A DNA stretch of 64,000 bases, from the NCBI RefSeq assembly GCF_900048895.1, contig NZ_LT160639.1, forward strand, positions 315,001 to 379,000, read 5' to 3'. Of this stretch, positions 1 to 64,000 are shown one piece after another. The notes beneath the pieces were generated by a model. The model worked only from the letters and a program-made list of their open reading frames with translations. It did not search any database and was not told the origin of the DNA. This DNA comes from Neglectibacter timonensis. Lineage in GTDB: Bacteria > Bacillota > Clostridia > Oscillospirales > Acutalibacteraceae. The first letter of the stretch is position 1. Each line of letters begins with the position of its first letter. Both the position numbers and the translations under genes were made by a program.

Positions 1-475
1 TTTTGCGGTCGGTGAGAATCCTCTCCAGCGTGACAATCAGAGCCAGCACCAACACAATATCTTCGTCAGAGGCGATACTGATCTGGTAGCCCTCTCCGAG
101 AGAAATCCATTTCCGGTGAACGGTAGCGCGCACGTTCTCAGCAGAATCCAGCACGGAAAAATCATGATCCCAAAGGTTTCCACGAATCTGCCAACCTATC
201 TCCGGCGCATCAATCTCCTGGTGAATGGGATGGAACAGCTTGGTACGCACTTCAGTGACCTCTTTTCCATCGATCTCAATAAAATGGGTTTCATGCATGG
301 AGATCACTTTTCTGTGAATATGGGCCAGTTCTTTTCCTTCCATATCATAGAGGGAGGTCTGATTGGTAATTGAAATCGGCTTGCTCCTAATTTGATATTT
401 CTCCGAGCCCTCCATGTCATATACATGGTAGGTATCGTGCAGGCTGAACACTTTTTCTTTCATAAACAATTCCAT
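1..475 (-). CDS. LURP-one-related (LOR/YxjI-like) family protein, C-terminus cut by window edge
   Basis: The leftward reading frame from the ATG at 475 runs open off the left edge, giving 158 residues. It begins MELFMKEKVFSLHDTYHVYD and continues with the alternating short beta strands, each ending in a polar turn, typical of the Tubby-like LOR barrel (for example the ISITNQTSLYDMEGKEL stretch). Family members are about 160-170 residues, so only the last few are probably missing. The start is supported by AAGGGG about 10 bases upstream; a second ATG twelve bases downstream has no good ribosome site. The molecular role of bacterial LOR proteins is not established; they are usually cytosolic single-domain proteins. 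It reads convergently away from thrS and is separated from it by a terminator. Confidence 0.75.
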   Translation of the reverse strand, partial: MELFMKEKVFSLHDTYHVYDMEGSEKYQIRSKPISITNQTSLYDMEGKELAHIHRKVISMHETHFIEIDGKEVTEVRTKLFHPIHQEIDAPEIGWQIRGNLWDHDFSVLDSAENVRATVHRKWISLGEGYQISIASDEDIVLVLALIVTLERILTDRK

Positions 476-616
476 CGCTCTCTACCCCTTTCCGATATTT
501 CATGTAACTATTGTAGACTTGGATCATTTCCCCTGTCAACAGCAGGGAATTAACTGCGCAAAATCAAGCCGAAAATTCACAAATTCCAACAGATGCCTAT
601 AGGTACATAAAAACGA

Positions 617-644
617 AATCCGCCCAGATCCAACTGGGCGGATT
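617..644 (-). terminator. Rho-independent terminator of thrS
   Basis: An 11-bp perfect stem (617-627 with 634-644, six-base loop) is followed in the leftward direction by TTTCGTTTTT. It lies about 85 bases beyond the thrS stop. Confidence 0.85.
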
Positions 645-729
645 CCTCCTTTTCCTTCAGTTATTTATTTACTGCAGAAAGCGATCTTCTAAAAAACAAT
701 AAGGAAGCTTCTTAAGACTTTCTGAAAGC

Positions 730-2664
730 TCACTTGATCTCCTTAGAATCGATCTCCGACACAGCCTTTTCCACAAAGGCTGCCAGAGTCATGGAACCCA
801 GATCTCCTTCTGAGCGGTGCCGGACAGAAATGGTGTTGTTCTCAATATCCTTATCGCCTGCAACAATCATATAAGGCACCTTTTCCAACTGGGCCTCACG
901 AATCTTATATCCTATCTTTTCACTGCGGTCATCAATTTCCACACGCATACCCTTGTCTTCCAATGCTTTCTTGACCTCATAGAGGTAATCCAGATGCCGG
1001 TCTGCAATGGGCAGCAGCTTCACCTGTACGGGCGCCAGCCAAAGCGGGAACGCACCGGCATATTTTTCAATCAACAGGGCAAGCGTGCGCTCATAGCAGC
1101 CGATAGACGTACGGTGAATAATATAGGGATTTTTCTGGCTGCCGTCCTTATCGGTATACTCCATACCGAATTTTTCCGCCAACATCTGATCAATTTGGAT
1201 GGTGATGAGCGTATCTTCCTTACCGAACACGTTCTTGATCTGAATATCCAGCTTGGGGCCATAGAAGGCGGCCTCGTCGATGCCGATGGAATAAGGAATT
1301 TCCAGATGATCCAGAATCTTTTTCATCACACCCTGTGCCTCGTCCCACTGCTCCGTGGTGCCGATATACTTTTCCCGGTTGTTGGGATCCCACTGGGAGA
1401 AGCGGTAGGAAACATCCTCATACAAGCCCAGCGTTTTCAGCATAAACGTTGTAAGCTCCAGACAGCTTTTGAATTCATCCTCCAGCTGATCCGGGCGGCA
1501 CATCAGATGGCCTTCGGAAATGGTGAATTGACGCACGCGAATCAGCCCGTGCATTTCGCCGCTGGCCTCGTTTCGGAACAGGGTGGAGGTTTCGTCATAA
1601 CGCAGGGGCAGGTCGCGGTAGGAACGCTTTTTGTTGAGATACGCCTGATACTGGAAGGGGCAGGTCATGGGACGCAGCGCAAATACTTCCTTATCCTTTT
1701 CTGGATCTCCCAGCACAAACATTCCATCCAGATAGTGATCCCAATGGCCGGAAAGCTTATAGAGGTCGCTCTTTGCCATAAAAGGAGTCTTGGTCAGCAG
1801 CCATCCCCGCTTCTGCTCCTCGTCTTCTACAAACCGCTGCAGCAGCTGTACGATTCGTGCGCCCTTAGGGAGCAGGATGGGCAGACCTTGGCCCACCAGA
1901 TCACAAGTGGTAAACAGTTCCAGTTCGCGCCCCAATTTGTTATGGTCCCTCTTCTTGGCTTCCTCCATCTTCTGCAGATGTTCCTCCAGCAGAGACTGTT
2001 TTGGGAAGGAGACACCGTAGATGCGGGTAAGCATTTTTTTGGCGGAATCCCCCCTCCAATAAGCGCCTGTAATGGCTGTCAACTTTACAGCCTTTACTAC
2101 CCCCGTACTCATCAGGTGCGGGCCTGCGCACAGGTCTTCAAAATCCCCCTGGCGGTAGAAGCTGATCTTTTCACCGTTTCCGGCATGCTCGTCAATGAGT
2201 TCCTGTTTGTATTCCTGCCCCGCCATCTCCCGGCGTGCCTCCTCGGGAGAGAACTCGAAGCGTTCAATGGCAATATCTTCTTTAATGATCTTTTTCATCT
2301 CGTCTTCAAGCTTCGGCAAATCCTCCATGGAGATGGGAGAAGGCAGATCAAAATCATAATAGAAACCGGTATCTACCGAGGGGCCGATGGCAAATTTCGT
2401 ACCAGGATACAACCTCTGTACCGCCTGCGCCAGAATATGGGAGGTGGTATGCCAGTAGGCCTTTTTCCCGTCTTCAATTTCAAAAGTAAGAATTTCCAAA
2501 GCGCAGTCCTCAGTAATCGGGGTGCGCAGATCGCAGGTTTTACCGTCAATACGGGCGGCACAGGCTGATTTATAGAGCCCCATGCCGATAGATTTCGCCA
2601 CCTGGGCAGGCGTAATCCCGCTTTCGAATTCCTTCACTTGTCCCTTCAGGTCGATCTTTACCAT
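730..2664 (-). CDS. thrS: Threonine--tRNA ligase
   Basis: Charges tRNA(Thr) in the cytosol. The 644-residue product has the full class II ThrRS layout: N-terminal TGS domain (MVKIDLKGQVKEFESGITPA), the SAD editing domain with HTTSHILAQAVQRLYPG, the catalytic core with motif 2 (FRNEASGEMHGLIRVRQF) and motif 3 (GCYERTLALLIEKYAG), and a C-terminal anticodon-binding domain. Length equals the Bacillus enzyme. The frame stays open further upstream, but that stretch lies inside the T-box terminator, so translation must begin after it. ATG at 2664 matches the family N-terminus; ATG at 2676 is the alternative and the two share the AAAGGA site. Expression is controlled by the T-box leader just upstream. 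Confidence 0.97.
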   Translation of the reverse strand: MVKIDLKGQVKEFESGITPAQVAKSIGMGLYKSACAARIDGKTCDLRTPITEDCALEILTFEIEDGKKAYWHTTSHILAQAVQRLYPGTKFAIGPSVDTGFYYDFDLPSPISMEDLPKLEDEMKKIIKEDIAIERFEFSPEEARREMAGQEYKQELIDEHAGNGEKISFYRQGDFEDLCAGPHLMSTGVVKAVKLTAITGAYWRGDSAKKMLTRIYGVSFPKQSLLEEHLQKMEEAKKRDHNKLGRELELFTTCDLVGQGLPILLPKGARIVQLLQRFVEDEEQKRGWLLTKTPFMAKSDLYKLSGHWDHYLDGMFVLGDPEKDKEVFALRPMTCPFQYQAYLNKKRSYRDLPLRYDETSTLFRNEASGEMHGLIRVRQFTISEGHLMCRPDQLEDEFKSCLELTTFMLKTLGLYEDVSYRFSQWDPNNREKYIGTTEQWDEAQGVMKKILDHLEIPYSIGIDEAAFYGPKLDIQIKNVFGKEDTLITIQIDQMLAEKFGMEYTDKDGSQKNPYIIHRTSIGCYERTLALLIEKYAGAFPLWLAPVQVKLLPIADRHLDYLYEVKKALEDKGMRVEIDDRSEKIGYKIREAQLEKVPYMIVAGDKDIENNTISVRHRSEGDLGSMTLAAFVEKAVSEIDSKEIK

Positions 2665-2694
2665 AGCTTCCGCCATCCTTTCCGCCGGGTTTGG

Positions 2695-3003
2695 CATAAA
2701 AAATGCCTGCCCCAGCAAATTCTGGGGCAGGCATCGAAGTTTAAAATTTCTCGATAACCCGCGGTTCCACCCGGATTCAAAGCACCCCATCTGCGGGATA
2801 CTTCCTCATTCGGCCCATAACGGAGCCACCCGGCCAGCCTTAAGCAATAAACAATTTCTAAAAAAACTTTCTGCGATCGGCTGCTGCTCAAAGGCGGTAC
2901 CCTTTCCCACTTTTGCTGCATGTGCTTTCAGCCGGTGACACATGCTCTCTTTCGCAGAAGCCCTGAGAAAAGATTTCCTTATCAACGCATTTTTATTTTG
3001 TTG
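2695..3003 (-). promoter_or_regulatory. T-box riboswitch leader of thrS
   Basis: The leftward leader carries the conserved T-box core GGGTGGAACCGCGG (about 2758-2773) just before a 13-bp terminator stem (2703-2715 with 2722-2734) that ends in a U run. Pairing of the core region with the 5' side of the terminator gives the alternative antiterminator. An ACC triplet at 2896-2898, followed by G, is a plausible threonine specifier on the 3' side of stem I; that assignment is inferred, not folded. Uncharged tRNA(Thr) would stabilise the antiterminator and switch thrS on. Confidence 0.92.
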
Positions 3004-3009
3004 TGGCCT

Positions 3010-3038
3010 ATCATAGCACCAGGCATTCGCTTTGTCAA
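3010..3038 (-). promoter_or_regulatory. Promoter of the thrS T-box transcript
   Basis: Leftward -35 TTGACA (3033-3038) and -10 TATGAT (3010-3015) are separated by 17 bp. This predicts a leader of about 340 bases before thrS. Confidence 0.85.
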
Positions 3039-3105
3039 GCCGGAACTCACAATTTTCCCCGGTCTATTTTCTCCTCTGCGCCGGGAATAAAATCTTACAA
3101 TTTTC

Positions 3106-3135
3106 TTGACAAGCATCATAGAGAGGGGATACAAT
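3106..3135 (+). promoter_or_regulatory. Promoter of rny
   Basis: -35 TTGACA (3106-3111) and -10 TACAAT (3130-3135) with an 18-bp spacer. The predicted 5' untranslated region is about 200 bases; I see no recognised riboswitch in it. Confidence 0.75.
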
Positions 3136-3343
3136 TATATGCAGAATGCACTTGGTGTGCTTGATCGATATTTTTTCCTTGTTTATTTTTATTGATGCAT
3201 TTTTCTTATAGATGTAGTTCCACAGTTAAATAAAGAAAGAATTTTGACGAAGCTGCCATGCATTTTTGGGATGCATTCTGCGTCTCAACCCCTGAATTAT
3301 CTGAATTTATCTCTATGAAACATGAAAAAAAGGAGGTGCCCAA

Positions 3344-4906
3344 TTGGGCGAAATTGCTGTATGGCTATGCATCGTCATTGCGGTCGCTGCAGCAGCGGCC
3401 GCCGGCGCAGCAGCATTTTTTCTGGGTGTCACTCACAGAAAAAACCAGGCGGAAGCAGCTATAGGATCTGCTGAGCAGGAAGCAAAGCGCATCGTGAGCG
3501 ACGCCATCAAGACTGCAGAAGCCAAAAAGAAAGAAATTGTGCTCGAGGGAAAAGACGAAATCCACCGTATGCGGGATGACTCCGAAAAGGAACTGGCCAA
3601 CCGGCGCAAAGAGATTCAGCACCAAGAACGCCGGATTCTGCAAAAAGAGGAGAGTCTGGAAAAAAAGCTCGAGAACATGGAGCGCAAAGAGGACCAGATC
3701 GATCAAAAGAACAAGAAGGCCGAGGAACGTCTGAAGGAAGCCGAGGCCGTGAAAAAAAGCCAGTTTGACATGCTGGAGAAAATTTCTTCCTTCTCCGTAG
3801 AACAGGCGAAGGAATACCTGTTGAACAACCTGGAAAGCGAGCTGACCCATGAAAAGGCCGTCAAGGTCATGGAATATGAGCAGCAGACCAAGGAAGACTG
3901 TGAAAAATCGGCAAGAGAAATCATTTCCCTCGCCATTCAGCGCTGCGCGGCCGACCATGTATCGGAAGCCGCCATCAGCGTGGTACCCCTGCCCAACGAT
4001 GAGATGAAAGGCCGGATTATCGGGCGTGAGGGCCGTAATATCCGCGCAATCGAGACCTTGACCGGCGTGGACCTGATCATCGACGATACGCCGGAAGCCA
4101 TCACGCTTTCCAGCTTTGAACCTGTCCGCCGTGAGGTTGCCCGCATTGCACTGGAAAAGCTGATTTCAGACGGACGCATCCATCCTACCAGAATTGAAGA
4201 AACCGTGGAAAAAGCCCGCCGCGAGGTGGACGCAACCATTAAGGCGGAAGGCGAACGCGCCGTGCTGGAGGTGGGTGTAAACGGCGTCCATCATGAGCTA
4301 GTAAAGCTGCTGGGCCGGCTGCGTTACCGTACAAGCTATGGTCAGAACGTTTTGAACCATTCTCTGGAAGTGGCTTATCTTGCGGGCATGATGGCATCCG
4401 AGCTGGGGTTGGATCCCACTGTGGCTAAGCGCGCCGGACTGCTCCATGATATCGGCAAAGCTCTGGATCATGAGATTGAAGGCTCCCATGTAGAAATCGG
4501 CGTGGATGTGGCCAGAAAATACCGCGAAAGCGAAGCTGTCGTACATGCCATCGCCGCACATCACGGCGATGTGGAGGCTAAAACCATAATTGCCTGTCTT
4601 GTGCAGGCTGCCGACGCCATTTCGGCGGCCAGGCCCGGCGCCCGGCGTGAAAACCTGGAAAATTATATTAAGCGCCTGGAAAAGCTGGAAGAAGTGGCCT
4701 CCTCATTTGAGGGTGTGGAAAGCTGCTACGCCATTCAGGCCGGCCGCGAAATCCGCATCATGGTAAGGCCAGAGGTGGTTAGCGATGAAAAAATGACGCT
4801 GCTGGCACGGGAGATTTGTAAAAAAATCGAAGCGGACCTGGATTATCCGGGACAGATTAAGGTCAATATGATCCGGGAGAGCAGAACCATCGATTATGCG
4901 AAGTAA
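3344..4906 (+). CDS. rny: Ribonuclease Y
   Basis: Membrane-anchored endoribonuclease that initiates mRNA decay in Firmicutes. The 520-residue protein shows an Ala-rich N-terminal membrane helix (about residues 4-25), a long charged coiled coil (about 30-200), a KH RNA-binding domain ([17 protein letters not shown]) and an HD phosphohydrolase domain with [12 protein letters not shown] near residue 366 and AAHHGD further on. Start is TTG, six bases after AGGAGGTG, which is why an ATG search would miss it. Length matches the family. Its usual partner ymdB lies 1.1 kb downstream, separated here by a terminator and an unrelated gene. Confidence 0.97.
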
Positions 4907-4960
4907 TTGTCCCAGTCTTTCTATCCTTCGGTAAACTGGGCAGACATCTGTAAAAAAGGA

Positions 4961-4997
4961 AATGGGGCGCAACCTGCGATGGGGCGTCCCATTTTTA
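4961..4997 (+). terminator. Terminator after rny
   Basis: ATGGGGCGC (4962-4970) pairs with GCGTCCCAT (4984-4992), followed by a T run at 4992-4996. It lies between rny and the nucleotidyltransferase gene. Confidence 0.7.
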
Positions 4998-5035
4998 CAA
5001 TTTTCAAAACCCCGGGGAAAGGATGCTGGGATACC

Positions 5036-5983
5036 ATGCGAAGTGAACGGGAAATGTATGAGCTGATCCTCCGGTTCGCGGAAGAAGACGAGAATATCCG
5101 TGCAGTCATTCTCAATGGCTCAAGGGCAAATCCGGAGGCCTCCTTAGACCGCCTCCGTGATTATGACATTGTCTATCTTGTCACCGACGTAGCGCCCTAT
5201 AAGCAGGGAGATATTTCCGGGGCGTTTGGGGAATTGCTCGTCATGGAGCGCACCGACGAATCAGAGCTGTACAACGAACATCTGCCGGACTGCGCGGTCT
5301 ACCTGATGCAGTTTGCAGATGGAAACCGTATCGATCTAACCGTTGCAAAGCGGGAAGACTATCACGGCTATTGCTTTGACGACAAATTGAGCATCGTACT
5401 GTTGGATAAAGACCGGGTACTGCCTTCTCTTCCCCCGCCGGACGGCAGTTCTCACTATATTCATAAGCCCACCCTGCGGCTGTTCGAAGAATGCCGTACT
5501 GAATTTTGGTGGACAGCGCCCTATGTGTCTAAAGCGCTGCTGCGCGGCCAGCTTTCCTATGCGCAGAATCATTTGGAAATCTGTACCCGCAGCATGCTGC
5601 GGCTGATGCTCGGATGGCTGGCTGGGGCTAGGCATGGATTTACTTTTTCCCTTGGAAAATACGGCGACGCGCTGGCACCGTATCTTCCAGGCGGTTTTTG
5701 GGAACGCTATCAGCGTACCTATCCCCGATGGGACCACGAGGAAATTTGGGAAGCGCTGCTCAACGCCTGTTCCCTGTTTTCCGATGCCAGCGCCGCGGCA
5801 GCGGAAAAGCTGGGCTTTCCCTGCGACAGGACTCTGGACAGGCGCGTCGTCGCTTTTCTTCAGGAAGGCCAGCCCTTCGTCGCCCGCTTGGCTCCGGAGG
5901 AGAGCTGGAACAGCGAGTTGTCCCGCCAAATTGCCAAGCACGGAGGCCCGCCGCTTCCGTTTACAAAAACAGAAGGGAGATAG
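5036..5983 (+). CDS. Aminoglycoside 6-adenylyltransferase (ANT(6)/AadE-like)
   Basis: Member of the AadE/ANT(6) nucleotidyltransferases, which transfer AMP from ATP to the 6-OH of streptomycin. The 315-residue product starts MRSEREMYELILRFAEED as the family does, has the nucleotide-binding NGSRANP at residues 27-33 and the metal-binding RDYDIVYLV around 41-49, and a typical all-helical C-terminal half. The frame is open upstream through the rny terminator, but the ATG at 5036 gives the family N-terminus. Five bases separate it from ymdB, so the two are probably cotranscribed. Codon use resembles the neighbours, so this may be a resident chromosomal paralogue rather than a recent resistance acquisition; actual drug resistance is not demonstrated. 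Confidence 0.88.
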   Translation: MRSEREMYELILRFAEEDENIRAVILNGSRANPEASLDRLRDYDIVYLVTDVAPYKQGDISGAFGELLVMERTDESELYNEHLPDCAVYLMQFADGNRIDLTVAKREDYHGYCFDDKLSIVLLDKDRVLPSLPPPDGSSHYIHKPTLRLFEECRTEFWWTAPYVSKALLRGQLSYAQNHLEICTRSMLRLMLGWLAGARHGFTFSLGKYGDALAPYLPGGFWERYQRTYPRWDHEEIWEALLNACSLFSDASAAAAEKLGFPCDRTLDRRVVAFLQEGQPFVARLAPEESWNSELSRQIAKHGGPPLPFTKTEGR

Positions 5984-5988
5984 AGTAC

Positions 5989-6762
5989 ATGGTTCATATT
6001 CTCTGTATCGGGGACGTGGTGGGAAGCGCCGGCTGTGAATTTCTTCGGGCCCATCTTCCCTCTCTCCGAAAACAAAAGGACATCGATCTCGTCATTGCGA
6101 ACGGCGAGAATTCAGCGGATGGGAACGGCATTACGCCGGTTTCCGCCCAATACCTGTTTGACAGCGGCGTCGATGTGATCACCGCGGGAAACCACACCTT
6201 CCGCCGGAGGGAATCTTACGACACCTTCGACAGTTGTGAAACGCTGATCCGTCCTGCGAACTTTCCCATGGGCGCACCGGGAAAAGGACTCTGTATCGTG
6301 GATATGGGCCGGATTCAGATAGCTGTGATCAATCTGCTGGGGACCGTTTACATGGAAAGTATGCAGTCCCCCTTTGACGCGCTTGACGAGCTTCTGAAAA
6401 CGCCGGAACTGCCCAAACTCTGCGTAGTTGATTTTCATGCAGAGGCCACCGGGGAAAAACGCGCATTTGGCTACTGGGCTGACGGGCGGGCCACTGCCGT
6501 GTTCGGCACCCACACCCATGTGCAGACTGCCGACGAATGTATTCTTCCCTGCGGAACGGGATACATTACAGATGTGGGAATGACCGGCCCCATCGAATCC
6601 GTTCTGGGAGTGAAGCCGGAACTCATCATCAGAAAGCTCCGCTCCAAAATGCCCGTCCGTTTTGAAAATGCGCCCGGTCCCTGCAGGATGGACTGTATTC
6701 TATTCACCGCCGAGGAAAAAACCGGCCTGTGCACCGCGGTGGAACGGCTTTCTTTGCGCTAG
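5989..6762 (+). CDS. ymdB: YmdB-family metallophosphoesterase (TIGR00282)
   Basis: Dinuclear-metal phosphodiesterase; B. subtilis YmdB hydrolyses 2',3'-cyclic nucleotides and influences RNase Y-dependent RNA levels and biofilm/motility decisions. In 257 residues the metal ligands are all visible: D9 (IGDVVG), E40 (NGENSADG), N68/H69 (AGNHTF), a His in VDFHAEATGEK, and the GTHTHVQTAD pair near 176-178. ATG at 5989 follows AGAAGGGAGA with good spacing, and the upstream stop lies between them. Position downstream of rny is conserved in Firmicutes and supports the call; the interposed ANT(6)-like gene is unusual. Confidence 0.93.
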   Translation: MVHILCIGDVVGSAGCEFLRAHLPSLRKQKDIDLVIANGENSADGNGITPVSAQYLFDSGVDVITAGNHTFRRRESYDTFDSCETLIRPANFPMGAPGKGLCIVDMGRIQIAVINLLGTVYMESMQSPFDALDELLKTPELPKLCVVDFHAEATGEKRAFGYWADGRATAVFGTHTHVQTADECILPCGTGYITDVGMTGPIESVLGVKPELIIRKLRSKMPVRFENAPGPCRMDCILFTAEEKTGLCTAVERLSLR

Positions 6763-6765
6763 GGA

Positions 6766-6787
6766 GGCGCCGCATCAATCCGGCGCC
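6766..6787 (+). terminator. Probable hairpin terminator after ymdB
   Basis: GGCGCCG (6766-6772) pairs with CGGCGCC (6781-6787); only a short ATTTT follows. The rest of the 6763-7081 gap contains the fakA promoter and no other gene I can support. Confidence 0.5.
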
Positions 6788-6997
6788 CGAATTTTGAGGC
6801 AAGTTCAGAAAAATGCCGGAGAAAAACTGCCCTAAGGTTTTTTCGACCCAGAAATGTCCAAAATCCGTTCACAGAATGGACGCTGGGATATCCGGCGCGA
6901 TTTGATCAGTTTTTACCCGGAAATCCGCCGGCTGATCGCCGGCACTGTTCGCCCTTCAGAAATTGTATTTCCCACCAGATTCCAAAAGATGTAATGA

Positions 6998-7026
6998 TTG
7001 TAATTTATCTTTTGGTATGCTACAAT
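6998..7026 (+). promoter_or_regulatory. Promoter of fakA
   Basis: -35 TTGTAA (6998-7003), 17-bp spacer, extended -10 TGCTACAAT (core 7021-7026). Transcription would begin near 7033, which excludes the ATG at 7025 as a start for the next gene. Confidence 0.8.
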
Positions 7027-7081
7027 GATTATATACGTTTCAAAGCACAACGATTCTAGTATGGTTAAGGATGTGTTACCC

Positions 7082-8770
7082 GTGATTCTAGGCAGTCAGC
7101 TGAAAAACGCGATGATATCAGGATCGAACAATATCTCCAGGTACAAAAAGCAGGTCAACGATTTGAACATCTTTCCCGTGCCGGACGGCGACACAGGTAC
7201 CAATATGTCCATGACCATCGGCGCAGCTGCCGACGAGCTGAAAAAGCTCCCGGACAGCGCTCCTGCCTCAGAGGTTGCCAAGGTTGCCGCCTCTTCCATG
7301 CTGCGGGGCGCCCGCGGCAATTCCGGCGTCATCCTCTCCCTGCTGTTCCGGGGATTTTCCAAGGGATTGGCCGGAAAGACAGAGGTGGATTCCGAGGATA
7401 TTGTAAACGCCCTGGAAATCGGCGTGGAAGAGGCTTATAAAGCTGTGATGAAGCCTACGGAGGGCACCATGCTCACGGTTGCCCGGGTAGCGGCTGAACG
7501 GGCCAGAGAAGCGTTGGAGCTGGACAGCGATCCCGTTCAAATCTGGGACGCAGTCTGCATAGGCGCAGCGGAAGCGTTGGAGGAAACTCCGGAACTGCTG
7601 CCGGTTTTAAAAAAAGCAGGCGTAGTGGATGCCGGAGGTCAGGGTGTCTGCCTGATCTTCGAGGGAATGCTCAGCGTATTCCGCAGCGGCGTCATTCTCG
7701 AGTCCGGCCTTACCGAGGAAGAAAAGGCCGAAGAGACAGCGGAATTCTTCCGGAATGTGGCTGCGGAATTTGACAGTGAAATCACCTTCACCTACTGCAC
7801 CGAGTTCATCGTGGGCAGGGATCCTGAGATTGAAAAGGATCCGCTTGACCTGCGCCTTTTCCTGGAGACCATCGGCGACTGTGTGGTGGTTGTGGACGAC
7901 GAAGAGATCATCAAGACCCACGTGCATACGGAGAACCCCGGGGATGCTCTGCAGGCCGCCCTGCAGTATGGCCAGCTGCTCACCGTAAAAATTGAGAACA
8001 TGAAAGAACAGCACCGCAAGGCGGCAGAGGAAAATGAAGCCGCCAAAGCAGCCGCCGGTATTTTGGATATCCCTGAGCCTTCCCGTCTGGAGCCTCAGGA
8101 ACCCACAGAAGAAATGGGCTTTGTCTCAGTTGCGGCCGGAGAGGGGCTCAAAGGATTGTTCCTGGATTTGGGCTGTTCCACCGTGGTAAGCGGCGGGCAG
8201 ACCATGAACCCCAGCACAGAGGATATCCTGGAGGCCGTGCTCGCCACACCTGCCAAAAAAGTCTTTGTGCTGCCCAACAATAAGAATATCATTCTCGCCG
8301 CGGAACAGACCATTCCCCTGGCTACGGATCGGGAAGTGGTAGTGATTCCCACCAAAACCATTCCCCAGGGACTTTCCGCCATGCTGGCTTTTGATCCCGA
8401 TGCAGACGCGGAAGTCAACCGGGAGGCCATGTTGGAGGCTGCCGGGAACGTGGATACGGGTTTGGTCACCTTTGCCGCCCGCGATTCCGAATTCGGCGGA
8501 CATACCATCCATCACGGAGATATCCTCGGCCTCTGCAACGGCAAGCTGGAATATATCGAGAAGGATCCCGTAGCGGCTTGTGCCCGGGTGGCTCGTTCCT
8601 TTACCAGTAAACACACCTCCTTTATCACCCTGATCTACGGCGAAGGCATCACCGACGAACAGGCGGAGGAGGCAAAGCGCGTCTTGGCTTCCAAGATCCA
8701 TTCCGATGTGGAGATCACCTTGGTAAACGGCGGTCAGCCTGTCTATTATTTCATCATCTCCGTCGAATAA
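7082..8770 (+). CDS. fakA: DAK2/DegV-type fatty-acid kinase subunit (FakA family)
   Basis: ATP-binding subunit of the fatty-acid kinase that phosphorylates exogenous fatty acids bound to a FakB/DegV partner. The N-terminal DhaL domain shows the Mg-nucleotide motif VPDGDTGTNM (about 33-43) and RGARGNSGVILS; a linker and a C-terminal DegV-like domain follow. The frame is open from 7025, but the promoter -10 sits at 7021-7026, so an internal start is needed. GTG at 7082 follows AAGGA (7067-7071) and gives the usual roughly 28-residue lead before the FPVPDGDTG motif, for 562 residues. ATG at 7061 is the alternative. The gene is monocistronic here, without the Asp23/Gls24 gene that often precedes it. 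Confidence 0.9.
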   Translation: MILGSQLKNAMISGSNNISRYKKQVNDLNIFPVPDGDTGTNMSMTIGAAADELKKLPDSAPASEVAKVAASSMLRGARGNSGVILSLLFRGFSKGLAGKTEVDSEDIVNALEIGVEEAYKAVMKPTEGTMLTVARVAAERAREALELDSDPVQIWDAVCIGAAEALEETPELLPVLKKAGVVDAGGQGVCLIFEGMLSVFRSGVILESGLTEEEKAEETAEFFRNVAAEFDSEITFTYCTEFIVGRDPEIEKDPLDLRLFLETIGDCVVVVDDEEIIKTHVHTENPGDALQAALQYGQLLTVKIENMKEQHRKAAEENEAAKAAAGILDIPEPSRLEPQEPTEEMGFVSVAAGEGLKGLFLDLGCSTVVSGGQTMNPSTEDILEAVLATPAKKVFVLPNNKNIILAAEQTIPLATDREVVVIPTKTIPQGLSAMLAFDPDADAEVNREAMLEAAGNVDTGLVTFAARDSEFGGHTIHHGDILGLCNGKLEYIEKDPVAACARVARSFTSKHTSFITLIYGEGITDEQAEEAKRVLASKIHSDVEITLVNGGQPVYYFIISVE

Positions 8771-8831
8771 ATATTTTCGCCCCAGCCGTTCTTAAGGGAC
8801 ACCATGGTCATGCGCTGCCGGACAGAATCTC

Positions 8832-8864
8832 AAGAAACCTTTCTCTCGGGGAAGGTTTCTTTTG
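8832..8864 (+). terminator. Terminator after fakA
   Basis: AAGAAACCTT (8832-8841) pairs with AAGGTTTCTT (8852-8861), followed by TTGTT. The remainder of the gap to recG shows no gene. Confidence 0.7.
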
Positions 8865-9054
8865 TTAAGGAAAAAAGCCTGCCAGCCAAGAGGAAAAAAT
8901 CTGTCGGCTCCGGGACAAAAAAAACGATGGCATACCAAAATGAAACCTACCGCCCGTATAGAGAAACTGCTTTCCTCTTTTCGCGGCAGAGCTTTCGTTT
9001 TTCAAAAAATCAAGATCAAAAAACAGTGAAAACAGGCCAGAAGGAGGCGCGGCT

Positions 9055-11094
9055 ATGCCGTCCCTGTTCGAAATGGAAATTACCAAACTGAAGGGCGTAG
9101 GAGAAAAACGCGCCGCCCTTTACAGGAAGCTGGGCGCTCCCACGGTGGGTGATCTGCTGCGGCTGTATCCCCGCGCCTATGAGGATTGGAGCGAACCCAC
9201 GCCTATCCGGGATACCGTTCTGAATGAAATCAATGTAGTACATGCCACCGTCGTGAAAGCACCCACCGAGCATCGGGTAAAGGGCGGTATGCTGCTGTAT
9301 AAAACTGTTGTGACAGACGGAGAATCCGATCTTGCGCTTACCTTCTTCAACAACCGCTATATCCCGTCCCTTCTGAGAGAAGGACAGGATTATGTGTTTC
9401 GCGGTAAGGTCACAGGTTCCTTTTTCAAGCGCGAGATGCTCTCTCCGGAATTTCTGCCCATATCAAAAAGCCTTTCCATTGTCCCGGTCTATCCGGCCAC
9501 GCAGGGGCTCACTTCCCGCATCATCTCCTCTGCCATGCAAAACGCCCTGCTCCTGCTTCCTCAAACCCTGCGCGACCCTATCCCCGATGCCCTGCGCAGC
9601 CAATATCGGCTGTGCCACCTGGGTTTTGCCCTGGAACACATCCATTTTCCAAAATCCGAAGCGGAGCTTGACGTGGCCCGCTACCGGCTGATCTTTGAGG
9701 AGTTTCTGGTGCTTCAGCTGGGGCTGATGCGTATCAAAAGAGGGCGGAAGGAGAAAAACCTGCATCCGCTGCCAAACAGGTTCCCGGCGGAATTCGAAAA
9801 GCTGCTTCCCTTCTCCCTGACCAATGCCCAGAGACGGGCCATCTCAGAGGCAATTTCCGATATGGCGGGGGATTCCCCCATGAACCGGCTGATTCAGGGA
9901 GACGTGGGCAGCGGCAAAACTGCTGTTGCGGCCGCCCTGTGCTGGTGTGTGGTCTCCGCCGGCATGCAGGCCGCCATGATGGCGCCCACGGAAATTCTGG
10001 CGGCTCAGCACTTTACATCCCTTTCCAGCCTGCTGGAGCCTGCCGGAATCCGCGTTGCCCTGCTCACAGGGTCAGTAAAAGCGGCAGAGAAAAGGAAGCT
10101 CTATGCCTCCCTGGAGGCCGGGGAGATCGACCTGATCATCGGTACCCATGCGCTGCTCAGTGAGGGTGTGGCATTCCGGGATCTGGGCCTTGTGATCACG
10201 GACGAGCAGCACCGTTTCGGGGTAGGACAACGCTCCGCCCTTGCCCAAAAAGGGACTTCCCCTCATTTTCTGGTGATGAGCGCCACCCCTATTCCCCGTA
10301 CACTGGCCCTGATGATGTACGGGGATTTGGATATTTCCGTGTTGGATGAGCTTCCACCGGGAAGGCAGAAGATCGAGACCTATCTGATTGACTCCAAAAA
10401 GCGCGTACGGGCGTTCGGTTTTGTACAGAAGCATTTGGACGAGGGACGGCAGGGATATCTCATTTGCCCGCTGATTGAAGAGGATGAGACTGGGCTTGCC
10501 AGCGTCAAAGAATACGCCGGACTGGTAAAGGACTGTTTCCCCCATGCGTCTGTAGGTATCCTCCATGGAAAGATGAAGCCTGCGGAAAAAGACGCGGTGA
10601 TGAAGGAGTTTTCAGAGGGAGCCCTGCAGCTTCTGGTCTCCACCACAGTGGTGGAAGTGGGGGTGGATGTTCCCAATGCCGTGATTATGCTGATAGAAAA
10701 CGCGGAACGGTACGGCCTATCCCAGCTTCACCAGCTGCGAGGGCGCATCGGGAGAGGCAGCTTTCAGTCCACCTGCATTCTGGTGACGGATATTCAGAAT
10801 GAAGATACCCTCAAACGTCTGAAGCTCTTCCGGGATACCAGCGACGGCTTCCAAATTGCCGACGCCGATTTAAAGCTGCGGGGTCCTGGAGACTTCTTTG
10901 GACAGCGCCAGCACGGATTGCCCCAGCTCACCATAGCCGACATGAGCAGCGATCTGGAAGTGCTGAAAAAAGCCCAGGAATGCGCCCGGGAAATCATGTC
11001 CAAAAATGTCCTGGACGCCGAGGAATACCGGGGCCTGCGCGCTGAAATGCGCCGTCTGTTTGCAAAAACCGGCAGTGACAACGTGGTGCTGTAA
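9055..11094 (+). CDS. recG: ATP-dependent DNA helicase RecG
   Basis: Branch-migrating helicase that remodels stalled forks and Holliday junctions. The 679-residue protein has the N-terminal wedge OB domain, Walker A GDVGSGKT (about 282-289), the DEQH box in VITDEQHRFG (about 382-385), motif III MSATPIPRTL, and the C-terminal RecG segment with QLRGRIGRG and LRGPGDFFGQRQHG. Length is normal. ATG at 9055 follows AGAAGGAGG. It stands alone between two terminators. Confidence 0.97.
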   Translation: MPSLFEMEITKLKGVGEKRAALYRKLGAPTVGDLLRLYPRAYEDWSEPTPIRDTVLNEINVVHATVVKAPTEHRVKGGMLLYKTVVTDGESDLALTFFNNRYIPSLLREGQDYVFRGKVTGSFFKREMLSPEFLPISKSLSIVPVYPATQGLTSRIISSAMQNALLLLPQTLRDPIPDALRSQYRLCHLGFALEHIHFPKSEAELDVARYRLIFEEFLVLQLGLMRIKRGRKEKNLHPLPNRFPAEFEKLLPFSLTNAQRRAISEAISDMAGDSPMNRLIQGDVGSGKTAVAAALCWCVVSAGMQAAMMAPTEILAAQHFTSLSSLLEPAGIRVALLTGSVKAAEKRKLYASLEAGEIDLIIGTHALLSEGVAFRDLGLVITDEQHRFGVGQRSALAQKGTSPHFLVMSATPIPRTLALMMYGDLDISVLDELPPGRQKIETYLIDSKKRVRAFGFVQKHLDEGRQGYLICPLIEEDETGLASVKEYAGLVKDCFPHASVGILHGKMKPAEKDAVMKEFSEGALQLLVSTTVVEVGVDVPNAVIMLIENAERYGLSQLHQLRGRIGRGSFQSTCILVTDIQNEDTLKRLKLFRDTSDGFQIADADLKLRGPGDFFGQRQHGLPQLTIADMSSDLEVLKKAQECAREIMSKNVLDAEEYRGLRAEMRRLFAKTGSDNVVL

Positions 11095-11259
11095 CGCTCT
11101 GACAAGGTTCGAAGAAGCCGAAAAGGGAGCTCAAAGGGAATTGTTAAAGATGTCTGGATACGATGAATTTGCATAAGGGATAGGGCTTCCCGACGCCGTC
11201 ATCTGAAAAATGCGGAGAAAAGTTTCAAGACCATATAAAGCAGAGACGTTCCAAAGAAA

Positions 11260-11293
11260 AAAACGGAATAGCCATTTGCGGCTATTCCGTTTT
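11260..11293. terminator. Bidirectional terminator between recG and the carboxypeptidase gene
   Basis: A 14-bp perfect stem (11260-11273 with 11280-11293) flanked by A run and T run, serving both convergent genes. The 11095-11366 gap has no supported gene. Confidence 0.88.
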
Positions 11294-11366
11294 TTGTAAA
11301 AGGGCCGCATTTCCTCTCTCACTTCCTTACGTGAGGGCAGAAAACGCGGCTCTCTTTCGATGCCAC

Positions 11367-12956
11367 TTACATATCCCGAAAACGTTTGACCCTTCTCAAC
11401 TGTTTCTGTTTCTTCCGATAAAGCAGCATCAGAATAATATAAACGACGACCAGCACTAGAATAACCGCCATGACGATGAGAAACCAAGGCGCTGTAAAAA
11501 GAGACTTTCCCTGGGTAAAAATGGTGATCACCGGGCTTCGCTCCACAGATTCTGAGGCCACCAGTGGAATGGTGGCAATCACCTCATCCGCATAAGAGAG
11601 CGTGGCGGTTCCTACCTGTTCTCCCTTTTTGATGGGCGCCTGAACGCTTTCCGGCACGTTGCACTGGATGGTCACGCTAGATTTATTTACAGCTTTTGGA
11701 AGCAGTGCGCTGGCATTGTCTCCGGCCACCAGCTGCAGCGTATCCTTCCGGTAGGCATATTCCAGCTTCACCTCTCCCAGCAGATCTCCCTGGGCGGCCA
11801 CTGTCTTCTTTTCCAGATTTAAAAGCGCCCAGCGGAACAGTTCCCTGGAGTCCGCCATCTCTCCGTGATAGTCGATGTCATTTCCTTCGCTGTCCAACAT
11901 CGGACTGCCCATCGCCACACAAATGTATGTGTATCCGTCAGCCGTGGCCGACGACACAATGCAATAGCCTGCCTCGTTCAAAGAACCGGTCTTGATGCCG
12001 GTAGTATAGGTGTAAAAATAGTTGTTCCCGTCATTGTCCTCATAGTTGTTGAACATTTTGTTGGTGGAGTAAAACGTCTGCTCCTCCCTCATGTTGGTGG
12101 CGGCCAGGTCATAGGCCGGGGTGCCTGTGATCTGGGCAAAATTGGGCAGCCCCAGTGCATAGCGGGTGATACGGTACAGATCCCGCGCAGTGGCATAATG
12201 GTCGGGATGATACAGGCCGTGCGGGTTCATGAAATGTGTGTTCTCGCAGCCCAGTTCTTCTGCTTTTTCATTCATCAGCTTCACAAAATAGGTGTTGCTG
12301 TAATCCGTGGGGTCTTGGCCTGAGTCCCACTCGGCAGCCCCTTCTCCTCCGGCGTTGGTATCCTCCTCACTGCCCGCCTCCAAGCCGCTGTCTGAATTTT
12401 CCGTACCGGCTGCATTCTCCCCGGTTTCACCAGAACCGCCGTCCGGCTGAGTGGAATCCACACCGCTTCCCTCTTCGCCGGATTCCGCGGAAGAGCTGGG
12501 AAGGGCACCTGCCGCATGAAGCTCGTTTACATAATTTGCCAGCAGAAGCGCAGCGTCGTTCGCAGAAGGCACCATCAGCAGATAGAGCAGCTGTAATCCC
12601 GTCAGCTTTTCTCCTGCCATAATGTCCGCCGTAGAGCTGTAGGTTCCCTCCAGCTCATCCAGCACAGCTTCCGATGCAGTAATCACCGTATTTTCGATAT
12701 CAGGGATATTTTCATAAGCCACAATAAAGGTCATGATCTTCGTCAGCGATGCCATAGGACGCTTCTCATCGGGATTCTGGGCATAGGCCACCGAATCCGT
12801 ATCCAGATTGACCAATAAAAGCGACTCGCAGTGGGGGCCGCCTCCGTCCTTCTCCCAGGTATAGGGGAAGCCTTCGGCGGAAACGGGCAAGGCCGCTGTG
12901 GTCAGCAATAAACAAACAGCCAAAAATATGGCTGTAATTCTCTTTCGTTTCATCAT
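11367..12956 (-). CDS. D-alanyl-D-alanine carboxypeptidase (DacF/PBP5-like) with acidic insert
   Basis: Serine DD-carboxypeptidase (peptidase S11) that trims the terminal D-Ala from peptidoglycan stem peptides outside the membrane. The 529 residues contain a signal peptide (LAVCLLLTTAALPVSAEG), SxxK at S70-K73 (SLTK), SxN at 131-133 (SAN), and KTG at 322-324. A C-terminal membrane helix (about 486-510) is followed by a basic tail. Between SxN and the next conserved block is a roughly 65-residue Ser/Gly/Glu/Asp-rich low-complexity stretch (about 151-217) that the compact PBP5 fold lacks. The start follows GGGAGA. dacF is a reasonable name but paralogues are common, so no symbol is given. Confidence 0.92.
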   Translation of the reverse strand: MMKRKRITAIFLAVCLLLTTAALPVSAEGFPYTWEKDGGGPHCESLLLVNLDTDSVAYAQNPDEKRPMASLTKIMTFIVAYENIPDIENTVITASEAVLDELEGTYSSTADIMAGEKLTGLQLLYLLMVPSANDAALLLANYVNELHAAGALPSSSAESGEEGSGVDSTQPDGGSGETGENAAGTENSDSGLEAGSEEDTNAGGEGAAEWDSGQDPTDYSNTYFVKLMNEKAEELGCENTHFMNPHGLYHPDHYATARDLYRITRYALGLPNFAQITGTPAYDLAATNMREEQTFYSTNKMFNNYEDNDGNNYFYTYTTGIKTGSLNEAGYCIVSSATADGYTYICVAMGSPMLDSEGNDIDYHGEMADSRELFRWALLNLEKKTVAAQGDLLGEVKLEYAYRKDTLQLVAGDNASALLPKAVNKSSVTIQCNVPESVQAPIKKGEQVGTATLSYADEVIATIPLVASESVERSPVITIFTQGKSLFTAPWFLIVMAVILVLVVVYIILMLLYRKKQKQLRRVKRFRDM

Positions 12957-13053
12957 GTACTCTCCCGCAGTTTTGTGTTACAATTTAGTATACTATTTAC
13001 GGCTCAAAAAGAAAAGCCCGAAATTCTTAACATTTTATAAAGCGGAGGCTCCC

Positions 13054-14178
13054 TTGAAATTTTTTCACACGTCTGACTGGCACCTGGGGCGGATGCTGTA
13101 TGGCAGAAGCCTTTTGGAGGACCAGCGCTATTTTTTGGAACAGGTTTTCCTGCCTGCTGTGGAGCGGGAACGGCCCGACTGCATCCTGCTGGCAGGCGAT
13201 ATCTATGACCGCCAAATCGCACCGCCGGAGGCGATCCGCCTATTTGACCGTACCCTCTCCCGTCTGACCGAGCTCAACTGTAAGGTGGCGGTAATCTCTG
13301 GAAACCACGATGGTTCAGACCGTATCGCTATCCTCAAAAATATTTTAAGAAAGAACGGCGTCTTCCTGGCCACCGAGCTGTCAGACGCCTTCTCCCCCAT
13401 TTTTTTGGAGGCTGGAGAAGAAAAAGCGCAGCTCTTCCTTTTACCCTATTTAGATTCCTCCGCCGTGCGGGATTATTTCCAGGACGATACTCTCCGGGGA
13501 GAAGGCGCCTGTATGGCCAGGGTGCTGTCCGAATTGGAACCTCTGTTTCTGCCGGACTGCCTCCACATCCTTATGACCCACTGCTTTGCAGCCGGTTCCG
13601 CCCCTTCCGACTCCGAAAGCACCATGTTCGTAGGCGGTTCCGGTGAAGTGCCGCCCGAACTCTTTTCCTCCTTTGACTATGCCGCGCTGGGACACCTTCA
13701 CGGCCCCCAGCGTGCAGGGAAAACCGGGCGCTATTCCGGTTCTCCCCTGAAGTATTCTGTGGATGAGGAAAGCCAAAAAAAGTCGTTTCTGATGTTGGAG
13801 TCAGATCAGGGGGCACTGAAGCAGACCGAGCTCCCCATTGTTCCCCTCCGCGACGTCCGGCGCATCACAGGCCTATTTCAAGATCTGCTTTCCGCGGGAC
13901 AGGATCATACCTGTGAAGATTACGTGGAATTGGAACTGACCGACAAAGCTCCTATCCTGCTGGCAGCCGAACGCCTGCGTCCCTACTACCCCAATCTGCT
14001 CTCTGTGACCAACCGCTGGGCAGCGGATTCAGCAGTAGGGGAACGGGCTCAAAAGCTGCAGAACCAGACCGAAGATGTAATTTTCCGCTCTTTTCTCAAG
14101 GATGTGTGCAACATTGAGGCAGCTGGTCCGGATTTGGAACTGTTCTCGGAAATTCTCAGGGAGGTGGACAAACCATGA
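13054..14178 (+). CDS. sbcD: Exonuclease subunit SbcD (Mre11-like)
   Basis: Nuclease subunit of the SbcCD complex, which opens DNA hairpins and processes double-strand ends. The 374 residues show the calcineurin-like metal ligands in order: D8/H10 (TSDWHLG), AGDIYD, GNHDGSD, LMTHCF and GHLHGPQ. TTG at 13054 follows GGAGG by a few bases and gives the family N-terminus KFFHTSDWHLG; the longer open frame has no such site. The stop overlaps the sbcC start (ATGA at 14175-14178), indicating translational coupling. Confidence 0.96.
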   Translation: MKFFHTSDWHLGRMLYGRSLLEDQRYFLEQVFLPAVERERPDCILLAGDIYDRQIAPPEAIRLFDRTLSRLTELNCKVAVISGNHDGSDRIAILKNILRKNGVFLATELSDAFSPIFLEAGEEKAQLFLLPYLDSSAVRDYFQDDTLRGEGACMARVLSELEPLFLPDCLHILMTHCFAAGSAPSDSESTMFVGGSGEVPPELFSSFDYAALGHLHGPQRAGKTGRYSGSPLKYSVDEESQKKSFLMLESDQGALKQTELPIVPLRDVRRITGLFQDLLSAGQDHTCEDYVELELTDKAPILLAAERLRPYYPNLLSVTNRWAADSAVGERAQKLQNQTEDVIFRSFLKDVCNIEAAGPDLELFSEILREVDKP

Positions 14179-16907
14179 GACCTCTAAGGCTGTCATTAGA
14201 GGCTTTCGGCCCCTATCTCAAAAAGGCTGAACTGGATTTCACCCTTTTTGGGGAGAACGCCCTGTTTCTCATTACCGGTCCCACGGGCGGCGGGAAAACC
14301 ACTCTGCTGGATGCCATGTGCTTTGCACTCTACTGCCGCGCCACAGGGGGGCGCAGAGATTTTGCCGGCATGCGCTGCGCCAGCGCCCCGGAGGACGTTC
14401 CCACCTCCGTAGAATTCGATTTTTCCCTGCAGGGAAAAATTTACCGGTTCCGCCGCAGCCGGTTCCTGCATGTCAACCGGAACACAAAACAGCTGGAGCC
14501 GCGGGAAACCCACGAATGCTTCATAGATGAAAACGGGGAGATGCGCCTGCTGGAAAGCGGCAGCGAAAGCGCTGTGAGACGCCGTGCAGAGGAACTTCTG
14601 CACTTGAACTGTACGCAGTTCTCCCAGGTCGTAGTACTTCCTCAGGGCGATTTTCTCCGACTGCTGCGGGCCAGTTCCAAAGAAAAAGCCGAGATGTTGG
14701 AAACTCTTTTCTCCGCTGGACTCTGGCGCAACGTCATGGAGAGCTTTTCCGCCCGCACCAGAACATTGGACGCAGAATGCCGCAAGCTCACTGCCATGCG
14801 CGCCTCCCTGCTGGAAAAGGAAAACGCTGAATCCGGGGCCATACTGGAAAAAGCTGTGGCCGAACTGGAAGAGAAGGAAACAAACCTCCGCAGAGATGCC
14901 GACAGTCTGGCAAAGAAGCTGCAGGACCAGGAGGCAGCCCTCCGTCTTACAGAGGAATACTATCGCCTGAAAGACGAGCTGGTTCGGACCTCGCAGCTGG
15001 AAGCCTCGGCACAAAGGCATTTGGATGAGCTGAACCGAACCAAAGCGCAGACCGCGCAGAAACGAGAGGAAGCCGCCAGGCTCCGCAGCTCAGCAGTGCA
15101 GGCAGCTCAAGAGATTTCCCGGCTTCAGCAGCAGCAAAAGCAGCTCTCCCATGCCGCGGACCTGCGCGGACGGGCTCAGGAAACGCTCCGGCAGAAAAAC
15201 CAGGAGGAAGCCTCTCTGACTGTGCTCAAACAAAATGCGGTCGAATTGGGGCAGCGCATCCTCACAGGCGAAGCCTTTGCTGAGCAGGCGCAGACCTCTG
15301 CCACACAGATCCCCAAGCTGCTGGAGGAGCGGCAGGCTCTGGAAAGGGCCCTTGCTCTATACGAGGAATTGGAAAATTTGAAACATGCGGAAAGGAAGGC
15401 GCAAGGTGAGCTGAAGAGAACGGAAGAATCCCAGAAAGCCAGCACCCTTCTCGCAGAAACCCTGACGCAGCGCCTGTCCGCACAGGAGGCTGTTCTGCGG
15501 GGGAATTCCACACTGCAGCTTGCCTGCAGCCTGGAAGAAGGAAGCCCTTGTCCCGTCTGCGGTTCTACCGAGCATCCTTCTCCCGCGCAGGGAAAGGAAC
15601 AGCTTCTGGATGTTCAGGAGCTGGAGCTTTTGCGCAGAGAAGAAAAAAAAGGCAGGGAGCGGGCTCTTCAGGACACAGCGCAGTGCGCGGCTTCTTCGCA
15701 GCTGTTCCGGCAGGCCATGGAGAAACGGGCCGCACAGGAAACGCTTTGCCTCCAGACCGGCTTTTCTCCGGAACAGGCCAAAGAATGCTTTCATCTGCTC
15801 ACAGCCCGTCTCCAACAGGAACGTTCCACAGCAGACAAACTACCGGCAGCCAGAGCCAAGCTCGCCGCGCTCACCGCCCAGCGAGATCAATTGGGAAAAG
15901 AAGAGTACGAGGCCGTCCGGAGAGTGTCGGCTTTGACAGCAAAGGCCCTAGAACTGGACCGAAACGCCCAGGAGGCGGAGCAGGCCTGCTCCGGCTTAAA
16001 GCAAGCGGAGCTTGAAAATGCCATTGCTCGAAAAAAGCAGGAATATGAAGCAGCCGAATCCCGTTCAAACCTGCTCCTGACGGAATGTGAGCAAGCCGTC
16101 TCCGCCCTCAGTGCGGCGGAAAGCGCCTGCAGCGCTGCCCGGAATGCAAAAGACAAGGCGCAATCAGCCTTTGACGTTTTGCAGCCTTCCTGGGAGATTC
16201 CCCCTGAATTATCTGTACTGCGCCGGGAAACCGAAGAGAAAAGGAAACTTTCCCTGCAGCTTTCCCAGGAATTGGGCCAGACCATAAGTTTGCTCTCCTC
16301 TCTGCGCGGCTCACTGGCCTCTGTACGGGAACTGGAGGAAAAGCTGAATTCCGCTGAACAGCAATTCAGCCATACCGCCCGACTCTCTCATTCTCTCTCC
16401 GGCGCAAACCCCTTAAAAACGCCGATTTTGCAATATGTGCTCAGTATCATGCTGGATGAAGTTCTGGGGAGTGCAAACCGGTTTTTCGGCACGCTGAGCC
16501 GCGGCCGCTACGCCCTCCGGCGCATGGAGGGTCCAAAGGGCGGAAATGCCTTGGGAGGCCTTGACATCGAAGTGCTGGACGGCGCTTCCATGCTGCCGCG
16601 CTCCATCGAGACCCTTTCTGGAGGCGAACAGTTTCTCGCCTCTCTCTCCCTGGCCTTTGGTCTTTCCGACGTGGTGCAGAGCCGCTCCGGCGCAGTCCAT
16701 CTGGATTCCATCTTCATCGACGAAGGCTTCGGCACGCTGGACGGGGAAACTCTGGATACTGCAATGAAAGCTTTGGCCATGATTCGCAGCAGCGGCAGGC
16801 TTATTGGCATCATCTCTCATGTCTCAGAGCTGCGGGGGCGCATCGCCTCACGCATTGAAGTCACCGGCGACGGGGCCGGATTTGCCCAGGCTGCAATCAA
16901 AATGTAA
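14175..16907 (+). CDS. sbcC: Exonuclease subunit SbcC (Rad50-like ATPase)
   Basis: SMC-like ATPase of SbcCD. The 910 residues contain Walker A GPTGGGKTTLLDAM near residue 35, two long Ala/Glu/Gln-rich coiled coils, the zinc hook CPVCG near residue 458, the ABC signature LSGGEQF and Walker B with FIDEGFGTLD in the C-terminal lobe. It is somewhat shorter than the E. coli protein, as in many Firmicutes. It starts inside the sbcD stop codon. Confidence 0.96.
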   Translation: MRPLRLSLEAFGPYLKKAELDFTLFGENALFLITGPTGGGKTTLLDAMCFALYCRATGGRRDFAGMRCASAPEDVPTSVEFDFSLQGKIYRFRRSRFLHVNRNTKQLEPRETHECFIDENGEMRLLESGSESAVRRRAEELLHLNCTQFSQVVVLPQGDFLRLLRASSKEKAEMLETLFSAGLWRNVMESFSARTRTLDAECRKLTAMRASLLEKENAESGAILEKAVAELEEKETNLRRDADSLAKKLQDQEAALRLTEEYYRLKDELVRTSQLEASAQRHLDELNRTKAQTAQKREEAARLRSSAVQAAQEISRLQQQQKQLSHAADLRGRAQETLRQKNQEEASLTVLKQNAVELGQRILTGEAFAEQAQTSATQIPKLLEERQALERALALYEELENLKHAERKAQGELKRTEESQKASTLLAETLTQRLSAQEAVLRGNSTLQLACSLEEGSPCPVCGSTEHPSPAQGKEQLLDVQELELLRREEKKGRERALQDTAQCAASSQLFRQAMEKRAAQETLCLQTGFSPEQAKECFHLLTARLQQERSTADKLPAARAKLAALTAQRDQLGKEEYEAVRRVSALTAKALELDRNAQEAEQACSGLKQAELENAIARKKQEYEAAESRSNLLLTECEQAVSALSAAESACSAARNAKDKAQSAFDVLQPSWEIPPELSVLRRETEEKRKLSLQLSQELGQTISLLSSLRGSLASVRELEEKLNSAEQQFSHTARLSHSLSGANPLKTPILQYVLSIMLDEVLGSANRFFGTLSRGRYALRRMEGPKGGNALGGLDIEVLDGASMLPRSIETLSGGEQFLASLSLAFGLSDVVQSRSGAVHLDSIFIDEGFGTLDGETLDTAMKALAMIRSSGRLIGIISHVSELRGRIASRIEVTGDGAGFAQAAIKM

Positions 16908-16929
16908 CTACGACAAATAATCCGTCCTG

Positions 16930-16958
16930 TTGTCAGCTGCAAAGCCCTGGGGTATAAT
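16930..16958 (+). promoter_or_regulatory. Promoter upstream of the metallo-hydrolase gene
   Basis: -35 TTGTCA (16930-16935) and a perfect -10 TATAAT (16953-16958) with a 17-bp spacer. The predicted leader to 17142 is about 175 bases; no gene or known riboswitch is recognised in it. Confidence 0.75.
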
Positions 16959-17141
16959 TAGATTCAGGTAAGCGCCGAATCAATCCGCTGTCCGGCCTGC
17001 AAAGTGGGTTTTAAGGCAGTTCCGGAAAAATCCGACAAATCCCGCCGTATTCAGTACACTAAAAGGTTTTCCAACATTCTTTGATGCAGAAATAACAAAA
17101 GCCGCCCACAGGGATAGCCTATTGCGGCAAGGAGGAGAAAT

Positions 17142-17864
17142 ATGATGAAAGTTACCTTTATTCAGCACAGCTCGTTTTTGGCGGAACTGGATCACTGCTG
17201 CCTGCTGTTCGATTATTACGAGGGGAGCGTTCCAAAAACGCCTCTGGAAAAACCGCTCTACATCTTTGCTAGTCACAGCCACGGGGATCACTTCTCCTCC
17301 GCTGTATTCTCTCTGGCAGAGCCGGGCCGAAAGGTTTTTTATCTGCTTTCCGACGATATTCCCGAACGCCTTGTACCGGAAGAGCTCCTGGAAAACACGG
17401 TTTTCGTTGCCCCCCATTCCACTTACACCATAGGAGATTTACAAGTGGCCACGCTGGAATCCACCGACTTAGGCGTAGCATTCCTGATTGAATGTGAAGG
17501 CAGACTGCTTTACCACGCTGGGGATCTCAACTGCTGGGTCTGGGACGGTGCGCCCCGGTATCAGAACGATATGATGGAAGCTCAATACAAAAAGGAACTG
17601 GAACTGCTTTCCGGCAAAAAGATCGACGTAGCCTTCGTCCCTCTGGATCCTCGCCAAGAAACGGATTTCGATCTGGGCATGCGCTATTTTTTAGAGGCTG
17701 CCGGGGCAAGTTACGTTTTTCCCATGCATATGTGGGGGGATTATACTGTGGTTCCGCTGTTCAAATCCACCCCCACCTACCGGGAATACACCAAGCAGAT
17801 TCAAAATATATCCGCTCCCGGACAAACTTTTGAACTGGATCTTTCTGAAGAAAAACAGGACTAA
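17142..17864 (+). CDS. MBL-fold metallo-hydrolase
   Basis: Beta-lactamase-fold hydrolase of the UlaG-like/YycJ-distant group. The 240 residues include the zinc motif SHSHGDHF (His-x-His-x-Asp-His, about 46-53), a second His in YHAGDLNCW, and a late His in FPMHMWGDY. The N-terminus (KVTFIQHSSFLAEL) matches small single-domain MBL proteins. The substrate cannot be told from sequence. Starts ATGATG after AAGGAGGAGAA; either ATG is possible. It appears monocistronic, ended by the terminator at 18010-18052. Confidence 0.85.
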   Translation: MMKVTFIQHSSFLAELDHCCLLFDYYEGSVPKTPLEKPLYIFASHSHGDHFSSAVFSLAEPGRKVFYLLSDDIPERLVPEELLENTVFVAPHSTYTIGDLQVATLESTDLGVAFLIECEGRLLYHAGDLNCWVWDGAPRYQNDMMEAQYKKELELLSGKKIDVAFVPLDPRQETDFDLGMRYFLEAAGASYVFPMHMWGDYTVVPLFKSTPTYREYTKQIQNISAPGQTFELDLSEEKQD

Positions 17865-18009
17865 CCCCTCTGAGAAACTCCAAGAAGATGCTGGACATAA
17901 CGTTCCAATTCCACCACAATAATTCAAATTTTCTGAGAGAGGCTGTAACAGCAGTCCCTCCGCAATCACATCCTGTGCTGGCAGATGAATCAAAACAGCA
18001 GGCATATCA

Positions 18010-18052
18010 AAAAGGCATGATGGAAATTATCAGGATTTCCATCATGCCTTTT
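18010..18052. terminator. Bidirectional terminator (18-bp stem)
   Basis: 18010-18027 pairs perfectly with 18035-18052 around a seven-base loop, with A and T runs at the ends. It separates the convergent metallo-hydrolase and Rrf2 genes. Confidence 0.9.
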
Positions 18053-18061
18053 CCTATTTTC

Positions 18062-18499
18062 TCAGCTTTCCAGTTTCTTTTTGCTCTTCTCCAAATTTCC
18101 TCGCGCCAGATCGTCCAGCGTTGTTAAATCCACATAATTTTTTATTTGCTCATAAAAGCCTTCCCAAAACCGAACCGTGCTGCAGACCTCGTACCTGGGA
18201 CATCGGTTTGGCTCATCCTCCAGGCAAGCCACTGGAGCCAAGCTCCCCTCGACGGCCCGTAAAATTTCTCCAACCGTATATTCTTCCGGTCTCCTTGCAA
18301 GGCGGTATCCTCCCTGTGGGCCGCGGATGCTGCGCACAAAACCCGCCCTGCTCAAGGCGCTCACAATCTGCTCCAGATATTTCACAGAAATACCCTGCCT
18401 GACAGATACATCCTTCAGGGCGATGAATTCTGTCGGGTCCTGCAACGCCAAATCCGCCATGAAACGCAGCGCATACCTTCCCTTTGCTGAAATTTTCAT
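18062..18499 (-). CDS. Rrf2-family transcriptional regulator (IscR-like, three cysteines)
   Basis: Winged-helix repressor of the Rrf2 family. The 145 residues begin MKISAKGRYALRFMADLAL, have the recognition region SVKYLEQIVSALSRAGFVRS, the wing IRGPQGGYRLAR, and the cysteine triplet C-x7-C-x5-C (CLEDEPNRCPRYEVC), which in IscR-type proteins binds an Fe-S cluster. ATG at 18499 follows GGAGGAG; the longer open frame runs through the promoter. A perfect palindrome over its own promoter suggests autoregulation. There are no isc/suf or cysteine genes next to it, so its wider regulon is unknown. Confidence 0.9.
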   Translation of the reverse strand: MKISAKGRYALRFMADLALQDPTEFIALKDVSVRQGISVKYLEQIVSALSRAGFVRSIRGPQGGYRLARRPEEYTVGEILRAVEGSLAPVACLEDEPNRCPRYEVCSTVRFWEGFYEQIKNYVDLTTLDDLARGNLEKSKKKLES

Positions 18500-18522
18500 A
18501 CCGCTTCTCCTCCGCATTTTAT

Positions 18523-18559
18523 CTATTCCTATTTTACAATAGGAATAGTAGGAAATCAA
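18523..18559 (-). promoter_or_regulatory. Promoter and palindromic operator of the Rrf2 gene
   Basis: Leftward -35 TTGATT (18554-18559) and -10 TAAAAT (18531-18536) are 17 bp apart. CTATTCCTATT (18523-18533) and AATAGGAATAG (18538-18548) form a perfect 11-bp-arm palindrome covering the spacer and -10, the expected position for an Rrf2 repressor site. Confidence 0.75.
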
Positions 18560-18571
18560 GCTGCAAAACGT

Positions 18572-19120
18572 TTAACACTGCTTTGAAATATACTCTTTTT
18601 CCAACATGGAGAACAGCAGGATGTCCCCGAATTTTCCATCCCTGCAGAGGGCCTCCCGCCGGCAGCCCTCCAACTGGAAGCCTGCCGCCTCAAATAAATG
18701 CTGCTGAACAGGAGAACAAAGGGGGATTTCTGTTTCCACACGATGCAGGCAAATACGTTCAAACAGAAAATACAAAGCCAGCTGCAGCGCCTCCACAGCG
18801 GGCTGGTCCTCCCAATCCATTGAAAAGAGCCGCAATTTCAGCCTGCAGCTGCCCGCATTCCAATCAATTGCATAGAGGGATACTTCCCCCAAAATCCCAT
18901 ATTCCCCATTAACGGACACCAGAAAGTCATACCGGTCCCGTCCTAAAACTGCAATGGCTATGGCGTTCCCGATTTCCGCCTGGGTTGGAGTCTCTTCCCA
19001 TTCCCCGCTTTGACAAACTGCTCTATAGTATTGTTCTTCATCTTCTTGCCGAAGCAGGCGAAGCAGTACCTGCTTTCCCAAAAGCGGCGGCAAGGTGGCT
19101 TTGAGTAGTTTAATCCCCAT
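18572..19120 (-). CDS. GNAT-family N-acetyltransferase (RimJ/RimL-like)
   Basis: The 182-residue product resembles RimJ/RimL-type GNATs: N-terminal LLGKQVLLRLLRQEDEEQYY, a beta region with YGILGEVSLYAID, and a C-terminal half with HRVETEIPLCSPVQQHLFEA followed by a GFQLEG strand. The acetyl-CoA pyrophosphate loop is poorly conserved, so activity is uncertain. The start at 19120 follows GGGAGGAAAAA. It is transcribed leftward from a promoter whose -35 lies in the inverted repeat shared with the divergent XRE gene. Confidence 0.75.
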   Translation of the reverse strand: MGIKLLKATLPPLLGKQVLLRLLRQEDEEQYYRAVCQSGEWEETPTQAEIGNAIAIAVLGRDRYDFLVSVNGEYGILGEVSLYAIDWNAGSCRLKLRLFSMDWEDQPAVEALQLALYFLFERICLHRVETEIPLCSPVQQHLFEAAGFQLEGCRREALCRDGKFGDILLFSMLEKEYISKQC

Positions 19121-19165
19121 TTTTTCCTCCCGCAAGACAAAGAATTACCCGACTATTTTAAAAGC

Positions 19166-19214
19166 ATTATACCAATAATCCATAAATTACGCAAGTGCGT
19201 ATACGCGCTTGCGT
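19166..19214. promoter_or_regulatory. GNAT promoter with TACGCAnnTGCGTA operator, XRE/GNAT intergenic region
   Basis: For the leftward GNAT gene, -10 TATAAT (19166-19171) and -35 TTGCGT (19189-19194) are 17 bp apart. The -35 lies inside a palindrome TACGCAAGTGCGTA (19188-19201), itself part of a larger inverted repeat with 11-bp arms (19189-19199 and 19204-19214, one mismatch). The same 14-bp palindrome recurs at 42627-42640. Confidence 0.7.
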
Positions 19215-19247
19215 CTTATCAACTAGAATTTTTTTGGTGATCACATT

Positions 19248-19490
19248 ATGGATGTCAAGGATGTAATAGCAAAACGTTTTCAGCAGCTGTGCAGAGAGCG
19301 GGACATCCGGCCGAATGAACTGGCCACACTTTCCGGGGTTACACCTTCCACGGTATACAGCATGCTGAATCCGGTCCGCAGAAACATTTCTGTGGTAACG
19401 GTTAAAAAGCTTTGTGATGGGTTGGGAATTACGCTGGGGGATTTTTTTAACACGCCTGAATTTGATGCTCTTGATCAGGAAATCAAATAA
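19248..19490 (+). CDS. XRE-family helix-turn-helix regulator, 80 residues
   Basis: A single Cro/C1-type HTH domain: VIAKRFQQLCRERDIRPNEL, then the turn-recognition helix LSGVTPSTVYSMLN, then VTVKKLCDGLGITLGDFF. Such proteins act as small dimeric DNA-binding repressors or activators. It is divergent from the GNAT gene with a palindrome between them, which is the usual arrangement for autoregulation. The ribosome site (GGTGATC) is weak. A terminator follows at 19561-19598. Confidence 0.85.
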   Translation: MDVKDVIAKRFQQLCRERDIRPNELATLSGVTPSTVYSMLNPVRRNISVVTVKKLCDGLGITLGDFFNTPEFDALDQEIK

Positions 19491-19560
19491 GTTCATCAGC
19501 ACGATGATCAGTATTCCCCGATATCCTTTCACATCTCCAGGAAAGACGAAAAAAGGAAAA

Positions 19561-19598
19561 ACAAAACTCCCATTCTTAGACAGAATCGGGAGTTTTGT
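19561..19598. terminator. Bidirectional terminator
   Basis: ACAAAACTCCC (19561-19571) pairs with GGGAGTTTTGT (19588-19598), with an inner ATTCT/AGAAT stem and TCTTTTTTG downstream. It serves the XRE gene and the convergent flippase gene. Confidence 0.88.
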
Positions 19599-19614
19599 CT
19601 TTTTTGTATTTCTG

Positions 19615-21252
19615 TCAGCGGGAACTTCTCATATGCCGGGGCAACACTTTCTTTTTGACATGTAACAGGCGGGCCAGCTGTTCCCCCCTGGGGAGCATCG
19701 CCACATCATCATAGGTGACGGCTTTAAATAAAACGATGCTTACAGCATACACCGCCACTGCCAGAACAATTGCCGGAATCACAGCGAGCTTTGGGCTGAC
19801 AAAAAGGCAAAGTCCGCAATAGGCGCCATAAGAGGCGGCGCCCATCACAGCGGAAGACAGCAGAATGGGCAGGGACATCCTCACAAAACCGTCCATATCC
19901 GGCAAGCTGCGCCGCATAGCAATCAAATTGAGCACCATAATTAGAAGATAGGAAACCACTGTGCTGATGGCAGAACCCATGGCATTGATTTCCGGAATGC
20001 CGATCAGCACATAGGAAAGTACGATCTTCACCACGCCCCCTATGGCCATATTCACAACAGGAGTCGTCGCCCTTCCAAAAGATTGAAGGATGGCATTGGT
20101 AGTGAACAACGTACTGTTGAAAGCGATGGCAATGCTGAGCATAGCAAGCAGCGGTGCAGTTCCTGCCGCCGCATCCGGCTTATTGAAAAGCAGCAGCTGA
20201 CAAATAGGATCGGCAAAAACCGCCATGCCCACAGAGGCTGGAATGGCAATGAGGAGAGTCACCCGCATAGAGATGGAAGAAATATGGTCTACAGAACGTT
20301 TGTCATTGGACGCGATAGCCCCGGAAAGCACTGGCAGCAAACTGGTAGAGATGGGAATGACAAACGCTCCGGGCAAGTCGAAAAACTTCCTGGCATTGCC
20401 TAGAAGACCGCGCAGATCATCTACATGTTCCTGGGTAAAATGAAGGCCCTGCTGCAGACGGTCGCTGAGCACCGCCATGTCCACAATATCCAATGCGCTT
20501 AGGAAACAAGAACCGATGGTGATGGGAATGGCAAACCAAATCAAGCTTTTGAGCATGCTTTTGCGGGAGACCCCACTGGAACCAACGTCCGGCAAGTCCT
20601 TATCCCGCCTTTTCTGGCGCAGTTTATAGAGGACGAGATAAATCGTTCCCAAGCCGGCGCTGATGGAAACACCCACAACTGCGCCCACAGCGGCCCAGTC
20701 GTCTGAATCATACTGCTGCAGGATATAGACCGCCAGCCCTACGCCAATAACCACTTTTGTGACAGCCTCTATAGTCTGGGATACCGCGGTGGGTACCATA
20801 TTGGAACGGCCTTGAAAATATCCCCGCAGGGCAGACATTACAGATATAAAAAACATGGTGGGCGCCAACGCCATAATGGCTAGATCAGCTCCCGGATAGC
20901 CCATCATCGAAGCGAACTGCTTGGAACCGAAAAACATGGCCAGACACCCGACCAGGCCGACACCAAAAAAGAGCCAGAACGCCACGCCAAAAACCTGATC
21001 CGCCTCCTTACGGCGGCCCTGGGCATAAGCGGTACCTACCATACGGGATACAGCAATAGGCAGTCCTGCTGTAGAAAGCATAAGGAAAAAGCCAAAAATG
21101 TCGTATGCTGCGTAAAAGTAGGACATGCTCTTTGGGTCGATCAGGTTCGCCAGCGGAATAGAGAACAGCAATCCCAATACTTTTACAAGCAAAGTGGAGG
21201 CGGATAGGATCACCGCCCCCTTCATAAAGCTTTGTTTCTTTTCCTGCGCCAT
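19615..21252 (-). CDS. SpoVB/MurJ-like polysaccharide flippase (MOP superfamily)
   Basis: Integral membrane protein of 545 residues with about 14 hydrophobic segments. The N-terminus MAQEKKQSFMKGAVILSAST and the following LLFSIPLANLIDP are typical of the SpoVB/YtgP branch, which moves lipid-linked cell-wall or spore-cortex precursors across the membrane. ATG at 21252 follows GGGAGA; the frame remains open further upstream across the promoter, so longer versions are not real. Paralogues (SpoVB, YtgP, YkvU) cannot be told apart here. Confidence 0.88.
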   Translation of the reverse strand: MAQEKKQSFMKGAVILSASTLLVKVLGLLFSIPLANLIDPKSMSYFYAAYDIFGFFLMLSTAGLPIAVSRMVGTAYAQGRRKEADQVFGVAFWLFFGVGLVGCLAMFFGSKQFASMMGYPGADLAIMALAPTMFFISVMSALRGYFQGRSNMVPTAVSQTIEAVTKVVIGVGLAVYILQQYDSDDWAAVGAVVGVSISAGLGTIYLVLYKLRQKRRDKDLPDVGSSGVSRKSMLKSLIWFAIPITIGSCFLSALDIVDMAVLSDRLQQGLHFTQEHVDDLRGLLGNARKFFDLPGAFVIPISTSLLPVLSGAIASNDKRSVDHISSISMRVTLLIAIPASVGMAVFADPICQLLLFNKPDAAAGTAPLLAMLSIAIAFNSTLFTTNAILQSFGRATTPVVNMAIGGVVKIVLSYVLIGIPEINAMGSAISTVVSYLLIMVLNLIAMRRSLPDMDGFVRMSLPILLSSAVMGAASYGAYCGLCLFVSPKLAVIPAIVLAVAVYAVSIVLFKAVTYDDVAMLPRGEQLARLLHVKKKVLPRHMRSSR

Positions 21253-21303
21253 AATCGTCTCCCGCATCTCTCTGGAACAAAATCTCCAGGTTATGGAGAT
21301 TTT

Positions 21304-21332
21304 ATTATAATACAAACAATCCGTTCCGTCAA
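21304..21332 (-). promoter_or_regulatory. Promoter of the flippase gene
   Basis: Leftward -35 TTGACG (21327-21332) and -10 TATAAT (21304-21309) with a 17-bp spacer. Confidence 0.85.
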
Positions 21333-21442
21333 TTTTTGGGATTAGTTTTTGCCGGACACACCGCAAATAACCGGAATATTTATAAAAGCCTGTTCTCGAA
21401 GCAAGCGCTGAATCCATCCGGCGCGATTTGTTTCGGGGTTAC

Positions 21443-22771
21443 TTAGCCGTAACCATACCGTTTTCTCCCCTTCAGCAGGCAGATAACGGACAGCGCCACA
21501 CACAGGGCTTCCGCGATGGGGACGGCCAGCCACACGCCGTCCGCTCCCGCAAACACCGGTAAAGCCAGCAGTACGGGAAGAATAAAACCGAAGGTGCGCA
21601 AAAAGGAGATAAGCGCCGATACCTTCCCGTTGGAAAGTGCGGTAAACAGGGACGAGGCGTAAATATTCAGCCCACAGAACAAATAGCTCAGCGAGAAAAG
21701 GTAGAAGCCGTGCAGCGCGATGGGATAAACTGAGGTATCCCTCCCCGCAAAAATACCGACCAGGCCCGGCGCGAACAACAGCGCAGCGCCCAGTGTCATC
21801 ACAGAGCAGCCCAGGATAACTATCAGGCAGATACGGACCACCCGTTTGAGCTGCACCCTGTTCTGCGCTCCGTAATTGTAACTGACGACAGGAGCCACAC
21901 CCCCGGAAAAACCGAGAAAAATCGCCGTGAGCAGAAATTGCCCGTACAGCACAATGTTAATTGCCGCCACTCCGTCCGCTCCATAGGAACGGATCATGAT
22001 GAGATTGAAAAGGATGGAAATCACGGAAGAAGCGATATTGGTGACCATCTCCGAGGATCCGTTGGCACAGCTCCTCAACAAAGTTCCCCAGTTACGCACG
22101 GGACGGACAAAATACAGATTTCCTTTCTTGCGGAAGAAGAAATTAAGCCCGATTACCGCCGGTACACAGTACCCCGCTACAGTGGCAAGCGCAGCACCCG
22201 CCACCCCCATTCCCAGTGGGACAATAAAAAGATAGTCCAGCACTGCATTCAGCAGCCCGGCGCCCACCGTGGCCCAGAGTCCCAAATGAGGCCGGCCAGC
22301 CGTGACAAAATAGCTTTGAAACATAATCTGCAGCATATAGGCGGGGAATCCTGCTGCCAAAATGGTAAAATAGACGCGGCAATCTGCCATCAGGGTATCG
22401 TTCGCCCCCAGTATGCGAATCAACGGATCACGGAACAGCAGACCCAATACGGCAAGAACCACAGAGAGGACAACGCCGAACAACATCAGCAATGAAAAAT
22501 CCTGCCTTGCTTCTTTCTCTTTCTTTTCCCCGAGCTTCCGGGCTATTACAGCGCTGCCGCCCGTCCCCAGCATAATCCCCACACCCAATACAGCGAAGGT
22601 CACCGGAATGATGATGTTGATCGAAGAAAAAGCGTTGGTACCCACAAATTGTGACACAAAAATGCCGTCAACCATGGAATAGAGCGACATCATCAGCATC
22701 ATGGCAATAGTGGGAAGTGAAAAGCGCAGCAAGGAGCCAAAATGAAACTCCCGGGAGATTTTATTATCCAT
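21443..22771 (-). CDS. MATE-family efflux transporter
   Basis: Twelve-helix MATE antiporter of 442 residues, exporting cationic compounds with Na+ or H+ influx. It begins MDNKISREFHFGSLLRFSLP and has the repeated MATE signatures, such as SMVDGIFVSQFVG in the first half and FLGFSGGVAPVVSYNYGAQN at the start of the second. ATG at 22771 is nine bases from AGGAGG; ATG at 22777 is only three bases away and less likely. It is transcribed from a 19-bp-spacer promoter divergent from a MerR gene, a strong sign of drug-induced control. Confidence 0.92.
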   Translation of the reverse strand: MDNKISREFHFGSLLRFSLPTIAMMLMMSLYSMVDGIFVSQFVGTNAFSSINIIIPVTFAVLGVGIMLGTGGSAVIARKLGEKKEKEARQDFSLLMLFGVVLSVVLAVLGLLFRDPLIRILGANDTLMADCRVYFTILAAGFPAYMLQIMFQSYFVTAGRPHLGLWATVGAGLLNAVLDYLFIVPLGMGVAGAALATVAGYCVPAVIGLNFFFRKKGNLYFVRPVRNWGTLLRSCANGSSEMVTNIASSVISILFNLIMIRSYGADGVAAINIVLYGQFLLTAIFLGFSGGVAPVVSYNYGAQNRVQLKRVVRICLIVILGCSVMTLGAALLFAPGLVGIFAGRDTSVYPIALHGFYLFSLSYLFCGLNIYASSLFTALSNGKVSALISFLRTFGFILPVLLALPVFAGADGVWLAVPIAEALCVALSVICLLKGRKRYGYG

Positions 22772-22861
22772 ACCCATAAGCCTCCTTTCTCAGGTGGAGA
22801 GCGGGGAAGCAAAAAGCCGATCCCCTGCTCTACCCTATCTTCTGGCAATCGCGTGATATTT

Positions 22862-22892
22862 ATGATAAACTATTGGGTAACACTATAGTCAA
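22862..22892 (-). promoter_or_regulatory. MerR-type promoter (19-bp spacer) of the MATE gene
   Basis: Leftward -35 TTGACT (22887-22892) and -10 TATCAT (22862-22867) are 19 bp apart instead of 17. The spacer holds an imperfect dyad (ACTATAGTG / CCCAATAGT). MerR-family activators twist exactly this kind of over-long spacer to activate. Confidence 0.8.
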
Positions 22893-22923
22893 GCATAATT
22901 TTTTAGAAACCGGAGGGATCTCC

Positions 22924-23766
22924 TTGAAAGAAGAACATGCCGGTCTTTTTACCACCGGGCAGTTTGCAAAGCTCTGTGGAACCACAAAGGAAACCCTGTT
23001 TTATTATGATGAACTTGGAATTTTAAAACCTGTAAAAGTGGCGGAAAACGGCTACCGGTATTATTCTGCTTCCCAGTTCTTCGATCTGGATCTTATCACC
23101 GTCCTGCAGGAGGCTGGCAGTTCTCTCAGCAAAATCAAAAGCTATCTGGAGCATCCTGAACCCTCTGCCTTTCTCTGCCTCCTGAGGGAAAACGAACAGA
23201 TGCTTCTAGAAGAGATAAAGAAACTTCAGAAGATGCGCCGCACCCTGAAAAATGCCATTGACGCCGTTGGGACAGCCCTCTCCACAGAATGTGGGGTTCC
23301 TTGGCTGGAGGAATGCCCTGAAGAATGGTATATTGCCACACCTGCGCAGGGGGATGTGCTGGTCCTGCGGGATATAGTCCGCAGCATCCAGGACCATATC
23401 AGTTATTGTGACAGCCATGGGTTGGGAGAGGAGCTCTCTGTAGGTTCTATCGTCATAAAGGATTCCCTCCTGCAGGGGGATTTCAGAGAGAGCTATTACT
23501 CCACGCGCCTGCCCACCTCTCCCAAGCCCAGCCGGCTGCATTCCTCCCGCCTCTACCAAAAACCCGCAGGGCTCTATGCCTGTATTCTGCATAAGGGCGG
23601 ATATTCGGGCCTCCTCCAAACCTATCCCCTGCTTCTGGAGTTTATCCGCCGTCAGGGGCTTCAGATCTGCGGCGATTCTTTTGAAACAGAGCTTTTGGGC
23701 TATCTTTCTACCGACAAGGAAGAGGACTTTGTACTGAAACTGGCCATTGGCGCAGGCCCGGCCTAG
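22924..23766 (+). CDS. MerR-family activator with GyrI-like effector domain (BmrR-type)
   Basis: The 280-residue protein has an N-terminal MerR winged helix (FTTGQFAKLCGTTKETLFYYDELGILKP), a dimerisation coiled coil (about 85-125, LLEEIKKLQKMRRTLKNAID), and a C-terminal GyrI/BmrR-like multidrug-binding domain. TTG at 22924 follows CGGAGGG with good spacing; the longer open reading frame runs through the divergent promoter. It is divergent from the MATE gene and very probably activates it in response to a lipophilic cation. Confidence 0.9.
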   Translation: MKEEHAGLFTTGQFAKLCGTTKETLFYYDELGILKPVKVAENGYRYYSASQFFDLDLITVLQEAGSSLSKIKSYLEHPEPSAFLCLLRENEQMLLEEIKKLQKMRRTLKNAIDAVGTALSTECGVPWLEECPEEWYIATPAQGDVLVLRDIVRSIQDHISYCDSHGLGEELSVGSIVIKDSLLQGDFRESYYSTRLPTSPKPSRLHSSRLYQKPAGLYACILHKGGYSGLLQTYPLLLEFIRRQGLQICGDSFETELLGYLSTDKEEDFVLKLAIGAGPA

Positions 23767-23811
23767 AAAACATTGGGGGCTGTGCCGCAAACAGCTGCCA
23801 GAGTGACGAAC

Positions 23812-23860
23812 AGAAAAAGCTCTTGAAACAGATAACAGGCCTGTTTCAAGAGCTTTTTCT
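23812..23860. terminator. Bidirectional terminator (20-bp stem)
   Basis: 23812-23831 pairs perfectly with 23841-23860; T runs on both strands. Between the merR-type gene and mutY. Confidence 0.92.
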
Positions 23861-23904
23861 GTTTTGTACCGGTTTCTCCCCTTTGCATCTGCCGGCTTAA
23901 AACT

Positions 23905-25002
23905 CTACCGTGCTTTGCCCCCCGGTTCTTCTGCCGTCTTTCCAATCTCTGCAAAATATGCCTTAAAGGCAGAGGGCAGTGTATACTCCCGGTTCAAAGT
24001 TTCTGCCCTGACCCAGGCAAAGCCCTCTGCCTCCCGGGCAGTTTCCGCCGCCCAGGCTGTCATGTGCCATTCCACATGGGTAAAAACATGTTTGGATTCC
24101 TGACGCGGCTCAAGCCCCGCCTTCAGCAAGACGCCCCATTGCTCCAGAAGACCGGCTGCCTCCGACTCCGTAAGGAGGCCTTCCACAGAGGGCAATTCCC
24201 AAAGGCCGGCCAGCAACCCTTTTTCCGGCCGCCTCCTCAGTGCCAATTTCTCTCCGCAGGTCAAAAGAAACACTGTACGCTGCTCCAGCTTCCGGGGCTT
24301 CTTTTTGGCCTTTACAGGCAGTGTTTCCTCAACGCCCAGGGTATGGGCGCGGCAAAGACTGCTCAGCGGGCATTCCCCACACTTTGGCGCACCGTTTGGC
24401 AGGCAGACCATCGCCCCCAATTCCATCAGAGACTGGTTGAAATCTCCCGCTCGTTTCGGAATGATTTTCCGAATTTCTTCTTCAGTCCGCTTTTTCACCT
24501 TGGGATCCAGAATGTTCTCCCGGCGGCAAAGAAGACGGGAAATCACACGAAGCACATTCCCATCCACAGCCGGCGCCGGAATTTGAAAGGCAATGGAAGC
24601 GATTGCTCCCGCAGTATACTCCCCAATGCCAGGAAGGGAACGCAGTTCCTCATAGGAAGCTGGAATGGCGCCGGAATATCGTTCCATCACAATCTGAGCC
24701 GCTTTTTGCATATTGCGCACCCGGTTATAATATCCCAAGCCCTCCCACAGCTTCAAAATCTGCTCCTCCGGTGCGGCTGCCAAATCGGCCACTGTAGGCA
24801 GCTCATTTAGGAAACGTTCATAATAGGGCTTTACAGCCTCTACCCGGGTCTGCTGCAGCATAATCTCCGACACCCATACCCAATAAGGCTCCGGATTTTC
24901 CCGCCATGGCAAAACTCTGGCTCCGGCGTCATACCAGGAAAGCAGCAGAGCGGGGATTTCTCCCAATAGCTCTTCATCCTTTTTTTTCTCCATTACTACC
25001 AA
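23905..25002 (-). CDS. mutY: A/G-specific adenine glycosylase
   Basis: Base-excision repair enzyme that removes adenine mispaired with 8-oxoguanine. The 365 residues show the HhH-GPD core (ALLLSWYDAGARVLPWRENP, SEIMLQQTRVEAV, the hairpin LPGIGEYTAGAIASIAF with catalytic Asp in APAVDGNV), the [4Fe-4S] ligand cluster C-x6-C-x2-C-x5-C (ending CGECPLSSLC) and a C-terminal NUDIX-like 8-oxoG recognition domain. The start is TTG at 25002, five bases after AGGA; ATG at 24993 is the alternative. It lies 22 bases after a small XRE gene and is probably cotranscribed with it. Confidence 0.95.
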   Translation of the reverse strand: MVVMEKKKDEELLGEIPALLLSWYDAGARVLPWRENPEPYWVWVSEIMLQQTRVEAVKPYYERFLNELPTVADLAAAPEEQILKLWEGLGYYNRVRNMQKAAQIVMERYSGAIPASYEELRSLPGIGEYTAGAIASIAFQIPAPAVDGNVLRVISRLLCRRENILDPKVKKRTEEEIRKIIPKRAGDFNQSLMELGAMVCLPNGAPKCGECPLSSLCRAHTLGVEETLPVKAKKKPRKLEQRTVFLLTCGEKLALRRRPEKGLLAGLWELPSVEGLLTESEAAGLLEQWGVLLKAGLEPRQESKHVFTHVEWHMTAWAAETAREAEGFAWVRAETLNREYTLPSAFKAYFAEIGKTAEEPGGKAR

Positions 25003-25024
25003 ATAAATCCTGTCCCTTCATTCC

Positions 25025-25276
25025 CTATTTTTCATGCAGTAGGTCGTCCGCCGTGGTATGAAAAAATTTTGCAAAAATTTTCAGTTCAATATCCGTCACA
25101 GCCCTGGAGCCGTTTTCTATCTTCTTTATAGTATACTTGTCACAGTCAAGTCCTTCAAGCTGAAGCATTTCTGCCAGCTTCTCCTGAGATACTCTTCCGG
25201 GTAGCGCCTTACGGTACACAGCGATCTTAATGCCGCTGAAATTGCGCCTTCCATCCTCCGTCCTATTTTTACTCAC
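25025..25276 (-). CDS. XRE-family helix-turn-helix protein, 83 residues
   Basis: Cro/C1-type HTH: ALPGRVSQEKLAEMLQLEGL followed by KYTIKKIENGSRAVTDIELKIFAKFFHTT. GTG at 25276 follows AGGA. It is the first gene of a two-gene leftward unit with mutY, and it is divergent from the 64-residue protein gene at 25466. Target unknown. Confidence 0.8.
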   Translation of the reverse strand: MSKNRTEDGRRNFSGIKIAVYRKALPGRVSQEKLAEMLQLEGLDCDKYTIKKIENGSRAVTDIELKIFAKFFHTTADDLLHEK

Positions 25277-25375
25277 GTTATTCCTGCCTTCTCAGCGTGT
25301 CAACCTCTTCTCCAGAAGTTTTCAGAACTTTCCTATGGCAATAGGGACACCGCTGTTTTTTAGGCAAATTTAAGA

Positions 25376-25404
25376 TTGCCTTTTGAGTAATTGTAAGATA
25401 TAAT
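25376..25404 (+). promoter_or_regulatory. Promoter of the 64-residue protein gene
   Basis: -35 TTGCCT (25376-25381), 17-bp spacer, perfect -10 TATAAT (25399-25404). Confidence 0.75.
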
Positions 25405-25465
25405 AGAAACCGCAAAGGGGCTATTTTAGCCTCAATTACTAAATTCCCACGGAAGAAGGAGAGTT

Positions 25466-25660
25466 ATGCCTGACCAGGACAAAAATTTTTACAGACTTCT
25501 CGCTGTTCTGGAGGAACAGGAGGAAAACCTCTGGTACGCCATAGAAAAAAACCATGAGGCTCAGCGTGCAGTAAAAGAAATCTATCTTTTAAAAAACCAG
25601 AAAAATCACAAAAAATCAGAACTGATGAAGAAGACTTTCGGGGAAAAAAACGCCCCTTGA
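25466..25660 (+). CDS. Small hypothetical protein, 64 residues
   Basis: I do not recognise the family. The product (MPDQDKNFYRLLAVLEEQEE...) is highly charged and predicted helical, with a likely short coiled coil and a Lys-rich tail; no membrane segment, signal or cysteine. It is supported as a gene by a near-consensus promoter at 25376-25404, a good ribosome site (AGAAGGAGAG) seven bases from the ATG, and a strong terminator at 25711-25751. Confidence 0.65.
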   Translation: MPDQDKNFYRLLAVLEEQEENLWYAIEKNHEAQRAVKEIYLLKNQKNHKKSELMKKTFGEKNAP

Positions 25661-25710
25661 CAGGAAGCAAGCTCAGCAGCAGCCCCTTGCTGTACCGCTT
25701 TCAATTCACA

Positions 25711-25751
25711 AAAAATGCCGTCTGCAGAAAATTGCTGCAGACGGCATTTTT
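25711..25751. terminator. Bidirectional terminator
   Basis: A 17-bp stem (25711-25727 with 25735-25751) with A and T runs at its ends. Between the 64-residue gene and the convergent lipoprotein gene. Confidence 0.9.
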
Positions 25752-25769
25752 ATTCTTGTTAGAAAAAGC

Positions 25770-26327
25770 TTATTGGGCTGCGGTGAATTCACGGGAGTAA
25801 ATTTCATTACCCTCGCTGTCCAGATAACGGACAACCACAACAGGAGACTCCACATCCACCGCCAGCTTCACAGAAGCAGCAACACCTTCAAATACCGAGG
25901 TCTGGTCCTCCATGCCGCTCTCCAGCATTTCGGCTAAGCCCTCTATATCTGTGGTGTCCGTTTCATAGGTATACGTATAAACCAATTTATCACCCTCGCC
26001 GGTAATCTTGATGTTCATACCGGAATCTTTCAGCGAAGATGTGATAGAGTCTATCTGCTCCTGCATGATATCAGAGTTTACAAATTCCTCAATTGTAGCA
26101 AATTTTCCGGGTAACGCACCGGCGGAAGCCTCAGAAGAATCAGATTCAACAGCAGAGGAACTGGCTGCTGCAGAACTCGCAGAGGAATTGGTCGCTGCAG
26201 AACTCACAGAGGAGCTGGCCGCTGCAGAACTCGCAGAAGAATTGTTGTCTCCGGAGCAGGCTGTCATAGAAAGCGCCAACACGGATGCCAAACCAAGAGA
26301 CAGGATACGCAGGACAATTTTTTTCAT
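25770..26327 (-). CDS. DUF4854-like lipoprotein
   Basis: Secreted, lipid-anchored protein of 185 residues. The signal peptide (MKKIVLRILSLGLASVLALS) ends in lipobox MTAC with the modified cysteine at 24. A Ser/Ala-rich spacer (about 29-70) carries the mature domain away from the membrane. The C-terminal domain (FATIEEFVNSDIMQEQIDSI, then GDKLVYTYTYE) matches the DUF4854 pattern as I know it. Function unknown. The DNA encoding the spacer has three 27-bp tandem repeats. The start follows AAAGGAGAA, and a consensus-like promoter lies at 26373-26401. Confidence 0.82.
   Translation of the reverse strand: MKKIVLRILSLGLASVLALSMTACSGDNNSSASSAAASSSVSSAATNSSASSAAASSSAVESDSSEASAGALPGKFATIEEFVNSDIMQEQIDSITSSLKDSGMNIKITGEGDKLVYTYTYETDTTDIEGLAEMLESGMEDQTSVFEGVAASVKLAVDVESPVVVVRYLDSEGNEIYSREFTAAQ
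26167..26247. repeat. Three 27-bp tandem repeats in the lipoprotein spacer
   Basis: Copies start at 26167, 26194 and 26221, each beginning GCTGCAGAACTC. The period is a multiple of three, so copy-number change would lengthen or shorten the Ser/Ala linker without a frameshift. Confidence 0.85.
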
Positions 26328-26372
26328 AGATCATGTTCTCCTTTTCAAACTTTCGTACTTTTAGACGTGAAA

Positions 26373-26401
26373 AGTGTATTCCATTTCATCTTATTTGTCA
26401 A
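26373..26401 (-). promoter_or_regulatory. Promoter of the lipoprotein gene
   Basis: Leftward -35 TTGACA (26396-26401), 17-bp spacer, -10 TACACT (26373-26378). Confidence 0.8.
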
Positions 26402-26577
26402 TAATAGGCTGTTATTACAAGCATAGAAAAAACCTAAACAAATCAAACAAACTCTGTCAATTTTATCATTCCAAAAATAAAACAGATATTTCTTCAGTAG
26501 CCATAATTGAAAGAAAATTTGCACTTTTTTCCCAGTGCGGTATATAATCTTAGAAAAAGCCCAGCTGTTTTTCCGGT

Positions 26578-26762
26578 ACAATAACCGCAAAAACCCATGG
26601 TGTGCGTACGGCGGGTGGAAAACTGCAGGGATTGGGAGCACGGCCTGCCCGCCGCAGGTGTGGTATCATAGCAGCAGAAGCCAGCGGCGTGTGGGGCTGG
26701 CCGGAAAACTGCAGAGGTTGAGGAACGCGGCCTTCCCACCTCAGGTGTGGTATAATAAAAAT
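26578..26762 (+). repeat. Intergenic ~90-bp repeat, two tandem copies (A and B)
   Basis: Copy A (26578-26670) and copy B (26671-26762) share, in order, GGAAAACTGCAG, a GGAxCxCGGCCT block, and an ending CAGGTGTGGTAT(A/C)ATA. A third copy lies inverted at 32297-32388. Copy B ends in the extended -10 TGGTATAAT about 60 bases before the LacI-family gene, so the repeat may supply its promoter. No coding potential is seen. The rest of this 493-bp gap holds the lipoprotein promoter. Confidence 0.75.
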
Positions 26763-26820
26763 ATTTAAAGCAATACCTTTTCACAAATAATAGGCAAGCC
26801 GCCAAAGGAGGAACTCAAAT

Positions 26821-27822
26821 TTGAAAAAAACCATTCGGGATGTCGCGGCAGCCGCAGGTGTTTCACCATCCACCGTTTCAAGATTTTTAAACAAAAACGG
26901 ATATGTCAGCGCACCGGCCTACGAACGCATCCTACAGGCAATCAAGGATCTGGACTATGCACCGAGCGCCATTGCCGTAAGCCTATCAAGAAATCAAACC
27001 AAAATTCTCGGCGTCGTGATTCCCGACATTTGCGGCACTTTCTTCAACGAAGTGGTGTATGCGGTGGAAAAAGCAGCAGAAGCTTATGGATACCGCGTAC
27101 TCCTTTGTAATTCAGACAACAATGTGGAAAAAGAGCGCAGCGCAATAGAAGAGCTGCTTTCCTATAAAGTGGGCGGCCTGGTGATTGTACCGGTAAACTT
27201 TCTTACCGACAACAATTTAAAACTGATCAACGACGTCTGGCGGGGCGGCACTCCCGTCGTCTGTGTTGACCGGGAACTGCCCGGTTTTGAAGGAGACGGG
27301 GTATACATTGACAACGAGCCCGGCCTTCATGAAATAATTGATCAGCTGGTACAGCAGGGCCACAGCAGATTCGCCGTAATCCACGAAGGGATTTCACTGC
27401 CCATTGAACAATTCCGCATTCATTCCATAGATACCGCCCTGCAAAATAATGGACTTGTTCTGCGAAAAGATTTTATTGTGGACATCCACCAGGAGACCGT
27501 CTCCTATGCCGTTCCCATTCACAGAGTCCTACAGGACCCGGAACCGCCCACCGCTGTTCTTGCGCTTTCCAGCACAGCCACAGTTTCCGCCGTATGCGCC
27601 ATCTATTCCTGCGGCAGAAAAATTCCCGACGATGTGCTTCTCGTGGGATTTGATGATTTTCACACGCTGGACGCATTTGGCTACTCTGTAGAATTTTCAC
27701 CAAAGCCGCTGGAACTGGGAACCGTGGCCGCCCGCACCCTGCTTCGTAGGCTGGAGCATCCCGGTGAAGCCAACGCCGCCCAGCGGATTGTACTTCGCAC
27801 CTGTATGCAGATAAAAAAATAG
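26821..27822 (+). CDS. LacI-family transcriptional regulator
   Basis: Sugar-responsive repressor of 333 residues. N-terminal HTH TIRDVAAAAGVSPSTVSRFL with hinge helix YAPSAIAVSLS, then a periplasmic-binding-protein-like effector domain (ILGVVIPDICGTFFNEVV... GFDDFHTLDAFGY). TTG at 26821 lies eight bases after GGAGG. It precedes a sugar ABC transporter whose promoter carries two LacI-type operators with a central CG, so it is the likely specific repressor. Confidence 0.93.
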   Translation: MKKTIRDVAAAAGVSPSTVSRFLNKNGYVSAPAYERILQAIKDLDYAPSAIAVSLSRNQTKILGVVIPDICGTFFNEVVYAVEKAAEAYGYRVLLCNSDNNVEKERSAIEELLSYKVGGLVIVPVNFLTDNNLKLINDVWRGGTPVVCVDRELPGFEGDGVYIDNEPGLHEIIDQLVQQGHSRFAVIHEGISLPIEQFRIHSIDTALQNNGLVLRKDFIVDIHQETVSYAVPIHRVLQDPEPPTAVLALSSTATVSAVCAIYSCGRKIPDDVLLVGFDDFHTLDAFGYSVEFSPKPLELGTVAARTLLRRLEHPGEANAAQRIVLRTCMQIKK

Positions 27823-27828
27823 CGCCAA

Positions 27829-27875
27829 AAATCGCCGGGTATTCTTGTTGCTGAGATGCTCCGGCGATTTCCCTT
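27829..27875 (+). terminator. Terminator after the LacI-family gene
   Basis: AAATCGCCGG (27829-27838) pairs with CCGGCGATTT (27861-27870), followed by CCCTTTT. It isolates the repressor from the transporter operon. Confidence 0.65.
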
Positions 27876-27923
27876 TTCCGGGCGCCTATTCCAGAAAAGG
27901 GAAAAGTTCCTTTGAACCAAAAT

Positions 27924-27939
27924 ATGGTATCGGTTTCAT
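27924..27939 (+). promoter_or_regulatory. LacI-type operator, upstream copy
   Basis: ATGGTATCGGTTTCAT, 15 of 16 bases identical to the operator at 28066-28081; both have the central CG expected for LacI-family sites. The pair is 142 bp apart, compatible with looping. Confidence 0.7.
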
Positions 27940-28038
27940 GTTTTCACATTACGTCTTCATATATCTCATGTACTTTTTTGAAATAATATATACTTTTTTG
28001 CTATTTTATTCTTTCAATTCGATTTCATTTAAATTATA

Positions 28039-28081
28039 TTGACAATATTATTCTAAGGTGATAGTATGGTATCGGTTCCAT
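28039..28081 (+). promoter_or_regulatory. Sugar ABC operon promoter with overlapping LacI-type operator
   Basis: -35 TTGACA (28039-28044), 17-bp spacer, -10 TAGTAT (28062-28067). The operator ATGGTATCGGTTCCAT (28066-28081) begins in the -10 and covers the start site, so binding would block initiation. Confidence 0.82.
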
Positions 28082-28117
28082 AAATGGAATTTTATTTTAT
28101 ATGAGGAGTGAAATGAA

Positions 28118-29446
28118 ATGAAAAGAAACCGTACCCTAGCCGGAGCGCTTGCCTTAATTCTGATTTGCAGCGCTTTTCTGTTTTCCGGCTGCAGCAGCAA
28201 ACCATCGGGTTCTGCCTCTTCTCCGAAAGAGACAAGCTCGGAGGGAAAGAGCACGGAGAAGAAGGTTACCCTGGAGTACTACTCTTGGGGGGACGAAGAT
28301 GCCTACATGCCCGAAATCGTAGACGCCTTCAATTCCCAAAGCACATCCACGCAAGTAAATCTAACCATCGTTCCCACCTCGGGCGGCACCGAATACGAAG
28401 ACAAGATCGTGGCCCTTCTGGCCAGCGGAGCCGACATGGACTTATTCGGCGCCAGCACGGTAAAGCTTTTCATCAAATACCGGGACGCGGGCAATCTCAG
28501 CGACATGACGGATGCCATTCAGAAAGCCGGTATCGATCTGAACCAATATGGGGATGACTTTCAAAGTACGCTGAAGGACGGAAAATGTTATGCCCTTCCC
28601 TACCGCTTTACCGCACAGGCACTTTTTTACAACAAGAAGATCTTCGATGCTGAAGGGATCTCCTACCCGGAACAACTGACTTGGGAGGAATATGCCAAGC
28701 TGGCAAAACAGCTTACCAAGACCCGGGATGACGGCACTGTGCAGTGGGGCGGATTCCTTCCCACATGGCTCGGCGAGCCGATCATGGCAGTTCAGATGGG
28801 CTCCAGCGTATTGGATGAGGATACCGGGCCGCTGAAGCAATGGCTGGGATTTTTAGGACAGATCTATAACGAAGACAAGTCCCATATGAGCTTTGAAGAG
28901 ATGAACAGTACGTCTACCGATTGGCTGAAAATTTTCCTGAACGGCGATGTAGCCCTGCTCCCCAACGGCGAATGGACCATTGGCAACGCCCAGAAAGAAC
29001 TTAAGGACAATCCTGATCTTGCAGGAAAGTGTGAAATCGGCGTCACCTACATGCCTCTTCCCGATTCCGTAAAGGACCCGGTCACCGTGGGCGGGCACAA
29101 CACCTTTATTATGATCAACAGCCGCAGTGAAAAGTTTGACAATGCCTTTGAATTCGTCCAGTACCTCACAGGGCCGGAGGGAGCCGAATATCTGGTCAAA
29201 GGCGGCATGCTTCCTTCCTATTCGGACGATTCCATCACAAAACTCTATCAGGAAACAGCCAAGCTGGACAGCACAGACGCCTTTTTCCAAACAAAAACCC
29301 GCTACGAAAGCGAACCAGTTGCGATTTTTTCGGAAATCGATACCATCTGGCGCGAAGAGAAGGAACTTTATCTGATTGGAGAAAAAACGCTGGACGAGGC
29401 TATCTCGAGTTTTGCCGAACGTAGGGAACCCATACTCAATCCGTAA
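28118..29446 (+). CDS. Sugar ABC transporter substrate-binding lipoprotein
   Basis: Extracytoplasmic solute receptor of the CUT1 (MalE/UgpB) family, 442 residues. The signal peptide ends in lipobox FSGC with the lipid-modified cysteine at 25, followed by a Ser-rich linker; the mature domain starts VTLEYYSWGDEDAYMPEI and has the two-lobed solute-binding pattern. The ligand cannot be told; the flanking genes point to a plant or host oligosaccharide. The start follows GAGGAGTGAAATGAA. First gene of a three-gene operon; a GC-rich hairpin after it may raise its level relative to the permeases. Confidence 0.93.
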   Translation: MKRNRTLAGALALILICSAFLFSGCSSKPSGSASSPKETSSEGKSTEKKVTLEYYSWGDEDAYMPEIVDAFNSQSTSTQVNLTIVPTSGGTEYEDKIVALLASGADMDLFGASTVKLFIKYRDAGNLSDMTDAIQKAGIDLNQYGDDFQSTLKDGKCYALPYRFTAQALFYNKKIFDAEGISYPEQLTWEEYAKLAKQLTKTRDDGTVQWGGFLPTWLGEPIMAVQMGSSVLDEDTGPLKQWLGFLGQIYNEDKSHMSFEEMNSTSTDWLKIFLNGDVALLPNGEWTIGNAQKELKDNPDLAGKCEIGVTYMPLPDSVKDPVTVGGHNTFIMINSRSEKFDNAFEFVQYLTGPEGAEYLVKGGMLPSYSDDSITKLYQETAKLDSTDAFFQTKTRYESEPVAIFSEIDTIWREEKELYLIGEKTLDEAISSFAERREPILNP

Positions 29447-29454
29447 AACAGCGG

Positions 29455-29480
29455 GGAGCGGCCGCGCTTTCGGCCGCTCC
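29455..29480 (+). promoter_or_regulatory. Intra-operon hairpin after the binding-protein gene
   Basis: GGAGCGGCCG (29455-29464) pairs perfectly with CGGCCGCTCC (29471-29480), not followed by a T run. Likely an mRNA-stabilising or partial-attenuation hairpin. Confidence 0.65.
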
Positions 29481-29508
29481 TACATTGTAATAGACAGGGG
29501 GTTTTTTT

Positions 29509-30420
29509 GTGATCTCCAGATCCATAAGGAAAAACAGGCGGTACACGCTGCGGGAAAATCTGACCGGATGGGTTTTCCTGCTTCCCGCACTGGCTGGTTT
29601 TCTCTTTTTCTTTCTCCTTCCCATCATCGCCGGCGTCATGTTCAGCTTTTCGGATTACACCGGATTCAACCTGGACAGCCTCCAGTTCGTAGGACTTTCC
29701 AATTACCAGAAGATGTTCTCCGACGATTACTTTCTTCAAGCACTGCGCAACAATGTCGTTTATGCATTGTTGTTCACACCGCTCACCCTGATTCTTGCTC
29801 TGTTTTTTGCTTCCACACTGAACCGTGTGGTTTTTGGAAGAAAGTTTTTTCGAATTTGTTTTTTTCTTCCCTATATTTCATCAATGGTATCTATCGCCGT
29901 TGTCTGGAAACTGATCTTCAACCCCACCGGAGGTCCCTTGAATCTCCTGTTGGCGGGCATTGGGATTGCGGAACCTCCAAAATGGTTGATGTCCTCAAAC
30001 TGGGCGCTTTACGCGGTCATCATCATTTCCGTCTGGAAGAGCTTCGGTTATTACATGCTGATCCTGCTGGCGGGCATGCAGACAATTCCCAGTTATCTCT
30101 ATGAAGCGGCAGAAATCGACGGGGCATCCTCCTTTCAGCGATACCGGAAGATCACCCTTCCGCTGCTCTCCCCCACCATTTTCCTCTGCATCGTGATGCT
30201 TCTCATCAATTCTTTCCAGGTCTTTGACCTGGTAAGTGTTCTTACAAAAGGCGGTCCTGGCTACGCCACGCAGGTCTTGGTGTTCCGGATATACACAGAG
30301 GCCTTTACTTATTCCAGGATGGGATATGCTTCAGCGATCGCCTATTTTCTGTTTCTTATCGTGCTTGTGATCACGATTATCCAGTTTATCGGCCAGAAAT
30401 ACTGGGTTCACTATGAGTGA
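29509..30420 (+). CDS. Sugar ABC transporter permease (MalF/UgpA-like)
   Basis: CUT1 membrane subunit of 303 residues with six membrane helices. Begins with a basic N-terminus then LTGWVFLLPALAGFLFFFLL. The cytoplasmic EAA loop for the ATPase is visible as YEAAEIDGASSFQRYRKITLPLL. GTG at 29509 follows a G-rich tract. Works with the next gene as a heterodimer. Confidence 0.93.
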   Translation: MISRSIRKNRRYTLRENLTGWVFLLPALAGFLFFFLLPIIAGVMFSFSDYTGFNLDSLQFVGLSNYQKMFSDDYFLQALRNNVVYALLFTPLTLILALFFASTLNRVVFGRKFFRICFFLPYISSMVSIAVVWKLIFNPTGGPLNLLLAGIGIAEPPKWLMSSNWALYAVIIISVWKSFGYYMLILLAGMQTIPSYLYEAAEIDGASSFQRYRKITLPLLSPTIFLCIVMLLINSFQVFDLVSVLTKGGPGYATQVLVFRIYTEAFTYSRMGYASAIAYFLFLIVLVITIIQFIGQKYWVHYE

Positions 30421-30453
30421 TTCCATTTTTCCCCGAATCGGAGGTGTCTCCCT

Positions 30454-31287
30454 TTGACAGTAAAACGCAAGTTCAGACTGCGCAATCTTCCTTTTACCAT
30501 TTTGCTGTTGCTTCTTGTTTTCTTTACTATCTTTCCTTTTCTCTGGATGATCTCAACCTCGCTGAAATACGATGCGCAGGTATTCACCAACCCCATCCAA
30601 TGGATTCCCAATCCCGTCAACTGGAATAACTACCTGCGAGTATGGCAGGATATCCCCTTCCTGACCTATTACAAAAACACAGCCATTGTGTCGGTTTGTG
30701 GAACAGCCTTGCAGGTACTCTGCTGTTCCCTGGCTGCCTATGCCTTTGCAAAGCTGCGTTTCTTTGGGAAAAACGCGCTTTTCCTGGTCTTTTTGGCAAC
30801 CATGATGGTGCCCTGGCATACCATCATGATTCCGCAGTATATTTTGATGGGCCAATTCCATATGACAGATAGGCTTGTCACCCTCATTCTCATGCAGGCG
30901 TTCAGTGCCTTCGGTATTTTTTTGATGCGGCAGTTTTTTATGGGCCTGCCCAATGAACTGCGGGAAGCGGGAAAAATCGACGGAGCAGGGGAATTCCGGA
31001 TTTTCTGGCAGATCATGCTGCCCCAGGCCACACCCGGTATTGCCACTTTGACCATTTTTACCTTTATCGGACAATGGAACGATTACATTTCCCCGCTGAT
31101 TTATCTCAACAGCCCAGAACTCTATACACTGCAGCTGGGATTAAAAATGTTTGCAGGGCAATACACCATGCAGTACGCCCTGACCATGGCGGGAACCGTA
31201 TGCGCCATGGTGCCGATTTTTCTGGTCTATCTCATCTTCGAGAAGCAAATCACCCAGGGGATTGCCTTTACAGGCATGAAGGGTTAA
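30454..31287 (+). CDS. Sugar ABC transporter permease (MalG/UgpE-like)
   Basis: Second CUT1 membrane subunit, 277 residues, six helices. The EAA loop is ELREAGKIDGAGEFRIFWQI, and the C-terminus ends KQITQGIAFTGMKG as in this family. TTG at 30454 follows CGGAGGTG. No ATP-binding gene follows, so a shared MsiK/MsmK-type ATPase encoded elsewhere probably energises the system. Confidence 0.93.
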   Translation: MTVKRKFRLRNLPFTILLLLLVFFTIFPFLWMISTSLKYDAQVFTNPIQWIPNPVNWNNYLRVWQDIPFLTYYKNTAIVSVCGTALQVLCCSLAAYAFAKLRFFGKNALFLVFLATMMVPWHTIMIPQYILMGQFHMTDRLVTLILMQAFSAFGIFLMRQFFMGLPNELREAGKIDGAGEFRIFWQIMLPQATPGIATLTIFTFIGQWNDYISPLIYLNSPELYTLQLGLKMFAGQYTMQYALTMAGTVCAMVPIFLVYLIFEKQITQGIAFTGMKG

Positions 31288-31308
31288 ATTTTTGAACTTT
31301 TCAACAAC

Positions 31309-31341
31309 AAAGCCGGAAGCCTGCAGCAGGCTTCCGGCTTT
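31309..31341 (+). terminator. Terminator of the sugar ABC operon
   Basis: A 15-bp GC-rich stem (31309-31323 with 31327-31341) followed by GCTCTG; strong stem, weak T tract. Confidence 0.7.
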
Positions 31342-31426
31342 GCTCTGCCCTTCGATATTCTTTTAGAGGCAGATCAGTCTTCCTAAGTCATCCTGTACTT
31401 TTCTCTTCCTTTCCGGAAAAGCCCGG

Positions 31427-32242
31427 TCAATTCAGCAGGAACCGTAAAAACTCCCCATTAAACCGTTCCAATTCATCATAAAAAACACCATGGCCGCTCT
31501 TTTCGAAGGGGATCAGTTCTGAGCAGGGAATATGCTGATGCTGATATTCTCCCAGCGCGTAAGGGACCACCTCGTCTTGTTTTCCATGAAAAATTGCCGT
31601 AGGCACATGGACGCTTTCAAGGTCCTTTCTTCCGTCTTCATTCCGGAGGGAACAGGCAGTTCTGATCGTTGCATTCTGCGAAGCTTCTTCTGAGATTCCC
31701 TGAAACCAGTTCAGAACCGCTTCACTGTGAGGGGTATAGAGCAGCTGTCTGCTGAATTTTTCACTGAACCGGGCCCTATCCGTCTCTATTTCCTCAATAA
31801 GCTGATCCACTTGGGACGGCTCCATCCCAAGTGGAAAATCCGGAGAACAAGTAAACCTTGGGGCTGCGGCTGCAAGAAGGGCCAATTTCCGTACACCGTA
31901 TCCACGATGGCGCCGCATATACCGCAAGACAATTGCTCCGCCCATGGAAAAACCCACAAGAACAAAACGGCACAGTCCCAACGATTTTACCACAGCATAT
32001 ACGGCGTCGGACAGGCAATCATAGCTATATCCACAGGCAGGCGCGTCCGATCTGCCAAAACCGGGCAGATCCATCGTCACCACCCGGAAACCGTGTTCCA
32101 ACAGCAGACGCTCCTGATATTCATACATTTTTGCCGAAAGCGGCCAGCCGTGCACCATCAGCACTTCACGTTTTCCGCAGGGATTGGGGTCGTAAACCGC
32201 AATTTTCACCCCGTCTATTCCTCGAATAAGCTGCATGGGCAT
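31427..32242 (-). CDS. Alpha/beta hydrolase
   Basis: Single-domain hydrolase of 271 residues, similar to non-haem chloroperoxidase/arylesterase-type proteins. The catalytic triad is visible: nucleophile Ser in VGFSMGGAI, Asp in HGKQDEVVP and His in KSGHGVF; the oxyanion-hole motif is MVHGWPLS. No signal peptide, so cytosolic. Substrate unknown. ATG at 32242 and at 32236 are both possible; the second has the better spacing to AAGGAG. Convergent with the sugar ABC operon. Confidence 0.88.
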   Translation of the reverse strand: MPMQLIRGIDGVKIAVYDPNPCGKREVLMVHGWPLSAKMYEYQERLLLEHGFRVVTMDLPGFGRSDAPACGYSYDCLSDAVYAVVKSLGLCRFVLVGFSMGGAIVLRYMRRHRGYGVRKLALLAAAAPRFTCSPDFPLGMEPSQVDQLIEEIETDRARFSEKFSRQLLYTPHSEAVLNWFQGISEEASQNATIRTACSLRNEDGRKDLESVHVPTAIFHGKQDEVVPYALGEYQHQHIPCSELIPFEKSGHGVFYDELERFNGEFLRFLLN

Positions 32243-32296
32243 TCACTCCTTCCTACCATACTTTAGTGGCGTTGTGGAGAGGGATACCGCAGCAAA

Positions 32297-32388
32297 AATA
32301 ACCATACCTGCGGCGGGCAAACCGCGCCTCCTGGCCTCTGCAGCTTTTCATCCGCCCTCCACGCGCCGCTGGCTTCAGCGGCTATTGT
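32297..32388 (-). repeat. Intergenic ~90-bp repeat, copy C (inverted)
   Basis: Read leftward it matches copies A and B at 26578-26762: ACAATAGCCGC at its start, GAAGCCAGCGGCG shared with B, AAAAGCTGCAGAGG, and TGCCCGCCGCAGGTATGG shared with A. It fills much of the 347-bp gap between the hydrolase and asparaginase genes; nothing else is seen there. Confidence 0.75.
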
Positions 32389-32589
32389 CCCATAGTCGTT
32401 ATGGGATCACAACGCGAATCTAAATTTCTATTTTTTGATGGGTGCCCTTTTATTGCCGGTCTTCCTCCCATTCTATGTACTCATCGTTCAAATTGATCCC
32501 CGGCGAAAAAACTCTTTCGTTAATCCGCCTTTTGGGGTAGAATAAAGGCGGTGGAAATGTTCTGATACTTCCGCCGGAAAGGCGCTGGG

Positions 32590-33573
32590 ATGCCGATGAA
32601 AAAAATTTTGCTGCTCTCCACAGGAGGCACCATTGCCTCACGCAAAACAGAACAGGGACTTGCCCCTAAACTGACGCCCGAGGAGCTTCTGGCCTTTTTG
32701 CCGCAGCCCGGCAGCTTCTGCCAGATAGACACCATGCAGCTTCTGAATCTGGACAGCACCAACATCTGCCCCGAGCATTGGCTGATCCTCTCTCAGACCA
32801 TTGAAGAACAATACAGCAGCTATGATGGCTTCGTCATCTGTCACGGAACAGATACCCTGGCCTATACGGCTTCGGCTCTCTCTTATCTGATACAGCATAC
32901 CCGGAAGCCTATCGTGCTCACAGGCGCCCAGCGGCCCATAGACGCGGAAAGTACCGACGCCAGAACCAATCTCATGGACAGCCTGCGTTACGCCTGTTCC
33001 GGGGAAAGCGGAGTCTGCATTGTGTTCGGCGGCCATGTCATTGCAGGTACCCGGGCCAGAAAGATGCGCACGAAAAGCTACAATGCCTTTACAAGTTTGA
33101 ATTTTCCCGAGTTGGCTTCCGTCCGGGACGGACGGGTAATCCGCTATATTCCTTGGGGAGAGGCCGAAGAACCAAGGTTCTGCCACCAGCTCAACACCCG
33201 GGTTTGCCTGCTCAAGCTGACGCCGGGTATGCCGGCGAAGTCGCTTTCCTCCGTGGGGGAGTTGTGCGATGGGCTGATTATCGAAAGTTACGGCGTCGGC
33301 GGTATACCTGATGCCTATCTCTATGAGCTGGAAAAATTGATCAAAGCCGGAAAAACCATCGTTATGGCCACACAGGTTCCCCAGGAAGGCAGCGATTTGT
33401 CGGTTTATCAGGTGGGGTACAAAATCAAAACACAGTATCAGCTGCTGGAAAGCTACGATATGACGCTAGAATCCACCGTCACCAAATTGATGTGGGTTCT
33501 GGGACAGACAAATGAGCCGCAGGAGATCCGCGAGCTGTTCTACTCTACCATTAATTTTGACATCCTTTTTTAG
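32590..33573 (+). CDS. ansA: L-asparaginase, type I (AnsA-like)
   Basis: Hydrolyses asparagine to aspartate and ammonia. The 327-residue cytosolic protein has the N-terminal catalytic threonine motif LLLSTGGTIAS, the second threonine motif CHGTDTLAYTAS, and the conserved LTGAQRPIDAESTDARTNL segment. There is no signal peptide, which favours the type I cytosolic form. Starts at ATGCCGATG; either ATG is possible. Monocistronic, ended by the hairpin at 33603-33655. Confidence 0.93.
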   Translation: MPMKKILLLSTGGTIASRKTEQGLAPKLTPEELLAFLPQPGSFCQIDTMQLLNLDSTNICPEHWLILSQTIEEQYSSYDGFVICHGTDTLAYTASALSYLIQHTRKPIVLTGAQRPIDAESTDARTNLMDSLRYACSGESGVCIVFGGHVIAGTRARKMRTKSYNAFTSLNFPELASVRDGRVIRYIPWGEAEEPRFCHQLNTRVCLLKLTPGMPAKSLSSVGELCDGLIIESYGVGGIPDAYLYELEKLIKAGKTIVMATQVPQEGSDLSVYQVGYKIKTQYQLLESYDMTLESTVTKLMWVLGQTNEPQEIRELFYSTINFDILF

Positions 33574-33602
33574 AGCTGTCTTTTTCCAAAATTTATGAAA
33601 GA

Positions 33603-33655
33603 AAAACGCACTCCGGGAAACGGCTGAAAAAGCCGCCTCCACCGGAGTGCGTTTT
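33603..33655. terminator. Terminator between ansA and the DUF4097 gene
   Basis: AAAACGCACTCCGG (33603-33616) pairs with CCGGAGTGCGTTTT (33642-33655) with an inner small hairpin in the loop; works on both strands. Confidence 0.88.
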
Positions 33656-33685
33656 ATTGGATCAACGGAATACAACGGCTTCTCC

Positions 33686-34975
33686 TCAGAGGTTTACCTG
33701 ACGGATTTCCATGGAGCCGGACATGGTATTCAGCGTATATTCCGCATCGCCGGATGCGAATATCGCTTTTCCCTTCCGGCCTCCCACGTCTCCCCTAACG
33801 GGAAAATCTGTAGTAAAATTGCCCGACATACTGGAATATTTCGCGGTAAACCCTTGGTTTTCCGGCAGTCTCAGGGAAATCTTTCCGGAAGTGGTCTTCA
33901 ACTCTGCCTCTTCCGGACACTGTGCCACCTGCAGTGCGATGCTGCCTGAGACAGATTTAATATGGAAGTTTTCTGCGTTTCCATAGGCATCGATGGAACC
34001 GGAAACCGTGGAAACTTTCACATCCTCTGCCGCTAAACCGGCCAGTTCCACCCGGCCGGAGGTACCCGTTACCGACAGATCCTCTGCAGAAATGTTCTGT
34101 GCCGTCACCCTACCGGAAACAGAGCCGAGCTTCAGGTCTTCCGCGAAGACATTCACCGCTGTCACTTTTCCCGAGGTGGAGGAAAGGGAAACATCCTCAC
34201 CGGCAATATCGGAAACATAGATATCTCCCGATACATTGGAACAGCGTACATTTTCCAAATGGGCGGCCGCCTTCCTTGGCAATTCTACCACCAGATGCTT
34301 TCCACGGTTGACCACCATGCCGAACACATTCTTCTCCCTGCTCCAGCGGATCTGTAGTTTTTCCTCCGCAATCCGCATCCAAAGCCGCTGTCCCTCTTCC
34401 AATGGGTACTTGGAGTATTCCGTCACCCGTACGGTGCTTCCGTCATAGGGACGGAGTTCCACAGGCCCGCTGACCCAGGAGATATCAATCTCTTCCAGGT
34501 CCTCGACCCCGCCTTCGGCAGAATAATCTGTCTCTCCTGCCATAGGCGGCGGACAGCTTTCGCACACGTTTCCCTCCCGCTGAGGAGGCAGGGGAGGCAG
34601 AGACAGCGCGTGATTCCCGTGAGAGTCCGGACGGCCCGCGTCTAAATCCGTTCCCTTTTTCCCAACCATGGTGGTGATAATTTTATCTGCCACATCAGAA
34701 AGAGAATACGCAGCCTGCTCCATGGCGCCGGAAATTTTTTCACCCAAACCTGCCAGCTTTTGATCCACAACAGCAGTAATCGGCGCTGCCTGCGTTTCCG
34801 CCGGCGCATCTGTCTTTGGCCTTATCTCCTCCGCAGGCGGCTGCAATTTCGGTTCCTCAGACGCCGGAATCGTCTTCTCCTCTTCACCCAAGGCTTCCAA
34901 AATCCGCAACGCATCCTCCGATGTGATCTTCCCTTCTTGCAGCATTTCCAGCACTCTGCGCCGTTCCTCACTCAT
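33686..34975 (-). CDS. DUF4097 beta-helix protein with N-terminal SHOCT-like module
   Basis: A 429-residue protein with a short helical N-terminal module (RRRVLEMLQEGKITSEDALR), an acidic/Pro-rich linker, and a C-terminal right-handed beta-helix of repeated strands (SSTSGKVTAVN, GSVSGRVTAQN, TGTSGRVELAG, STVSGSIDAYG, KSVSGSIALQV). This is the DUF4097 architecture of YvlB-type proteins, thought to respond to envelope stress; function is not established. ATG at 34975 follows AAAGGTGGG and overlaps the upstream gene's stop region, so the pair is coupled. An in-frame GTG at 34987 is the less likely start. Confidence 0.85.
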   Translation of the reverse strand: MSEERRRVLEMLQEGKITSEDALRILEALGEEEKTIPASEEPKLQPPAEEIRPKTDAPAETQAAPITAVVDQKLAGLGEKISGAMEQAAYSLSDVADKIITTMVGKKGTDLDAGRPDSHGNHALSLPPLPPQREGNVCESCPPPMAGETDYSAEGGVEDLEEIDISWVSGPVELRPYDGSTVRVTEYSKYPLEEGQRLWMRIAEEKLQIRWSREKNVFGMVVNRGKHLVVELPRKAAAHLENVRCSNVSGDIYVSDIAGEDVSLSSTSGKVTAVNVFAEDLKLGSVSGRVTAQNISAEDLSVTGTSGRVELAGLAAEDVKVSTVSGSIDAYGNAENFHIKSVSGSIALQVAQCPEEAELKTTSGKISLRLPENQGFTAKYSSMSGNFTTDFPVRGDVGGRKGKAIFASGDAEYTLNTMSGSMEIRQVNL

Positions 34976-34976
34976 G

Positions 34977-35387
34977 TCATTTCCCACCTTTCAATTGATT
35001 CAAAGCTTCGATCGCCGTGTCTACGTCGATTTCTCCTCCGGAAAGCCTTTCCAGGATTTCCGCTTTTTCCTCTTCCTGTCTCACTGCCCGTAGCTCCGGC
35101 CTTTCATCCAGATTCAGAGCGGTAAGAGCAGCATCCAGCATGTTTTTAACCGTGGGATAGCTGACCCCCAAGGCTTTCTCTACCTCCTTGATAGAGCCTC
35201 TGCACCGAAGAAAGGTCTCCACAAACTGCAGATGCTTTTCCTCCAGCGTGCAAAAACGGCAGGGGGCGAACTGTCCATTTAACTCCGTCCCGCAATGCCC
35301 GCATCTCAGGCGAGTTACCTCCATGGTCTGTCCGCATACCGGACATTGTGCCGGCGCATGATAGTTTTGTTTCCGCACATGTTCCAT
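34977..35387 (-). CDS. DUF2089 zinc-ribbon/HTH regulator
   Basis: The 136 residues hold two zinc-knuckle pairs (CPVCG, CGHCG), a third Cys pair (CRFC), a predicted HTH (GSIKEVEKALGVSYPTVKNM) and a C-terminal helical module (LERLSGGEIDVDTAIEALNQ) that closely resembles the N-terminus of the next protein. DUF2089 proteins are putative transcription regulators that pair with DUF4097 genes. Preceded by a perfect consensus promoter. Confidence 0.88.
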   Translation of the reverse strand: MEHVRKQNYHAPAQCPVCGQTMEVTRLRCGHCGTELNGQFAPCRFCTLEEKHLQFVETFLRCRGSIKEVEKALGVSYPTVKNMLDAALTALNLDERPELRAVRQEEEKAEILERLSGGEIDVDTAIEALNQLKGGK

Positions 35388-35422
35388 TTTTTTCGCACCA
35401 CTCTTTCCTATCTTTTGTCCGC

Positions 35423-35451
35423 ATTATAAAGCTAATAATTAATATTGTCAA
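35423..35451 (-). promoter_or_regulatory. Consensus promoter of the DUF2089-DUF4097 operon
   Basis: Leftward TTGACA (35446-35451), 17-bp spacer, TATAAT (35423-35428): a perfect sigma-A promoter within an AT-rich stretch. Confidence 0.92.
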
Positions 35452-35505
35452 TACATTTGCTTAATATTTTTAATTTATTAATTAATTTATTTTATTTTAA
35501 TTCCA

Positions 35506-35550
35506 AAAAAGAAGCATTCTAGCGTAAAATCTGCTTGAATGCTTCTTTTT
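35506..35550. terminator. Terminator of the AraC-linked operon
   Basis: AAAAAGAAGCATTC (35506-35519) pairs with GAATGCTTCTTTTT (35537-35550); T runs on both strands. It lies just beyond the leftward GNAT gene. Confidence 0.88.
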
Positions 35551-35562
35551 TTCTATTAAGAA

Positions 35563-36429
35563 TTAAATTATTTTCCCGTAATACCCAACTTCAAAAACGG
35601 AACGAAATCCACAGGAATGGTACAAGTGCAGGGCCGGAGGATTATCGGAATCCACATCGAGCACCACAGGGAGTCCCAACCTCACTCCTTCACGCAACGC
35701 ACAGTTTACAATCTCTCTGCCGTATCCACGGCAGCGGAACTGCTCCGCAACGGCAACACCGTATAAAAAGATTTGTCGTTCCTCCACATCCAAATCGAAG
35801 ACGCCCACTGTCTTTCCTTCCCGGCAAAGCAGATACCCTCTGCGAGTGGGAGAATCTATCACCGCATCTACGATGCTGCCCCCTTCCTCCGAGAAGGCCT
35901 TCCTGCTTACAGTCAGATATTCCGCTTTCGTCTCCTGGGTCAGCGGAAGCACGTGAACTCCTTCGCGCAGAGGCGGAACTGGTCCCGGCCCATGCTCCAT
36001 CCTGTATTCGGTCCGCAGCCACTGCGTTTCGGGAATACGTATCAGAACAGCAGTCCCGCTCCGGCTCTGGGGCTCTACCGCAAACACAGCCCTGCCGATC
36101 CCTGTCCGCCGCAGATCTTCCACAGCCTCTTGGCACAGGGCGGTAAAATACCCTCGCCGGCGGAATCCGGGATGAGTAAAAGCAACAATTTCTCCATCCT
36201 CTTTGGTGGGAAAGAAGACGCTCAGGAAGGAGACCAGCTTTTCTTCTCCGGATTTTTCTTCCGCTTTCACATAGCCCAGATAAAAACAAGGCGCAGTCCG
36301 GTCTACATTCAGTTCATTTGACAGGAAGACGGCATTCTGCAAACCGTCCTCCCGAAAGCAATCGTCCTGCAGCGCTGTAATTTCAGCTTTTTCTGCTTCT
36401 GTTAGACAATTCTTTTTAATACTCAGCAA
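35563..36429 (-). CDS. GNAT acetyltransferase with two GNAT-like domains
   Basis: About 288 residues. The N-terminal half carries an acetyl-CoA loop, FRRRGYFTALCQEA, and the C-terminal half a second one, EQFRCRGYGREIVNCAL, followed by VVLDVDSDNPPALHLYHSCG, so two GNAT domains are fused. Substrate unknown. TTG at 36429 lies six bases after AAAGGA; an in-frame GTG at 36456 overlapping the upstream TGA is the alternative by coupling. Last gene of the AraC-linked sugar operon. Confidence 0.8.
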   Translation of the reverse strand: MLSIKKNCLTEAEKAEITALQDDCFREDGLQNAVFLSNELNVDRTAPCFYLGYVKAEEKSGEEKLVSFLSVFFPTKEDGEIVAFTHPGFRRRGYFTALCQEAVEDLRRTGIGRAVFAVEPQSRSGTAVLIRIPETQWLRTEYRMEHGPGPVPPLREGVHVLPLTQETKAEYLTVSRKAFSEEGGSIVDAVIDSPTRRGYLLCREGKTVGVFDLDVEERQIFLYGVAVAEQFRCRGYGREIVNCALREGVRLGLPVVLDVDSDNPPALHLYHSCGFRSVFEVGYYGKII

Positions 36430-36452
36430 ACAAATTCCTTTCCCGTGCCCTG

Positions 36453-37460
36453 TCACAGTGTGACAGGATGGGCTTCCCGAGCCGATTCATAAATGCCCAG
36501 CATCAGGTCCACCGTATTCCGCACGCTTTCAATATCATTCTGATAGGGACGTTTTTCCTCCCATGCCCGGTAGAAATCCCGGATGCAGGTCTCATGGCTG
36601 CTGCCCCAATAGGCCTTTCCCTGGGCAGCGGGCGCCGAGAAGGAAATTTGTTCCTTTCTTCCATCCTTCCAGACGCAGCACACCTCTGTCTCTTCCATGC
36701 GGAACACGGCATTTTCACAGGTCAGCTCCAACAGCACCGGCGAGTCTGAGCAGTGGGCCGTGGTGGCGAAAAGCACGGCGCAGGCGCCGCCAAAGTCCAC
36801 CCAGGCTTCCAGAGTATCCTCCACCTCGATGACGCCCTTAAGGTGATGGTTTGCCAGCGTGGCCTCCGCCGCCCGGGGCCTGCCCAGAAAACGAACCAGA
36901 AGGTCCAGCGTGTGAATTGACTGATTGATCAGAACGCCCCCGCCCTCTGTCTGAAGGGAACCCCTCCAGCCGCTTTCCGTGTAGTAAGGCGCATCCCGGC
37001 GCCAGGTGACAAAGGCTCTGGCGCCCAGAACTTTTCCGGGCTTTCCCGACGCAAGGAGTTCTTCCAAATATCGCACGCTGCGGTTATATCTGTTCTGGAA
37101 ACAGATTCCCACTCTGGCTTTCCCCTCTCCCAGCGCAGAAAACTCCGCCCACTGCTCCCGGGAAATGACAGGGGGCTTCTCGGTAAACACCTGGATGCCC
37201 CGCCTGACCGCCTCCTTTGCCATGGGAGTGTGAAGAGAATGAGGCGTACAGATATGCAGCACATCGATTGCTTCCCCATCCAGCATTTCTTCCAAAGAGG
37301 AATAGGCCCTTCCCCCATACTGTTGTGCCATGGTTTCCGCACGTTCCGGCCGGATGTCGGCACAGGCCGCAAGCTCCGCGTAATCCCCATCCCGCAGGGC
37401 CTTGGCGTGTACCTGGGCAATTCCGCCGCAGCCTACAATAGCGCTTTTTCTCTTGTTCAT
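36453..37460 (-). CDS. Gfo/Idh/MocA-family oxidoreductase
   Basis: NAD(P)-dependent sugar or cyclitol dehydrogenase, 335 residues. The Rossmann loop is AIVGCGGIAQVHAKAL; the family lysine sits in VFTEKPPVISREQW. A C-terminal alpha/beta substrate domain has GGGVLINQSIHTLDLLVRFLG with the conserved His. Four bases overlap with the isomerase gene upstream (ATGA), indicating coupling. It likely oxidises or reduces a keto-sugar generated or used by its TIM-barrel partner. Confidence 0.92.
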   Translation of the reverse strand: MNKRKSAIVGCGGIAQVHAKALRDGDYAELAACADIRPERAETMAQQYGGRAYSSLEEMLDGEAIDVLHICTPHSLHTPMAKEAVRRGIQVFTEKPPVISREQWAEFSALGEGKARVGICFQNRYNRSVRYLEELLASGKPGKVLGARAFVTWRRDAPYYTESGWRGSLQTEGGGVLINQSIHTLDLLVRFLGRPRAAEATLANHHLKGVIEVEDTLEAWVDFGGACAVLFATTAHCSDSPVLLELTCENAVFRMEETEVCCVWKDGRKEQISFSAPAAQGKAYWGSSHETCIRDFYRAWEEKRPYQNDIESVRNTVDLMLGIYESAREAHPVTL

Positions 37461-38329
37461 TCCAAGGCCTCCTCAGCTCCCGGTATTGTCCGGAGAATTT
37501 CCCTCAGGGCATCCAGAGCCGTTTTCCAGGCAGTTTTTCCGTCCATGGCGGCATTGCGGGCCGCCGCGTTCTGCTCCAGCGCCTTCAACCCGCTGAAATC
37601 CACCAGGTGGGGTTCCAGGGAAAGGAACCCTCTCCAGCCGCTGCCGATAAGGTCAGAGAGGATTTCTCTCACCTTTCCATCACCTTTGCCTGCAGGGACC
37701 ACCTTACCCAAAGCTTTCGAGACATCCTTGATATGGATATAAGCAAGATAAGGTTTGAGTAGCTCATAGGCTTCCAGCGTTTCCTGGCCCACCTCAACAA
37801 AATTGGCGAAGTCAAACACCGCCTGGAAATGCCGCCCATAAAACTGTTCCATTAAATCCCTACACCGGGACGCATTGTCGCCGTAAATCCCCTTTTCGTT
37901 TTCGTGGAGCATTACCGCTCCACGAGCCTCCGCAAGCTTCACCATCTGTTCCATCCGGCGGAACACCTCATCCCTGTATTGTTCCGGTGGTTCCCCTTTG
38001 GGAAGGTAGAAGCTGAACATTCTGAGATACGGTGCCTCCAGCTCTTCCATGATGGACAGGGTGCGTTCCAGTTTTGCAAGATGCGGGGCAAATTCTTCTT
38101 GAATGCCGATCTTTCCGATAGGAGACCCTACAGAGGAAACCTGGATGTCCCTCTGCCGGAGCTTCCGTTTCACCTCTTTTACCTTTTCCGTGGAAAAGTT
38201 CGACACATTTACACCGTCCGCAGCCCGCAGCTCTATATAGGAAAGCCCAAACTCCGCCACCGCATCCAGCTGCGCGTCAAAACTCTCTGCAATTTCGTCC
38301 GAAAATCCGGACAGGATCAATTTTTCCAT
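37457..38329 (-). CDS. Sugar phosphate isomerase/epimerase (AP-endonuclease-2-like TIM barrel)
   Basis: PF01261-type TIM barrel of 290 residues. The metal-binding acids and histidines appear in MLHENEKGIYGD, AVFDFANFVEVGQE, YIHIKDVSKA and SLEPHLVDF. Such enzymes isomerise or epimerise sugars (IolE, IolI, hydroxypyruvate isomerase relatives). The start follows GAGAGGG. A 114-bp gap with a CAGGGGC/GCCCCTG stem separates it from the upstream oxidoreductase. Confidence 0.88.
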   Translation of the reverse strand: MEKLILSGFSDEIAESFDAQLDAVAEFGLSYIELRAADGVNVSNFSTEKVKEVKRKLRQRDIQVSSVGSPIGKIGIQEEFAPHLAKLERTLSIMEELEAPYLRMFSFYLPKGEPPEQYRDEVFRRMEQMVKLAEARGAVMLHENEKGIYGDNASRCRDLMEQFYGRHFQAVFDFANFVEVGQETLEAYELLKPYLAYIHIKDVSKALGKVVPAGKGDGKVREILSDLIGSGWRGFLSLEPHLVDFSGLKALEQNAAARNAAMDGKTAWKTALDALREILRTIPGAEEALE

Positions 38330-38443
38330 ACGATTGTTTCCCTCTCAAAAGTGAGTGCCGGAAAAGTCCGGAACACAGGGGCTTACAAAAAGATACAGGC
38401 CCCTGCGCGCCAGGCTTTCAGGCGCAATAAATACAACAGCTGC

Positions 38444-39598
38444 TCAGTAGGTGCCTTCCGTAGAAAAAGTGATGGAAGGCCCGGTTTTCTGACGGGAATT
38501 CGCCCGCCTGCGGTTGAGCTCTTCCAGATACAGCTCCTCATCAAACGGGATTTCCACAGGCTGCTTGAGCCAGGAAGAAAGGTGCATGGCGTTGGACAAC
38601 GTGAGCCCGCGGATTCCCTCCCGGCCATCCGCCACCAGCGGCGCGCCGTGCAGAATGTTTCCGGCAAAGGCGTTCAGCACACCCACGTGCTGGGGATTCT
38701 CCCCATCCGTCTCCACCTCAATTTTTTCGCAAGAAGGCTTTTCAAAACCGTTTTTCGCAGTCCTGCAAAATTCCCTTTCCTCCATCCCCAGCTTCCAAAA
38801 GGTGAGCTTATCCTCTTCGCATACCAGCTTGCCCAAGGTTCCGGTGATTTCAAAGCGGTTGGTGCCGGGAGCGTCGCCCGTAGTGGTCACAAAAACGCCG
38901 GTGGCTCCATTTTCAAATTCCAGATAGGCGGTGACATCATCCTCCACCTCAATATCATGCCATTTCCCCTCATGGCAGAAGGCCTGCACAGTCTTAGGAA
39001 GCCCGCAGATCCATTGGAGCAGGTCCAGCTGATGGGGACATTGGTTCAGCAGCACGCCGCCTCCCTCGCCGTTCCAGGTAGCCCTCCAATCGCCTGAATC
39101 ATAGTAGATCTGCGTGCGGTACCAATCGGTGATGATCCAGTTCACACGTTTCAGCTCCCCAAGCTCGCCGTTTTCCACCATTTCATGCATCTTCCGGTAC
39201 AGGCAGTTAGTGCGCTGGTTGAACATCATGGCAAAGACCTTCCCGCTCCGGTCAGCCGCTGCGTTCATCTCCCGAACCTGTTTCGTATAGACGCCGGCCG
39301 GCTTTTCACAGAGCACATGCAGTCCCTTTGCAAAGGCTTCCTCCGCCAGCACCGGGTGCTGATAATGGGGCACGGCGATCAGTACGGCGTCGCAGGAGGC
39401 GGAATCGATCAGCGCCGAGCCTTCCTCATAAACCGCTACGCTCTCCGGCAGAACGGAGCTCAGCCATTCCCGGCGGTCTGCCCGCCGGTCCGCCACAGCG
39501 GCCAATTCTACCTCCGGCGTCTTTCCGGCTAAAATGTTCTGTACGTGGCCGCTGCCCATATTACCGGCCCCTATGATGCCAAGCCTTACCTTCTCCAT
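38444..39598 (-). CDS. Gfo/Idh/MocA-family oxidoreductase (second)
   Basis: 384 codons giving a dehydrogenase with Rossmann loop LGIIGAGNMGSGHVQNIL, the lysine motif HVLCEKPAGVYTKQV, and substrate-domain GEGGGVLLNQCPHQLDLLQW. ATG at 39598 follows GAGAGGAA; the longer frame enters the upstream gene and is not used. Only distantly similar to the other oxidoreductase in the operon, so the pair probably act on different oxidation states or substrates. Confidence 0.92.
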   Translation of the reverse strand: MEKVRLGIIGAGNMGSGHVQNILAGKTPEVELAAVADRRADRREWLSSVLPESVAVYEEGSALIDSASCDAVLIAVPHYQHPVLAEEAFAKGLHVLCEKPAGVYTKQVREMNAAADRSGKVFAMMFNQRTNCLYRKMHEMVENGELGELKRVNWIITDWYRTQIYYDSGDWRATWNGEGGGVLLNQCPHQLDLLQWICGLPKTVQAFCHEGKWHDIEVEDDVTAYLEFENGATGVFVTTTGDAPGTNRFEITGTLGKLVCEEDKLTFWKLGMEEREFCRTAKNGFEKPSCEKIEVETDGENPQHVGVLNAFAGNILHGAPLVADGREGIRGLTLSNAMHLSSWLKQPVEIPFDEELYLEELNRRRANSRQKTGPSITFSTEGTY

Positions 39599-39617
39599 TG
39601 AAAATTCCTCTCTTTCT

Positions 39618-40382
39618 TTACCGGTAGCCCAGTGCATGCAGGTTGTCATAGCTTCGCTTCAGGCAGTCGAAGGGGCTGCCCTGGCAGACGTCCTGTTCCA
39701 CCAGCAGATATTTGGTTTTTCCAAGCCTTTCCAGTGTCTCCAATATCTTCGGAAAATTGAGATTTCCCTCCATCACCGGCGCCATGATGGGATCCATCCC
39801 TTTTACGGACATATCCTTTAAGTGTACGCAGGGGATCCGGTCCGAAAGCTTTTCCAGCCAATCACATACATCCGCCCCGCCCATCTGAATCCAGAAGGTA
39901 TCCAGGGTAAAGCCCAGCTCTTCAGGAGCAAAGCTTTCCAGCAGTGTGTCCAGAACCAGCTTTCCGCCGAACTTCTCAAATTCAAGATTGTGGTTGTGGT
40001 ACATCAACAGCTTGCCGGCCGCCGCAATCTTCCGGGCAGGCTCCCTGTAATCTTCGGCAAAATGGCAGAGCCATTCCGGCGTCCGATATTTCGGAGGCAT
40101 CATTCCGATACCGATATAATCACAGCCCATCACGTCATGTTCCCTGATGACGGCCTCCGTATCGTTGAGAATACGGTTGGGGTCCGTATGAGTCAATACA
40201 ATTTTCAGCCCGTGCCTGTCGCAGACTTCCCGTACCTTTTCAGCGGGAATCGGTCCAATTGCGGATATCTGCACCGTGGTATAACCCATTTCAGCCACCT
40301 TGCCCAGACTGAAATCCAAATCCTTTTCCGTCTGCGTATACTCCCGCAGGGTGAACAGCTGCGCGCCCAGAATCATTTCCAT
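39618..40382 (-). CDS. Sugar phosphate isomerase/epimerase (TIM barrel, second)
   Basis: First gene of the operon: a 254-residue PF01261 barrel starting MEMILGAQLFTLREYTQTEK. Metal ligands are suggested by MYHNHNLEFEKFG, GFTLDTFWIQMGG, VHLKDMS and LLVEQDVCQG. Very similar in layout to IolE/IolI-like proteins. Preceded by a -10 and two direct repeats that look like AraC half-sites. Confidence 0.9.
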   Translation of the reverse strand: MEMILGAQLFTLREYTQTEKDLDFSLGKVAEMGYTTVQISAIGPIPAEKVREVCDRHGLKIVLTHTDPNRILNDTEAVIREHDVMGCDYIGIGMMPPKYRTPEWLCHFAEDYREPARKIAAAGKLLMYHNHNLEFEKFGGKLVLDTLLESFAPEELGFTLDTFWIQMGGADVCDWLEKLSDRIPCVHLKDMSVKGMDPIMAPVMEGNLNFPKILETLERLGKTKYLLVEQDVCQGSPFDCLKRSYDNLHALGYR

Positions 40383-40427
40383 CTTGATTCATCCTCCCGT
40401 CACATTTTCTGGTTTTCCAGTATCTCA

Positions 40428-40483
40428 AGTATACCATTCTTTCCTGGAGTTTCCATTGCAAAAGGAACAAAAAACATTGCAAA
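40428..40483 (-). promoter_or_regulatory. AraC-type promoter: direct repeats upstream of the isomerase operon
   Basis: Leftward extended -10 TGGTATACT (core 40428-40433) lacks a good -35. Two identical TTTGCAATG repeats (40475-40483 and 40454-40462 on the leftward strand) are 21 bp apart, two helical turns, with the nearer one abutting the -35 position. This is the layout of AraC-family activation. Confidence 0.65.
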
Positions 40484-40594
40484 TATCACTGTCTTCTTTT
40501 ATACTGCAAAGAGAAGAATCTGAAAGGCCTCTTCAAACTTCCGGCAAAAGAACCTCTGGGGCTCGACAGGTAGAAGAGAATGCGAGGAATTGTC

Positions 40595-41464
40595 ATGGAC
40601 AAAGAGGAAGAGGTGCGAACCTCCCTGCAGCTTTACAGCCATCGAATTACCCGAAAGAGCAGTCTGCGGTACGACCTGCACTGCCACAGTTTTTTTGAGA
40701 TTTATTATGTTGTCTGCGGCGAACTGCAATATCTGGTGGAAGGAAACCATTACATTCCCCGGCAGAACAGCGTGCTGCTGATCCCCGCCGGAGCCTTCCA
40801 CGGAGTCCGCATCGACAGCGACGCCCCTTATGAGCGCTACGCGCTTCATTTTCTTCCGGAGCTGCTTTCCCCCGAATACCGGGAGACCCTGCTGATTCCT
40901 TTTCGTCCCGGCGGCTTGTTTTTGGAAGACCCCGGCACAGGGTTTCGGGACCGGTGTGCCTCCCTGCTGGCAAGCGGAACGCTTCCGGAGCCGCTGAAGA
41001 GCGCCGCCGTCAAAAGCCGTTTGGAGGCGCTGCTCACCGAATTATGCGCTGTGGAATACGCTTCCAGAACAGACAGAGGGGCGGAGGTCTCCCACCCGGT
41101 TCAGGGAATTCTAAATTATGTAAACCAGCATTTGACGGAAGACCTCTCTCTTAAACACCTCTGCGAACAGTTTTTTCTCAGCAAGAACCAACTCAACCTA
41201 TTATTTCACCGTGCTACCGGAACGACGGTCTGGAACTATCTGCTGCATAAACGCGCCGCCCTGGCGCAGCAGCTGCTGCGCCAGGGCATTTCCGCCTCTG
41301 AGGCCGCTTCCCGGGCGGGTTTCCGGGACTATTCCGCCTTTTACCGGTGCTATCGAAACATTTACGGCAGTTCCCCTGCGGAAGCCAAACGCAGCGGCTT
41401 TTTTACGCCTTCGGCGGATGCTCCCTCTTCTCGCCATACATCTTCTGATCGGCCAGGTAGATGA
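40595..41464 (+). CDS. AraC-family transcriptional regulator with cupin sensor domain
   Basis: 289 residues: an N-terminal cupin-like sensor (HCHSFFEIYYVVCGELQYLV ... AGAFHGVRI) and a C-terminal double HTH (LSLKHLCEQFFLSKNQLNLLF and GISASEAASRAGFRDYSAFY) ending SSPAEAKRSGF. ATG at 40595 follows GAGGAA; the ATG at 40580 has a weak site. Divergent from the isomerase/oxidoreductase operon, which it probably activates. The last ~20 residues overlap the convergent GGDEF gene by 62 bp. Confidence 0.9.
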   Translation: MDKEEEVRTSLQLYSHRITRKSSLRYDLHCHSFFEIYYVVCGELQYLVEGNHYIPRQNSVLLIPAGAFHGVRIDSDAPYERYALHFLPELLSPEYRETLLIPFRPGGLFLEDPGTGFRDRCASLLASGTLPEPLKSAAVKSRLEALLTELCAVEYASRTDRGAEVSHPVQGILNYVNQHLTEDLSLKHLCEQFFLSKNQLNLLFHRATGTTVWNYLLHKRAALAQQLLRQGISASEAASRAGFRDYSAFYRCYRNIYGSSPAEAKRSGFFTPSADAPSSRHTSSDRPGR

Positions 41465-42515
41465 GGCGGTCCAGAGAGCAGGAATCCTCAGGATAGCAGG
41501 AAACACCCACACTGCAGCCCCAAAAGGGAATCTTCTCTTCTTGGATTACGCGGGGCAGCAGACGGATGTTTTTTACAAATTCCGGAGTTTCCCTACCCGT
41601 ATACAGGCATACAAATTCATCCCCCGACATCCGGTAAAGCCTGCCCTGAGAATCCAGCAGTTCCTGCACATGTTTTGAAAACCAGCAGAGATACCGATCC
41701 CCTGCCAGATGCCCATAGCTGTCATTGATGGATTTAAAACGGTTCAGATCCATAAAAACCAGGGAAAAGGGAGTTTTCTTCTCCATAAGGGTATTGGCGT
41801 CCAAAAACAGTCCGGCCCTGTTTCGAAGCCCGGTCAAATGATCGGTGTAGGCGATTTCCTGCAGCTGCGTTTCATTGCGGCAGCTCTTCACCAGACGGTA
41901 GATGAGCAGATAGCTCATAGCGGCAATCCCAGTCAGTACGCAGAGGGTCACAAGCCGCAAAATAAGCGCTTTCGGATAGAGGAAGGTCAGGTTCAGCAAA
42001 ATCGCCGCGGCGTACCACCCAACGCTTACCGCCAGCAAAATTTTATCCAGTCCTCCGTTCATATGGTGCAGCAGAAAGAGCAGGCCGCCTTTCACCCACC
42101 GGAAAAAGAACCAGACTGTGCCCGCATACAGTCCCGTCTGAACCAACAGCACGCGCAGGGCGAAGCCTGCCTCGCTGAAAAGGCTGGAAAAATGGACAGA
42201 AAACACAAAGATAAGCATGGTATAAATCCAGGAGGAACACATGATGCTCAGAATACGCGGCAGGCTTTCCCGGTACAGCAGCCGGATAGGTATCAGGTAC
42301 AGAAAACCCAGCACAGAGAACAAGCCGTTCCCGTTCCCGAATTGGCTGCCCCGGGAGAGCAGCACATAGGATCCTCCCACTAACCCGGCCGTAAAGAGCA
42401 GAAACACCGCCGCAATACGCCTGCCGGAGTATTTTCTTGTACCACAGGTGTGCATCACGGAGAGGTTTACACCTACCATTTCCAAAACCACCAGTAAATT
42501 GACAGCAATCTCCAT
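41403..42515 (-). CDS. Membrane-bound diguanylate cyclase (GGDEF domain)
   Basis: 370 residues: about seven or eight N-terminal membrane helices (to about residue 200), then a GGDEF domain with YTDHLTGLRNRAGL and active-site loop RMSGDEF, where the first Gly of GGDEF is Ser, a tolerated substitution. No RxxD inhibitory site is seen five residues before the loop. Makes cyclic di-GMP in response to an unknown membrane signal. ATG at 42515 is nine bases from GGAGG; earlier ATGs lack spacing. Its promoter carries the TACGCAnnTGCGTA palindrome. Confidence 0.88.
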   Translation of the reverse strand: MEIAVNLLVVLEMVGVNLSVMHTCGTRKYSGRRIAAVFLLFTAGLVGGSYVLLSRGSQFGNGNGLFSVLGFLYLIPIRLLYRESLPRILSIMCSSWIYTMLIFVFSVHFSSLFSEAGFALRVLLVQTGLYAGTVWFFFRWVKGGLLFLLHHMNGGLDKILLAVSVGWYAAAILLNLTFLYPKALILRLVTLCVLTGIAAMSYLLIYRLVKSCRNETQLQEIAYTDHLTGLRNRAGLFLDANTLMEKKTPFSLVFMDLNRFKSINDSYGHLAGDRYLCWFSKHVQELLDSQGRLYRMSGDEFVCLYTGRETPEFVKNIRLLPRVIQEEKIPFWGCSVGVSCYPEDSCSLDRLIYLADQKMYGEKREHPPKA

Positions 42516-42611
42516 CTTCAGCATCCTCCAATAGCCGCCGGAATTCCGACAAAAGTGCAAAGTATGCCAGCTGTATTTTATCTTATATTTTCAAAAATAA
42601 ATTTCAACGAT

Positions 42612-42640
42612 ATTATAGCACAAAAATACGCAGTTGCGTA
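42612..42640 (-). promoter_or_regulatory. GGDEF promoter with TACGCAnnTGCGTA palindrome
   Basis: Leftward extended -10 TGCTATAAT (core 42612-42617). TACGCAGTTGCGTA (42627-42640) is a near-perfect palindrome covering the -35 position, identical in its arms to the site at 19188-19201. Confidence 0.7.
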
Positions 42641-42747
42641 AAAAATAAGATGCAGGGATTTTTTGTTAGATTCTGAACCATTCATTCGTTTTAATAGAAA
42701 ACAGCAGGCATAAAAAAAGAGTTCTTCTCGGAAAGGATGATTTCTAA

Positions 42748-43299
42748 GTGAATGACAAGAAACTTCTCATTCTCCTTCGTTCCGACCCCGAAGAAGGCCT
42801 GCGGAAAGCCATCGCAGAACATGGCGCAGCTGTAAACGGTGTAGTCCGCCGTGTGCTCCGGAACGCTTCCCAGGAGGCGGAGGAATGCTGTGCAGACGTA
42901 TTTGTAGCCCTGTGGCGCCATGCTGAGAAGCTTCTGTCTGACGCTGTGCCTGTCCGGGCATGGCTGCTGGTCACCGCACGCAATGCCGCTATTGATCGTT
43001 GGAGAAAACTGACCCGCAGGGAAGAGTTTCCACTTTATGAAGAGCTGACAGGAGACAGCGGCCTGCCAGAAAACATAAGCGATTTGGAAGCTATGCTCCA
43101 GGAGTTGGTGGAAAGCCTGCCGTCCCCGGACCGTGAAATTTTCCTTCGGAAATACTATTTGCTGGAAACATCCAAAGAAATAGCTGAGGCCCTCTCTCTT
43201 ACAGAGGGAAATGTCAATGTCCGTCTTTCCCGTGGCCGGGAAAGACTCAAACGGCAGCTGCTCCAGAAAGGAGGCGACCGGTATGCTCTCTGCAAATAA
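42748..43299 (+). CDS. ECF-type RNA polymerase sigma factor
   Basis: 183 residues. Region 2 is visible as QEAEECCADVFVALWRHAEK and VRAWLLVTARNAAIDRWRK; region 4 as SLPSPDREIFLRKYYLLETS with KEIAEALSLTEGNVNVRLSR. GTG at 42748 is preceded by AAAGGATG. The following gene overlaps by 17 bp and encodes a membrane protein with a short cytoplasmic N-terminus, the usual sigma/anti-sigma arrangement. Confidence 0.92.
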   Translation: MNDKKLLILLRSDPEEGLRKAIAEHGAAVNGVVRRVLRNASQEAEECCADVFVALWRHAEKLLSDAVPVRAWLLVTARNAAIDRWRKLTRREEFPLYEELTGDSGLPENISDLEAMLQELVESLPSPDREIFLRKYYLLETSKEIAEALSLTEGNVNVRLSRGRERLKRQLLQKGGDRYALCK

Positions 43300-44653
43300 G
43301 CGTCTATTGGAGCAACTCCAGTATCTGAACACCTCACAATCCCCTCTGAGCAAACAGGAAGCCGAGAGGATTCTGACAAAGTCTCTGGACAAAGTGCAGG
43401 CCGAAAGATGCAGCGCTGCGGATCTGGAGAGCAAATATTTCCAGGAAGACGGAATGGAAGAGGATATTGGAACCGAGCAGATTCCGGTCTTTGTCAAGCC
43501 CGGAAGAAAAATCCGCCGCCGGATCGCTTCTCTCTGTGCAGCCTGCTTCGCAGCCGGTTTTTTTCTCTTTCTGCTCTTTTTGAATACCGTTAATCCCACA
43601 GCCGCAGAAAACCTTCCCATCGTGGGAAGTATTGTAGAAAAAGTGAACCGGCAGTTCCGATACCAGCCGAAGGAGCCCGAGATTCCTCCAGAAGCGGAAC
43701 CAAGCTTCCTCCCTTCCACCCCCGAACCCACGGGATCTGCTTCGCCTTCTCCGCAGCAGTCAGCCGATACCTTGTTTGAGACCATATCTGACGACGGTAG
43801 GCTGACCGGAGAAATAGACAGCCTCACAGGGGAGGGGTTCACTCTGCATCTGGCTCTCGCTTTTACGCCTGCCGACGGGGATCTGAAACAGTACCGCTTC
43901 CTCACGTATCAAAGTGTTGAACTGAAGCTTGACGGCCAAGACCGTCGGATCCGGCAGGAGTCGGGCCTTTGCCTGGAGAGGCAGGGAGACGGGGACGTCT
44001 GGACCGGTGAAACCGAAATTGATCTTTTGGACTACGAGGAGTTCGAAGAAGTGGAACTGCAGGCCGAATTGACATTTTCCGGCTTCGAAGCTTGGGAGGA
44101 CTCCCCGGTCAGCGGGGCAGAAGGCGTAGCTGCGGGAGACACCATCACTTTCCGTCTGGCGTTTGCGCCGGGAGCTGCCAGCCTGTGTTCCGTGGAGAAC
44201 ACAGGCCAGGAAAGCGGAGAAATCTTTTTGGATCAACTGGCCGTCAACAGCAGCAAACTGTTGGTATGCCTGGAAATTTCCGACCTCATTTCAGACCCGG
44301 TAGTCATCCTTTGCGGAGAAGACGGAAGCTATCTGGACACTGTCAGCTGTGAAAAGCTTGGTCCAAGTTCTGCTGGATCCAGTTCTGACTGGCGGGGAAT
44401 TGCTGCATTGCCTTCGGAAAACCGCGAGAGGCTGATCCTCCGGGTCAGCGGACAGGATGGTGTCACACTGGCGGAATACACAGCCATTCCGGCGCCTTCC
44501 AGCAGGCCTTCCCCTACGCCCCCTTCTCCGTCCCCAAGCCCAGAGGGAGAAATCTCTCATGACCCAGCAGAGTCCAGCCCCGTTTCCAATCAGCCCGTCC
44601 CCTCTGTACAGCCCACCGTTTCTCCCTCGGCAGTACCGGAATCCAGGCCTTAA
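43283..44653 (+). CDS. Putative membrane anti-sigma factor with Pro/Ser-rich tail
   Basis: 456 residues: a cytoplasmic N-terminus of about 78 residues that would bind the sigma factor, one membrane helix (about 81-101, LCAACFAAGFFLFLLFLNT), a Pro-rich spacer, an extracytoplasmic domain of mixed strands, and a low-complexity Pro/Ser/Thr tail (SSRPSPTPPSPSPSPEGE) resembling wall-spanning linkers. The family is not certain; it looks like DUF4179-type anti-sigma proteins. ATG at 43283 follows AAAGGAGGCG inside the sigma gene, so synthesis is coupled. Confidence 0.75.
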   Translation: MLSANKRLLEQLQYLNTSQSPLSKQEAERILTKSLDKVQAERCSAADLESKYFQEDGMEEDIGTEQIPVFVKPGRKIRRRIASLCAACFAAGFFLFLLFLNTVNPTAAENLPIVGSIVEKVNRQFRYQPKEPEIPPEAEPSFLPSTPEPTGSASPSPQQSADTLFETISDDGRLTGEIDSLTGEGFTLHLALAFTPADGDLKQYRFLTYQSVELKLDGQDRRIRQESGLCLERQGDGDVWTGETEIDLLDYEEFEEVELQAELTFSGFEAWEDSPVSGAEGVAAGDTITFRLAFAPGAASLCSVENTGQESGEIFLDQLAVNSSKLLVCLEISDLISDPVVILCGEDGSYLDTVSCEKLGPSSAGSSSDWRGIAALPSENRERLILRVSGQDGVTLAEYTAIPAPSSRPSPTPPSPSPSPEGEISHDPAESSPVSNQPVPSVQPTVSPSAVPESRP

Positions 44654-44693
44654 CTTTCAAGGACTCCGGCGGCACGGGAGGTTCCAAAACAAT

Positions 44694-44745
44694 TGAAAAA
44701 ATCCGCCCTGAAGCATGGCTCAACTTGCCTGCCTCAGGGCGGATT
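44694..44745 (-). terminator. Terminator of the GH106-like/ADH operon
   Basis: AATCCGCCCTGA (44700-44711) pairs with TCAGGGCGGATT (44734-44745). A T run follows only in the leftward direction, so it ends the dehydrogenase transcript. Confidence 0.8.
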
Positions 44746-44854
44746 ACATTATAATACTCTGACGGGCCAGAGTACAAATTTCACTCTTTTCTCCGCAGGC
44801 CCGCTTTCTGCAAAAGAGCGCTTTTCTTTCCTATTTGCCGATTAGCTTTCAGAC

Positions 44855-45880
44855 TCATTCCTGAACATTAATGATTACCTTCATGGTAGTCTCCCGATTC
44901 GCATCGATATACCGGTATGCCTCCAGATACTCCCGAAAGGCAAAATGCTTGGAGACGAGAGGCGCCAGATGAACCTTCCCCTCCTCCACCAACTGGATTG
45001 CCTTTACGTAATCCTCATTCCGGTACATCATCGATGTGTTGAGATCCAGTTCATGATCGTTCAAAACCGCCAGATCCAGTTTGCCCGGTCCGGCAAAAAC
45101 CGCCACCAGAATGATGGTGCTGCCTTTTCTGGCATACTGAATTGCCTGGCCCATGGTGATATTGTTGCCGGCACAGTCGTAGATCACATCCGCTTTATCC
45201 GGACCGAAAGAGTCCACCAGCGCCTTCCCGAAATCTGCCTCTTTGGTATTGACACAGAAATCAGCGCCGCATTCCTTCGCCTTCTGCAGGCGCACATCGC
45301 TGACGTCTGTAATGAGTACGCTTTCAGCTCCCATGCCCTTTGCAGCCTGAGCCACCAGAATGCCGATGGGACCGGCACCCAAAACCGCAATTTTCTTTCC
45401 CTCCATGTCACCGGCCCTGCGCACCGCATGGACGGCAACCGCCAAGGGTTCGATCATAGCGCCCTCGTCAAAGCTCATGGATTCCGGCAGCGGCGTCACC
45501 TTCTGTGCATCCACAGCAAAATAATGGGAGGCTACGCCTGTTGTCTGAAAGCCCATCACTTTCAGCTCCTCACAGAGATTATACTTGCCGTGGCGGCAGG
45601 GATAGCATTTTCCGCACACAACCTGAGGCTGGATGGTCACCTTCTGTCCCACCCGAAGGCCCGTGACGCCTTCTCCAAGCTCTGCGATCTCTCCCGAAAC
45701 CTCATGTCCCTGCGTAACCGGATACTTGGTAAAGGGATGCTCTCCGTGGTAGACGTGGATATCCGAACCGCAAACGCCGATTTTCATAATTTTAACCAAG
45801 ACCTCGCCCTGACCGGGCTTCGGCGTTTCCACCTCACGAAATTCGATTTCCCCCGGTTCTGTCATCACCTGCTGCAGCAT
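44855..45880 (-). CDS. Zinc-dependent alcohol/polyol dehydrogenase (MDR family)
   Basis: 341 residues of the sorbitol/threonine dehydrogenase branch. Catalytic zinc ligands in GVCGSDIH and GHEVSGE; structural-zinc cysteines C-x2-C-x2-C-x7-C in CGKCYPCRHGKYNLC; NAD loop VLGAGPIGILVAQ. The exact polyol or sugar substrate is not determined. Lies 29 bases after the large glycosidase gene, so it likely oxidises a product of that pathway. Confidence 0.92.
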   Translation of the reverse strand: MLQQVMTEPGEIEFREVETPKPGQGEVLVKIMKIGVCGSDIHVYHGEHPFTKYPVTQGHEVSGEIAELGEGVTGLRVGQKVTIQPQVVCGKCYPCRHGKYNLCEELKVMGFQTTGVASHYFAVDAQKVTPLPESMSFDEGAMIEPLAVAVHAVRRAGDMEGKKIAVLGAGPIGILVAQAAKGMGAESVLITDVSDVRLQKAKECGADFCVNTKEADFGKALVDSFGPDKADVIYDCAGNNITMGQAIQYARKGSTIILVAVFAGPGKLDLAVLNDHELDLNTSMMYRNEDYVKAIQLVEEGKVHLAPLVSKHFAFREYLEAYRYIDANRETTMKVIINVQE

Positions 45881-45909
45881 TACTGATTCCTCCTGTTTTT
45901 CCGAATTAT

Positions 45910-48900
45910 TTATATGAGTTTAAAAAGCATGGGCGCCGCCAGAACGCCGGTGCGCTTGAGCTGATATTCGTAGCTGAACCTGTCTCCTCCGGTGCGCCAG
46001 GATTCCGGTCCGAACCAGGTCAGCTCCTCGTCTGTCAGATGGACCTGGCCGAAAGTATTGATCCGGCTGCCGCAGGCCGTCAGCTCGATCAGATGCCTGC
46101 CCCGGCTCAGCCTTCCCAGCGAAACCCGGTAAGGAGAAAAAGCGATATCGCCGCGCTTTTCCCCATCCACCTTCACGCAGAGCACCGGGCTGCGGTATTT
46201 AGCTGCAGAAAGCTCATATTCGCCCTCCTCTGTCTCCACCTCCAGCAGGTAGGTAAAGTTGCCTCCATAGAAGGGAAATCCCTGATTTGTCAGGTCGCCG
46301 AAACCCACATCAGCAGGCATGGCTGTAAGCACTGCCGTTCTGCCCCGAACCCGTACGCCGAATTCTCCCAGAAGATAGCACCATTCCAGGCTCGATTTGC
46401 TGTGGTAAGGCAGGACAATTTCCAGGGTATGCCTGCCCGCCGTCACCTCCGCCAGCGGCAGCACGCTGAGGCAGGGGTCCACATACCAGCCTTCGGGCTT
46501 TCCCTTTACCGGCTCGCCGTCCCAGCTAACCGAGGCCAGCGCCGCCTGCTCCAGCGCCAGCTTTACCCGGCCTACATTTTGTTCTGCCTCTATGGTAAAG
46601 CGCAGGCTCACCTGATGCTCATAAGGCTCCTCCTCCAGGGTCCAGGGCTGGGCCACATTTCCGCCGTCCGCCGGATATCCCAGCCGCTTCCGGACCGCCG
46701 TATCGGCCCGCAGCAGTTCCTCGCAGGGCTGGAAGCTTCCTCCGTCCACCGCATATTCCGCTTGGTCCAGCAACAGGGCGTTTGGCTCTTCCAGCCGGTA
46801 TCCCTTCCCATGACAGAGCGGAGAAACCAGCACGCGGCTCGGCTGCTTCTGTGTCTGTCCCGCCGGATTTCTGCCCGGCTCCAGCTGCAGAAGCAGGCTG
46901 TCCTGTCCATAAAACTCCCGCTGCAAAACCGTTCTGCCACCATGATACTCCGCCGGAAGAGGACTCCTCTTTCCCGTAAGAGTGTCCAAAAGGGTGAGCT
47001 TATACTCAGCCGGCAGCTCCACCGTCAGCTTCCGGGCCTCAGGCACATCCTCCCCGTGAATTGCCCGGCCGTTGGCGAGAAACAGCAGATAACCCTCTTC
47101 CGTCTTCCGCAATTGGGAAAGGTATTCGTTGGTTCTCACCCCGTTTTCATCCTTCAAATCCACCAACCGCCAAGGCTCCAGCTCCCGAAGCAGCAAGCTT
47201 CTGTCAAACCCGATCTGGGTGCAGGCTTCCGCCAGCCTTTGGGGTTCTTCACTGGGGACCGCATCCACATGGGTGGGCGCTTCTCCCAGGAAAACTACCT
47301 TTCCTCCTTCGGCGGCAAATGCCGAAAGCCTGCGCAGCGTTTCCCTGCGCAAAGTCACGCAGCCGGGAACCACCACGGCATCATAGGCCATCTCGCCCAC
47401 CTGGAATTTACCGTCATTCCCTTCAGGCATTTCCTGCAATAGGCTTTCGCAGATGTAATCAAAATCTAACAGTCCAAACAGCAGCCACTCTGTCACTTCT
47501 TGGAACTGCCGCTCCAGTTTTTCACGCATGTCGGCGGTCTGCTCCTTCGGGCCGAACCAGAGCCAATAGCTTTCGATGGGATGGATGACCCCAATGCGCA
47601 CCTGCGGCCTGCCGCTCTGCAGGGCGGTATTGACCCGGGCATAGTGGTCTTCCAGAAGCCGGTACTCTCGGTACCAGGGAGACTGGAAGAAAATGGAAGC
47701 CGGATAATCCCGCTTTGCCTCCCCCTCCATAGAGACCCAGGAGAGATGGTGCACCCGATGGGTTACGCCCAGCGCAGCCTGCCAATCGCCCTGCAGCTTA
47801 TGCCGCCGGAAGTCAAAATCCCAATTGGTGACACCGTAAAGCTCGCTTGTCATCTCATTCCTGCCGAACTGGTGAACCGCGCTTTGGGCCTGTTTTGCCG
47901 TAGTGTATTCCCGTGAGTCGCAGAGCATATCGATCCCTGGGATCTGGAAGCCGCGGTAATGGCGCATGGCCTCGCTGATGGCGGCGGTCTGGGATTGAAG
48001 CGTGGGCTCTTCCATCATATGGCCGGTCAGAGCGATGCCGTGCGATTCACACCATTCTCCCAGGGTATCGGAAAAGGCCTCGGCAAACCGCTGGGCAATG
48101 TGGTCGTGATAACGGTACCGCGTCAGGGACCGCACCCCGTCCGGCAGCTCCCACACCACCTCCGGCAGACGGTCGAGAAAGCTTTCTCCATAGGCCGCAC
48201 GGTAGCTGTCCTCAAAATCATCGGTATAGGGAAGGATCAGGGGCTTCTTTTCCTCCGCCTTCCCCAGCGTCTCCTTGTGTACAAACTGCGGCTCATCGGT
48301 AAAGATAGAAGGAACCGCTTTACCGAACTCCGCACCCACCGCCCCGGCATAGACTTCATGGGTGGTCTCTGCAAAACGCTCTATGGCACGCTTATTCAAT
48401 GTGTTGACATAGGTTTCATTGTTATACCAGGAGGAGGGCTCGCTGATTTCCAGATAGGCATACCAGGCTCCATCCGCTTCCTCTTCGGGCGCCAGTCTCC
48501 GGTAGGCGGCAAGGCGCCCGTCCCGCAGTTCTATCTGATACCGGGCAAGCTCCGTACCCTTTCCGGTAAAGACGCCCTTCGCCGCGCTGATCGACTCCGA
48601 TTCCTTGCGGCCAGTCCCCTCCTCTTTGGAAAACGGCGTGAAGACCAGATAACGGCTGCGGAATTCCGGATCCTTGGTCACCGCTCCCCCACAGGCTCCG
48701 GACGGCCAGCGGTCTTCGTCGTACAGACAGGCCTTCATCTGCAAAGCTCCGGCCTTATCCACACAAGCTTTCACCACATCCAAAAATTCTTCTCCCAGAT
48801 AGGGTGTGTTCAGGCCCGTGCGGCAGTGCATGGTAAAGCCGCCCATGCCCATCTCCCGGAACACATCGATCTGTTTGAGAATCGTGTCCCGGTCAAGCTT

Positions 48901-48972
48901 TGTGTTCCAAGCCCAAAACGGCGCCCCGCGAAATCTGGACGAAGGATGCTCGAACTCTTTTAGATAATCCAT
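45910..48972 (-). CDS. Large glycoside hydrolase, GH106-like (possible alpha-L-rhamnosidase)
   Basis: About 1020 residues without a signal peptide, so probably cytosolic. The N-terminal part (FRGAPFWAWNTKLDRDTILK, then YDEDRWPSGACGGAVTKDPE) has the TIM-barrel opening of GH106-like enzymes; the middle is a mixed catalytic region with a GATase-like insert (DAVVVPGCVTLRRE); the C-terminal part contains jelly-roll sugar-binding domains. Family placement rests on these motifs from memory and needs a profile search. Start at ATG 48972 gives MDYLKEFEHPSSRFRG; ATG at 48984 abuts its ribosome site. First gene of a two-gene operon. Confidence 0.72.
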   Translation of the reverse strand: MDYLKEFEHPSSRFRGAPFWAWNTKLDRDTILKQIDVFREMGMGGFTMHCRTGLNTPYLGEEFLDVVKACVDKAGALQMKACLYDEDRWPSGACGGAVTKDPEFRSRYLVFTPFSKEEGTGRKESESISAAKGVFTGKGTELARYQIELRDGRLAAYRRLAPEEEADGAWYAYLEISEPSSWYNNETYVNTLNKRAIERFAETTHEVYAGAVGAEFGKAVPSIFTDEPQFVHKETLGKAEEKKPLILPYTDDFEDSYRAAYGESFLDRLPEVVWELPDGVRSLTRYRYHDHIAQRFAEAFSDTLGEWCESHGIALTGHMMEEPTLQSQTAAISEAMRHYRGFQIPGIDMLCDSREYTTAKQAQSAVHQFGRNEMTSELYGVTNWDFDFRRHKLQGDWQAALGVTHRVHHLSWVSMEGEAKRDYPASIFFQSPWYREYRLLEDHYARVNTALQSGRPQVRIGVIHPIESYWLWFGPKEQTADMREKLERQFQEVTEWLLFGLLDFDYICESLLQEMPEGNDGKFQVGEMAYDAVVVPGCVTLRRETLRRLSAFAAEGGKVVFLGEAPTHVDAVPSEEPQRLAEACTQIGFDRSLLLRELEPWRLVDLKDENGVRTNEYLSQLRKTEEGYLLFLANGRAIHGEDVPEARKLTVELPAEYKLTLLDTLTGKRSPLPAEYHGGRTVLQREFYGQDSLLLQLEPGRNPAGQTQKQPSRVLVSPLCHGKGYRLEEPNALLLDQAEYAVDGGSFQPCEELLRADTAVRKRLGYPADGGNVAQPWTLEEEPYEHQVSLRFTIEAEQNVGRVKLALEQAALASVSWDGEPVKGKPEGWYVDPCLSVLPLAEVTAGRHTLEIVLPYHSKSSLEWCYLLGEFGVRVRGRTAVLTAMPADVGFGDLTNQGFPFYGGNFTYLLEVETEEGEYELSAAKYRSPVLCVKVDGEKRGDIAFSPYRVSLGRLSRGRHLIELTACGSRINTFGQVHLTDEELTWFGPESWRTGGDRFSYEYQLKRTGVLAAPMLFKLI

Positions 48973-49115
48973 TTCTATCACCATCTTCCTTTCTGCCCGC
49001 CGCAGCACTCTGCGGCTTTGCGCAGCAAATGCCGGCCTTTGCATTCGGCCGGACTGCAATACTCCTCCACAGCGCCCCTCCCCCGCACAACAGGGAAAAG
49101 CTGCCTGCGCCTCCT

Positions 49116-49144
49116 ATTATAATGCCTGCTTTACAAAGCCGCAA
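49116..49144 (-). promoter_or_regulatory. Promoter of the GH106-like operon
   Basis: Leftward -35 TTGCGG (49139-49144), 17-bp spacer, perfect -10 TATAAT (49116-49121). Confidence 0.75.
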
Positions 49145-49314
49145 GGGCTCAATGCAGAAACTGTATCCAGCTCTTTTTTCCTCCTTCCGGAAAGCGGGAA
49201 ACTGTCCCTAAGGTTTTCCTCCACAGCGTTTTCCACTCATGTAAGAATGTATTTTTATACACGCTTTTCACAAAGATTTTCAGGAAGATATCCATTTATT
49301 CGCTGTTTTTTCCC

Positions 49315-49342
49315 TTGCAAACCGACAAAAAAGATGTATAAT
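49315..49342 (+). promoter_or_regulatory. Promoter of the amino-acid ABC operon
   Basis: -35 TTGCAA (49315-49320), 16-bp spacer, perfect -10 TATAAT (49337-49342). The gap between the divergent operons (48973-49393) otherwise holds nothing recognised. Confidence 0.75.
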
Positions 49343-49393
49343 ATCCTTAGTCTCAATGAATATTTATTTCGAAACTCAAGGAGAGAACCCAAC

Positions 49394-50206
49394 ATGAAAA
49401 AACTTGCATTACTGTTGTCCGCCCTGCTTTTGGCCGCCTCTTTCGCCGGCTGCGGGGAGACCCCCTCCTCCAGCAGTTCCGCTGCTGCAGGCTCAACCGT
49501 TGCTTCCGAGGAAAGCACCACTGCTGACGATAACACATTGATCATGGCCACCAACGCCTTCTTCGAGCCCTACGAATATTACGAGGGTGACGAGGTTGTG
49601 GGAATCGACGCCGAAGTGGGCAAGGCAATTGCCGACAAGTTGGGAATGGAGTTCAAAATTTCCGATATTGATTTTGATTCCATTATCCCCGCTATTCAGA
49701 GCGGCAAAGCTTCTATGGGTATGGCCGGCATGACCGTTACCCCGGAGCGTGAAGAGAACGTAAGCTTCACCCGCTCCTACGCCACCGGTATTCAGGTGGT
49801 TATCGTACCTGAAGATTCCACCATTGCCTCCATCGACGATCTGGAGGGCAAGAAGATTGGCGTACAGCAGGGAACCACTGGGGACATTTACTGTTCAGAT
49901 TCTCCTGAAAAGGGCGGTTATGGCGAAGACGCCGTCACCCGTTACAACAAGGGTTCCGACGCCGTGATGGCTCTGCTTTCCGGCAAGGTGGACTGCGTGG
50001 TCATCGACAACGAACCTGCCAAAGCCTTTGTTGCTGCCAACGAAGGCCTGAAAATCCTCGATACTGAGTATGCCAACGAAGATTATGCCATCGCGATCGC
50101 CAAGGACAACACCGAGCTGCTGGAAAAGGTGGACAAAGCTCTGGCCGAACTGATCGAAGACGGCACTGTACAGAAAATTGTGGACAAATACATCACATCC
50201 GACTGA
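49394..50206 (+). CDS. Amino-acid ABC transporter substrate-binding lipoprotein
   Basis: SBP family 3 receptor of 270 residues. Signal peptide with lipobox FAGC and lipidated cysteine at 20, Ser-rich linker, then the domain with FFEPYEYYEGDEVVGIDAEV, SGKASMGMAGMTVTPEREE and DLEGKKIGVQQGTTGD, all typical of polar amino-acid receptors. The ligand is not predictable. ATG at 49394 follows AAGGAGAG; the longer frame starts before the promoter. Confidence 0.94.
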   Translation: MKKLALLLSALLLAASFAGCGETPSSSSSAAAGSTVASEESTTADDNTLIMATNAFFEPYEYYEGDEVVGIDAEVGKAIADKLGMEFKISDIDFDSIIPAIQSGKASMGMAGMTVTPEREENVSFTRSYATGIQVVIVPEDSTIASIDDLEGKKIGVQQGTTGDIYCSDSPEKGGYGEDAVTRYNKGSDAVMALLSGKVDCVVIDNEPAKAFVAANEGLKILDTEYANEDYAIAIAKDNTELLEKVDKALAELIEDGTVQKIVDKYITSD

Positions 50207-50276
50207 TACAGGCGTGTGAAATGTTCCACGGCCTGCTGATGTTCTGAACGTCGGGGCCACATGAAACATGGGAAAC

Positions 50277-50314
50277 AGGGCGTCGGGGAGACGGTAATTC
50301 TCCCCCGCCCTTTT
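50277..50314 (+). terminator. Partial terminator between receptor and permease genes
   Basis: GGGCG..GGGGAGA (50278 onward) pairs with TCTCCCC.CGCCC (to 50310), followed by TTTTCG. It probably lowers permease expression relative to the receptor. The 50207-50515 gap has no gene. Confidence 0.7.
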
Positions 50315-50515
50315 CGTATCGATCCCGGATCGTTTTCCAGTGAGCCTAAAAAGATTGACGGCAGAACCAGCTGTGAAAAATTCCGTCTTTATGGTATGCT
50401 TAAAGAATACTGCAACAGCATGGGTTCCGGCCGCTTAGAAGCAGGCTCCGCCAAACCGGCGGCAGGGTACGGGGCGGGCCGCATTTATTATTATTGATGG
50501 TAGGAGGAATGAAGT

Positions 50516-51250
50516 ATGGCGGAATCCTGGGCCTGGCTCGTGAACCAATTCGAGCAGACCTTTATCACGGACAACCGCTGGCAATATTTCGCAAAAGGTA
50601 TTGTCACTACGCTGGAAGTCACTTTTTTAGCGTTGATTCTAGGCGTGGTGATCGGTGTGGTCATCGCGGTGATACGCTCGGCACACGATTCACAGCGGGG
50701 CAGCAAAAAGGGAATCGGTCATGTGATACTGGCCTTTTTTAACGCCATTGCCAAACTATATCTTACGGTGATCCGCGGCACCCCGTCCACCGTGCAGCTG
50801 CTGATCATGTGGTTTATCGTATTCAAATGGGCCAGAGACGATATGATGGTCTGGGTTGCGGCCATCTCCTTCGGCATCAACTCCGGCGCCTATGTGGCGG
50901 AAATCGTCCGTTCCGGCATCATGTCCATCGATTTGGGGCAGTCGGAGGCAGGGCGCTCTCTGGGTCTGAATTATACGCAGACCATGGGTTACATCGTCAT
51001 CCCCCAGGCCATCAAAAACATACTCCCCGCATTGGGCAACGAGCTGATCACTTTGCTGAAGGAAACCTCCATCTGCGGCTTCATCGGCCTGCAGGACCTC
51101 ACCAAGGGAGCCATGATCGTGCAGAGCCGCACTTACGCGCCCTTTGTGCCCTACCTATCTATCGCCGTTCTCTATCTGGCCCTGGTGTTGATTTTGAGCA
51201 AGCTGCTGAGCATCTTTGAAAGGAGGCTGCGCGAAAGTGATCGACGTTAA
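50516..51250 (+). CDS. Amino-acid ABC transporter permease
   Basis: HisM/GlnP-type membrane subunit of 244 residues with about five helices. Characteristic segments are [16 protein letters not shown] and the ATPase-contact loop [20 protein letters not shown]. The start follows TAGGAGGAATGAAGT. The ATPase gene begins inside its 3' end. Confidence 0.94.
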
Positions 51251-51959
51251 AAACCTGGAAAAATCCTTTGGAGACCATTTTGTGCTCAAAGGGATCAATG
51301 AGCACATTAATAAGGGCGAAAAGGTGGCTGTCATCGGCCCCTCCGGTTCCGGAAAATCCACCTTTCTGCGCTGCCTGAACCTGCTGGAACAGCCTACGGG
51401 CGGCACCATCACCTTTGAAGGGGTGGACATCACCGATCCCCAAAACGACATCAATAAGATGCGTACCAGGATGGGCATGGTATTTCAGCAATTTAATCTT
51501 TTCCCCCACCTTTCGGTCAAGGAAAACATTAAGCTTGCCCCTCTCAAGCTCAAGCTGATGACCAAGGCGGAAGCGGACAAGCGAGCATTGGAGCTGTTAG
51601 AGCGTGTCGGGCTCCCCGATAAGGCAGATGCCTATCCCAAACAGCTTTCCGGCGGCCAGCAGCAGAGAATCGCCATTGCGCGGGCTCTGGCCATGAATCC
51701 GGATGTAATGCTCTTCGACGAACCCACCTCTGCGCTGGATCCTGAAATGGTCGGCGAGGTACTGGAAATCATGAAAGAGCTGGCCGACGACGGTATGACC
51801 ATGGTTGTGGTCACCCACGAAATGGGTTTTGCCCGGAGTGTAGCCACCCGGATCCTGTTTATGGACGAGGGCGTCATTGCCGAGCAAAACGAACCGGAGG
51901 CATTCTTCACAAATCCTCAGAATCCGCGGCTCCGGGAATTTCTCTCCAAAGTACTGTAA
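51237..51959 (+). CDS. Amino-acid ABC transporter ATP-binding protein
   Basis: GlnQ-type ATPase of 240 residues: Walker [11 protein letters not shown]-loop FQQFNLFPH, signature [15 protein letters not shown], Walker [15 protein letters not shown], switch His in [14 protein letters not shown] at 51237 gives the family N-terminus and lies downstream of AAGGAGG; it overlaps the permease gene by 14 bp. Confidence 0.95.
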
Positions 51960-51969
51960 AAAAACAAGG

Positions 51970-52004
51970 GACCGCTGCAAGAGATTTAATCTCTTGCAGC
52001 GGTC
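51970..52004. terminator. Terminator of the amino-acid ABC operon
   Basis: A 16-bp perfect stem (51970-51985 with 51989-52004). The T run is clearer on the leftward strand; on the rightward strand TCAATTATTG follows. Confidence 0.7.
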
Positions 52005-52196
52005 TCAATTATTGTGCAGAAGGGAGTCCCAAATTCAGCGGCACCGGGATTCGCTGAACAGGCCTGCGGCGCCTCACTGTTTTTCTTTTTCTGTTGCTTG
52101 GAGATTTTTTCCGGAAGCTGTGGCACTTTTTTACCGGATATGCTACAATGGCCGCAGAACAGCTCCGGAACTTCCGGAGGAAACGGAGGAAACGCT

Positions 52197-53471
52197 ATGA
52201 TACCTAAAATCCTGCTGCAGAAGGCGGAAGAACTGGAAGCTAAAACAGCCCAAAAGCTTCCTTCCCTTGCCCCTCTCGCAAAGCAATGCTTTCTGAACAC
52301 CATTGAGACCACAGTGACCGAGCTTCCCGATGGAAGCGCCTTTGTCATCACGGGGGATATTCCCGCCATGTGGCTGCGCGACAGCGCGGCGCAGCTGAAA
52401 CCCTATCTCAAATACGCCGCGGAGGATGAGGATCTGAAGAATATCCTGCGCAGCGTCATCGGCAAGCATGCTTTTTATGTAAACCTAGACCCCTATTCCA
52501 ACGCCTTCAACAGTGAAGTGCTGAAAAAGGGCTACAGCGAGGATGACCACAGCGATTTCCAAAGCGGGTGGATCTGGGAACGCAAGTATGAAGTGGATTC
52601 CCTCTGCGCTCCGCTGTACCTTTCCCACGAATATTACGAGGTCACCAAGGACAGTTCCATCTTTACGGAAGAGTTCCGGCTGATGATTGAAAAAATCGTT
52701 CACACCTTCCATACGGAGCAGCGCCATGGGGAAAGATCTTCCTATTGGTTTGTTCGGGAAAATGCCTGGGCTCCCAGCGACACTTTGCCCATGAACGGCA
52801 AGGGCCGTCCCGTAAATTACACGGGCATGACCTGGTCCGGATTCCGTCCGTCGGATGATTCCTGCAAATTCGGGTACCTGATCCCCTCCAACATGATGGC
52901 GGTTGTGGCCCTGCGCAAAGCTGCCGGACTGTTGGAAGCAGGGTACGAGGACACAGCCCTGAAAGCAGACTGCCTGGCACTGGCCGCTGAAATCGAGGAC
53001 GGCATCGAGGCCTACGGCATTGTGGATCATCCCAAATACGGAAAAATATACGCCTACGAGACTGACGGCTTCGGCAATTACAACCTGATGGACGACGCCA
53101 ATTCCCCCAGCCTGCTGGCTATCCCCTATCTGGGCTACCGCAGCGCAGAAGACCCTATCTACCAGAATACCCGCCGGTTCGTACTCTCAGAGGACAACCC
53201 CTATTATTACAGTGGAAAAGCAGCCAGAGGCATCGGAAGCCCTCACACACCGCCCCGCTATATCTGGCATATCGGCCTTTCCATGCAGATCCTCACCAGC
53301 ACCGATCCCCAGGAAAAACAGGAATGCCTGGACACCATAGCCCGCACCCATGCGGGAACCAATTTTATGCATGAGGGGTTTGACGTGGATGACCCCTCCA
53401 AATTTACCAGACCCTGGTTTGCCTGGGCCAACACTCTGTTCGCTCAGATGCTGGAAGAAGAGGTAAAATAA
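52197..53471 (+). CDS. GH125 exo-alpha-1,6-mannosidase
   Basis: GH125 enzymes release mannose from alpha-1,6-linked mannosides by inversion, in gut bacteria typically from host N-glycans. The 424 residues show the family landmarks GDIPAMWLRDSAAQLKPY near residue 52, DFQSGWIWERKYEVDSLCAP, ENAWAPSDTLPMNGKG, and the late acid in MHEGFDVDDPSKFTRPWFAW. No signal peptide, so it acts on imported glycans. ATG at 52197 follows CGGAGGAAA. A TGCTACAAT extended -10 lies at about 52142-52150. Confidence 0.92.
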   Translation: MIPKILLQKAEELEAKTAQKLPSLAPLAKQCFLNTIETTVTELPDGSAFVITGDIPAMWLRDSAAQLKPYLKYAAEDEDLKNILRSVIGKHAFYVNLDPYSNAFNSEVLKKGYSEDDHSDFQSGWIWERKYEVDSLCAPLYLSHEYYEVTKDSSIFTEEFRLMIEKIVHTFHTEQRHGERSSYWFVRENAWAPSDTLPMNGKGRPVNYTGMTWSGFRPSDDSCKFGYLIPSNMMAVVALRKAAGLLEAGYEDTALKADCLALAAEIEDGIEAYGIVDHPKYGKIYAYETDGFGNYNLMDDANSPSLLAIPYLGYRSAEDPIYQNTRRFVLSEDNPYYYSGKAARGIGSPHTPPRYIWHIGLSMQILTSTDPQEKQECLDTIARTHAGTNFMHEGFDVDDPSKFTRPWFAWANTLFAQMLEEEVK

Positions 53472-53491
53472 CGCTTTCGGAGGTGTTTTTC

Positions 53492-54460
53492 ATGAAAGAC
53501 CGGGTACTGCTGCCGGAAAACGGCTTTTATAAAGCAAACCTGCACAGCCACACTACGGTATCCGACGGAGCTCTGACGCCGGAGGAGGCTAAAAAGGCGT
53601 ATCAGGCGGAAGGGTATTCCATTGTGGCCTTTACAGACCACCATAAATACGCGTGGCATCGGGAACTCTGCGACGACAGCTTTCTCGCCCTGGCAGGATA
53701 TGAGGTAGATCTGAACGATTTTATGAAATCCCGGGATGGCTGGCCCAGGCTGAAGACTTACCACATCAACCTGTTTGACACCGATCCAGCAGAGCACGCA
53801 CAGGAAAAGGCGCAAAGCCCCCTTCCTCCCCGCAGGTACGGCGATATTCACGCTCTCAACGGCTATCTGGAGCAGATGAATCAATTGGGATTTCTGGTCA
53901 GCTACAATCACCCCTACTGGTCCTTGCAGGATTATGACGATTATAAGGGGCTGCGCAGCCTGTTTGCCATGGAAATTTATAACCACGGCTGTGAACACGA
54001 CGGCCTTTACGGCTTTGCTCCCCAGGCCTACGATGAGATGCTGCGCACGGGACAGCGGCTGTTCTGCCTGGCTACAGACGACAATCACAACAGGATGCCC
54101 TTCGGCGACCCGCTCTGCGATTCCTTCGGCGGCTTTGTGATGCTCCATGCTTCCAAGCTCGACTATCCCAGTGTGATCAGCGCCCTGGCGGCCGGAGATT
54201 TTTACTGGTCCATGGGGCCGGAGCTTCGGGGAGTTTCCCTGGAAAACGGAATTCTCCGGGTAAAAACTTCTCCTGTGGAAAAGATTTTTGTGATGCAGGA
54301 AGGCAGGGGCTGCTACAAGCGGCTGGCTCCCAAAGAGGAGAGCCTTACAGAGGCGGAGTTCGCGCTCTCCGGAAAAGAGGGCTGGTTCCGGATTGAGGTC
54401 CGCGACAGCCATGGCCTTTATGCCGGTACCAACGCCTATTTCCTGGACGATTTGAATTGA
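53492..54460 (+). CDS. PHP-domain phosphoesterase
   Basis: 322-residue protein with the PHP metal motifs in order: NLHSHTTVSDGAL (about 17-29), FTDHHKYAWH, SYNHPYWSL and ATDDNHNRM. PHP enzymes hydrolyse phosphoesters using a trinuclear metal centre; the substrate here is unknown. ATG at 53492 lies seven bases after GGAGG. It is 20 bases behind the GH125 gene, so a role in the same glycan pathway is inferred. Confidence 0.88.
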   Translation: MKDRVLLPENGFYKANLHSHTTVSDGALTPEEAKKAYQAEGYSIVAFTDHHKYAWHRELCDDSFLALAGYEVDLNDFMKSRDGWPRLKTYHINLFDTDPAEHAQEKAQSPLPPRRYGDIHALNGYLEQMNQLGFLVSYNHPYWSLQDYDDYKGLRSLFAMEIYNHGCEHDGLYGFAPQAYDEMLRTGQRLFCLATDDNHNRMPFGDPLCDSFGGFVMLHASKLDYPSVISALAAGDFYWSMGPELRGVSLENGILRVKTSPVEKIFVMQEGRGCYKRLAPKEESLTEAEFALSGKEGWFRIEVRDSHGLYAGTNAYFLDDLN

Positions 54461-54484
54461 TTATCAGAATTTGAAATGCGCCGT

Positions 54485-54506
54485 AAAACGGAGAAACTCC
54501 CGTTTT
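54485..54506 (+). terminator. Possible terminator after the PHP gene
   Basis: AAAACGGAG (54485-54493) pairs with CTCCCGTTTT (54497-54506) with one bulge; no long T run. Likely end of the chromosomal GH125-PHP unit. Confidence 0.4.
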
Positions 54507-54571
54507 GGAGCGTTCACTTAGGGATTATTGAAAACAATGATAATTTTTGAGTGACGTCCTCAAGCGGTGCC

Positions 54572-54620
54572 AACAGAAAGACCACACAACAGGCTACAGA
54601 GTCTGTTGTGTGGTCTTTTT
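54572..54620 (-). terminator. Terminator R1 after the DUF6809 gene
   Basis: A 16-bp stem (54577-54592 with 54603-54618) with T runs on both strands. Its sequence is homologous to the terminator at 54974-55022 (about 38 of 48 aligned bases by eye). Confidence 0.9.
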
Positions 54621-54625
54621 CTGCT

Positions 54626-54907
54626 TTAGGCATCCTCACCGCTGTCCATCAGCGTGGCGAGCATAAGCCTACCGCCGAGCCGAAAAGCATAGGAGAATAT
54701 CTCCAGTTCGATCAAGCCGTACATTTCATTGACGCAGTCATCGTATTTTTCAAGCGTCTCCTGTTGTTCCGCTGTCATAGAGTCATGTAGACGATCCCGG
54801 TTACGTCCCATCAGTTTGATCAGTTCTTTAATTGCCCGGTTGCTTTCCTTACTCTGTTCCTGGGGATTTATATTCCCGTACCAGAACTCTTCCAGTATGT
54901 TGCCCAT
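54626..54907 (-). CDS. DUF6809-like small protein, 93 residues
   Basis: Small, all-helical, acidic protein (MGNILEEFWYGNINPQEQSK ... FSYAFRLGGRLMLATLMDSG). The motif set matches the small proteins annotated DUF6809 that are common in Firmicutes mobile elements, as far as I recall; function unknown. The start follows a near-perfect AAGGAGGTG. Bracketed by two homologous terminators, so it forms its own cassette at the left end of the mobile region. Confidence 0.78.
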   Translation of the reverse strand: MGNILEEFWYGNINPQEQSKESNRAIKELIKLMGRNRDRLHDSMTAEQQETLEKYDDCVNEMYGLIELEIFSYAFRLGGRLMLATLMDSGEDA

Positions 54908-54973
54908 ATCGCACCTCCTTGCAGCGAGACACTATGCCATAGACGGTGCGATTAGTCCAGATAACAAACTGTG

Positions 54974-55022
54974 AACAGAAAGACCGCACAACAAGTTGCG
55001 AAATCTGATGTGTGGTCAATTT
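54974..55022 (-). terminator. Terminator R2 of the defence operon
   Basis: GACCGCACAACA (54982-54993) pairs, with wobbles, with TGATGTGTGGTC (55006-55017). Lies just beyond the AlbA_2 gene stop; paralogue of R1. Confidence 0.75.
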
Positions 55023-55030
55023 TTACTTAA

Positions 55031-56173
55031 TTATTTAGTATCGTGTGTATTCCGCCACTCTTTGAGGAGTGCATTAAGAGCAACACCTGTTTTCAGACGC
55101 TCCTTATAAACCTCTGTTTTCCTGTCTGAGCCGGTACTGATGTGGTCGAATCGTGTAATCTCGCTGATTTTGTCGCTCAGTAAGTTCTGGTGCCCTTCGA
55201 TATACACCTCAAAGGCCAGTCTTTCCTCGTCCGAGCGATAGAATAGCACAACATCTTGGAGGTGCATAAAAGCATAACGATGATCACTGTTTTGAGGATC
55301 ATATAAGAACCTTAAGATTCTATATCGCTTGCTACCACCGACATAATATTTATAAGTGTATTTGTGGTGCAGACCATATTCGTCATGACATACATACCCC
55401 CAAGTGGGCGTAGGAATCTGCAATCTACCGCCATCAAGAACGACAATCTGATACGAGTCGAGGATTGTAGTCTGGTACTTGATGTTTAATTCATCATAGG
55501 AAGTATTGGAATTCGGCATGGCATAGGCATAGAACTCTGCGTCCAAATCATCGTCATTAGGATGTATTTCTATCGTGTATTCTGGGCGATAAACATTGTA
55601 ATACCTATTATCGGAAGTAGTCCATTCTGCTTTGTTATGTAGCCGATCATAGATATATTCTAATGGGGGTTTGGTAAGACCCAGTCTTTTTCGCCACAAA
55701 TTCTCTATATCCGTCACATCAGCATTTCCGTTATCCGGTGTGTTCTTGTCGCCCGTCCGAGTATAAATACACCATGGACGCATCTGCCCATACTGTTTCT
55801 TTAAATAAATGGGTGTGTTTTCAACATTGAAGATAGTCAGCACATCCAATTCAACACCATCAAAAACGATGGTCTTTACTTCCACAGTAGGATACACATC
55901 CCCTGCAAAAATGAGATTTGATATAGAATCGATAATATCTGCCTGTTTCTTTCTCGGTTTTTGCATACCTTTGATTTCCAGGTTGTCGGCTACACCAAAA
56001 ATCAAATAACAGTTTTCATCGTGTACAGTGTTGGCAAAGCAAACGATGTCCTTAATCAAATCTGCAATATTCTCATGCCACTCTTGCTTGAAATCCCAGC
56101 AGTCACCTTCTTTGCCTTGTTCAAGGAAAAAGCGAATAAGGCTATCCATTGAGTAGTATTGAAATTTGGACAC
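55031..56173 (-). CDS. AlbA_2/Schlafen-like domain protein of the defence operon
   Basis: 380 residues. The N-terminal 160 residues resemble the AlbA_2 (Schlafen-like) nucleic-acid-binding fold: EGDCWDFKQEWHENIADLIK then FANTVHDENCYLIFGVADNL, and VYPTVEVKTIVFDGVELDVL. The remainder (about 165-380) is not recognised; it is rich in Tyr and aromatic beta-strand patterns and has no ATPase motif. GTG start after AAGG. It is the last gene of the leftward R-M/Shedu operon, 24 bases behind the DUF4263 gene. AlbA_2 proteins recur in phage-defence loci, but a specific role here is inferred. Confidence 0.75.
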   Translation of the reverse strand: MSKFQYYSMDSLIRFFLEQGKEGDCWDFKQEWHENIADLIKDIVCFANTVHDENCYLIFGVADNLEIKGMQKPRKKQADIIDSISNLIFAGDVYPTVEVKTIVFDGVELDVLTIFNVENTPIYLKKQYGQMRPWCIYTRTGDKNTPDNGNADVTDIENLWRKRLGLTKPPLEYIYDRLHNKAEWTTSDNRYYNVYRPEYTIEIHPNDDDLDAEFYAYAMPNSNTSYDELNIKYQTTILDSYQIVVLDGGRLQIPTPTWGYVCHDEYGLHHKYTYKYYVGGSKRYRILRFLYDPQNSDHRYAFMHLQDVVLFYRSDEERLAFEVYIEGHQNLLSDKISEITRFDHISTGSDRKTEVYKERLKTGVALNALLKEWRNTHDTK

Positions 56174-56197
56174 TATCAGTACCTTCTTTGTTCATTA

Positions 56198-57196
56198 TTA
56201 AAACGGAAGGGAATCATAATCCTCCTCGTCATCATCTGGATCAGAAAGACCGAGCAGCTGTTTTGCTCGCAGTAACAACTGGTCATATGTAATGATGTGA
56301 AGTTGATGATATGCCGAATTCAAAATACGGAGAGCACGCATCTTATCTTCGCCCCAATCGTCAGAGCGTCCATACACCAACATACATTGTGGCTTTACAG
56401 TCTTTGTTCCGTCCACACGTTCCATAAATTCTACGGAATTGGATTGAAGTTCAATTCTGTAGAGGTAATTTAAGCACTGGGAAATTGCCGCAGTTAGCTG
56501 AGCAGTGGGATAATAATTTCCATGGGAATCTGGCCCTGCCCAAAATTGCAAATCAGGCCGTTTAATTTCTACAACATCAAGAAATCCGTCTATTGAACGC
56601 ATTAGGTAGTCAGCAATGTCGTTGGTATCAATATCTCTCTCCGGCAAAATGTTGAGGTAATCTGAACCAAGTACCCATTTGTTTTGAGAGAACCAATTCT
56701 GCCAAAACGATTCCGTCCTCTCTACATCAATTGCATGTTCAAATTCTTGGACTGCATTATTCCGTTCTGCAGCAGTGATCGCTACGGTAAGGTTTTGCGT
56801 CAAAATACCGGATTCGATCAACTTAGATACAACCTCATCATCAGAGATGCCTAAATCACGCACCTTGGTAAATAGCTTGGCTGCATCCTCATCTGCCTCT
56901 ATGAACTCAGTCATACCGATATTCAGTGGGGTATAGTACTCTTGAATATATTCAATTAGTTTATCGATTTCTTCAGGCTTAAGAGTAATGGCTTTATCTT
57001 CCTTGGTTATCCATTGATTCCCAACTTTCTTCTGTCGAGCAATTTTAAGTGATACAATTTGCTCGCCGCTGGATTTATGGCAATTTCTAAAAAATACTGC
57101 TTTGCAAGCACTTCTGGGGCCAGATCCTAAAATGCAGGGTTCAACATACTCTTGGCCATCGGCTGTTTTACTTACATTTTTCCACTCTTTTGCCAT
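56198..57196 (-). CDS. Shedu-like DUF4263 nuclease
   Basis: 332 residues. The C-terminal half is a PD-(D/E)XK-type DUF4263 domain: WFSQNKWVLGSDY leads to the catalytic core with D207, E210 and K212 in DGFLDVVEIKRPD, followed by the helix glutamine in AISQCLNYLYRIE. This is the nuclease domain of the single-gene Shedu (SduA) anti-phage system. The N-terminal 150 residues are not recognised and may be a sensor. ATG at 57196 lies six bases after GAGAGG. Sits 21 bases behind the HNH endonuclease gene within the R-M operon, which is not the usual stand-alone Shedu setting. Confidence 0.82.
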   Translation of the reverse strand: MAKEWKNVSKTADGQEYVEPCILGSGPRSACKAVFFRNCHKSSGEQIVSLKIARQKKVGNQWITKEDKAITLKPEEIDKLIEYIQEYYTPLNIGMTEFIEADEDAAKLFTKVRDLGISDDEVVSKLIESGILTQNLTVAITAAERNNAVQEFEHAIDVERTESFWQNWFSQNKWVLGSDYLNILPERDIDTNDIADYLMRSIDGFLDVVEIKRPDLQFWAGPDSHGNYYPTAQLTAAISQCLNYLYRIELQSNSVEFMERVDGTKTVKPQCMLVYGRSDDWGEDKMRALRILNSAYHQLHIITYDQLLLRAKQLLGLSDPDDDEEDYDSLPF

Positions 57197-57217
57197 AAAA
57201 AACCTCTCAATACTGAG

Positions 57218-58429
57218 TTAGAAATTGAACTCTATTCCAGTCAGAACAGCACCGAAATCGTATTGCGGTAACGCTCCGAAATAATCTGTTTCCAAACCGA
57301 CATCCAAAACATACATAAAATCCGCAAAATCATAAATCACAGGCTCACCGTGATTATCCATGAGATTCTTCCGTATGCTATCGGTTTTAGCGATGAGGCA
57401 AGTGTACTGATAATCCTTGTCGATTGCAGATGTGTTTCCGTTAGGATGCGCCTTTTGCAGATGCTGACCACTCGTCAATGCAATCAAATTCTCCAGGTAC
57501 TCTGCAATCTCCTGATACCGATGTTTCGGGAAAATATGATGCATATGCGTAGCCTTTTCTCCAACAGAAAACCGGTCCAGAATTTCGGATTTTCCATCAT
57601 TGTATTTGTCATTGAACTGCCGCAAATACTTTATTGCTCTGGATACACGGTACTGGTACTCATCGTCAGTCTGGGCAACGGGAACAAAGTCTCCTCGTGC
57701 CACATTTTTATCCTTGCCCGCCGCATCATCACGCCAATTGGTCTGATTATAAATGATCTTATCATATGTAATCATGGATGGAGATATTTTCCCCTTGGCG
57801 GTGCCTTTCTTGTGGTATTTACAGGCCAGAGGATTGAGAACCTTGGTGAAAATTCTGCTTGCCTCCACAGCGGTGTTGATGGGGGTGTACTTAATGCAGA
57901 AAGCTGCAAAGGTATCCTTGAGGCTCTGAAGAGCATCATTTGTCTGCTCGTCGAAGAATGTCTCAAAACTGTCCCACAGCCCACTATCTTTCAGTGTTTT
58001 CTCGATGTAGAGGCACAAAAAGTCAAAAGCATTTCTCTCCCGAAGTGCGATATACTGCAGGATGTCCATATTGGCAACGCTAAATTGAATGGTATTGCGA
58101 ACAACGCCGTCCTCACGCAATACGCCTGCGGCAGCCAGCATTTTCATTGGTTGCCGGAAGAACTTGTTATATTCATCCAGAGTAGTTCGGCGCAGTGGGT
58201 CGGGTTTGCAAAAAATATTTTGAACGTTCGTAATGGCATATTCCGACTTCCAAATATTTGGAGACTGAAACGGCTGACTGCCGCCGCTCTGAATATAGTC
58301 CATAATACAGTCAGCAACGAAGCATACGGCATCAAAAGCACATTTCTGGTCAATCCAACGGCCATTGCCTGAAATACGGACATCATAATTTCGTTCTTCT
58401 AAAAACCTCGATACAAGATTATTATTCAT
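57218..58429 (-). CDS. HNH-family type II restriction endonuclease (putative)
   Basis: 403 residues. The only clear domain is a C-terminal HNH nuclease: His pair at 297-298 (MHHIFPKHRY), Asn at 314 (LENLIALTSG) and His at 323 (GQHLQ). The N-terminal 280 residues, probably DNA recognition, match nothing I know. The start codon overlaps the methyltransferase stop by eight bases, the coupling expected for a cognate R-M pair. Recognition sequence unknown; the fused m5C/m6A methylase suggests an asymmetric site, as in the Alw26I/Eco31I/Esp3I group, but homology to those nucleases was not shown. Confidence 0.78.
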   Translation of the reverse strand: MNNNLVSRFLEERNYDVRISGNGRWIDQKCAFDAVCFVADCIMDYIQSGGSQPFQSPNIWKSEYAITNVQNIFCKPDPLRRTTLDEYNKFFRQPMKMLAAAGVLREDGVVRNTIQFSVANMDILQYIALRERNAFDFLCLYIEKTLKDSGLWDSFETFFDEQTNDALQSLKDTFAAFCIKYTPINTAVEASRIFTKVLNPLACKYHKKGTAKGKISPSMITYDKIIYNQTNWRDDAAGKDKNVARGDFVPVAQTDDEYQYRVSRAIKYLRQFNDKYNDGKSEILDRFSVGEKATHMHHIFPKHRYQEIAEYLENLIALTSGQHLQKAHPNGNTSAIDKDYQYTCLIAKTDSIRKNLMDNHGEPVIYDFADFMYVLDVGLETDYFGALPQYDFGAVLTGIEFNF

Positions 58430-60923
58430 CTCTTAGCACCCCGTAATAATACACGCTATTATTGTCGACATTAATTGACTGAGTAGACAGATTCCGCGCA
58501 ATCCCATAAAACCGTCTGTACTCCTCGGACGAAAAGAACGCCTTTTGCTTCGCTGTTAATCGGAGATCTTCCTTTGGAATGAGTACAGCTACAGAGCCAT
58601 CAGGAATCGTATTTGGCAAATTGTCAATGACCCGCGGATTATAGGTCATGTTCGGAGTTAGGTACACCCGTTCATTGTTTACAAACTGAGATGCCGACAC
58701 AGTTTCAGCAATCTGCATCGGAAGATATACATCGTAATCCGGTATATGTGTTATGCCCAATCCATCGTCATCAATATTTCTGGCTTTAATGACCCACAGG
58801 CAATTGCCATTCGATTTTGCAACGGTATTTGCTTTGGTGATCTGCCTATCTCGGAATACAGTAAATACATCAAATCGGAGTTTTTTTGCGACCTCATCAA
58901 ATTGTTCATCGCGATAAATCACGAAGGAGGGGTACGCCGGATCGGTAAGATACTCCTGACTACGGGTATGCTGCATATTGTACTTCATACTATAAACAGT
59001 CGTGTCCTTTGGCTTTTGCCGAGGATAGATAATCATACACATGGTTTCAATAGAAACCCCGGTAAAGCCATACCGCCCAAAATCAATAATGCTATCAATC
59101 TTTACTGTCCGCAAATAATCTCTTGTTTGGGTGTATTCTTCGGATGCAAGGATATTCTTGTTCAAGACCAAAGAAACACAGTCGCTACAACGAATACACT
59201 TTTCCAAGAACATTGCTGCTAAGTTGTTCGTTTTCTGATTGACATTTGCTTTCAATGCCTCTGCAATAGCAGGAGTTTTCTTCTTCAGCTTGGAGAAAGG
59301 CGGGTTTCCAACAGCCAGGTCATATCTATGCTCTGGTTGCCAGGTGATAAAGTCATGACAGATTTGATTGATAGTGAAATTGGCAGGTACGCCGATTCGG
59401 TTCAGCAGGAGAGAAAATGCTTCCAGGCTTGCTGGGTCAATATCGACCACATCAAGGATTACATGGGGAACATTTTCATACTGCTTGAACAGAAATGGAA
59501 TAAAACTTCCTGCTCCAACAGAAGGCTCCAGGATACGAATTTCTTCCTTATTGAACACAGGAAGTCGTCCCATAATTTCATTTACGATAAACTTATTCGT
59601 ATAAAATGCCGCATTCTTTTCCCTGTGTGCATTGCAGAGTTCTGTGATCCTCATCAGAGAAGCAATGTCCAAATTGAGCGGATTGTCCCTCAAAAATACA
59701 ATCAGATTGTCTCTTTCTGCAAGGTTGTTGTCTGCAATGATGCGGTTAATCTCGGCTGCATCGCTCCGTTTCGTTTGCATTGCCGCTTTAATACGGCCAG
59801 CAATTTGGCGCATAATCTCTGTAGGAACAGCCTCACCGAGGCATTGACGGATATTTACTTCATGCTCTTTATATACTTTCCGTTTCTCAACATCACTCAT
59901 TGCATTGAGTTCATCAATTGAATAGTCGACCCACCTAAAAGAATGCGGTATGGTCATCATATCCATAAGTTCCCTGATGCTGAACACACGATCCTGCTCT
60001 GGGTGGACGGTATTCTGTGCTGCAAGCTGATCGTTACGAGTATGAACACATTGAACGAATCTGTCCCAAGGTTGCCGCGTGTACTTGTCTCTATTTTTGC
60101 GAGCGTTTTCGACCCGCTTACCATCAACTATACGATGTGGCCGTTTTGCAGGATCGGCATTATCAAACGCAGATTCACTCTCTTTCAAATCATGAATCCA
60201 GGGGCGCATAGCAGGATCGTATGTTCTGAACGCATGATAAAAGTCACTTTGGCTAATTTCGCCCCACTCCAGTCGGGGGTAATCAAAAATAACCTCTCTC
60301 AATGTTTTTTCAGGCCTAAAGCTGGGATATAAATCAAACGGTGTGATATTGTTTCTATATTTTTTACTGACACCAATCATCAGAGTTCTCGTTCTGGAAG
60401 AATTAGAACCATAATTCATAAAGTTAAGAATTCTTCCGGAAATGATATATTCGGCACCCAATGCACTTCTGATGTACTCACCAATAGGCATGACCTGCTC
60501 ATCTGGGGTGATGCACAATGTTTTTTGGAATGCCATTACATTTTCAAAAACAAAGAAACGGGGTTTAATCCGGTTAATAATCTCTACAGATTCAACTACC
60601 AAGCTATTTCTGTTGATCTCCCGATCATTCTTTTTATGATTGATGACACTAATGCCCTGGCACGGAGGGGTTGCAATAACCACATCAATGCCATCATTGC
60701 CCATCTTTTCCCACTTGTCGATTTCATCATATATCTTCTGCTTAATTGCTGACTGCGTAATATCGCCAGGAATGTAGCCGGAGTTCAGTTTGCATTTTTT
60801 ATTTACACGTTGCACATCCATGCGTCTCGATAAAAGTTCATTGGTTGCAACACATTCAAATCCTTCCATGTGGAATCCATAGCAACCAACACCTGCCGAA
60901 CTGAACAGGGAAATGTATGTCAT
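58422..60923 (-). CDS. Fused DNA cytosine-C5 / adenine-N6 methyltransferase
   Basis: 833 residues with two complete methyltransferase domains. The N-terminal m5C domain (about 1-386) has motif I FSSAGVGCYGF, motif IV TPPCQGIS with the catalytic Cys at 88, motif VI FENV, motif VIII SRTRT and motif X AVPTEIMRQIAG. The C-terminal gamma-type m6A domain (about 430-700) has motif I EPSVGAGSF (466-474) and motif IV GNPPFS (about 539-544), then a presumed recognition region. Such fusions methylate C on one strand and A on the other of an asymmetric site. ATG at 60923 follows AAAGGA; an upstream in-frame Met would overlap the regulator gene. Base composition is AT-richer than the chromosome to the left. 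Confidence 0.92.
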   Translation of the reverse strand: MTYISLFSSAGVGCYGFHMEGFECVATNELLSRRMDVQRVNKKCKLNSGYIPGDITQSAIKQKIYDEIDKWEKMGNDGIDVVIATPPCQGISVINHKKNDREINRNSLVVESVEIINRIKPRFFVFENVMAFQKTLCITPDEQVMPIGEYIRSALGAEYIISGRILNFMNYGSNSSRTRTLMIGVSKKYRNNITPFDLYPSFRPEKTLREVIFDYPRLEWGEISQSDFYHAFRTYDPAMRPWIHDLKESESAFDNADPAKRPHRIVDGKRVENARKNRDKYTRQPWDRFVQCVHTRNDQLAAQNTVHPEQDRVFSIRELMDMMTIPHSFRWVDYSIDELNAMSDVEKRKVYKEHEVNIRQCLGEAVPTEIMRQIAGRIKAAMQTKRSDAAEINRIIADNNLAERDNLIVFLRDNPLNLDIASLMRITELCNAHREKNAAFYTNKFIVNEIMGRLPVFNKEEIRILEPSVGAGSFIPFLFKQYENVPHVILDVVDIDPASLEAFSLLLNRIGVPANFTINQICHDFITWQPEHRYDLAVGNPPFSKLKKKTPAIAEALKANVNQKTNNLAAMFLEKCIRCSDCVSLVLNKNILASEEYTQTRDYLRTVKIDSIIDFGRYGFTGVSIETMCMIIYPRQKPKDTTVYSMKYNMQHTRSQEYLTDPAYPSFVIYRDEQFDEVAKKLRFDVFTVFRDRQITKANTVAKSNGNCLWVIKARNIDDDGLGITHIPDYDVYLPMQIAETVSASQFVNNERVYLTPNMTYNPRVIDNLPNTIPDGSVAVLIPKEDLRLTAKQKAFFSSEEYRRFYGIARNLSTQSINVDNNSVYYYGVLRDE

Positions 60924-60945
60924 GGTCTTATCCTTTAACAATGCG

Positions 60946-61170
60946 TTACACCTCCCCCTTGTCATCGTTCATGCATTTGTGTTCCATAATATCCCCAAAG
61001 TCACAGTCAAGGACATCACATATTCTACCAAGGATAGCTAAGTTGACCGCTTCATCCCGGCGCATTTTGGTCATAGTATTAGGGGCAATTCCAGCTTCTT
61101 TCCGCAATTCGGACTGACTCATTTTTTTATCAATCAGAAGTTTCCATAAACGATTATATGAAACAGACAT
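60946..61170 (-). CDS. XRE-family regulator, likely controller of the R-M operon
   Basis: 74 residues: a compact Cro/C1 HTH (MSVSYNRLWKLLIDKKMSQS, then ELRKEAGIAPNTMTKMRRDE, ending DFGDIMEHKCMNDD). ATG at 61170 follows CAGGAGG; the longer frame covers the promoter and is not used. Lies 22 bases before the methyltransferase start. Controller (C) proteins of R-M systems have this size, fold and position and delay endonuclease synthesis after entry into a new cell; here that role is inferred. Confidence 0.85.
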   Translation of the reverse strand: MSVSYNRLWKLLIDKKMSQSELRKEAGIAPNTMTKMRRDEAVNLAILGRICDVLDCDFGDIMEHKCMNDDKGEV

Positions 61171-61201
61171 ACTATGCCTCCTGTAAAAGTCGTATATCAA
61201 T

Positions 61202-61255
61202 ATTATAGCGACAAAATGTGAATTTTTCAAGATGCAATCGCAAATATATGCGATT
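61202..61255 (-). promoter_or_regulatory. Promoter and palindromic operator of the defence operon
   Basis: Leftward -35 TTGAAA (61225-61230), 17-bp spacer, -10 TATAAT (61202-61207). AATCGCA (61236-61242) and TGCGATT (61249-61255) form a palindrome beginning six bases upstream of the -35, a position suited to activation by a C-type protein. Confidence 0.75.
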
Positions 61256-61281
61256 TCCAAACAGATTTCATATGCTATTTG

Positions 61282-61336
61282 TCCCTGTGTCAGAAATGAC
61301 ATGGGGATTTTTTGTTTTACCTGGCAAAAAATCCCC
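61282..61336. promoter_or_regulatory. Two mutually exclusive hairpins at the defence-operon boundary
   Basis: TCCCTGTGTCA (61282-61292) pairs with TGACATGGGGA (61297-61307), followed by a run of six T, a rightward terminator. The same GGGGA also begins a 12-bp perfect inverted repeat, GGGGATTTTTTG (61303-61314) with CAAAAAATCCCC (61325-61336). No rightward gene lies close upstream to need a terminator. Confidence 0.6.
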
Positions 61337-61340
61337 GCCG

Positions 61341-61740
61341 CCGTGACTAAGTAGTGAGAAAAAATACTCTCTCCAACGGGGTTCGATTCGGACGAATTTT
61401 TCGCTTATAGGCAGAGGAAAGAAACATTTTTGATTTTCGTTGAAAAAGCGGCGTTCTCATGTCCGGTGGTGAGCGAAGAGAGAAAATTTCTAAGTTCTCT
61501 GTTCAAACCGCAATCTCACCTCCAGTGGGTAGTGGGGGTTGACATTTTTCCCATGTAAGCGAAGGCGGCAGAAAATTCATATAAAAATATGATTTTCTTC
61601 GTCAAAACGCTTCTCCCATCTCCAAAGAGGAATAGAGGGAAGAAAATTTCCAAAGTTTTCGGCCAAACCGAGATCTGACCTCCAGTGGTTAGTGGAAAGG
61701 GATTTTTCCTCAACCATCGTCAAAACGGCTCCTTGCTGAC
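61341..61740 (+). repeat. Degenerate ~160-bp tandem repeat array upstream of the primase gene
   Basis: Corresponding blocks recur with a 159-160 bp period: TGATTTTC at 61431 and 61590, GAAAATTTC at 61483 and 61642, and CCTCCAGTGGnTAGTGG at 61519 and 61679. A partial earlier unit (GGCAGA..AAA, about 61411) and a partial later one (CATCGTCAAAACGGC, about 61726) extend it. No open frame with a ribosome site is seen. Location just before a replication protein suggests an origin or a family of small RNAs; neither is proven. It accounts for most of the 61171-61791 gap. Confidence 0.7.
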
Positions 61741-61791
61741 CAAGTGCTAACTGTAAGGGGCAATACACAAAATCGAAAGGAGGCACACACA

Positions 61792-64000
61792 GTGCAAGTT
61801 CAATTAGAAAAAATACCGCAGTATTTAAAGGACAACGGCCAGTTCTGCAACTGGAGATATGAACTGCGGGACGGCAATCAGACCAAGGTGCCGTATATGT
61901 CCGGCACAAGACGCAAAGCCAATGTGGATGACCCGACCACATTCACAGCCTTTGAGACTGCGGTATCCGCAACAGGCTATGACGGCATCGGCATCCGTGT
62001 CTGCGGCCGGATCGTGGGTATCGACCTGGACCACTGTATCGAGGATGGCAAGCTGCTCCCGTGGGCGCAGGCCATCGTAGACCGCTTCGGTGCGACCTAC
62101 ATCGAAATCAGTCCCTCCGGCGAGGGCATCCGCATTTTCTGTCTGCTGCCGAGCGGCTTTGAATACGATACCCAGACCTATTACATCAAAAAGGGCAACA
62201 TCGAGGTCTACATTCCTGGTCACACCAACAGATTCCTCACAGTGACCGGGAACACCATCAACGGCGCAGATGTGACGGAAACGGGAGAATCTCTCGTTTG
62301 GCTGCTCGACACCTATATGCGCCGCCCCACACCTTCGACTGCCGCCATTGCCATTCCCAACGAAAGCTACCTCAGTGATGATGCTGTGATTGCTAAAGCA
62401 TCCGCTGCCCAGAACGGTGAAAAGTTCAAGCGGCTCTGGAACGGTGACATCACCGGGTACAAGAGCCAAAGCGAAGCGGATGCTGCATTGGTTTCCATCT
62501 TGGCATTCTGGTGCAGCGGTGATAAAGCACAGATGGACAGGCTTTTTCGACAGTCCGGCTTGATGCGTGAAAAGTGGGATTCCCTCCGTGGTGCTGGCAC
62601 CTACGGCAACATCTCCATCGAAAAGGCAGTCGCTCGAATGACCGACTACTACAAGCCTATCATCCCACGCTCTGCCGCCGAGGATTTCGGAGTGGAACGG
62701 CTGAAGGAACTTGATCCTATGGATTCCTCCAAATACCCGTGGAACGACATTGGCGCTGGTCACATCTTCGCTGACTTCTATCAAGACAGACTGCGCTATG
62801 TGCCGGAGCGGAAGATGTGGTTTCACTATGAAAATGGTGTATGGCAGCCGGATACCGGCAATCTCCGTGCGATGCTCTACTGCATGGAACTGGCTGACCT
62901 CATGTACACCTTCGCCCTTGAGATAAGGGACGAGGATAAGCGTAAATCCTATATGAAATACGCCAGCCGATGGCAGAGCCACTCCAACCGGGTCAATATT
63001 CTCAAGGATGCTCAAGTATATCATCCCATTCCATACGGCAGCTTCGATGCGGACATCTACATCTTCAACTGCAAAAACGGCACTCTGCATATCGACACCG
63101 GGGAGTTCACCGAACACCGCAGCACCGACCTTCTCACCAAGATCAGTCCCGTGGTGTATGACCCAACAGCCTACTCGGAGCGTTTCGGCACCTACATTGA
63201 TGAAATCATGAGCGGTGATACCGACAGAGCCAAGTTCCTGCAGAAGATCCTCGGCTATGGTCTTACTGGAGACACCCGGCACGAATGCATGACCATCCTC
63301 TACGGCGTGACCACACGCAACGGCAAAGGTACCCTCTGTGAAAGCGTACTGAAGGTGCTTGGTGACTATGGCTGTGCCTCCCGCCCGGAGACTATCGCCA
63401 TGAAAAGCTACACCAATGGCTCACAGCCCAGCGAGGATGTGGCTCGGCTTGCCGGTGTTCGCTTCGTAAATATCCCGGAGCCAGGAAAAGGAATGGTGCT
63501 GGATGCCGCCAAGGTTAAGGCTATGACCGGCAACGATACCCTCAATGCCCGTTTCCTTCACGAGAACAGCTTTGACTTCCAACCGCAGTTCAAGATCTAT
63601 GTGAACACCAACTTCCTGCCAGTCATCAACGATATGACCTTGTTCTCCAGTGACCGCATCATCATTATCCCGTTTGACCGGCATTTTGATGAGCAGTCCC
63701 GTGATACCACACTGAAACGCCGCTTTGCAGAGGAAGGTGTCCAAAGTGCCATCCTCAACTGGCTGTTGGAGGGATACCGCTTGCTCCAGAGCGAGGGAGT
63801 ATTTCTCCCTAAGTCCGTAAAAGATGCCACCGACCGCTATCAGCATGACAGTGACAAGATGGCACTGTTCTTTGAGGACAACCTGGTAGCAGATGAAACG
63901 GCAGAGGAACTGACCTCCACGGTCTATGCCCGGTATAAGGGATGGTGCCAGGAGAACGGATGCTACCCGGAGAGCATGAAGAACTTCAAGCAGGGACTGC
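61792..64000 (+). CDS. Phage/plasmid P4-type primase-helicase, C-terminus cut by window edge
   Basis: The frame from GTG 61792 is open to the right edge (736 residues). An archaeo-eukaryotic-type primase/polymerase domain comes first, with metal-binding GIDLDH (D78, D80) and SPSGEGIRIF (about 107-116). A D5-N-type linker follows, then an SF3 helicase with Walker A GVTTRNGKGT (about 505-514) and Walker B region VRFVNIPEPGKG. Typical proteins are 750-800 residues, so little is missing. GTG is nine bases from AGGAGG. This is the replication protein of many Firmicutes prophages and integrative elements and marks the region as mobile. Confidence 0.92.
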   Translation, partial: MQVQLEKIPQYLKDNGQFCNWRYELRDGNQTKVPYMSGTRRKANVDDPTTFTAFETAVSATGYDGIGIRVCGRIVGIDLDHCIEDGKLLPWAQAIVDRFGATYIEISPSGEGIRIFCLLPSGFEYDTQTYYIKKGNIEVYIPGHTNRFLTVTGNTINGADVTETGESLVWLLDTYMRRPTPSTAAIAIPNESYLSDDAVIAKASAAQNGEKFKRLWNGDITGYKSQSEADAALVSILAFWCSGDKAQMDRLFRQSGLMREKWDSLRGAGTYGNISIEKAVARMTDYYKPIIPRSAAEDFGVERLKELDPMDSSKYPWNDIGAGHIFADFYQDRLRYVPERKMWFHYENGVWQPDTGNLRAMLYCMELADLMYTFALEIRDEDKRKSYMKYASRWQSHSNRVNILKDAQVYHPIPYGSFDADIYIFNCKNGTLHIDTGEFTEHRSTDLLTKISPVVYDPTAYSERFGTYIDEIMSGDTDRAKFLQKILGYGLTGDTRHECMTILYGVTTRNGKGTLCESVLKVLGDYGCASRPETIAMKSYTNGSQPSEDVARLAGVRFVNIPEPGKGMVLDAAKVKAMTGNDTLNARFLHENSFDFQPQFKIYVNTNFLPVINDMTLFSSDRIIIIPFDRHFDEQSRDTTLKRRFAEEGVQSAILNWLLEGYRLLQSEGVFLPKSVKDATDRYQHDSDKMALFFEDNLVADETAEELTSTVYARYKGWCQENGCYPESMKNFKQGL

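Follow-up and report, generated by a model that had tools for sequence, protein, structure and literature searches.

The described systems closest to this locus are the HpyAV and Hin4II Type IIS restriction-modification (R-M) systems. In HpyAV (PMC2816704), the methyltransferase is a fusion of C5-cytosine and N6-adenine (N6A) enzymes, and the restriction enzyme is of the HNH type; CCTTC is the recognition site, with 6/5 cleavage. Extra PD-(D/E)XK nucleases and Schlafen RNases occur as auxiliary or backup effectors in the operons of another modification system, BREX, according to a survey (PMC12839542). P4-like satellites (PMC9122126) are small primase-bearing integrative elements with hotspots of interchangeable defence genes. 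The locus described here shares features with each of these, and is an R-M system of a known kind to whose promoter two more anti-phage genes, of types that usually occur on their own, have been added.

The window is a 64,000-nt stretch of the Neglectibacter timonensis genome (contig NZ_LT160639.1, positions 315,001 to 379,000). Its relevant features are as follows.

54499..64000 (within the window), no strand: integrative element with the operon as cargo; it extends past the window to ~68553
54576..54619, no strand: strong near-symmetrical terminator with a 20-pair stem
54626..54907, minus strand: DUF6809 gene, outside the operon (Pfam DUF6809, 73.6 bits; 123-nt gap)
54982..55017, minus strand: hairpin of moderate strength with T-rich sequence after it, probably the end of the operon (fold -12.2 kcal/mol)
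55031..56173, minus strand: gene 5, Schlafen AlbA_2 protein, PADLOC PDC-S50, GTG start (PDC-S50, 422 bits; SLFN_AlbA_2, 51.9 bits)
56198..57196, minus strand: gene 4, SduA, Shedu nuclease (PADLOC SduA PDLC00385, 408 bits; Pfam SduA_C, 82.5 bits)
57218..58429, minus strand: gene 3, HNH restriction endonuclease, HpyAV-like (PADLOC REase_II PDLC03488, 428 bits)
58422..60941, minus strand: gene 2, fused C5-cytosine and N6-adenine methyltransferase (PADLOC MTase_II PDLC03277, 848 bits)
60946..61170, minus strand: gene 1, HTH_26 (Cro/C1) leader/controller of 74 aa (Pfam HTH_26, 73.7 bits)
61202..61230, minus strand: promoter-like TTGAAA-17-TATAAT (11/12 matches)
61238..61253, no strand: operator-like palindrome TCGCA-N6-TGCGA immediately upstream of the -35 box (sequence scan)
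61744..64000 (to 64110), plus strand: element primase, divergent from the operon (PHROG 1829 DNA primase, 508 bits)

The open reading frames and family matches bear out the five packed leftward genes of the original prediction, with intergenic gaps of 4, -8, 21 and 24 nt from gene 1 to gene 5, and PADLOC and Pfam matches uphold the gene identities it gave, an R-M system joined by two proteins of separate defence contexts. All five frames are open and retain the motifs that were checked. The unit spans approximately 54982-61253. The predicted left end at 54626 took in the DUF6809 gene, which we rejected as an operon member as it lies 123 nt beyond gene 5 and behind the hairpin at 54982-55017. 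The single terminator that had been proposed does exist and is strong (54560-54640 folds at -39.0 kcal/mol); it follows the DUF6809 gene, and the hairpin probably ends the operon. One strong promoter-like site was likewise located, with the leader start moved: position 61170, to which this promoter and a GGAGG sequence point, is most likely the start rather than 61302, because the promoter sits within the longer reading frame. The window-wide promoter scan as a whole carries no statistical weight (17 sites versus 18.1 expected in shuffles), and the conserved operator adjoining TTGAAA-17-TATAAT is better evidence than that scan. By the same scan, neither the 21-nt nor the 24-nt gap contains a site resembling a promoter or terminator, and the gene spacing points to a single transcript for all five genes.

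The leader has features expected of an R-M controller (C) protein: it is small and of the HTH type, and a conserved palindrome lies by its own promoter. The palindrome occurs once in the window, where 0.11 occurrences are expected. At 18 other leader homologues checked for its conservation, it was present 80-103 bp upstream in 5/5 with at least 59% identity and in none of the 13 with at most 52% identity. One of these loci (L195) has a 72% identical leader and the palindrome with different cargo, so neither is specific to this R-M system.

Genes 1-3 resemble the HpyAV/Hin4II systems. In both (PMC2816704), a fused C5+N6A methylase is followed by an HNH nuclease in the same direction; the likeness is one of description and residue spacing, with H297, H298, N314 and H323 spaced identically to the catalytic H294, H295, N311 and H320 of HpyAV. 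The operon here goes beyond these systems in having an HTH leader that possesses an operator, as well as two further defence genes. The MTase_II match spans nearly the full methylase, which also has Pfam DNA_methylase and Eco57I matches and starts at TTG or, alternatively, at an ATG at 60923. The HNH protein scores under the Pfam HNH cut-off, and a solved-structure search with it returned no significant match. We rejected CCTTC avoidance as a test of specificity: the window holds 201 sites against 200 expected, a count uninformative on recognition.

Gene 4 shares with Shedu an SduA_C domain with a PD-(D/E)XK-like motif, here read from the sequence as E210 and K212, and differs in its position, fourth in an R-M operon. 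A solved SduA structure matches it over residues 76-317 only. A further hallmark of Shedu is an N-terminal clamp that binds DNA ends. This SduA_C domain is the only one found in the host genome and is rare in these genomes, exceeding the cut-off in three (the host's own, G819 and G839). In two of the three it occupies the position downstream of the R-M pair, with a single 104-aa gene in between in G819. This linkage is closer than plain independence requires, and we count it against independence. The class sample contains two further SduA relatives, and one of them (L139) has an opposite-strand C5 methylase gene ~0.7 kb away, a proximity likewise counted against independence of the layers.

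Gene 5 shares with PDC-S50/Schlafen AlbA_2 proteins both family matches, the PDC-S50 match being nearly full-length; we take the PDC label in PADLOC to denote candidate families. E22, D27 and K29, presumably the catalytic residues, are invariant across 10 aligned sequences, its own included. A solved-structure search with this protein gave nothing significant (best match E 0.11), and a literature search for PDC-S50 with PADLOC found no paper. Here it is the fifth gene of an R-M operon, whereas most inspected relatives lie outside such operons. A relative is the last gene of a Type III R-M operon in L034, and another lies within an operon in L031 read by eye as Type I; with the window, 3/8 chromosomal PDC-S50 genes are in R-M operons, the L031 context being the one assigned by eye. 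We counted this fraction, too, against independence. Of 24 plasmid records with PDC-S50 relatives, nine were inspected, and in 0/9 does the relative directly adjoin an annotated R-M gene. No PDC-S50 was found in phages, and single-protein queries for close relatives of the methylase or PDC-S50 found none in viral contigs. The operon supplies PDC-S50 with a repeated R-M context.

A census of 80 methylase loci, out of 325 relatives found, bears on whether the five genes form a fixed unit. An HNH homologue is present in 76/80, in 75 of them within 600 nt; the partner is not universal, being missing in 4/80 and in G021. By tblastn, neither SduA nor the AlbA_2 protein has a close relative in any of the 80 loci (66/80 reach at least 2.5 kb past the HNH gene). 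One locus (L078) holds a Shedu of another clade, detected by profile only, and the exact five-gene set occurs in the window and in 0/80 other loci. DNA homology with five near relatives (L039-L043) stops at 57214-57225, the HNH stop. Because of this border and the 0/80 count, a fixed five-gene composite system is not supported, and the original prediction of an undescribed one falls by its own co-occurrence criterion. The back-up role that it suggested for the last two genes, for when the methylase is overcome, stays conjectural. Elsewhere the slot behind HNH holds Gabija (L067), a Lamassu-type system (L068 and L041, of which L043 is a truncated relative), Hachiman (L073), the distant SduA (L078) or PDC-S58 (L045). 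Gene calling relied on a plain ORF script under translation table 11, by which the mycoplasma-type loci L066, L095 and perhaps L093 are possibly misread.

We also rejected the idea that the downstream slot is richer in defence than the upstream one: defence-positive nearest neighbours number 9/29 downstream and 5/20 upstream (p 0.45), both loose counts. The downstream nine comprise seven PADLOC-positive loci (L041, L045, L050, L067, L068, L096 and, via its second gene, L073), L043, assigned as a homologue of L041, and L044, assigned from Pfam. PADLOC covered part of the 29, likely defence genes being scanned first; the others (e.g. SDR, GNAT, glycosidase) were judged by eye or Pfam and scored negative. 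Upstream, 20/30 eligible genes were scanned, and 2/5 matches (L045, L046) are weak and partial.

We consider it probable that the defence layers are co-expressed yet act independently, a small integrative element carrying the locus as its defence cargo. The HTH_26 leader would bind the palindromic operator by its own promoter and set expression of a single transcript. The first layer would be the HpyAV/Hin4II-like Type IIS system, with the fused methylase predicted to modify an asymmetric site, putatively CCTTC, at a C in one strand and at an A in the opposite strand, and the HNH enzyme cutting unmarked DNA. The second line would consist of two co-transcribed single-gene effectors, the Shedu PD-(D/E)XK nuclease and the PDC-S50 protein, the latter probably an RNase of the Schlafen-like type that has a C-terminal sensor of its own. 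Layering would arise through co-expression, with each layer acting on its own. Nearly full-length PADLOC matches, the fused methylase and the HNH residue spacing argue for the R-M identity; gaps of at most 24 nt and the leader operator, for shared expression; the HNH gene in 76/80 methylase loci and the homology border at its stop, for modularity; the other systems in the slot, for swappable cargo; and the lack of close SduA or PDC-S50 relatives in the census, with the 0/9 plasmid PDC-S50 genes beside R-M, for independence. Even uncoupled, the locus is a concrete example of compound-defence assembly, in which the R-M core is conserved, the tail is interchangeable, and there is a single operator and a single mobile carrier.

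A coupled two-tier device, in which restriction creates the trigger for later layers, seems unlikely. Double-strand ends made by the HNH enzyme would be attacked by an end-sensing Shedu nuclease, and the AlbA_2 RNase might be a last resort if a phage blocks or evades restriction, by analogy with PrrC, the anticodon nuclease that plays such a role in a Type I locus. In a review (PMC12904381), Shedu and Gabija sense DNA ends and end binding is suggested for Lamassu; such types sit behind the HpyAV-like pair in L041, L067, L068, L078 and here, which favours coupling, as do the PDC-S50 genes found together with other R-M types in L034 and, judged by eye, in L031, and the BREX precedent, where the survey proposes primary nicking as a signal for same-operon auxiliary nucleases (PMC12839542). 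The core here differs from BREX in being a Type IIS R-M pair, and its pairing with the extra genes is not conserved. Hachiman in L073 speaks against coupling, its trigger being phage SSB in the same review (PMC12904381), as does the lack of any downstream excess of defence-positive neighbours. In a comparison picked after the data were seen, end-sensing candidates plus Hachiman make up 6/10 defence-positive downstream loci (omitting L044, including second-gene matches in L057 and L078) versus 0/5 upstream (one-sided p 0.042), weakening to 5/10 (p 0.084) without Hachiman and 4/9 (p 0.126) without Hachiman and L043. If the layers were coupled, restriction would do the sensing for systems studied so far as stand-alone, and the question of how nucleases that sense DNA ends get aimed at an invader would have an answer open to testing.

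We regard as quite unlikely that the genes are accidental defence-island neighbours hitch-hiking on the element, possibly as separate transcripts or decaying genes. The original prediction had proposed a co-occurrence check for such accidental grouping; the absence of the five-gene set from all 80 loci and the comparable defence content upstream and downstream fit it. The open frames with retained motifs, the operon-like spacing without promoter- or terminator-like sites in the scanned gaps, the complete defence systems in the same slot elsewhere and the PDC-S50 genes in the L034 and L031 operons weigh against it. Distinctly unlikely, in our estimate, is that the slot behind HpyAV-like pairs is a functional docking place for systems reading the consequences of restriction, in a cargo-built element family under one leader and operator; DNA ends made by restriction would set off a second layer, which is Shedu in the window and in L078 and a Gabija or Lamassu-type system at other loci, with a Schlafen-type RNase as last resort. 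The L073 Hachiman fits such a docking place less well, given the other trigger named in the review (PMC12904381).

The operon is cargo of an element with a primase, an HK97 head protein and a large serine recombinase, whose ends are placed by overlaps of the C1 contig ends with C13 up to 54499 and ~68553 (132 and 127 bp). Of a phage satellite, which a helper phage would induce and package, it has the primase and head gene; no packaging gene was recognised by eye among its ORFs, four right-arm ORFs being scanned. Compared with P4-like satellites, the element has a large serine recombinase, a lone HK97 head gene and its defence genes on a divergent arm. These ends and genes, together with the cargo of relatives and the GC content of the five operon genes (41-44%, versus 53% in the within-window part of the primase), argue for mobile cargo; the left arm is visible in 11 element relatives, and in 6/11 it bears different R-M or methylase genes.

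The operon was predicted as five tightly packed leftward genes, and this was borne out by an uninterrupted minus-strand run with spacings, from leader to AlbA_2 gene, of 4, -8, 21, and 24 nt.

61170-60946, minus strand: HTH_26 leader gene
TTG 60941 (or ATG 60923) to 58422, minus strand: methylase, 839 residues
58429-57218, minus strand: HNH nuclease gene
57196-56198, minus strand: SduA gene
GTG 56173 to 55031, minus strand: AlbA_2 gene

Neither outer limit of the original prediction held. A longer ORF that encloses the promoter starts at the upper limit, 61302, and the lower limit, 54626, takes in a DUF6809 gene separated from the AlbA_2 gene by 123 nt that include a hairpin. Terminator-like direct repeats (54572-54626 and 54974-55028, 78% over 55 bp) flank the DUF6809 gene; 55-bp direct repeats (61481-61535 and 61641-61695, 82%) also lie in the stretch that separates the leader gene from the primase of the element.

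Each part of the operon can be placed in a known family or in a family named by PADLOC. PADLOC matches were MTase_II (848 bits), REase_II (428), SduA (408), and PDC-S50 (422), and Pfam matches in the operon and its flank were HTH_26, DNA_methylase with Eco57I, SduA_C, SLFN_AlbA_2, and DUF6809, with the HNH protein falling below the Pfam HNH cut-off. As in HpyAV, whose methylase joins C5 and N6A domains and precedes the R gene (PMC2816704), the methylase here is a C5/N6A fusion followed by a nuclease gene. In a comparison of published residue positions only, H297, H298, N314, and H323 of the HNH protein show the exact spacing of HpyAV H294, H295, N311, and H320 (PMC2816704). Two Acinetobacter plasmids carry the methylase halves as separate genes ahead of an HNH gene, the arrangement reported for Hin4II, and a Psychrobacter plasmid carries a fused methylase with the HNH gene ~2 kb off on the opposite strand. 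The grouping of these five genes was not found in a literature search whose coverage was without most subscription papers and preprints.

Within the family, the methylase was detected (E up to 1e-60) in 3/398 genomes, our own included; G156 has the HNH gene and lacks the last two genes, and G021 has the methylase without an HNH relative. A wider genome-collection scan gave 325 methylase relatives; the 80 best were retained as loci, representing 79 genomes (L086 is the G156 contig; L088 and L099 are two copies from one genome). An HNH homologue is present in 76 of these best 80 loci, within 600 nt in 75, and is missing from L097, L110, L115, and L117. The predicted co-occurrence of the two downstream genes with the methylase/HNH pair was not seen: tblastn (E up to 1e-4) recovered an SduA or AlbA_2 protein relative in 0 of the best 80 of 325, a result that says little for 14 loci because <2.5 kb lies beyond HNH there. 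The window and L039-L043 are 70-73% similar in DNA as far downstream as the HNH stop codon (57214-57225); on the upstream side the similarity ends at the leader gene or methylase start. The absence of close relatives and the end of similarity at the HNH stop argue that leader, methylase, and HNH form the conserved module, to which the last two genes are an addition. At L011:14413-16794 a 74-aa protein and a 793-aa protein (the latter like a GHKL-type ATPase by eye) take the place of HNH behind the methylase, and L115 and L117 carry genes of similar size.

For linkage of Shedu to the pair, the counts are small, and the family search begins with a loose screen that may miss members. SduA_C exceeded the cut-off in 2 of the 79 genomes: in G819 (L078) it occupies the slot behind HNH, and in G839 it lies on a contig other than the methylase's, beside a helicase. 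G858 has one match below cut-off, and the single SduA_C of our own genome is in the slot. HamA exceeded the cut-off in 2/50 genomes, once in the slot (L073); the place of the second, from the genome of L052, cannot be told because the methylase contig ends inside HNH, and HamA's own short contig shows no HNH. Among 391 genomes of the class, SduA has two relatives besides our own, one at ~0.7 kb from an opposite-strand C5 methylase (L139) and one with no R-M gene recognised nearby (L138).

PDC-S50 matches (E up to 1e-15) occur in 11/391 genomes of the class, own included. Besides our own, seven relatives are full or near-full (L029-L035; L029 and L030 are almost one locus, and L035 is split across two frames), and L038 holds a fragment. 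One relative closes a run of genes in which PADLOC identifies Type III methylase and restriction genes (L034), and another lies behind a putative Type I methylase by eye (L031). From 24 matching plasmid records, nine contexts were inspected; an annotated R-M gene directly adjoins in 0/9, the gene table being incomplete, and in two a methylase gene lies 1.6-1.8 kb off. PDC-S50 can thus stand alone or belong to an R-M operon, of which several types are represented. Among the fetched loci, no relative lies beside a homologue of P0002, P0003, or P0004, three proteins of this analysis. E22, D27, and K29 of the AlbA_2 protein are invariant across ten aligned sequences and presumably match Schlafen nuclease residues. 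Two proteins (L036:4789-5796 and L037:9683-10687) have only the C-terminal half in common with it, their N-termini being HNH-like by eye; because this half is common to proteins with different N-termini, the AlbA_2 protein may combine an effector with a C-terminal sensor. Gabija-looking genes adjoin the L037 relative.

In other loci the slot holds a variety of genes, the first seven below running in the direction of HNH and within 60 nt of it.

L067: GajA and GajB, 13 nt from HNH
L068: LmuA and LmuB, 36 nt
L073: HamA and HamB, 9 nt
L041: LmuA/LmuB-type three-gene set, 59 nt
L043: truncated relative of the L041 set, 30 nt
L045: PDC-S58, 22 nt
L044: second C5 methylase, 4 nt
L078: 104-residue gene, then Shedu from a different clade (350 bits)

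The remaining loci mostly have housekeeping or unknown genes there, by eye. A small recurrent family (~100-135 aa, up to 170) was also seen behind HNH (L071:13820-14116, L078:12525-12839, L093:6689-7096, and others), with a Pfam match in 0/3 members scanned and blastp matches to HNH-domain proteins in L053, L055, and L057.

Ordinary defence-island clustering is enough to explain a defence gene in the slot, since in a loose count the nearest gene was defence-positive in 5/20 scanned loci upstream (30 eligible) and 9/29 downstream, showing no difference. The best supported reading of the operon is that HpyAV-like R-M would act as a first layer, with SduA and PDC-S50 as two self-contained second layers expressed together with it. 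Restriction could, with low probability, feed a second layer at some of these loci, an idea resting on DNA-end sensing by Shedu and Gabija and the end binding suggested for Lamassu in a review (PMC12904381). A BREX survey (PMC12839542) puts forward this logic for BREX and names Schlafen RNases among the BREX back-up effectors. End-sensing candidates plus Hachiman are in excess downstream (6/10 defence-positive loci vs 0/5 upstream, p 0.042), a lead only, noticed after the fact; however, Hachiman, whose trigger is given as phage SSB (PMC12904381), does not fit, and the excess falls to 5/10 (p 0.084) without it and 4/9 (p 0.126) also without L043. Because of this misfit, we rate the coupled reading marginally lower than before, and likewise the chance, also low, that the slot is a docking place for systems reading the consequences of restriction.

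The operon is carried on one arm of an integrative element (~54499 to ~68553, right part in L008), whose borders are marked by the two end overlaps of the 12.6-kb contig C1 (L127). The overlap of both C1 ends with the borders hints at another copy of the element or at a different arrangement of it. The other arm, mostly outside the window, encodes a primase, small ORFs, a lone HK97 major head gene, and a large serine recombinase. GC content is 41-44% in the five operon genes, 53% in the primase part within the window, and 51% in the window. From an alignment scan keeping the best 80 of at least 572 confirmed head-gene matches, at least 20 fetched loci show a head-gene relative then a recombinase within 3 kb. 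The left arm is visible in 11; nine cut at the left edge (L128, L136, L137, L190, L196, L198, L201, L202, L204) were excluded. Library matches identify its cargo, divergent from the primase, as R-M or methylase in 6/11 (L129, L130, L171, L172, L199, L200), or 7/12 with the window. L195 and L197 carry PADLOC candidates, the L197 match being weak at 62 bits. In L170 and L194, the latter not divergent, Type III-like pieces were recognised by eye only, and no R-M or methylase cargo was recognised in L191.

The window holds a single copy of a candidate operator, TCGCA-N6-TGCGA (61238-61253), against 0.11 expected. It sits 7 bp ahead of the -35 box, and 3.29 Mb of fetched loci contain six copies. 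Five of the six are found 80-103 bp ahead of leader homologues with at least 59% identity (5/5 such homologues), and none lies within 150 bp of the 13 examined homologues with at most 52% identity; this count leaves out L004 (own genome) and the L171 leader. One of the five palindrome-bearing loci, L195, has a different cargo, PDC-S41. Given this conservation and the exchanged cargo, the leader probably controls the cargo promoter irrespective of which cargo it drives.
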